From positions 1 to 28,129 of IMG/VR virus record IMGVR_UViG_3300025133_000484: a DNA stretch of 28,129 nt; one strand, given 5' to 3'. This stretch comes from a virus. The position numbers and the translations under genes are program-made. Below, piece by piece: positions 1 through 28,129 of this stretch. How positions within the stretch are numbered: position 1 is the first letter of the stretch; each line of letters begins with the position of its first letter. Below the pieces are notes generated by a model. That model saw only the letters and a list, made by a program, of their open reading frames with translations, was not told the origin of the DNA and ran no database searches.

Positions 1-463
1 TACTTTCAATAGAGATGGTTGCGCCAGGATGGGCATCTGCCATATCATTTACTTCAATGGGAAGCATTTTACTATTTTTGATAGAATTCTTTTGAGCAAC
101 AACCTTACCATTTTTTATTGCAACAACTGAGAATGGCCCTTGTGAATCACGAATGCCTTTCACAATCTTTGCGTATTTGATTTTTGGAGATGCTTCATAC
201 AGATAGGATTCATCTAGATGATATCCTTTACCATCGCAATGTTCGCAGCCTTCACCATCACATTCGGAACATTCGACCTTTTTCTTTTTAGCACATTGGC
301 AATCAGAACAACCACAATCTTCTAATATAGTAGAAGCAATAGTTGCTTGTCGAGCATTAATGTTATTTATGACCTTTTCTGCCATAAGTTCAGAAAATGT
401 TTCATACATGTCTACAACATTATTATCTTGGCATTTTTGAATTAATTTAGAAATCTTCTTCAT
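1..463 (-). CDS. Probable prohead core (gp67-like) protein with zinc cluster, 3' end missing
   Basis: This gene starts at ATG 463, overlaps the end of the portal gene by 17 bases, and runs off the left edge after 154 codons. The upstream GGGGA is a plausible ribosome site. Residues 13-48 form an amphipathic helical segment (NVVDMYETFSELMAEKV and on) that resembles the N-terminus of T4 gp67 and related prohead core proteins. It also lies directly after gp20, which is the position of gene 67 in T4. Residues 50-57 (CGCSDCQC) and 65-76 (CSECDGEGCEHC, then DGKGYH) give eight clustered cysteines. The second group resembles the CxxCxGxG repeats of DnaJ-type zinc fingers. Residues 97-154 look like a small beta-rich domain. 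T4 gp67 is about 80 residues and acidic with no such cluster, so this is an expanded or fused form. The core role is inferred from position and the N-terminal pattern. Confidence 0.72.
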   Translation of the reverse strand, partial: MKKISKLIQKCQDNNVVDMYETFSELMAEKVINNINARQATIASTILEDCGCSDCQCAKKKKVECSECDGEGCEHCDGKGYHLDESYLYEASPKIKYAKIVKGIRDSQGPFSVVAIKNGKVVAQKNSIKNSKMLPIEVNDMADAHPGATISIES

Positions 464-1964
464 TTCCGTCCCCATGTAATCCTTGTTTCTTTTCCTCTTC
501 CATTTCTTTGTCCATCTCATTTATTTCTTGGTCTGTAAACTTCAAAATATTTTGACGAATCCAATTAATAGAATAATACTGACCTATGTATTCATTTACT
601 TCTCTTAATACTTCCATTCTATCCTTTAAAACTTCTGATTCTTTAAGTTCAGAAAAGTAAGAATCCTTTGCATAATCAACAAATACATGTTGAGAAAATT
701 CTTTCCAATCATCAGAAGTGATAATCCCCTTTAATATTAATTGTGTTTTAAGAATATCAAAGAATATATCATCAAATTTCTTTCTGAGTCTGTCAACAAA
801 TTTAGAAAATCGAAGTTCATCTCTAGTAATTTCAGCAGAGCGACCCATATTGAATCCGTTTTCTGATTCTAGTCTACTTAAAGGAACATTCATTGAACGA
901 TATAGTTTCTTTTTGAAATATTCTACATCTTCCATTTCCCCAAGATTTTGTCCACCATCCAGAGTAGTAATTTCTGTTCCTCTACCACCTTCTCGTCTTG
1001 GTAGCCAATAATCTTCCAACATATTCATATGTCTTTTATCATCACGAATATCACCAGTGTTGGCATCATAAACTAATTTATTTCTATACCGATTCATCAA
1101 ATCTTTTAGATATTGTTCTGCTTTATTCTTTGGAAGGTTGCCAACATCAACATAAAAGATTCTTCGTTCTGGCGCCCTTGAAATTCTATAGATTACAACG
1201 GCATCCTCAATCATCCTAAGTTGATTGAGAGGTTTAATTGCTTTATGTAAATATCCCAACACCCGTTTTCTGTTGCTATCAAACAGACCAGAAGTTCCTA
1301 AACATATAGCATCTGGGGATATTTTAATACCTTGAGTAATGGCCGAATTTGAAATATTAAAATTGTTTGATTGAGGAGAAGGGTTATACATGTAAAATTC
1401 ATTTGTACTTTTAACAATCTCAACACCATTTTTATCTTTTTCTTTTTGAACTTCTCTTATTTTTTGTATTTTAACTGGGTCAACAGGCCTTAATTCAATA
1501 ACGCCTTTTTTAGGATTCTTTTCATCTGTAATTTTATGAAAATATATTTTACCATCAACAAACCACTTTCTAAAAATATCATGACCTTTATTATTAAAAT
1601 CTAATAAACCTAGAACTTCTTGAAATTCTGTATTTATTTTATTTTTAATAGATTCTGATTGTTTATACTTATTCATGTTGAGTTTAACAGGAGTCCTGTC
1701 ATCATCATAAACAATTGCTTCATTAACGATATCTTCAACACACAATTCAATTTCTGGTTGAAGAACCATAGTTCTATAATGACCAATTAGTCCAATATCA
1801 GTTTTAATGTTACCTTCTAGGTCTAGATAGGTGCCATAAAACGAACTGGGCGCAACAATTGTTGCACCGTCATCATAATCAGGTGCAACAAAAGATTTTG
1901 CTTGTGGAGGTGATTCCTCTGGTCGTTTTTTTCTACCGAAGTTGAATCCAAATAGTTCTGGCAT
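447..1964 (-). CDS. 20: Portal vertex protein of head (gp20-like)
   Basis: This 505-residue protein matches T4 gp20 (524 residues), the dodecameric ring at one head vertex through which DNA is packaged and to which the neck attaches. Diagnostic stretches include HYRTMVLQPEIELCVEDIVN (residues 62-81), RAPERRIFYVDVGNLPK (263-279), MLEDYWLPRREGGRGTEI (315-332), TLDGGQNLG (334-342) and the core-domain segment around LYRSMNVPLSRLE (354-366). The C-terminus is acidic and lysine-rich, as in many portal proteins. The start is ATG 1964 with GAGG a short distance upstream. The tail tube gene lies 28 bases upstream and the gp67-like gene overlaps its end. The order tube, portal, core matches T4. Identification is secure; no frameshift or missing segment is visible. 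Confidence 0.97.
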   Translation of the reverse strand: MPELFGFNFGRKKRPEESPPQAKSFVAPDYDDGATIVAPSSFYGTYLDLEGNIKTDIGLIGHYRTMVLQPEIELCVEDIVNEAIVYDDDRTPVKLNMNKYKQSESIKNKINTEFQEVLGLLDFNNKGHDIFRKWFVDGKIYFHKITDEKNPKKGVIELRPVDPVKIQKIREVQKEKDKNGVEIVKSTNEFYMYNPSPQSNNFNISNSAITQGIKISPDAICLGTSGLFDSNRKRVLGYLHKAIKPLNQLRMIEDAVVIYRISRAPERRIFYVDVGNLPKNKAEQYLKDLMNRYRNKLVYDANTGDIRDDKRHMNMLEDYWLPRREGGRGTEITTLDGGQNLGEMEDVEYFKKKLYRSMNVPLSRLESENGFNMGRSAEITRDELRFSKFVDRLRKKFDDIFFDILKTQLILKGIITSDDWKEFSQHVFVDYAKDSYFSELKESEVLKDRMEVLREVNEYIGQYYSINWIRQNILKFTDQEINEMDKEMEEEKKQGLHGDGNEEDF

Positions 1965-1992
1965 AATAAATCCTCATTTTATAAATTCCTGG

Positions 1993-2583
1993 TTATCCTG
2001 CTTCCCCTACACCGCCTACATCAACGGATTCTGTAAGATTAACATCAGGAGCATCACTTGTCAAAAAGTAAGTATAAGACATTGTAATAGCGAATTCAGA
2101 AAGTGTATCACTTGCATCAGCATCTAGTGCCATATCGCCAATTGCTGTTGGGAAACAATGGAAGAATGAATAGGTTTTGATAGGATTGTTTTGTCTATCG
2201 AGTTGGTCCACACTCCAAGTTGGGAATAATCCAGTAGTAAGAACATTTCCTTGTGTAAGGTCATGAGCCTGTTCTGCAATATTACCAACTGTTGAGTTGA
2301 TTGCTTCCATCCATTTTTCAAACTTTGTTCTTAGATTAAACTCACCATCACTAATAACTGTCAAAGTCCAATCATCAAATGTCCTGTTTCCTGGAAGTTT
2401 AATTTGTCTTCCACGAAAAGGAACTAAAATTGTACTGAGGTTGGTTGCTGGCAAAGAAGCAGTTCTTACAAGAAACGAACCAGAAGGGTCAATCGAACTA
2501 GGACCAATTGGCCCATTTACTCTAAAGAGATTGGGCCGAACGCCCCCTTGTTTTAGATGATTTTTAAAGTCGTTAATGTTCAT
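1993..2583 (-). CDS. 19: Tail tube protein (gp19-like)
   Basis: This 196-residue protein is the tail tube subunit that stacks as hexamers inside the sheath. T4 gp19 has 163 residues. Supporting patterns are the N-terminal NINDFKNHLKQGGVRPNLF, the SLPATNLSTILVPFRGRQIK strand region (residues 43-62), DDWTLTVISDGEFNLRTKFE and the FFHCFPTAIGDMALD segment (about 140-154), all typical of myovirus tube proteins. The Gly/Val-rich tail (VDVGGVGEAG) extends past the T4 length. The gene sits between sheath and portal, as in T4. It has its own purine-rich ribosome site (AAGAGGAAAG) just before ATG 2583 and an exact late promoter motif in the 33-base gap upstream, which suits a very abundant virion protein. 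Confidence 0.95.
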   Translation of the reverse strand: MNINDFKNHLKQGGVRPNLFRVNGPIGPSSIDPSGSFLVRTASLPATNLSTILVPFRGRQIKLPGNRTFDDWTLTVISDGEFNLRTKFEKWMEAINSTVGNIAEQAHDLTQGNVLTTGLFPTWSVDQLDRQNNPIKTYSFFHCFPTAIGDMALDADASDTLSEFAITMSYTYFLTSDAPDVNLTESVDVGGVGEAG

Positions 2584-2601
2584 TTTAAGTCTTTCCTCTT
2601 A

Positions 2602-2609
2602 TATTTATA
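2602..2609 (-). promoter_or_regulatory. T4-type late promoter motif TATAAATA upstream of the tail tube gene
   Basis: Read on the minus strand, the gp18-gp19 gap contains an exact TATAAATA, the -10 box of T4 late promoters, which are read by host RNA polymerase with the phage sigma-like gp55 and gp33. The motif ends 18 bases before ATG 2583. If T4 spacing holds, the transcript would start inside or next to the purine-rich ribosome site, giving a very short leader. The motif is expected a few times by chance in AT-rich DNA of this size. Its place in a 33-base intergenic gap before a highly expressed gene is what supports it. Confidence 0.5.
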
Positions 2610-2616
2610 TGGTTTA

Positions 2617-4653
2617 TTATCCACCTGCAATTTCACTGAAATCTACACCAGAACGAGTAGCAGCGAAGTTGAGTTGAATAAAGTTTATGGAACGAGTCGG
2701 TTTAACAAAGATATCTGCAACAAATTTATTTGAATCTATAACAGAAGAAGTGTTATTGGTATCATCACATACAACTTTAAAGTCTGTTATACCTCTTCGT
2801 CCCTGAATATCTCGCAAGAACGGTTCAATCATATTCTTGAATTGCGCCCTAGTGAACGAATCGTTTTGTTCAAAGAGTTGGAATTTAGCGGCAGTAGAAA
2901 TTGCTTTCTCCATCACAATGAAGAGTCTACGAACATTGATTCTGTCAAACGCACTTCCCTTGCTTTGTAATGTCTTATCACCGAAGAGGACTGTTCCTTC
3001 TCCGGGGAATGAAACTACTGGGTTAATTTCGTTTGTGTATAATTCATCACGATATGCTTCTTCCGTTGGATTCAACGCAAGTTTTACAACACCACGAATC
3101 TGTCCACGATTGAAACCTGCGGGAGAGAACCAAGGGTCGTTAACATTATCTGTTCTTGCACAGAGTCCTGCCATATCACCGTTTAGTGGCACCCATCGCA
3201 ATTTATCACTGTATCGGTCGTACATATACTTCCAACCACTGTCTAAGAATGCGTAAGAACTAACTTTATTAAGTTGGTTATCACGATAATCTACCACATT
3301 GTCTATCTGTTCTGACCTACTAATTACATCAACAACATCACCACTTTCTGGTGAAACGAATGCAACACAGTCTTTACGAGCATCTGCGATATCAATAATA
3401 TCACCTGCAAGACTTGCACTTGCATCTGCACCTAGTAGAAGTGAAATATCAACAGTATCGGGGTCACCAAACAAGTTATAACCAGACAGTTTGTTTGCAT
3501 CCGATGGTGTGCCGTATGAACCACCTGTACAGTCAAGATATTGTCTTGTAGCATTTGAGAATGTTACTGCTGTATCACCAAATGTTATTCCTGGAGCAGA
3601 ACCAGCACCTATATTGTCAATCGTTGCTCCGCCAACCCATATATATTTGGATTTATTGTTAACAACAGTAACATAGTAATTGGAGTTACCATCACCATCT
3701 CTACCGTCAATTGCTTTAGAAACATGATTGAATGTTTCTAAAATTGTTCCAGTGACTCCACTAAACTTACCGTTTTGGTCAATTACAAGAATAGAAAACT
3801 GGTCTCCTGTTCCACCGTAGAAATCTACATTGGTGGAAGTTCTTGCCCGTTCAATATATGATTTATATGGACTTTCCCATTGTCCTGAAATGCCGGCGGC
3901 TTGTGTACTACCGAGAGCAGGTGTAAAGTCAAATAACCAACCTTTGCCACTGACATTGGCTGTCATGCCTGTAATGGTATAATTTTTAGTTTTTAATGAA
4001 TTGAATCTAATCAAGTCTCCGATTATTGCAGATGTTGCTCCGGCTACAGGAAGTGCGGACCCTGTTCCAACTTGTACTTGAGTAGTACCAGAAGTCGCAG
4101 CGACTGCCAATGTGAATCCCACTCCGTTAACACCAACACCAACACCCTTGGTTGCTCCAGTTGGACCTCTTTGTGCAACTGCAATTCTTAGACTGTTACC
4201 GAGTGACCCTGCATATTTTGCAAAGAATTTGACACCGGCACCAGTACCACCTACTCCATAATATCCAGTATTCGTTGCTTGTCCAGATGAATGAACATCT
4301 GAATTTTCAATAAGTCCGCCAGTACCAGCCTGGGCCCCAGCAGAGTTAAGGTTATCACCAATTGTTCTAGCGGCACCACTATTTAATGCACCACTAACTG
4401 TTGCTCTTGCAACCGTCAAAGAACCACCATATCCTAAAAAGTTTGCGGCACACAACCATCCTGCATAATTTGAATCGTCTGGTTCATTGAAAAGACTTAC
4501 TAATTCGTTTTCACTAGCGACCAAAACTCTTTTATCAATCGGGCCCCAATTAAAAGGACCTGCATACCCCGCTTTAGTTGTTGAAACTGCGGGAATAACA
4601 TTTGTAAAATCTTTTTCTGTTACCGATACACCGGGGCTTACTCTAAATGCCAT
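2617..4653 (-). CDS. 18: Contractile tail sheath protein (gp18-like)
   Basis: This 678-residue protein is the tail sheath subunit, close in length to T4 gp18 (659). It polymerises around the tube and contracts on infection. The N-terminus FRVSPGVSVTEKDFTNVIPA and the following AGYAGPFNWGPIDKRVLV are classic for phage sheath proteins. The C-terminal third holds the conserved polymerisation domain: FDRINVRRLFIVMEKAI, then FTRAQFKNMIEPFLRDIQGR, FVADIFVKPTRSINFIQLNF and the final ATRSGVDFSEIAGG. The middle is Gly/Ser/Thr-rich and is probably the variable surface domain; it includes a short QRGPTGATKG patch that is echoed in gp15. ATG 4653 follows a strong AAGGAG with ideal spacing. A 94-base gap upstream, the longest in the window, separates it from gp17 and may hold its promoter. 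Confidence 0.97.
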   Translation of the reverse strand: MAFRVSPGVSVTEKDFTNVIPAVSTTKAGYAGPFNWGPIDKRVLVASENELVSLFNEPDDSNYAGWLCAANFLGYGGSLTVARATVSGALNSGAARTIGDNLNSAGAQAGTGGLIENSDVHSSGQATNTGYYGVGGTGAGVKFFAKYAGSLGNSLRIAVAQRGPTGATKGVGVGVNGVGFTLAVAATSGTTQVQVGTGSALPVAGATSAIIGDLIRFNSLKTKNYTITGMTANVSGKGWLFDFTPALGSTQAAGISGQWESPYKSYIERARTSTNVDFYGGTGDQFSILVIDQNGKFSGVTGTILETFNHVSKAIDGRDGDGNSNYYVTVVNNKSKYIWVGGATIDNIGAGSAPGITFGDTAVTFSNATRQYLDCTGGSYGTPSDANKLSGYNLFGDPDTVDISLLLGADASASLAGDIIDIADARKDCVAFVSPESGDVVDVISRSEQIDNVVDYRDNQLNKVSSYAFLDSGWKYMYDRYSDKLRWVPLNGDMAGLCARTDNVNDPWFSPAGFNRGQIRGVVKLALNPTEEAYRDELYTNEINPVVSFPGEGTVLFGDKTLQSKGSAFDRINVRRLFIVMEKAISTAAKFQLFEQNDSFTRAQFKNMIEPFLRDIQGRRGITDFKVVCDDTNNTSSVIDSNKFVADIFVKPTRSINFIQLNFAATRSGVDFSEIAGG

Positions 4654-4660
4654 GTTATTT

Positions 4661-4666
4661 CTCCTT
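4661..4666 (-). promoter_or_regulatory. Strong Shine-Dalgarno site for the tail sheath gene
   Basis: AAGGAG on the minus strand, followed by seven bases (AAATAAC) and then ATG 4653. It is a textbook-strength ribosome site, consistent with the high copy number of sheath protein, and it fixes the start. Confidence 0.8.
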
Positions 4667-4723
4667 GAAGACTTAAAATTATATTTTTAACACTTTTAAT
4701 AAATGTATTATTTCAATGATATG

Positions 4724-4738
4724 TATAGAAATTCTATA
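4724..4738. repeat. Short perfect inverted repeat in the gp17-gp18 gap
   Basis: TATAGAA and TTCTATA form perfect 7-base arms around a single A, a near-continuous dyad in the 94-base gap 4654-4747. The spacer is too short for an RNA hairpin with a normal loop and there is no GC-rich stem, so it is not a typical terminator. It could be a protein-binding dyad, or chance in AT-rich sequence. The rest of the gap is AT-rich, with no exact late promoter box and no open reading frame that looks coding. Confidence 0.3.
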
Positions 4739-4747
4739 TTTGATAAT

Positions 4748-6854
<2,107 letters not shown>

Positions 6855-6882
6855 TATAATTCCTTAATATTATGTATTATCA

Positions 6883-7722
6883 TTAAGTAGCATTATATGT
6901 ATTACCCGCATAGTCTAATGACATACCATGAACCCATTTTTTAGTTTCTCCACTATAATCATCAATACCAGAAGATGCTCCAGAAGGTCCTGTAATTGTA
7001 GTTTCCATACGAACCATTGCACCAGTCGCTCCAGTTGGACCTCCACCTGATGCCGAAGATAAGAAATTTTCTGCATCCCAAAATATAGTATCAACTTCTC
7101 TAATAATCTTAGATGTTTTAACTGGTCCGTATATATACGATTTTGCTACGAATTGAAATTCAAAAGTTATATTTCTTCTTGTATCGAAATCACCCTCATA
7201 ATCTTCATTGATTGCTGTAGATTGTAGTATGATAGGAATATCAACCTTTTGATGAAGACTGGTCAAATTTACAGTAACATTAAACTCTGGAGTAAAGTAA
7301 GGCAGAATTTGTTCTACTATTTGAAGACCATCATCCATGTGTCTTACTATAGCAGATAGTTGAAAAGAAAAGTTGTATGGTACTTCTGCATAATCATAGG
7401 AAATATTACTGCCAGCAGTTACACCAGAAGTTACATGATAACGATTCATAGTATTTTTCTTTCTAGGAGAATCATAATCCATAGAAGTTAATTCAAATGC
7501 AAGCCTTGGTAGGGTAAATCCCACTTTAATGTCATCTGAAATTGAACCAGACTCTTCTAGTCTTCTAAGAAACTTTTCTTGAGGACCATAAGAAATAGGA
7601 ACTTTAATTTTTTCTTTTGTTGTCCCATCTGCATTTTTTCTGGTAATATAAATTTCATTAAAAAGAGAACCAAATGCGACCACAACATTTCTAATTGAAT
7701 TGTGATAAAATGTTGTAAACAT
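6883..7722 (-). CDS. 15: Tail sheath stabiliser and tail completion protein (gp15-like)
   Basis: This 279-residue protein matches T4 gp15 (272), the hexamer that caps the tail after sheath assembly and joins it to the neck. It has the family pattern of an N-terminal MFTTFYHNSIRNVVVAFGSL, VPISYGPQEKFLRRL (41-55), LPRLAFEL (71-78), HMDDGLQIVEQILPYFTPEF (128-147) and NITFEFQFVAKSYIYGPV (184-201). T4 has the same QIVEQILPYF string. The last 55 residues are Gly/Ser/Thr-rich with two GPTGATGA- and GPSGASSG-like patches (226-252), in place of the Pro-rich T4 tail. ATG 7722 shares one base with the gp14 stop (TAATG), so translation is probably coupled. Confidence 0.95.
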   Translation of the reverse strand: MFTTFYHNSIRNVVVAFGSLFNEIYITRKNADGTTKEKIKVPISYGPQEKFLRRLEESGSISDDIKVGFTLPRLAFELTSMDYDSPRKKNTMNRYHVTSGVTAGSNISYDYAEVPYNFSFQLSAIVRHMDDGLQIVEQILPYFTPEFNVTVNLTSLHQKVDIPIILQSTAINEDYEGDFDTRRNITFEFQFVAKSYIYGPVKTSKIIREVDTIFWDAENFLSSASGGGPTGATGAMVRMETTITGPSGASSGIDDYSGETKKWVHGMSLDYAGNTYNAT

Positions 7723-8660
7723 TATAAATTACCCTCCGAGAATGGGTCAGTATCAGTAAAGTCAAAGATAGAATCCCCGCCCATTTCAAAATCATCTGCA
7801 TCATCATACTCATCCGCAACAACAACCGTTCGTATCGCTGGGTCTAATGTATTTCCTGCGATATAGAATGCATCTGAACTCGCTCCACTGACACCAGCAG
7901 TAATACTCGTTCCAACTGAAAATCCTGTTGAACCAGAAGGTCCTGCAACGGTAAGTAAATTATATCCTGCACCATTCGGTCCAGCAGTTCCGCCAGTTGC
8001 CCAAGCAAGAACAGTTGCATACCAAGATGCACAAGCACCATTAGGTCCAAATCCACTAGTGCCCTGATAAACATATTCTCCAATAGTATAATTGGTTGAA
8101 TATCCGCCAGTAACATAAATGTTGAATGCAACATTTTCAGCAATATCAACAATCTTGTCAATATCGGTAAATCCAGTGGTGAAATCTTCTTCACTATAAT
8201 CAAAGAGTTCACATGAAAGTTTATATGAATGAAGTTTGCCTAATTGATAAAATGGATTTTCGTGTTCTACAAATTTAATTTCAAACAAACCTTTTGAGAG
8301 GGGAAGATATACTAAGTCCCCTTCTCTTGGTCGATTGATTGTAGTTTCGTGTGAAAGGTACTTACTGAATACTTTTTTAGAGACAATAAACTCTACAGTA
8401 TCTTTTATTTGAATACCAAATTTTGATGCAAAATCACCCTCACCCTCAAAACCATCTACAGAGGAAATATACATTTCCATGTTAATTCCTTGTTCGAAAT
8501 TTGAAATGGTATCTTCACCAAACAAAAAATCTTTATTAACAAGAGTTCTTGGAATGTATATAACATCATGACCATAGATTTTAATTGTCTCTATGGTTAA
8601 ATCTTCTAAAAGTCCTTGTTCAGACTTAACTGTATGTTTAAAAAATTTATTAGTTGCCAT
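7722..8660 (-). CDS. 14: Neck protein (gp14-like) with an inserted Gly-rich module
   Basis: T4 gp14 (256 residues) is part of the neck that closes the filled head and joins it to the tail. This 312-residue version keeps the N-terminal core: FFKHTVKSEQGLLEDLTIET (6-25), IKIYGHDVIYIPRTL (26-40), REGDLVYLPLSKGLFEIKF (112-130) and VEHENPFYQLGK (131-142). Residues about 190-268 are an extra Gly-, Ser- and Thr-rich block (IGEYVYQG, then ATVLAW, LLTVAG and TSITAGVSGAS) ahead of the acidic C-terminus. That block resembles segments of the gp8 and gp7-position proteins in this window and accounts for most of the added length. Genes 13, 14 and 15 are consecutive, with gaps of three bases or less. Identification of the core is secure; the role of the insert is unknown. 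Confidence 0.93.
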   Translation of the reverse strand: MATNKFFKHTVKSEQGLLEDLTIETIKIYGHDVIYIPRTLVNKDFLFGEDTISNFEQGINMEMYISSVDGFEGEGDFASKFGIQIKDTVEFIVSKKVFSKYLSHETTINRPREGDLVYLPLSKGLFEIKFVEHENPFYQLGKLHSYKLSCELFDYSEEDFTTGFTDIDKIVDIAENVAFNIYVTGGYSTNYTIGEYVYQGTSGFGPNGACASWYATVLAWATGGTAGPNGAGYNLLTVAGPSGSTGFSVGTSITAGVSGASSDAFYIAGNTLDPAIRTVVVADEYDDADDFEMGGDSIFDFTDTDPFSEGNL

Positions 8661-8663
8661 TTA

Positions 8664-9407
8664 TTATCCTACCATAAAATCTGGTGGAAGTTCGTACATC
8701 TCTTGAACTCTATCTTCAATTTTATCAATTTCTGTTTGGGCCTGTTCTAATAATTCTCTGCCATTAAAAGTCACTCCACCGGGAAGTTGAATACCTTCAA
8801 ACTTCGAAAGATTTGAAGCCCATTGCTTTTTAAATAAAGCAGTTATGTAACTTTTTAACATTCTATCTTTATAAATTTCTGGATATGTTTCTGGGTCAAG
8901 AACAACATATGCTTCTGCAACAAGGTAATCTCCTACTGTTACATCGGTTGCCCAATTCATATCAACTTTGAGTTGGTTAGTTACTCTACTAAATCTAATT
9001 GATTTTTCGGGCGAAAGAATATCCTGAATCATTGAAAGGTGTCGTTTAGTAATGTCATAATTTATCATTGATTGGTTTGGATTTCTTAATCCATAAAAAT
9101 CATTTAACGCCATTTGATATCTAACATCAAACATGTTTACAGTTCCTTCACTAAATTGAAATAATTTTGTGACGGAAATTACACTATCGTCAAGTGTGAT
9201 GTATTCGTTTGCTACATCATCATCTGTAATGATATGTTTAAGGAAAGTCTTTTCAACACCATCAAAATGATATTCTGCAAAAAATTGTAGTGCATCATCA
9301 ATTCTATCTTCTAATTGAGAATCGTCTACATTAATTTCGATTACAGGTGAACCAAGTCGCCTTAATGCATAATCTTTTAAAGTTGCTCTTGATGTTGGTT
9401 GTGCCAT
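8664..9407 (-). CDS. 13: Neck protein (gp13-like)
   Basis: This 247-residue protein matches T4 gp13 (309), which binds the portal after packaging and, with gp14, forms the head-to-tail connector. The N-terminus LKDYALRRLGSPVIEINVDD (10-29), then QLEDRIDDALQFFAEYHFDG (31-50), is the hallmark of the family. The C-terminal helices include YKDRMLKSYITALFKKQWA and FNGRELLEQAQTEIDKIE, also typical. It is shorter than the T4 protein. ATG 9407 is preceded by TAGGAG. A 57-base gap upstream separates it from the fibre region and shows no clear promoter or terminator. Its last codons contain AGGA, which probably serves as ribosome site for gp14 three bases further on. Confidence 0.93.
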   Translation of the reverse strand: MAQPTSRATLKDYALRRLGSPVIEINVDDSQLEDRIDDALQFFAEYHFDGVEKTFLKHIITDDDVANEYITLDDSVISVTKLFQFSEGTVNMFDVRYQMALNDFYGLRNPNQSMINYDITKRHLSMIQDILSPEKSIRFSRVTNQLKVDMNWATDVTVGDYLVAEAYVVLDPETYPEIYKDRMLKSYITALFKKQWASNLSKFEGIQLPGGVTFNGRELLEQAQTEIDKIEDRVQEMYELPPDFMVG

Positions 9408-9464
9408 TGTTAAATGCTCCTAGTATGCTTCAGTTATATGTATAATAACGCAACTAATGCTCGG

Positions 9465-9731
9465 TCATTTATATTCGTTGTCTAATTCAATTTGTTGAGA
9501 TAGATACATTAATTCTCTAATAGATTTTATATATCTGTCACCATCTTCCCACGGAAAAGGCGCCGGCATTTGACATTTTCCGTTTGATATGAAGTGTTTT
9601 TTGTTCTGAATGTAGTTTCTACTTAATCCTTCAGGAAGATAATATTCTGGGTCAAATTCTTTAAGAACTTTTATATCAAATTTATTGCCATTTATATAGA
9701 ATGAATCATTATAGTGTCTAAATTCACCCAT
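9465..9731 (-). CDS. Small hypothetical protein between the fibre block and the neck genes
   Basis: I do not recognise this 88-residue protein. It is rich in Tyr, Asn, Lys and charged residues, with no signal peptide or membrane segment. The middle holds GKCQMPAPFPWEDGDRYIKS (about residues 51-70), a Pro/Trp turn that looks like a conserved core, followed by a helix (SIRELMYLSQQIELDNEYK). ATG 9731 is two bases after the stop of the 571-residue gene, so the two are probably translated together. Possibilities include a chaperone or a small partner of the upstream fibre-like protein, but nothing in the sequence shows that. Coding status rests on its tight placement and on its protein-like composition. 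Confidence 0.62.
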   Translation of the reverse strand: MGEFRHYNDSFYINGNKFDIKVLKEFDPEYYLPEGLSRNYIQNKKHFISNGKCQMPAPFPWEDGDRYIKSIRELMYLSQQIELDNEYK

Positions 9732-9733
9732 GT

Positions 9734-11449
9734 TTATGAATGTGTATAACTATTTGGACGGAATGAAAATCCCGAATTTAAAGATAACCGATTCGCACAG
9801 TAAGGTCTGGCATCGCCACTACATTGGCCGCAATTTATCGGCCCGTGGTCTTCATCCCAAACCAAATCCAACGAATTCCATCCATTACCACCAGTATTTT
9901 TACAAGGATAAAATGCTTTAACTTCTAATACATTAGCAACTGTTTCCTTTACTGCCCATATACCAGCCCGCATAGCAGATGTTTCTGGTTGCCGCCAACT
10001 TGCATTTGGAGTAACCAACAACCATATTGTATCTTTTGCATCATCGGAAGTAATGGCTACTGTTCCTGTCTCGTCCCCTGCTTTTGCTAATAAACCTTGT
10101 GATTCTCCATAAATATCACAACAACCAGAGTCTGCTTCTAATTTGTGGGATTGGTCAAAATTACAGTGGTAATTAACATCTGCTCCAGGACTTTGGCCAT
10201 CTTCCAATCCTCTAACATCATAAGGTATACCACCATCATGCAAACCCATGTTAAAATCAACTCCGTTCTCAACCGCATATGGTGAATTTCCGTAATGCCA
10301 ACCGGCGCCTATAGAAGACGCATGAGGCGCGGGCCACGCAGTTCCATTACTCATGGTAGAAGGTCTGTCAAACACCATCGGTTTTCGTGTTGTTGAAAAG
10401 TCATTCCCACTTGCAACCACTTTCATTGTACTACACCAAACAACAACATCAGCACCGCAATTTTGACACCAAGGGTCGTGGTCCTTGTCCCACCGTTGTA
10501 TTGGAGTTCTCCATGAACCATAATCGACTTTTCCACCGCCAAGATATTGAGATGTACCATAAAAAAGATTACCCTTGCTGTCTATGGTAGTCCAACCTTC
10601 ATCCACATCCCACTTATTGTTCGCTGGCGCGTCAGCACTGCAGCCGTTATTGCCAAGAGCCCATTGGTATTGTTCAGGTTCACCCCAACCAATTATTTTT
10701 TTCCAAGCACTTAGCGTATTTGTACCATCCTCTTCTTCGCCGGCTGTCCAAGCCGTGCTTTTTGCATATCCACTTCCCGTAACACTGTTTTCAAGAGAAT
10801 TAGCATCTGAACTTAAATTATAAATTGCCACATGCCCGTTAAAACTACTTTGGGTATAGGGAATTTTGCCCGTCATTGCAACAATATTAGCATTTCTTTC
10901 TCCCGAAGCCCCAACAGCCTGGTCATTAAGTGAAAGATTAACAAATGAAGGAATAGAAGTAAATCCTGCTACCAATCCCATGTGGCTATTATTTATATTT
11001 TGCCCACCATTATAACCAGGTTTCAGCGTTTGTCTACTCCACTGTTCTCCCGTTATACTCCAGTTGGCATAATTAGTAGAACCATTTTCAGAAATTTTAA
11101 ATGCTTTTATATGACCGTTTGGAACATCATTTTCTTCTTTCCCTTTGTATACTACAAAAACATCTCTAGAAATCCATTCCAATCCGCCCCACGCTTCTTT
11201 GTGTCTACCATTAGTTACACCAGGCCAAGGAAATAATTGACCAAAATCATGTTTTATAAATACTCTTCCGTTTGAGTCAATTCCTAATAATAATAATTTA
11301 TTACAATGGTCCGTAGAATACTCATAACAACAATCCGAAGAAGAACAACAACAATCTTTCATGATATTTCCAACGAAACACCAGAGTTCAGGATTACCTT
11401 CGGCATCAAGAGCCCATCCGTGTCTATCTGGTTGCATCATTCCTAACAT
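9734..11449 (-). CDS. Cys- and Trp-rich 571-residue protein, candidate adhesin
   Basis: No family is recognised. The start is clear: AGGAG lies six bases before ATG 11449. The sequence has about 18 cysteines, including a dense cluster at residues 33-49 (DCCCSSSDCCYEYSTDHC), WCQNCG, a GCCD pair and CGQCSG plus YCANR near the C-terminus, and many tryptophans. Repeated short strands such as LLGIDSNGRVFIKHD, TTIDSKGNLFYG and DVFVVYKG resemble blades of a beta-propeller with Asp-box-like turns. It follows the collar-domain fibre and precedes the neck genes, where T4 has wac and where many phages carry variable host-contact genes. By eye, parts around 10300-10800 are near 50% GC, well above the wedge genes. 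A receptor-binding or decoration role is inferred from context only. Confidence 0.8.
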   Translation of the reverse strand: MLGMMQPDRHGWALDAEGNPELWCFVGNIMKDCCCSSSDCCYEYSTDHCNKLLLLGIDSNGRVFIKHDFGQLFPWPGVTNGRHKEAWGGLEWISRDVFVVYKGKEENDVPNGHIKAFKISENGSTNYANWSITGEQWSRQTLKPGYNGGQNINNSHMGLVAGFTSIPSFVNLSLNDQAVGASGERNANIVAMTGKIPYTQSSFNGHVAIYNLSSDANSLENSVTGSGYAKSTAWTAGEEEDGTNTLSAWKKIIGWGEPEQYQWALGNNGCSADAPANNKWDVDEGWTTIDSKGNLFYGTSQYLGGGKVDYGSWRTPIQRWDKDHDPWCQNCGADVVVWCSTMKVVASGNDFSTTRKPMVFDRPSTMSNGTAWPAPHASSIGAGWHYGNSPYAVENGVDFNMGLHDGGIPYDVRGLEDGQSPGADVNYHCNFDQSHKLEADSGCCDIYGESQGLLAKAGDETGTVAITSDDAKDTIWLLVTPNASWRQPETSAMRAGIWAVKETVANVLEVKAFYPCKNTGGNGWNSLDLVWDEDHGPINCGQCSGDARPYCANRLSLNSGFSFRPNSYTHS

Positions 11450-11461
11450 AATATACTCCTA

Positions 11462-13519
11462 TCAAGCAAAGTCAGCATAAGTGCATAGAAGTTCGCCGTT
11501 GGCAACTGTACATACCATTGAAATTACTAAATTTCCAGACCCCGAAATTCTACTCGGTTTGATGTTGTTAGCAAATACCATATTTGCATCACCAAATGAA
11601 ACATTCTTAGTTGAAGTGGTAGTGTTTTTCAATACAATTGTGTACATGCCACCAAGTACTTGCTTTGCATTAGTACCAACGGTAACATTCCCATCAATTT
11701 CAATCACTTGCACATTTCCGTTGTCCCAATCAAAATCGGGGGCATTGGACGAACCAACTGGTTGTGTTGAATAGATTTGACCTTTGGATGAAATATTCCC
11801 AGAAGCAACTATTTCTGCATCGCAAGAAATGCCTGCTTTTGTATGAAATTTATTATAAACTGTAAATCCACTTGCCATTCCACTAGGTGCGCCGGCGGCC
11901 GCCCAAGCCGTGGCTACTTTACTTCCACCATTGTCAGTTTCAATATCACAATATTTATTATCGCCCGTGGTTCTTATTACAGACCTATCACTCCCAGATA
12001 TAAGTTTTAGCAATCCCCCACCTTCTCGATGAATTACTATTCTGTTTGAATAACCACTAGCATAACAATAAATTTGGTCGGATTCTGAATTTGGTGTAAC
12101 CGCACCAATATTTAATGAAGGGCCATATGTTCCCGATGTTTTAATTCTAAATGCATTCTCAAAGGCAGAAACATCACCATCATCATCTGTACTAGGATAC
12201 CCACTAAATATTTTAAGATTTCTATATGCACCTACACCACTAACAGGTCCATATGTTAAAATATCACCGTCTATTGCCCCCTCAGTTTCGTGGTCGGTTA
12301 TTCCATCATCGTTTACACTAACATCTCCAATAATTGCTGACTTCGACAGTGAATCAATTCTAATAATATGATGCAACGCCATGTATGGTGAACGAAGGTC
12401 TGCACCACCTTGGGCTGCAGGGGCATGATAAGTAGTAACATTACTCCCTGTTCCTTCGTCATGGTCAATAACATAAGTTTGTGCATCTTCTCTTCCGCCA
12501 ATTTGTCCTGCGGTATATCCATCGAAACTACCGAACGAATCGGTAGCAGTAATGATATGTCTTGCTCTTAAGTCTGGCGTTTTTGCGGCAATTACCGTTA
12601 CGGCATCTACATTAACTGCGGTATTGCCACCGGCATTGTTGAATGTCAATTGAGGAGTAGTATTAAAAACTAATCCGTGTGGTGCGATTTCACCAGAAGT
12701 TTCACCGCCAGCAGAGAATCCACCAACCAAATAATCTGGGTCTAATATTACACTTCCTGTTGATGCAGAAGAAGCAGTATATGAAATAACGAGTGCATTA
12801 ACAGATGTCGAAGAAATTGACTGCACCGCAGTTGCCCCTGCAATCGCACCGTTGTCTCCACCCGGAATACTACCAAACTCAATATCTGCTTGGGCCCAAT
12901 ATCCAAATTTTGTTCCTACGCGATTATAATAATCAGGATAACCCACAACATCTACCGTTGCACCGTCACAAAGTTGCCATCCGTTTGGAATGTTATATGT
13001 TTCACCACCCCACGGAACAATATGTCCTACAGGATGAACGGAGTCAAGACTTACTGTGTTTTCACCACCAACAACTGTACCAACATAATTTGTTACAAGA
13101 CCGATATCATCATTAGAACCACTAACAAGAGTAATAATTGGTTTCACAACACTCCCCGCGGCCGCAGGAGCAGTTGCAGTTAAACCGCCAGAAACACCGG
13201 CGTCCATAAACCAAACATCTGAACCAGTTAATCCGGGGTTAGAAGGAGTTGCTGTAATAAAGTTTCCAGTATTAATTTCCCCTTGGTACACAACAGTAAA
13301 CTGTGAACCAGATACAGATTCTACTACACCTACTGCTTCTGCATTTACAACACTGTCTGCGCGTGCCAGTTTAAATGCACCATCCTCACCATCTGCATCA
13401 AGTTCATATCTAACAACAGTACCCGCAGAAAATCCGTGGCCGGCCTGTGTTTTGATGGCTCTAACGGATTTTCCGTCTGAACCAATTCCGCTATTTAAAT
13501 CAAAGGTTGAATATCCCAT
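11462..13519 (-). CDS. Short tail fibre-like protein with a split collar domain (gp12 position)
   Basis: This 685-residue fibre has several parts. Residues 27-151 match a module in the neighbouring 477-residue fibre. At 162-205 is the first half of a phage tail collar domain (HPVGHIVPWGG, then IPNGWQLCDGA and PDYYNRVGTKFG). At 313-388 is the second half (TPDLRARHIITATD, GQIGGREDA, SPYMALHHIIRIDS). About 105 residues, including a PHGLVFNT loop, separate them. A Gly/Ser-rich shaft follows, and the last 90 residues (FDWDNGNVQVIEIDGNVTV and on) form a C-terminal domain common in marine phage fibres. T4 gp12, which also carries a collar domain, pins the baseplate to the cell surface; the gene order places this one in the same slot. 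ATG 13519 has GGAGG ten bases upstream. The fibre call is firm; the receptor is unknown. Confidence 0.88.
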   Translation of the reverse strand: MGYSTFDLNSGIGSDGKSVRAIKTQAGHGFSAGTVVRYELDADGEDGAFKLARADSVVNAEAVGVVESVSGSQFTVVYQGEINTGNFITATPSNPGLTGSDVWFMDAGVSGGLTATAPAAAGSVVKPIITLVSGSNDDIGLVTNYVGTVVGGENTVSLDSVHPVGHIVPWGGETYNIPNGWQLCDGATVDVVGYPDYYNRVGTKFGYWAQADIEFGSIPGGDNGAIAGATAVQSISSTSVNALVISYTASSASTGSVILDPDYLVGGFSAGGETSGEIAPHGLVFNTTPQLTFNNAGGNTAVNVDAVTVIAAKTPDLRARHIITATDSFGSFDGYTAGQIGGREDAQTYVIDHDEGTGSNVTTYHAPAAQGGADLRSPYMALHHIIRIDSLSKSAIIGDVSVNDDGITDHETEGAIDGDILTYGPVSGVGAYRNLKIFSGYPSTDDDGDVSAFENAFRIKTSGTYGPSLNIGAVTPNSESDQIYCYASGYSNRIVIHREGGGLLKLISGSDRSVIRTTGDNKYCDIETDNGGSKVATAWAAAGAPSGMASGFTVYNKFHTKAGISCDAEIVASGNISSKGQIYSTQPVGSSNAPDFDWDNGNVQVIEIDGNVTVGTNAKQVLGGMYTIVLKNTTTSTKNVSFGDANMVFANNIKPSRISGSGNLVISMVCTVANGELLCTYADFA

Positions 13520-13525
13520 TTATAA

Positions 13526-13849
13526 TTATCCTCCACCATCGTGAATTGTGCCATGAATGAAGTCAACTTCATATGCGGTGCCATTGCTAACGCATTGACA
13601 TGTTACTCCATCTATTCCTCTATCTACAGCATAACAGAAAACATCAGCGTTTGCGACATCTTCACCAGTAAATTGACAACAGTATGCCGTGTTTCCAATA
13701 TTATGGTCTATCTGATACTTTCCGATTCCACTACGACCTGCGGTCACTCCACCCAACAAATTATCAACAATTGGGGTTGCCGATGCTGTTCCTGTTATCA
13801 TGAATACATTTCTAGGACCTACACCTGTTACTGTTCTTGCACTACCCAT
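13526..13849 (-). CDS. Small Cys-rich fibre-associated protein
   Basis: This 107-residue protein lies between two fibre genes, starting one base after the stop of the 477-residue gene and ending six bases before the 685-residue gene. Residues 41-61 (GIGKYQIDHNIGNTAYCCQF and on) match the C-terminal domain of the 477-residue fibre (VYGITHNFGTSHYTATATI) in the pattern Y-x-I-x-H-N-x-G-x-x-x-Y, so it looks like a stand-alone copy of that terminal domain. It has five cysteines (YCC, FCY, TCQC). Its last codons, for Gly-Gly-Gly, contain the GGAGG that serves the next gene. It is probably a virion or fibre-tip component; this is inferred. No start other than ATG 13849 fits. Confidence 0.75.
   Translation of the reverse strand: MGSARTVTGVGPRNVFMITGTASATPIVDNLLGGVTAGRSGIGKYQIDHNIGNTAYCCQFTGEDVANADVFCYAVDRGIDGVTCQCVSNGTAYEVDFIHGTIHDGGG
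13530..13534 (-). promoter_or_regulatory. Ribosome site embedded in the C-terminal Gly codons of the 107-residue gene
   Basis: GGAGG lies within GGT GGA GGA, the last three codons before the stop of the 107-residue gene, ten bases ahead of ATG 13519. It is the only good Shine-Dalgarno site for the collar-domain fibre, so translation of the two genes is probably linked. Confidence 0.7.
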
Positions 13850-15283
13850 TTATGTTACATCCTTTGCTAATATTACTTCTAAACCACAGTCTTCGACTGT
13901 CATAGTATCGATGTTGCCAGTGTCTTCTCGGAATGTGGTAATTTTACAATGATTCGTACCTTTGCTGTTCATGTAGAGATTACCCCAAGTACTCCCGCGG
14001 ATTGTGGCTGTTGCAGTATAGTGTGATGTTCCAAAGTTATGAGTAATTCCATATACACCTTCGCTATCTCTATCAGCACACAAACCAGAAGATGCACTAG
14101 TCCAATCACCGTCTGCCTTAATAGTAATCCTTCTCACTGTTGGAGCAGCCGTATCCGTTTCCGCAGAAACTCTCGCACCAACATATTGCAATACATATCC
14201 AGCGGTTGCGCCTAAACCAAGTACTAATGGTTTTCTAACTTTTCCTGCTTCTCCAACTTCAGTAGTAGTAATTTCACCACTTGCTCCATCAGTACCAGAA
14301 AGGAAATATACAGAACCGGCGGTTAATCCACCACATGCACCAGCACCTGCTTGCTTTGCTAATGCCTTCCCCCAATCACCATGAATTTCACCATGTGTAG
14401 TAACCACATATTGATTTGCGTTTGGAACTTCTGAAATAATTCCTAGTACTTCTGCTTCTGCTTTGCTCGCGGCATGTGCTAAAGCACAAGTCGTTCCCAC
14501 CACTCTTACTGCTTGTCCAAATGTAAATCCGTGTGATGCGTGTGTGAATATTTTCTTGTTTACACCATCATAAATTCTAACTAATCCACTCTCGTCCATA
14601 TAAATGCCTTGGGTGAGTCCGACACCACCAGTAGACATATGGCCCATTTTCATAGAAGCAGACTGGTAGGTTGCTCCAGAGTTTCCTTCACCACAAAGAC
14701 CTTTTAACATAAATCCAGAACCAGTTGCATTGGCGCCACTCTTAAATCTAAATGTATCATCATTGGATGACATTATTCCAACACCACCAGTTAAGTTTAT
14801 ATAATCTGAAGTAGTCCATGCACCAGAACAACCAACGCCAAACAAGGAGTATCCGCCTGCAAGACCAGCAGTCATTCCACGCCACAAGAAAGATGCACTT
14901 GCGCCATCTTGTCTAGTCAATATAATACCACCACCACCACTGTTGCCAATGTAATCATCGGTTGCACCATCACCGCATGCACCAAGAACAATATTAAAAT
15001 CTTCAACAGTAAGTTCTCTAGAATTTATAGTAGTAACATCTCCATTAAATGTTACATTACCCGCAAAAGTCATATCTCTGTCAATCGTGCCATCAAGACC
15101 TACTTCTGCCAAACCAGAACTATTTAGAGTGACCCCAATACCATCCCCACCAGTAACAGAATAGGCAGTTATCTCATTAAGTTTTCCTATAATATCATTA
15201 TTGGTAACTTGCATCCATTCATAGAATGTATCTCCTAATACTAAAGGAGGAATATTTACTGTATTATTGTCTGATGCGCCCAT
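13850..15283 (-). CDS. Tail fibre-like structural protein, 477 residues
   Basis: The N-terminus has NIPPLVLGDTFYEWMQVTNN (10-29) followed by DIIGKLNEI, an attachment-type segment seen in fibres of marine T4-like phages. Next comes FAGNVTFNGDVTTINSRELT (73-92) with VEDFNIVLG, a repeat type common in phage fibre shafts. Residues 247-371 form a module also present in the 685-residue fibre. Residues 404-477 carry a terminal domain with the Y-x-I-x-H-N-x-G pattern, found again in the 107-residue protein. It has eight scattered cysteines. ATG 15283 shares one base with the stop of the coiled-coil gene (TAATG). The gene sits where T4 has gp11 and gp12. It is probably a baseplate-attached fibre or a connector for one; the exact role is inferred. 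Confidence 0.83.
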   Translation of the reverse strand: MGASDNNTVNIPPLVLGDTFYEWMQVTNNDIIGKLNEITAYSVTGGDGIGVTLNSSGLAEVGLDGTIDRDMTFAGNVTFNGDVTTINSRELTVEDFNIVLGACGDGATDDYIGNSGGGGIILTRQDGASASFLWRGMTAGLAGGYSLFGVGCSGAWTTSDYINLTGGVGIMSSNDDTFRFKSGANATGSGFMLKGLCGEGNSGATYQSASMKMGHMSTGGVGLTQGIYMDESGLVRIYDGVNKKIFTHASHGFTFGQAVRVVGTTCALAHAASKAEAEVLGIISEVPNANQYVVTTHGEIHGDWGKALAKQAGAGACGGLTAGSVYFLSGTDGASGEITTTEVGEAGKVRKPLVLGLGATAGYVLQYVGARVSAETDTAAPTVRRITIKADGDWTSASSGLCADRDSEGVYGITHNFGTSHYTATATIRGSTWGNLYMNSKGTNHCKITTFREDTGNIDTMTVEDCGLEVILAKDVT

Positions 15284-15510
15284 TAATTAATTACCTTTAT
15301 TGCTTCTTTAATTTCTTTAATCATAAATTTTATTTCACCAAGTTCTTCTTTAATATTATTTATATCATTTTCATGAGTATCTATTCTATTACTTTTTTCT
15401 TTTCTCTTTTTCCATGCATTCAACGCGTCTAAATCTGTATTGAGAATTGCCTTAGAATAAGTATCTCTAACTAAATCATTTCTATTTTCAATTTGATTAG
15501 ATTTATTCAT
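15283..15510 (-). CDS. Small coiled-coil protein (75 residues)
   Basis: The open frame extends back to 15597, but ATG 15510 is preferred. It lies one base after the stop of the giant structural gene, and the extension would overlap that gene by 86 bases. The protein has a short conserved-looking N-terminal part (NDLVRDTYSKAILNTDLDAL) and a KKRKEK basic patch. A long heptad-like stretch follows (NRIDTHENDINNIKEELGEI, then KFMIKEIKEAIKVIN), predicted by eye as a coiled coil. Small proteins with the RDTYSKAILNTD-type opening are, to my recollection, common in phage structural clusters, but I cannot assign a function. It could be a minor baseplate or fibre-assembly component. It ends in the TAATG overlap with the fibre gene. 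Confidence 0.75.
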   Translation of the reverse strand: MNKSNQIENRNDLVRDTYSKAILNTDLDALNAWKKRKEKSNRIDTHENDINNIKEELGEIKFMIKEIKEAIKVIN

Positions 15511-15511
15511 A

Positions 15512-18500
15512 TCATGATGCCAGTGCAATTGCTCTGAAGTCTCGAATAGAAGGGACATTAGTGGAAGAATCACTATACATACAAATCTTAATTGCAAAGG
15601 TTTTTACAGGATTGTCAAATGTGCTTGACAAAGAGAAAGTTACATCGCTGAAATCATAATCATTTGAAGAATCAGGAATTGTAGAATCTTCTGTCATTTG
15701 TGTGTATGAAATTTCTTCAAATGCAGTATCGTCTTCTATTCCAAGCGGTTTAATAAACACTTGAACTGATGCACCACTAGGTTTATTAATGGACATCAGA
15801 ACTTTAAAATTCACAGATTCAAATCCGTCTGCTAATGTTACTCTTCTAGTAATATATCTACTGGCCGCACCCCTTGTCAACAAGGGATTGTCTGTACCTG
15901 AACCATATGCATCTTCATCCGGGTCATGAGCATTAGCATCCAATTCTCCATTTGAACCAACTACGGTACTATTATTAATTTGATTATTTATAGTAATAAA
16001 TTCTAATCGTTTTGTATCTATTACAGGAGAAACATTTATATCGGTGCTGTTGAATGTTGCCGATAATTTGAAATCGTTTGATGTAGATACAGCAGGATTT
16101 TCAAGATAAATGTTCTCATTTGTAATCATTTTAACAGATACATTATTTGCAAGGTCAAATGTATAATCTATACTTGAAGTTTTTGGTAATATTTCAGTAG
16201 AATTAACTTTTAATACATCTGTTGTCAAATTAACCCAAGGGTATACTTCACTTTCAAGAACATCAAATTCTACACTTCCCGCACCAGCAGAAAACTCACA
16301 AGAATTTAATCTAAACTTTAGAGACTTATCAAAATTAGGAATCAAAATTCCAGTATTTTGTGGTGTGTATAATATACCATTGTGGGGTGATTCAGAAATA
16401 ATAACTCCTGTACCCAATTCTGCTTGTCCTACTTCCGCTGTGTATAATTTATAAGAAGAACTCGAAGTTTTTATACAGATTGAATATTCACCCGGAGTTA
16501 AATACACTGGACTATCGAAAGTAAATCTAGTATATGTTTCTTCGTTAGGATAATCTCCCTGAACTTCTGCCTCTAAAGGAATTTTAGTTACAGACGAGAA
16601 CGGTAAAGATTGAGACAAGTGAGGATACCCACCAATAGTAGGTCTAATTTCTACAGTAATAGGAACATTTTCATCTCGTTGTTGGAAGAACAAATCAAGA
16701 CTGTGAACAAATGTACCATTTGAATATTGATTTCTATCTACTGTGAAGGTTTGAGAGAGAGGGTCTATCCAATAATTATTTGTACTTGTATTAAAATATC
16801 TTTCTCTATCAAATGCATCTCTAATAATTGCTTCGTCATTTGCAACTTGTCTTCTGCTTACAATAGGTCTAGTAGAAACTAACTCTCCATCTCTTTGTGG
16901 AGATATACCTATCGCATAGTAGATTCCATCAGCCGCAGTTGTAGTAGAAGATACTATATTTGAAGAACTGTCTGTTAATCTGAATAATCTATCGCCAGTT
17001 CTATATGTTTGCCCGGCAATGTCAAATTTAATATCAGAAATTTTACCTTCGGAATCAGTATAAAGGTTGTCGCCTGAAACACCACCAGCAGGAGCGCAAT
17101 TATCTGAAACTAAACGCCCATCAAAATATGGCCAAACTTGAGTGTTTGGTTTCATGCCGTACGCACTCATTGTTATCGTTTTTGCTCTTACATAAGGAAC
17201 AACACTAACATCAATTAATTTATCGTTAACAAGTTTTTCTAATCTTTCTGGTAATTTTCTTACTCGTACACCAACTCTGCCTTCATTTGTTTTTTGTGTT
17301 TCTGTAGAACGAATTGCAGATGACTCAACAAGGTTAACTCTATTTTCTATATTGTTTCCAGTATTTCCTGTGGTGAATGCATTTAAGTAATCTCTTCCTC
17401 TATTGTTATAAAGGTCGTTTTTAGTAACTGTTCTGCCAGACCAAAGAATCTCCCAATCGTTCCACTGAGTACCAAAACCATATCCAGAATTTTCATTGTT
17501 TACTTTCCAACGGTCATTCTCTCCTTGAGTATTAATTTTAACAGTTGGTTTGTTTGTTGTATCATACCATTCATCAAACGGGTCATCAAATTTTATATAA
17601 CCCATCCAAGAAGCAATATTAAAACTGTTTACTTCTATAGAATCACTTGCAAGTGGTTGCCAGTGAAAAGAACCATTTACAATGTAGTCTTTTGTAACAA
17701 TACCTTCTGATGATATGGTAATACCTGAGTTAGATGCAGTAACTCCTAGTTGTAAAGAATTACTAGTAAAAGATGGTCTTAAATGCCCGTTTTCATAATC
17801 AATAGAACAAACATAATCTTTATTAAGAACATCTCCAACAGAGTGTCCTCTAAATGCATCTACCATAATACCATTTTTAAATATGTCATTACCACTAGAG
17901 TCTGTAATTGACCTTCCTTCTGTTTCTTGTTCAAGCAGGGATAGACTTGTATAATATTCAAGATTCTCTACTCTTTTTTCTATAGAAGCAACATCTTTCA
18001 TCGTGTATCGTTTATTCTCAACAAACTTTGAAGTTACATCACCAACATTATATGTGTAAGAAGGAATGGTTAAGACATATAATGTCATAGCATCTTCTCT
18101 GTCTGGCGGTTCTACTGGGTTTAATGAGGATATACCTCTTATAATATCAAATTGTCTTTCTTTTGTAAGAATAATCTTATCAATTCTAGACAAGTGATGG
18201 TCATAATCAACAACAGTTGATGCATTAGAAGGTCTAGGAATTAGAGTATTTGGGGAAATTGTATCATCACTCTCCATTGTTCCTCTAAAGTCCACACTAT
18301 TTCTTAATGAATAACTTTTGCCTGTAGTTGGACTTATATAGATTGGAATATTATCGAAAGAGAACCCATCATTGCTATTGTTTGGAGTATATGAATTTGC
18401 AATGAATGGACCGATTCCACTTTCATGGTCAAATCTGGTATATGTTGCTTTTAAATTAATATCTCCAGTTAGTACCCCACCACCAGTAGAATAATTAGGT

Positions 18501-20800
18501 TTAAGATACAGTCTACCAAAATCGTAATAGTTGTCCCTTTGACCATTATCAAGTTGGAACGCTTCTTTTACATCACTAGCAGGTAATCCTAATCTTGTAG
18601 CGACATTTCCGTCAGTTCCTATATCTTGAATAGAATCTATATCGTAAATATCGTGATGGCCCAATTTAAAATAATATGAACCTGTTGAACCAGATAAACC
18701 CGGTTCGTTTCCATCTGATGTTCGAATATGAGTTGAAGAACATCCTGAAGTGAATGTCTTATTTCTAAATTTTATTGCACCACCAACATCTACTCTCGCA
18801 TGAAGAGTATAACTGCCTGGTGATAATCGATTTCGAGTATCATCAGTCCAACCAATCTTTATCGATTGACCACCCGACATTTTCTCAAATCGCACACCAT
18901 CGGTATTTACTCTTTCACCAGTTCCTCCAATTTCATTACCCCCTGTACCAGTTCCACAAATTAAAGTATAATTATTTTGTTTTTCTGTGGCGCTAATTTC
19001 GCCAATTTGTGATGCATAAAATTGTAAAGATGAATCTCCAGTTTCTAGTTCTACTATGGAGTTTATATCAGTATGAACTATATCAAAACTTTTAATTATA
19101 CTATAAGTTAAATTGGGTCCGAAAGTACTAACAGAATTTCCAATGGGTACTGGAAAAATTGATGTATTAAAACTAGGTTCGAATAATCGAGTTCCGTTTG
19201 AATTAGTTCCGCCCGTTGCCACAACAAATCCTGCTGTGAGGCTTCCTGAACCCAGTGTGGCGCCACCACCAAATTTTACAACATTACCAAAAGAGGTAAT
19301 CCCACCCAACTGGATATCAAACAAATACATATTATAACTTTGCTGTTGCCCCGTCATCGAAGCGTTTCCATAATTACTCCAATCATTGTTTGGAATAATA
19401 TGTCTAACTCTCGCAACACCAGTTACACCACTTGGGTCATGTAACAATATTTTTGGTGCGCCATATGTAAATCCAAAACCACCAGTCATTGCTCCAGCAC
19501 CGCCTGTCCCTGCAACACCCTTAGCGCCTGCTGTTGTGCCACTTTTAACTTTTACATATTGTCCAAATTTAACATTATTCATTGGCTGAGTACGAACTTC
19601 AGCAGTTTCTCTTGCTTTGTCTACCAAAACATATTGAGTTCCCTGAGTTTCTAATTCATATCCAAAGACATATGCTTTTCCTGCTTGAAGACCAACAGCG
19701 AGTTTATTAATATCTCCGCCACCATTAGCAGTATAAGGTCCTCCTAAAGTGTTCAATGATTCTCTTATATCAATTTCAAAAGGTTTTGTTGTATAAGAAC
19801 CAGATTCATCATAGGTTCTTCTTGCAAGGGTTTTTTCTAATTCTGAATAATCACTATATTCTTTCTTTAGTTGTATATTACCATCGACCCATCTAACCAC
19901 TTCAAAGAAATTCTTATCTCCAAAAGCAGTAGCACCCGCAGTAGCATGATTTTCAAAGTTTTTAAAATCTAATTTAAGTTCAATATTATATCTGTCAGAG
20001 CCAGGTGCATTATAATTATATGCTCCAGAAGCAGGGTCTCTTAAAGTATAATCATTAGTTGGTGTGATTATATTTTTATTAGTATTAAATCCAACTCTGC
20101 TTGTAGGAGAAGTAAAATTCCTAACATCAGAAACTGAACCTTCTCCAGTTAAACTGTAAGGACAAACACTCTGTAAATTGGTTTTTATAAAAAATCCATC
20201 AACAAAGAAAATACCATTATTAACTGTCGTCAATTTTGCAGTACCAGTTACTCCATCATAAGAAGTAGCATCATCTGGATTAGTAGAAATCTCAGAAATT
20301 TTTGCGTAGTATTCATTACTACCGCAAACTCCCTTGACCATTGTACTTGGACCAAATTGGTCTTCACCTCCAGATGCTCCACCATTAATATATTGAACAC
20401 ACAAAATAGGGTAATTGTCATTGGTGTTAATGTCTGTAGTGATTCCGTGAAGAACTTTAGCCCTTCTAGTATCATTTGCATCGTCATTATATATTACCAA
20501 ATCAGTTCCATAAAAATCGGTAACATCTATATCAGCCGTTTGGCCAACAGGTTCTTGTTTTTGGAATCTAATATAAACAACATCTTGATTTGATATTTCC
20601 CCACCAATAACTTTAGACCCATTATTCATGATATGATTACCAAATTTTTGAATTTGATTTTGAATAACTGTTTGCAGTTGTGTTAATTCTCTTGCTTGTA
20701 CTGCTTTCCCCGGATTAAACAACATACGAAGATAATTTTTATTTTCGTTAAAATCATCGTAGTATGGGTCTGTATTAAAAAGTGTTGGTTCGTATACCAT
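15512..20800 (-). CDS. Giant baseplate/tail structural protein with DUF4815-type N-terminus
   Basis: This 1762-residue protein is the largest in the window. The N-terminus VYEPTLFNTDPYYDDFNENK, then NYLRMLFNPGKAVQARELTQ, is the signature of DUF4815 phage structural proteins. Near residues 850-970 is YTMKDVASIEKRVENLEYYT with adjacent helices. Residues about 1340-1500 hold IDPLSQTFTVDRNQYSNGTF, LDLFFQQRDENVPITVEIRP and SPVYLTPGEYSI, a beta-sandwich type found in other marine phage structural proteins. The last 120 residues (SRYITRRVTLADGFESVNFK and on) look like a jelly roll. The upstream TTG at 20809 is rejected in favour of ATG 20800, which follows AGGA and lies five bases after the gp8 stop. 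It fills the T4 gp9-gp10-gp11 slot, so a fibre-anchoring baseplate role is likely but inferred. Confidence 0.88.
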   Translation of the reverse strand: MVYEPTLFNTDPYYDDFNENKNYLRMLFNPGKAVQARELTQLQTVIQNQIQKFGNHIMNNGSKVIGGEISNQDVVYIRFQKQEPVGQTADIDVTDFYGTDLVIYNDDANDTRRAKVLHGITTDINTNDNYPILCVQYINGGASGGEDQFGPSTMVKGVCGSNEYYAKISEISTNPDDATSYDGVTGTAKLTTVNNGIFFVDGFFIKTNLQSVCPYSLTGEGSVSDVRNFTSPTSRVGFNTNKNIITPTNDYTLRDPASGAYNYNAPGSDRYNIELKLDFKNFENHATAGATAFGDKNFFEVVRWVDGNIQLKKEYSDYSELEKTLARRTYDESGSYTTKPFEIDIRESLNTLGGPYTANGGGDINKLAVGLQAGKAYVFGYELETQGTQYVLVDKARETAEVRTQPMNNVKFGQYVKVKSGTTAGAKGVAGTGGAGAMTGGFGFTYGAPKILLHDPSGVTGVARVRHIIPNNDWSNYGNASMTGQQQSYNMYLFDIQLGGITSFGNVVKFGGGATLGSGSLTAGFVVATGGTNSNGTRLFEPSFNTSIFPVPIGNSVSTFGPNLTYSIIKSFDIVHTDINSIVELETGDSSLQFYASQIGEISATEKQNNYTLICGTGTGGNEIGGTGERVNTDGVRFEKMSGGQSIKIGWTDDTRNRLSPGSYTLHARVDVGGAIKFRNKTFTSGCSSTHIRTSDGNEPGLSGSTGSYYFKLGHHDIYDIDSIQDIGTDGNVATRLGLPASDVKEAFQLDNGQRDNYYDFGRLYLKPNYSTGGGVLTGDINLKATYTRFDHESGIGPFIANSYTPNNSNDGFSFDNIPIYISPTTGKSYSLRNSVDFRGTMESDDTISPNTLIPRPSNASTVVDYDHHLSRIDKIILTKERQFDIIRGISSLNPVEPPDREDAMTLYVLTIPSYTYNVGDVTSKFVENKRYTMKDVASIEKRVENLEYYTSLSLLEQETEGRSITDSSGNDIFKNGIMVDAFRGHSVGDVLNKDYVCSIDYENGHLRPSFTSNSLQLGVTASNSGITISSEGIVTKDYIVNGSFHWQPLASDSIEVNSFNIASWMGYIKFDDPFDEWYDTTNKPTVKINTQGENDRWKVNNENSGYGFGTQWNDWEILWSGRTVTKNDLYNNRGRDYLNAFTTGNTGNNIENRVNLVESSAIRSTETQKTNEGRVGVRVRKLPERLEKLVNDKLIDVSVVPYVRAKTITMSAYGMKPNTQVWPYFDGRLVSDNCAPAGGVSGDNLYTDSEGKISDIKFDIAGQTYRTGDRLFRLTDSSSNIVSSTTTAADGIYYAIGISPQRDGELVSTRPIVSRRQVANDEAIIRDAFDRERYFNTSTNNYWIDPLSQTFTVDRNQYSNGTFVHSLDLFFQQRDENVPITVEIRPTIGGYPHLSQSLPFSSVTKIPLEAEVQGDYPNEETYTRFTFDSPVYLTPGEYSICIKTSSSSYKLYTAEVGQAELGTGVIISESPHNGILYTPQNTGILIPNFDKSLKFRLNSCEFSAGAGSVEFDVLESEVYPWVNLTTDVLKVNSTEILPKTSSIDYTFDLANNVSVKMITNENIYLENPAVSTSNDFKLSATFNSTDINVSPVIDTKRLEFITINNQINNSTVVGSNGELDANAHDPDEDAYGSGTDNPLLTRGAASRYITRRVTLADGFESVNFKVLMSINKPSGASVQVFIKPLGIEDDTAFEEISYTQMTEDSTIPDSSNDYDFSDVTFSLSSTFDNPVKTFAIKICMYSDSSTNVPSIRDFRAIALAS

Positions 20801-20805
20801 AGTTA

Positions 20806-23208
20806 TCAATATCCTATCAAAATCTTAATTTCTTCTTCTTGCTCAGAGCCTCTAGTAATGGGTCTTATATTCTGTATGTATAATACTTCTCCAGACCCTA
20901 TTTGCATTTCTGGTCCAGAAACCGATGTAATTCCATGAGCGGCCGCACCACAAAAACCACCAGTCAGATAATTTCCTCTAACATCATTAAGAAATAATTC
21001 TCCAGTTGATGCCGAAGTGGCAGACCAATCAACAATTTTTCCAGTAGTCATCATACCAGTGGTTGCACCATCAGAATTTAAAAGGTCTATCTGTCGAAAG
21101 ATGTCATCTTTAGTGTATGTGTCGCCAGTCAAACTTGGACTACCACTAGTATCTTCAATAATTATCTTTGTTGTTAATCTGTATGATTTTTCTAAAGTGT
21201 CTTCATCTTGAACATCCGTTATTCTATTTCCTCTTGCTACATTGCCGTAGGAATTCCCCGCAGGAACATAAAATTCAAATGTTGAACCTTGACCAGATTT
21301 AAAATGTTTGATAAGTTCTCCCATTTTTCTTTCAACAACGCGTGTACCAGCCCAAGAAATTGAACCAACCGTTCCGTCTGATTGATATTCAACAATAGGA
21401 GAGGTCCCTCCCGAACTGTCCACAAATGCATTTTTGGAAACTTTAATAATTAATTCATAAGGTCCAGGCATCCCTGCTTCGCCTTGACTCCACGAATCAA
21501 CAGTTCCAACAGCAGTTGCACCACTCGCTCCTTCTAGTCCGTTGTGTTGTTTTACAGTTCTACCTTTAGTAAATGCACCAGTTGCACTAGCATTTCCAGA
21601 GGAAAATATAACTCTTGTAAGTTTACTCTCTGGTTTATCTAAATCAAATGTTCCTTGAACATCTGTAAGTTCTAATGTTCCTATTGTCGTGTCTGAGCCC
21701 CCAGGCGTCCAATTTTGAATCATCGCTGTTGCCTTTGAGGTTTCTCCCATAATAGAATCGCCAGTTCTTCCCCAATATTTAAAGGTGGTGTCAGTAAAGT
21801 TTATATTACTAAGTGTTGGTTTAACAACAGTTAATTGTTTTTTCCTTGTAATTTCACTACCCGCAATGTCTCCATCATATGTTCCACCACTAATCTTCGG
21901 ATTTTTGACCAACATTACCTGTCTAATATCTTGACCAGTTACAAAATTAGTATCGGTGCCCTTCACTGTTGTTCTAATCATAATTTTATCACTTTGAAAA
22001 TCTTGAAGTGCATTCGCGCCGTGCCCATATCCCGGAGATATAATAGCATCTAATGTTGGACCTTGAATAGTCGTACCGAATCCAAAAGTAGTGCCCCCTG
22101 CATTTGTAACAGTCACTGGTCTTATCTTGGGAACGGCAACTGAATATCCTTGGCCTCGTTGTAGCATGTTCATACCAATGATTTGATAATCAGAATTTAA
22201 ATCAACAATTGCTTCGGCACTAATTCCATCACCATCAATAATAATATCTGGCATAATTTTATATTGAGATACTGAAGAACCACTAAGTCTCACATCTTCT
22301 GTCAACGGAAGTTCAAATGATACTCTTTTTGAAGTTGCATCATATGAAGTTATTCTTCTCCTTTGTCCCATTCCTGGTCCATATGAAATATAGATTACAT
22401 ATCCAACATAATAATCGTCACCGATGGAAGTTGCCGGTGGCTGTATCATAATATCAGTAGAACCCACAAGAGAATCATCAAGAACTTCCAACGCAGATTC
22501 TCCTTCTCTAGCACCTTGAGATTTTCCCCATTCCGCGGCAGTCCAACCCGAAGAAGGCAAAGTAACAGAAATGTCGTTTATTGCTCCGTCTACCGAATTT
22601 TGTTGAGAATTCCATTGGTTTACATATTGACCAGTACTTTCTGTTGCAAACTGAATAGGAAGATAACTAGTGGTTTTAAAATTGACACTATCTTCGGTTA
22701 CTTTGTAAATATATTTCCACTTATATCCATCTTCCAGTGTAACAATATCAGATATAGTATGTGATGGTTCAAACTGTGACACAGCACCACCAGTATTGCC
22801 CAAGCACTTATAAACATTTCCTGTAGATGTGTGTACATAAAATCGTTTTGGACTACTTCCCGATGCAGTACCAAACATGTCGTTTGAATCGTTATATGCA
22901 TCATAAGTAGAACCAGTTTCCCAATCAATTCTTGGAATCATTCGGTGAACATTTCTTGATGAAATTCTCTTTGCTCCAACTCCATCTCTCCATGCTTGAG
23001 ATGACCTAATTACTGAATCTATGTTGGATGGGGGAGTGTTCTCACTTGTAGCACCATAAGGTCCTGACTCTGGTGGAGCAGTAATGTCCCAACTGTCTAC
23101 TTTTCCAAACACCAAAAAATATTGGTCGTCAGCATCATTATCGAAAACTTTTATAAAGTCATCGGCAAATGTAGTTTTAAATTCTTGTTTTAATGCATCT
23201 GATGCCAT
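20806..23208 (-). CDS. 8: Baseplate wedge protein (gp8-like), greatly expanded
   Basis: T4 gp8 has 334 residues; this protein has 800. The N-terminal 180 residues match gp8 (FLVFGKVDSWDI, then NIDSVIRSSQAWRDG, HRMIPRIDWETGSTYDAYND, VYKCL and LEDGYKWKYIYKV). The last 30 residues also match (EVLYIQNIRPITRGSEQEEE, then IKILIGY, against the T4 end MIYMENRPPIIMAMDQTEEI). Between them are added beta-rich blocks: a QRGQGYSVAVPKI type near 350, and three copies of a V-x-x-W module near 482-545 (MIQNW), 547-620 (TVDSW) and 697-765 (KIVDW). ATG 23208 follows AGGAG inside the end of the gene before. It is a wedge component that bridges other wedge proteins. The insertions are the odd part. Confidence 0.9.
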   Translation of the reverse strand: MASDALKQEFKTTFADDFIKVFDNDADDQYFLVFGKVDSWDITAPPESGPYGATSENTPPSNIDSVIRSSQAWRDGVGAKRISSRNVHRMIPRIDWETGSTYDAYNDSNDMFGTASGSSPKRFYVHTSTGNVYKCLGNTGGAVSQFEPSHTISDIVTLEDGYKWKYIYKVTEDSVNFKTTSYLPIQFATESTGQYVNQWNSQQNSVDGAINDISVTLPSSGWTAAEWGKSQGAREGESALEVLDDSLVGSTDIMIQPPATSIGDDYYVGYVIYISYGPGMGQRRRITSYDATSKRVSFELPLTEDVRLSGSSVSQYKIMPDIIIDGDGISAEAIVDLNSDYQIIGMNMLQRGQGYSVAVPKIRPVTVTNAGGTTFGFGTTIQGPTLDAIISPGYGHGANALQDFQSDKIMIRTTVKGTDTNFVTGQDIRQVMLVKNPKISGGTYDGDIAGSEITRKKQLTVVKPTLSNINFTDTTFKYWGRTGDSIMGETSKATAMIQNWTPGGSDTTIGTLELTDVQGTFDLDKPESKLTRVIFSSGNASATGAFTKGRTVKQHNGLEGASGATAVGTVDSWSQGEAGMPGPYELIIKVSKNAFVDSSGGTSPIVEYQSDGTVGSISWAGTRVVERKMGELIKHFKSGQGSTFEFYVPAGNSYGNVARGNRITDVQDEDTLEKSYRLTTKIIIEDTSGSPSLTGDTYTKDDIFRQIDLLNSDGATTGMMTTGKIVDWSATSASTGELFLNDVRGNYLTGGFCGAAAHGITSVSGPEMQIGSGEVLYIQNIRPITRGSEQEEEIKILIGY

Positions 23209-23211
23209 TCA

Positions 23212-25482
23212 TTATTCTCCTGCCATTGTTCCTGTGTATCCGCCGACCACATCTTCTTCATCATCACCACTATGAAATATATATTCGTCTTGCCCACTAG
23301 TTGGTATTAAAAGAACCTCATCTAAAGTAATATTTTTAATTTTATTTCTAAATTCTGTGTCCGTTGAAATTCCTGCTGATGTAAATCCATATTCTATAGG
23401 AATTCCATATCTATAATTATCATTATTATTTATCTCATAAATTGTTCCACCTCCAAAAACAGTAGAACTTGTTGTTTGAATTTTTAAAACATTCCCAGTT
23501 CCACCAGAAATTCCAGGAATCCAATCTTGTACTATACCTTCCGCAGATACACCCAAAGATGTAGGATGAGTTTGTTGAACAATACTACCTATGGTGTAGT
23601 CATATCCTGCTGTATATGGACTAGTATCGGTGAAAGACTTTACTGTTAAAGTTTCAACTATTTCTCCAGATGTAGATTGAAATGAAGAATTGACGCCCCA
23701 ATAAGTAAGTCCATGAACCCCCGCTCCAGCAGTACCGCCACTCCCCAATGAACCGGCAGGACCAGTAGCATGTTGTGTAGTACCACTCTCTAGAACAGTA
23801 CCGTTGCCAATTCTTATACCCACAACAGTCCCAGTTATTCCGCCTGTACCAATAATAGTTTCTCCTAGAGTAAAACCAAGAGATTCTCCATCATTAGATT
23901 TGAGAAACAACACGCCACCAGTGATACTTCTTCTATGCCATCCAAATATATCTGCGGTAAATCCAGAAGTACTTCCGCTCATACTTTCGCTCGTTCTAAA
24001 TGACCCAAGGGTAAATCCTCCATCGCCAGTTCCAATAATTTCTATTCGGCCGCCAGTAGTCCCCAAACAATGGTCTATGGCAGTAGCGCCTGGTTGAAAT
24101 CCTTGATAATAAAGGTCTTTCGAAGAACCATCAAAACCAGTTGCACCTCTTAAATTATCCTGAGTGTTTAATGTATATGGTGTATAGTGACCAATTAATG
24201 GCGGCTCCATTTTAACAATTTCTGTGTGATATGGAATAGAAGAAGATATCGTATTTAATAAAGAAACATCCCCAAACAATCTTGTACCGGCCGGATGTAT
24301 TAATTTTCTTGCTTGTTCTCTATAATTTTCTATAGCAGTTTCTGTTTTCAACACATATGAAAATTCATGAAACCTCACATTGTCTCGCATAAATTTGTTA
24401 GAACTTAATTTTCCATCATTATCGTTCCAGTATCCAGGATATACACATAAAGCACTTAATAAAATATTACCTGTTGCATTACCATCACCAGAAGTCGAAC
24501 GGAAAATAAGTGGAATTCTATCATCCGATGTAGTACTTGTATAATTAACACCGTGATTCTTAATTAATACTTCTTCAACTCCACCATCTCTGTCCACACC
24601 ACTAACTTCAATTTCTGAACCTTCTCCAGTAAGATATTCTAATGAATCCTTATCAATTATAGCACCATCTCCAGACCTATATCCTGCACCCATTGCAACA
24701 ATTTCGACAACAGATGGAATGGAATATATGTCTTCATATAAAACATCTCCATTTGAATCATATCCTCTTATTTTCCTTCCCTGTAAGAAGTTTCCATCTA
24801 TTTCATTAAGAAACAATTCAGTTACAAAATATTGACCAATATTATATTGCAATATAGATTCTACTGTAGCAGTTGCAGTAACTTCACCGCCTTGACTTCT
24901 TTCAACCTGCTCTATTTTTGTTTTTACTAAATCAAAATTTTTGGTTCTATTTTCACTAGTAACTTTAATGGATTTCTTTTGTACCCACTTACCATCAGAA
25001 ACCCTCAAAATATCTTCTTTTGGATAATAAAACTCTACATCGCTGTCGTATAAAATTCTTAAAAATAATTTATATGATTTTTCTGTTCCTTTGCAACTAT
25101 AAAAATCATTAATGTTTTTAATTATTGTTTTTTTACTTAAAACATTACCAGACGAGTCAACTGCAAGATTTTCTGGAAAATCTTTAAGATAGATGTCCAT
25201 AAAATATTCAAGGAAAGAATCAAATGTTTTATCTACATCCATTAAATCTACCAATGTTACAGAAGTTCCATGTGGATTTTCAATTTGTTCCATCCATTCA
25301 TAATATGCTTCCATAAAATCAACAAAGCCCTGATGGTTATTTGAAACAAATCCTGGTAAAATATCAGAAACTGCACTAGAAATTTTAGTATCAATACTTG
25401 CCGTCGCGCCAGATAGAAGAGATACAAATGTATAGGGAACTTCTCCACCATCACTGCCACCTTGTCCAATAATAATAGGCAT
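23212..25482 (-). CDS. Baseplate wedge-like structural protein in the gp7 position
   Basis: This 756-residue protein lies between gp6 and gp8, where T4 has gp7 (1032 residues), but I see no clear gp7 sequence signature. The N-terminal 150 residues are helical and aromatic-rich (GFVDFMEAYYEWMEQIENPH at 52-71, then FLEYFMDIYLKDFPENL and FYSCKGTEKSYKLFLRILYD). Similar openings are, as I recall, annotated as structural or baseplate proteins in marine T4-like phages. After that come beta-rich blocks: LFLNEIDGNFLQGRKIRG (223-240), GxGY-type turns near 265 and 310, a conserved helix REQARKLIHPAGTRLFGDVS (388-407), and V-x-x-W type modules near 487-554 (DIFGW) and 630-686 (GIVQDW). Wedge function is inferred from order and composition. 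ATG 25482 is four bases after gp6. Confidence 0.78.
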   Translation of the reverse strand: MPIIIGQGGSDGGEVPYTFVSLLSGATASIDTKISSAVSDILPGFVSNNHQGFVDFMEAYYEWMEQIENPHGTSVTLVDLMDVDKTFDSFLEYFMDIYLKDFPENLAVDSSGNVLSKKTIIKNINDFYSCKGTEKSYKLFLRILYDSDVEFYYPKEDILRVSDGKWVQKKSIKVTSENRTKNFDLVKTKIEQVERSQGGEVTATATVESILQYNIGQYFVTELFLNEIDGNFLQGRKIRGYDSNGDVLYEDIYSIPSVVEIVAMGAGYRSGDGAIIDKDSLEYLTGEGSEIEVSGVDRDGGVEEVLIKNHGVNYTSTTSDDRIPLIFRSTSGDGNATGNILLSALCVYPGYWNDNDGKLSSNKFMRDNVRFHEFSYVLKTETAIENYREQARKLIHPAGTRLFGDVSLLNTISSSIPYHTEIVKMEPPLIGHYTPYTLNTQDNLRGATGFDGSSKDLYYQGFQPGATAIDHCLGTTGGRIEIIGTGDGGFTLGSFRTSESMSGSTSGFTADIFGWHRRSITGGVLFLKSNDGESLGFTLGETIIGTGGITGTVVGIRIGNGTVLESGTTQHATGPAGSLGSGGTAGAGVHGLTYWGVNSSFQSTSGEIVETLTVKSFTDTSPYTAGYDYTIGSIVQQTHPTSLGVSAEGIVQDWIPGISGGTGNVLKIQTTSSTVFGGGTIYEINNNDNYRYGIPIEYGFTSAGISTDTEFRNKIKNITLDEVLLIPTSGQDEYIFHSGDDEEDVVGGYTGTMAGE
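23217..23221 (-). promoter_or_regulatory. Ribosome site for gp8 embedded in the preceding gene's last codons
   Basis: AGGAG is formed by the penultimate codons (GCA GGA GAA, Ala-Gly-Glu) of the gp7-position gene, eight bases before ATG 23208. It fixes the gp8 start and links the two genes. Confidence 0.7.
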
Positions 25483-25486
25483 CTAT

Positions 25487-27376
25487 TTAATATCCTCCAC
25501 CGGACCCTGATGTGTCGGAAGAAGAAACAGTAGAAGATATAGAAGATGAAGTCATATTATATGGTTTATATGCAACAACATTAACTGTTACGGATTCGCT
25601 ATCTGATGAATCTATTTGTAATATGCCATTTCTCTCAGACAGTATATCTTTGTTTGTAGGAACTGCATCTATTTTTAAAATAGTACCCTGTACTCCAGAA
25701 GGCATAAAATCTTTTAGTGAAAGTATTCCTTTTGTGTAGTTTACAGTACCAATGTTTGAATTAATAATATTTTTAACACCACCTATTACTTCATATATCC
25801 TAAGTGTGCCGTATCCGTCATCATCAATTAAGGCAGTTGTAAAAGTACCGTCTGATTTTATGTACGAGAAGGCAGATGTATTAATAATTGACATATGACC
25901 ATCATGAGGATGGTATAAAGAATTTTCGAATTTAATGGTATATGTTCTTGCCTCTCCCACCACAGGTTCAATTCTTTTCTGCATGATAATAGAAGTATCA
26001 TTCCCCAGAACAGAAGTATCAGAATCATCTAAATTTTTCACAAATTTAGAATGCCTAAAATTTCTATCAAACTTTTCAAGTTCGACAACAGAGTATGCCA
26101 TTATTTGAGAATTTACGAGTATACCGATATCTTTCAAAGTTTTGGTTGTTTCATCTGGATTATAAGAAACATCAGTTTTTATTTTGAGGTAAATATAATT
26201 AGGGTCTACAACTTCGGGAACAATACTAACAATGTTTTGTGTTTTTAAAAGGTTTTGTAAACTTAGTTTTTCTTCTTGACTTAACACACTGCCACCAGTT
26301 GGTTTTACAGAAATAAATACTTTGCCATATTCTGGTGGGTCGTTATTTTCTCCACCCCACACAAACACATCATTTGCAGTACCATAGTTCTGTGAAATAA
26401 AAGTTTTATAATCGTTTATAGTTACTGACCTATTTTGTGATTGAAATGTTTTTGGTGCGTTATATTTTATAGATGTTAAAGATTCTTTCCCACCACCACC
26501 AGACGAAGGTGATACTACAGTAATATCAATAATACTACTATTACTAGAAGTTACTGATTTTGAAGAAGTAGAATCCTGAAATCCAATATTATTAGCGGCC
26601 CTTCCGTTTGTAACCAAATAATCTATGGTAATAATATTATCATCATCTAGTTTTGTTCCAAGTATACCATCTCCAAAATAAATTTCGTATGTTCCGTTTT
26701 CTATTTCTTGTAAGTAATATACTTTTGAGGTTGAAGTCAGTTGAGTAATATCAGATACTTTTGTCCATACATCGGCATAACCATCTGAGTCAGTGGTAGA
26801 TTTTTGAACTCGTATCTCTAATGTAGAAGTATCTACATTTGCTTCTGGAATAATAAATCTTTGAGAATCTGCATTACTATCGACAATAAAAGAAGCACTT
26901 CTCCAACTTCCTTCTCTTAATACGACACCCCTTACAATTTTTGTAGAATCAGCAACCAAAACTTCAAATGTTTCTGCATCTTCATTAGTAAAGTTATATC
27001 TTGTACCATCTTTTACTGCTGTGAAATTAGAATGTTTTGTTAATACTGTAGTTGATTCATCGGCATCGGAAATTGTAATATCCACAGTCATAGTTGATGA
27101 ACTAGCAGACGATGGTGTATATCCCATCAATTTAGCATGTGAAACTACCGAGGTTCTTTTGATTGCACTGTCTAAAAACATCTCGTTAGCAATCATATTA
27201 TTATAAAATCCTTGATAATGAGTAACATATGCTAAAAGGTCAAGCATAATGGATATACCAGAACCTTCAAAATTAAAATCTGTGAATTCATCTAATCCAC
27301 TAAGATAATTTTTTAAATTTTCTCGTATAGTTAAAAAATCTAATTCATTAACTTTAATTTTTCTGTTATAGGCCAT
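25487..27376 (-). CDS. 6: Baseplate wedge protein (gp6-like)
   Basis: This 629-residue protein matches T4 gp6 (660), which dimerises to form the inner baseplate ring around the hub. The N-terminus IKVNELDFLTIRENLKNYLS (7-26), then FNFEGSGISIMLDLLAYVTH (34-53) and NNMIANEMFLDSAIKRTSVV (59-78), is the family hallmark, followed by the HAKLMGYTPSSASS segment. The centre has YEIYFGDGILGTKLDDDNII with a following TIDYLVTNGRAANN, typical of the gp6/gpJ wedge superfamily. The C-terminus is Ser/Gly-rich and ends GSGGGY, whose codons supply the ribosome site of the next gene. ATG 27376 shares one base with the gp25 stop (TAATG). Identification is secure. Confidence 0.93.
   Translation of the reverse strand: MAYNRKIKVNELDFLTIRENLKNYLSGLDEFTDFNFEGSGISIMLDLLAYVTHYQGFYNNMIANEMFLDSAIKRTSVVSHAKLMGYTPSSASSSTMTVDITISDADESTTVLTKHSNFTAVKDGTRYNFTNEDAETFEVLVADSTKIVRGVVLREGSWRSASFIVDSNADSQRFIIPEANVDTSTLEIRVQKSTTDSDGYADVWTKVSDITQLTSTSKVYYLQEIENGTYEIYFGDGILGTKLDDDNIITIDYLVTNGRAANNIGFQDSTSSKSVTSSNSSIIDITVVSPSSGGGGKESLTSIKYNAPKTFQSQNRSVTINDYKTFISQNYGTANDVFVWGGENNDPPEYGKVFISVKPTGGSVLSQEEKLSLQNLLKTQNIVSIVPEVVDPNYIYLKIKTDVSYNPDETTKTLKDIGILVNSQIMAYSVVELEKFDRNFRHSKFVKNLDDSDTSVLGNDTSIIMQKRIEPVVGEARTYTIKFENSLYHPHDGHMSIINTSAFSYIKSDGTFTTALIDDDGYGTLRIYEVIGGVKNIINSNIGTVNYTKGILSLKDFMPSGVQGTILKIDAVPTNKDILSERNGILQIDSSDSESVTVNVVAYKPYNMTSSSISSTVSSSDTSGSGGGY
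25494..25498 (-). promoter_or_regulatory. Ribosome site embedded in the C-terminal Gly codons of gp6
   Basis: GGAGG lies within GGT GGA GGA, codons for the Gly-Gly-Gly near the end of gp6, eleven bases before ATG 25482 of the gp7-position gene. It is the only good Shine-Dalgarno site for that start. Confidence 0.6.
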
Positions 27377-27774
27377 TATCGTAATCTCTCTAATTGTATT
27401 GAAACTGTTTGTGTTTCTGGTCTGTTTATTATGGTATAATTAATTGAAATATTATAAGTATATGAGTCTGGGCTTACACCAATCCTCACACTTGCTAAGT
27501 TTATTCTTGGTTCATTTTCTTTCAAAACAGCAATTATTGATTTTTTCAATTGAATTTTAATAAGTGGTGTCGAGGGTTCAAACAACAAAGCCCTTATATT
27601 AGAATAAATGTGAGGTTGAAAAGGCTTTTCATATGCGCGCAGGTATATTAAATTTTTAACCGACCTTTTAACAGCATCTACTCCAATTTTTTGTACTACA
27701 TCACCCGACACTGGATGAGGTATAAAATCCAAGTCTAAATCTTTATATTTGTCGTGGTCTGCTACTGGTCCCAT
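27376..27774 (-). CDS. 25: Baseplate wedge protein (gp25-like)
   Basis: This protein has 132 residues, the same as T4 gp25, the wedge component that starts sheath assembly and binds the gp6 ring. The family features are present: IPHPVSGDVVQKIGVDAVKR (18-37), the aromatic AYEKPFQPHIYSNIRALLFE (47-66), the invariant EPR triad (88-90, in KENEPRINLASVRI) and a C-terminal strand pair (YNISINYTI, TVSIQLERL). The one-base TAATG overlap with gp6 couples the two, which also act together in the wedge. ATG 27774 is eight bases after the stop of the gene at the right edge, and a weak GAGG lies inside that gene's end. Identification is secure. Confidence 0.95.
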   Translation of the reverse strand: MGPVADHDKYKDLDLDFIPHPVSGDVVQKIGVDAVKRSVKNLIYLRAYEKPFQPHIYSNIRALLFEPSTPLIKIQLKKSIIAVLKENEPRINLASVRIGVSPDSYTYNISINYTIINRPETQTVSIQLERLR

Positions 27775-27782
27775 ACTATTAT

Positions 27783-28129
27783 CTATGCCTCATTCTTTTT
27801 TTTATGCCCTTCATTTGTTAAATCTACTTCAATTAATCTTTGTGTCCTGTGCATCCAATCATCAACAATTTCTATGTTTGCCATATCTGCTTTTTCTTCT
27901 CTGCACCAATGCGCCATCACATATCCTACAATAACCGTTTCTTTTTTAATAGGCAAAACAGAATATGCTACAGTGTTAGAAAATTCAAAATATTGTTTGG
28001 TGTATGATTCTTCTAAATCTGTAACATAATGAATAGCGGCGTTATCTTCTTTAATTCTACTTAAAAATAGCAAAAACATACTCATAAGTAAATCTTGACT
28101 TCTCCTTTGGTCGCCAGCAACTCCATTTG
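27783..28129 (-). CDS. Unrecognised protein, 5' end cut by the window edge
   Basis: The frame is open from the stop at 27783 to the right edge (115 visible codons). An ATG at 28085 would give 100 residues, but the open frame upstream (NGVAGDQRRSQDLLM) has mostly A/T third positions like the rest of the phage. The only AAGGAG lies 16 bases before that ATG, which is far. I therefore read it as the 3' part of a longer gene. The visible part has a hydrophobic helix (LLMSMFLLFLSRI), a mixed segment (YFEFSNTVAYSVLPIKKETV, then IVGYVMAHWCREEKA) and a charged lysine-rich end. It resembles no family I can name. It is eight bases ahead of gp25, so it belongs to the same transcription unit. Confidence 0.58.
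   Translation of the reverse strand, partial: NGVAGDQRRSQDLLMSMFLLFLSRIKEDNAAIHYVTDLEESYTKQYFEFSNTVAYSVLPIKKETVIVGYVMAHWCREEKADMANIEIVDDWMHRTQRLIEVDLTNEGHKKKNEA

Follow-up and report, generated by a model that had tools for sequence, protein, structure and literature searches.

On balance, the 571-aa protein encoded at positions 9734-11449 (minus strand) of the window, by which we mean the whole stretch of 28,129 nucleotides analysed, is probably a host-recognition (adhesin-like) protein of a marine T4-like phage, probably a propeller and probably located at or beside the tip of the collar fibre. This protein, named CW here, is a candidate beta-propeller-like receptor-binding protein from its ORF, from a family present in nine other contigs and from two structural models. 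The receptor-binding reading rests on the fixed place of its cassette, on the rapid divergence that it shares with the tip of the collar fibre, on a recombination junction at the end of the module and on the lectin-like occupants of the same slot in other phages. A receptor-binding or a decoration role had been proposed in the preliminary description of this DNA; the former is the best reading of these observations and of the variable locus described in PMC7029224, and nothing was found pointing to the latter.

The structural genes of the window, a virus record of 28 kb, follow a T4-like order, namely gp6, a wedge protein, gp8, VrlC (1765 aa), a 104-aa ORF, a 477-aa protein, a 107-aa protein, the collar-domain fibre, CW, an 88-aa ORF, gp13, gp14, gp15, terminase and sheath, with gp14 and gp15 assigned by position. 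The baseplate protein VrlC (15512-20809, minus strand; start codon tentative), upstream border of the host recognition cluster, matched phrog_358 (E 4e-300) and the annotated VrlC of HTVC008M and Mosig, and the neck protein gp13 (8664-9407, minus strand), downstream border of the slot, matched the head-tail adaptor phrog_211 (E 1.8e-41). For both proteins the best annotated phage was Pelagibacter phage Mosig (34.0 and 48.5% identity, respectively), and the next ones included HTVC008M, Melnitz and cyanophages. Between these borders, and also on the minus strand, are the 477-aa cassette protein (13850-15283), part of which resembles the collar fibre (32% over 154 columns), the 107-aa cassette protein with five cysteines (13526-13849), the 685-aa collar-domain (T4 gp12-like) fibre (11462-13519; Pfam Collar PF07484, E 9.6e-9), CW and the 88-aa ORF, s88 (9465-9731), homologues of which follow CW in other contigs of the family. 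A small ORF at 15283-15597, overlapping the end of VrlC, was matched in 11 loci (E up to 0.0097; positions partly checked); it is listed from a TTG, but probably starts further inside.

A variable region running from VrlC to the neck gene gp14, the host recognition cluster (HRC), is known in pelagimyophages and cyanomyophages and has a mean length of 44.6 kb (PMC7029224). With VrlC, a collar fibre and gp13 present, the window has the layout of this locus, and its cassette lies in the same place, from VrlC to the neck genes, together with fibre genes. It differs from the published clusters in that its VrlC-gp13 interval is only about 6.1 kb, and the CW family is not among the domains named for the HRC in the available text of PMC7029224.

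The CW gene starts at an ATG at 11449, 6 bases downstream of a Shine-Dalgarno-like AGGAG (11456-11460, minus strand), and is separated from the stop codon of the collar fibre by a 12-base gap and from the next ORF by 2 bases; the plus-strand reading of 9734-11449 is full of stops. The sequence TATAAATA, which we take to be the T4 late promoter core, was found five times compared to 4.06 expected, and therefore no promoter is claimed. The length of the protein, its approximately 18 cysteines, the DCCCSSSDCC motif near its N-terminus and its many tryptophans, all of them mentioned in the preliminary description without a strand, were confirmed: CW contains 18 Cys (3.2%) and 24 Trp (4.2%), and the motif spans residues 32-41. 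As the other window proteins (10 compared) contain at most 1.7% Cys and 1.9% Trp, except for the 107-aa cassette protein with 4.7% Cys, CW is Trp-rich compared with them and also Cys-rich, this neighbour excepted. No membrane-like, signal-like or hydrophobic N-terminal segment was found in CW, so it probably folds in the cytosol, which would make disulfides less likely.

The GC content of the CW gene (41.1%) is higher than that of the wedge genes (about 31-39%), as had been pointed out, and also than that of VrlC (34.6%) and gp13 (32.7%), but it equals that of the three adjoining fibre-cassette genes (41.4, 42.3 and 41.6%). In codon usage it deviates only slightly (z 2.2; 13 window genes compared). 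These values, and a conserved synteny in 9/9 other family contigs, do not support the separate acquisition that had been suggested for this gene. In the same comparison of 13 genes, the sheath gene (2617-4653) was the codon-usage outlier (z 5.3), perhaps reflecting high expression.

That no known virion family fits CW held in the searches carried out. Pfam gave only two sub-threshold matches (lectin SBD, 0.02; TraI-like, 0.094), PHROGs gave none at E<=1, the PDB sequences gave nothing significant (three matches at E 2.1), and the annotated phages gave none at E<=1 for CW or for two of its orthologues. The family profile had no match at E<=10 in the PDB sequences, an OAA-family lectin domain (PF17882) reached 15.6 bits for a cut-off of 20 in one of eight members, and the fibre protein P0004 had no match among phages. 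In the same way, IMG/VR searched with the CW protein alone gave no match, IMG/VR searched with the collar fibre gave five pattern matches, none of them confirmed, and the GTDB genome contigs searched with the family alignment gave 15, again none confirmed. As neither the family libraries nor the annotated phages searched yielded a significant relative, CW would be called 'hypothetical' by automatic annotation. Exchangeable receptor-binding proteins, propeller receptor-binding proteins and the hypervariable locus are already known; the CW family itself appears to be undescribed, as no description was recognised among the matches listed in a limited check of the phage literature.

The relatives of CW were found through gp13 matches and family alignments in IMG/VR, in nine other contigs, with members of 541-628 aa. 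Group 1 (L002, L003 and L083, the first two being near duplicates) shares about 40% identity with the protein of the window, and group 2 (L004/L084, L085, L086, L087, L102 and L103) is 25-30% identical to it, as measured for four members. Protein P0013, two residues away from P0012, was omitted from alignments A5 and A6. In all nine contigs the order is collar fibre, CW, small ORF and gp13; for L102 and L103, in which the collar gene is cut and only part of it is present, this order was also supported by collinear alignment. Therefore, CW is a syntenic member of the fibre cassette and not a lone import. No psbA-type or CsgG family was detected in the eight family contigs searched, those other than the window and the L003 contig, all of which may be fragments.

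When nine syntenic genes were compared among seven contigs, CW was the least conserved in 19 of the 21 pairs; L083/L084 gave a tie, and in L002/L083 CW was neither the least conserved nor the fastest-changing gene. These pairwise tables were made without L003, the nine-gene identity table was made before L102 and L103 were found, and the L086 ORF entered the latter with a longer upstream start, which was corrected for the dN/dS comparison. Between the window and its six relatives, CW was 25-40% identical where gp13 was 82-85% identical. At the DNA level, a low-identity block compared with L002 (9752-12200, minus strand; 37-51% identity in 200-column steps) covered the CW gene and the C-terminal third of the collar fibre, with 72-90% identity in the flank towards gp13 and 54-83% in the opposite flank, except for one 46% stretch over the 107-aa gene. 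In L084/L086, the C-terminal part of the collar fibre and CW were at 67-92% identity, with flanks mostly at 87-100%. Divergence of the CW gene is accompanied by that of the C-terminal third of the collar fibre.

A sharp junction was found in one pair, L085/L103, whose gp13 proteins are 100% identical (dS 0.013) and whose CW proteins are only 60.3% identical, with saturated dS. DNA identity was 52-72% through CW and the small ORF and then only two mismatches were found from 10143 to 10983, through gp13; the switch lies at L085 10142/10143, just past the stop of s88 at 10138. The CW protein of L103 was closest to that of L102 (93.9%, dS 0.18), whereas its terminase (gp17) was closest to that of L085 (99.1%, compared to 89.5% for L102). 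The position of the switch at the border between the small ORF and gp13 and these opposite affinities point to the exchange of the CW cassette between phage backbones by recombination, as judged from the sequences. The dN/dS of CW was 0.16-0.53 in the four of seven pairs where it was computable, and in L002/L083 it was 0.52-1.05 for four fibre-cassette genes including CW, compared to 0.09-0.17 for VrlC, s88 and gp13-gp15. As the values of CW stayed below 1 where computable, rapid divergence and exchange are claimed here, and positive selection is not.

The slot before gp13 had been described as variable, and this was borne out by gp13 loci from other phages as well as by CW being the fastest-diverging gene. 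From 80 loci fetched, 67 were usable and 13 were dropped as having too little upstream sequence or no ORF of 250 aa. The nearest large ORFs upstream of gp13 fell into 20 unlinked groups, the hypervariable gene content of an HRC. Among these 67 ORFs, some may code for baseplate or other non-fibre proteins. The CW family was present in three loci, all with a gp13 at least 82% identical to that of the window, and in none of the 64 loci with a gp13 at most 69% identical. In an 11-member group, the three proteins tested (3/3) matched LamG/ConA-like lectin domains. At L080, the nearest large ORF upstream of gp13 (4778-7015, at 1986 bases) contained 31 Trp and matched RCC1-like propeller and CBM5/12 models. 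More distant relatives carried a 13-member group (L035, 121-2673, and 12 other loci) that includes very Cys-rich proteins, with up to 40 Cys in about 850 aa and CC near the N-terminus in several of them; out of three tested in Pfam, two gave weak Lcl_C matches and one gave none.

Residue conservation was read from nine aligned members of the CW family. The metal or disulfide stabilisation suggested earlier was not sustained, as no Cys column is invariant, although a metal site may still exist in the window protein itself. The N-terminal cluster, DCCC, was rejected as a family feature or stabiliser, because at each of its five Cys positions the eight other aligned members all lack Cys; the codons for CCCSSSDCC (residues 33-41; 11327-11353, minus strand) are private to the window member. 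Other cysteines are partly shared: C270, C328, C331 and C516 are common to the window and two aligned members of group 1, C543 and C551 have aligned Cys counterparts in group 2, and the neighbouring positions 443 and 444 hold at least one Cys in all nine members. Among the tryptophans, W12, W137 and W234 are invariant, W23, W92, W286 and W524 are examples of Trp replaced by Tyr or Phe elsewhere, and many are not kept.

Structure prediction, which had been proposed along with propeller-like strands and turns, gave AlphaFold2 models of the window protein (eight alignment rows; mean pLDDT 35.6, pTM 0.45) and of its L087 orthologue (nine rows; 41.3 and 0.57) with moderate confidence for only about the first 145-150 residues. 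In both models the elements assigned are mostly strands, with helices 3 to 9 residues long. In VIA-align, the best 50 rows for each model, from 420 and 682 chains with Z>=2, were nearly all propeller proteins, a class that we assigned from titles, with a few titles (such as 3fgb and 3no2) being unclear. These neighbours comprised LRP/megalin, TolB, kelch, sialidases, WD40, PLL/AAL lectins and GH43, at Z 6.0-8.0 for the window (181-255 residues, rmsd 4.2-6.0) and 6.8-9.0 for the orthologue, in a range in which the program warns that Z <8 may reflect only a common arrangement. Plain Foldseek gave weak and mixed lists with many non-propellers at weak E-values, with no hit at E<=0.001 for the model of the window protein and a single weak one for the orthologue (E 5.6e-4, TM 0.14-0.17), and a BFVD fold search gave nothing usable. 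Profile self-comparison of CW with hhalign revealed no internal repeats, and blade repeats are not required of divergent propellers. As for the turns, CW contains DSNGRVF and DSKGNLF, but a loose D..G...aromatic pattern was seen twice compared to 0.89 expected from shuffling (P 0.22). A tighter D-S/A-x-G-N/R pattern, chosen after inspection, was seen three times compared to 0.04 expected, with one copy in the relatives of group 1 and none in those of group 2, so that counts of D-x-x-G turns were rejected as proof of a propeller. The two weak models are thus what favours the suggested fold, the turn pattern being at chance level or unconserved, and from these models a beta-propeller appears fairly probable.

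The same structural neighbours raise the question of a virion enzyme, in which CW would be a glycan-cleaving propeller, a sialidase- or GH43-like depolymerase clearing the host surface. Propeller sialidases and members of GH43, GH62, GH93 and GH117 are among them, and the phage endosialidase 3ju4 is also found for the window model. However, these are neighbours at fold level only, from poor models, no propeller, GH or sialidase family appeared among the Pfam matches of eight members at E<=1, and the tight turn pattern is not conserved; we consider an enzyme unlikely, though the least so of the alternatives to an adhesin.

As a host-recognition protein, CW would be expressed with the structural genes, immediately downstream of the collar-domain fibre gene, and would probably be mounted at the tip of this fibre, in contact with it in the virion, where it would bind a glycan or a protein of the host surface. 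Variation of its exposed loops and exchange of whole cassettes would then change specificity and host range. In T-even phages, gp38 modules are exchanged between phages. The gp38 of T2 and S16 is a fibre-attached adhesin that modulates receptor specificity (PMC10175313), and its gene lies directly downstream of the fibre gene, as does that of CW, which in addition diverges together with the fibre tip. Unlike these adhesins, CW has no sequence match to gp38, its models are strand-rich and propeller-like where gp38 has a polyglycine domain, and it follows a gp12-like collar fibre and not gp37. Propellers are used or suspected for host binding in phi11 Gp45, PRD1 P2 and phiKZ gp131C (PMC4901313). 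With these proteins CW has no significant PDB sequence match and shares a propeller that is weakly predicted on its side, and it differs from them in being encoded by an ORF of its own, in which no stem or coiled coil is recognisable; none of the three was among the Foldseek matches listed, which is uninformative. CW could be likened, as an analogy, to a gp38 adhesin of the T2/S16 type (PMC10175313) built on a propeller of the Gp45 type (PMC4901313), while belonging to neither family.

The comparison with gp38 has another side, as in T4 this protein is a chaperone (PMC10175313), and CW could be an assembly factor or tip chaperone for the collar fibre, like T4 gp38 or Tfa, that does not stay in the virion. 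Its position immediately after the fibre gene and its divergence with the C-terminal third of the fibre would agree with such a role. Nevertheless, CW is a protein of 541-628 aa, probably propeller-shaped, and gp38 and Tfa, as well as fibritin, were absent from the Pfam (eight members) and PHROG (nine members) matches at E<=1. To our knowledge, fibre chaperones are much smaller, and we regard this role as quite unlikely.

Less credible again is a passenger (moron) gene that would have settled in a plastic slot and would be unrelated to adsorption, for example one that alters the host surface or excludes other phages. In Pelagibacter phage Mosig, the stretch before gp13 carries genes annotated as oxygenases, ferrochelatase, heme oxygenase and bilin reductase, and glycosyltransferases are frequent in the HRC (PMC7029224); but the tight packing of CW among structural genes, its single site in 9/9 other contigs and its divergence with the collar tip speak against a passenger. 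Finally, there is the question of fibritin. The gene for this protein (wac, neck whiskers) lies in T4 between genes 12 and 13, so that CW has the same relative position, from gp12-like fibre to gp13. A functional stand-in for fibritin is nevertheless the least probable reading, as fibritin has a conserved N-terminal domain and a coiled-coil shaft (PMC3797505), whereas neither of the (poor) CW models contains long helices or a coiled coil, a weak test, and no family match was found.

If the adhesin reading is right, the block formed by the collar fibre tip and CW would be a metagenomic marker of host specificity for uncultured marine T4-like phages, and the L085/L103/L102 trio would be a natural swap experiment. 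A more specific proposal, which we make tentatively and think rather doubtful, is that an undescribed family of large, aromatic-rich propeller adhesins and the tip of the collar (short-tail) fibre form a two-gene specificity cassette that recombines, in marine T4-like phages, at a fixed border just before gp13. Were this true, a single short block of DNA could serve both to infer host switching in these uncultured phages and to test it.

Some small ORFs around the cassette also deserve mention. Next to gp14-gp15, L002 has two extra small Cys-rich ORFs (10684-11241, with 8 Cys in 185 aa, and 12083-12460, with 14 Cys in 125 aa), the first of which is also present in L083; the gp14/gp15 border of the window has no room for one. 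The 107-aa protein is present in all seven contigs compared and diverges nearly as fast as CW, with identities of 30-47% in comparisons of the window, group 1 and group 2 and a dN/dS of 1.05 in L002/L083. Matches to the small ORF s88 (E up to 3e-4) occurred in 16 of the 80 gp13 loci, including loci that lack CW.
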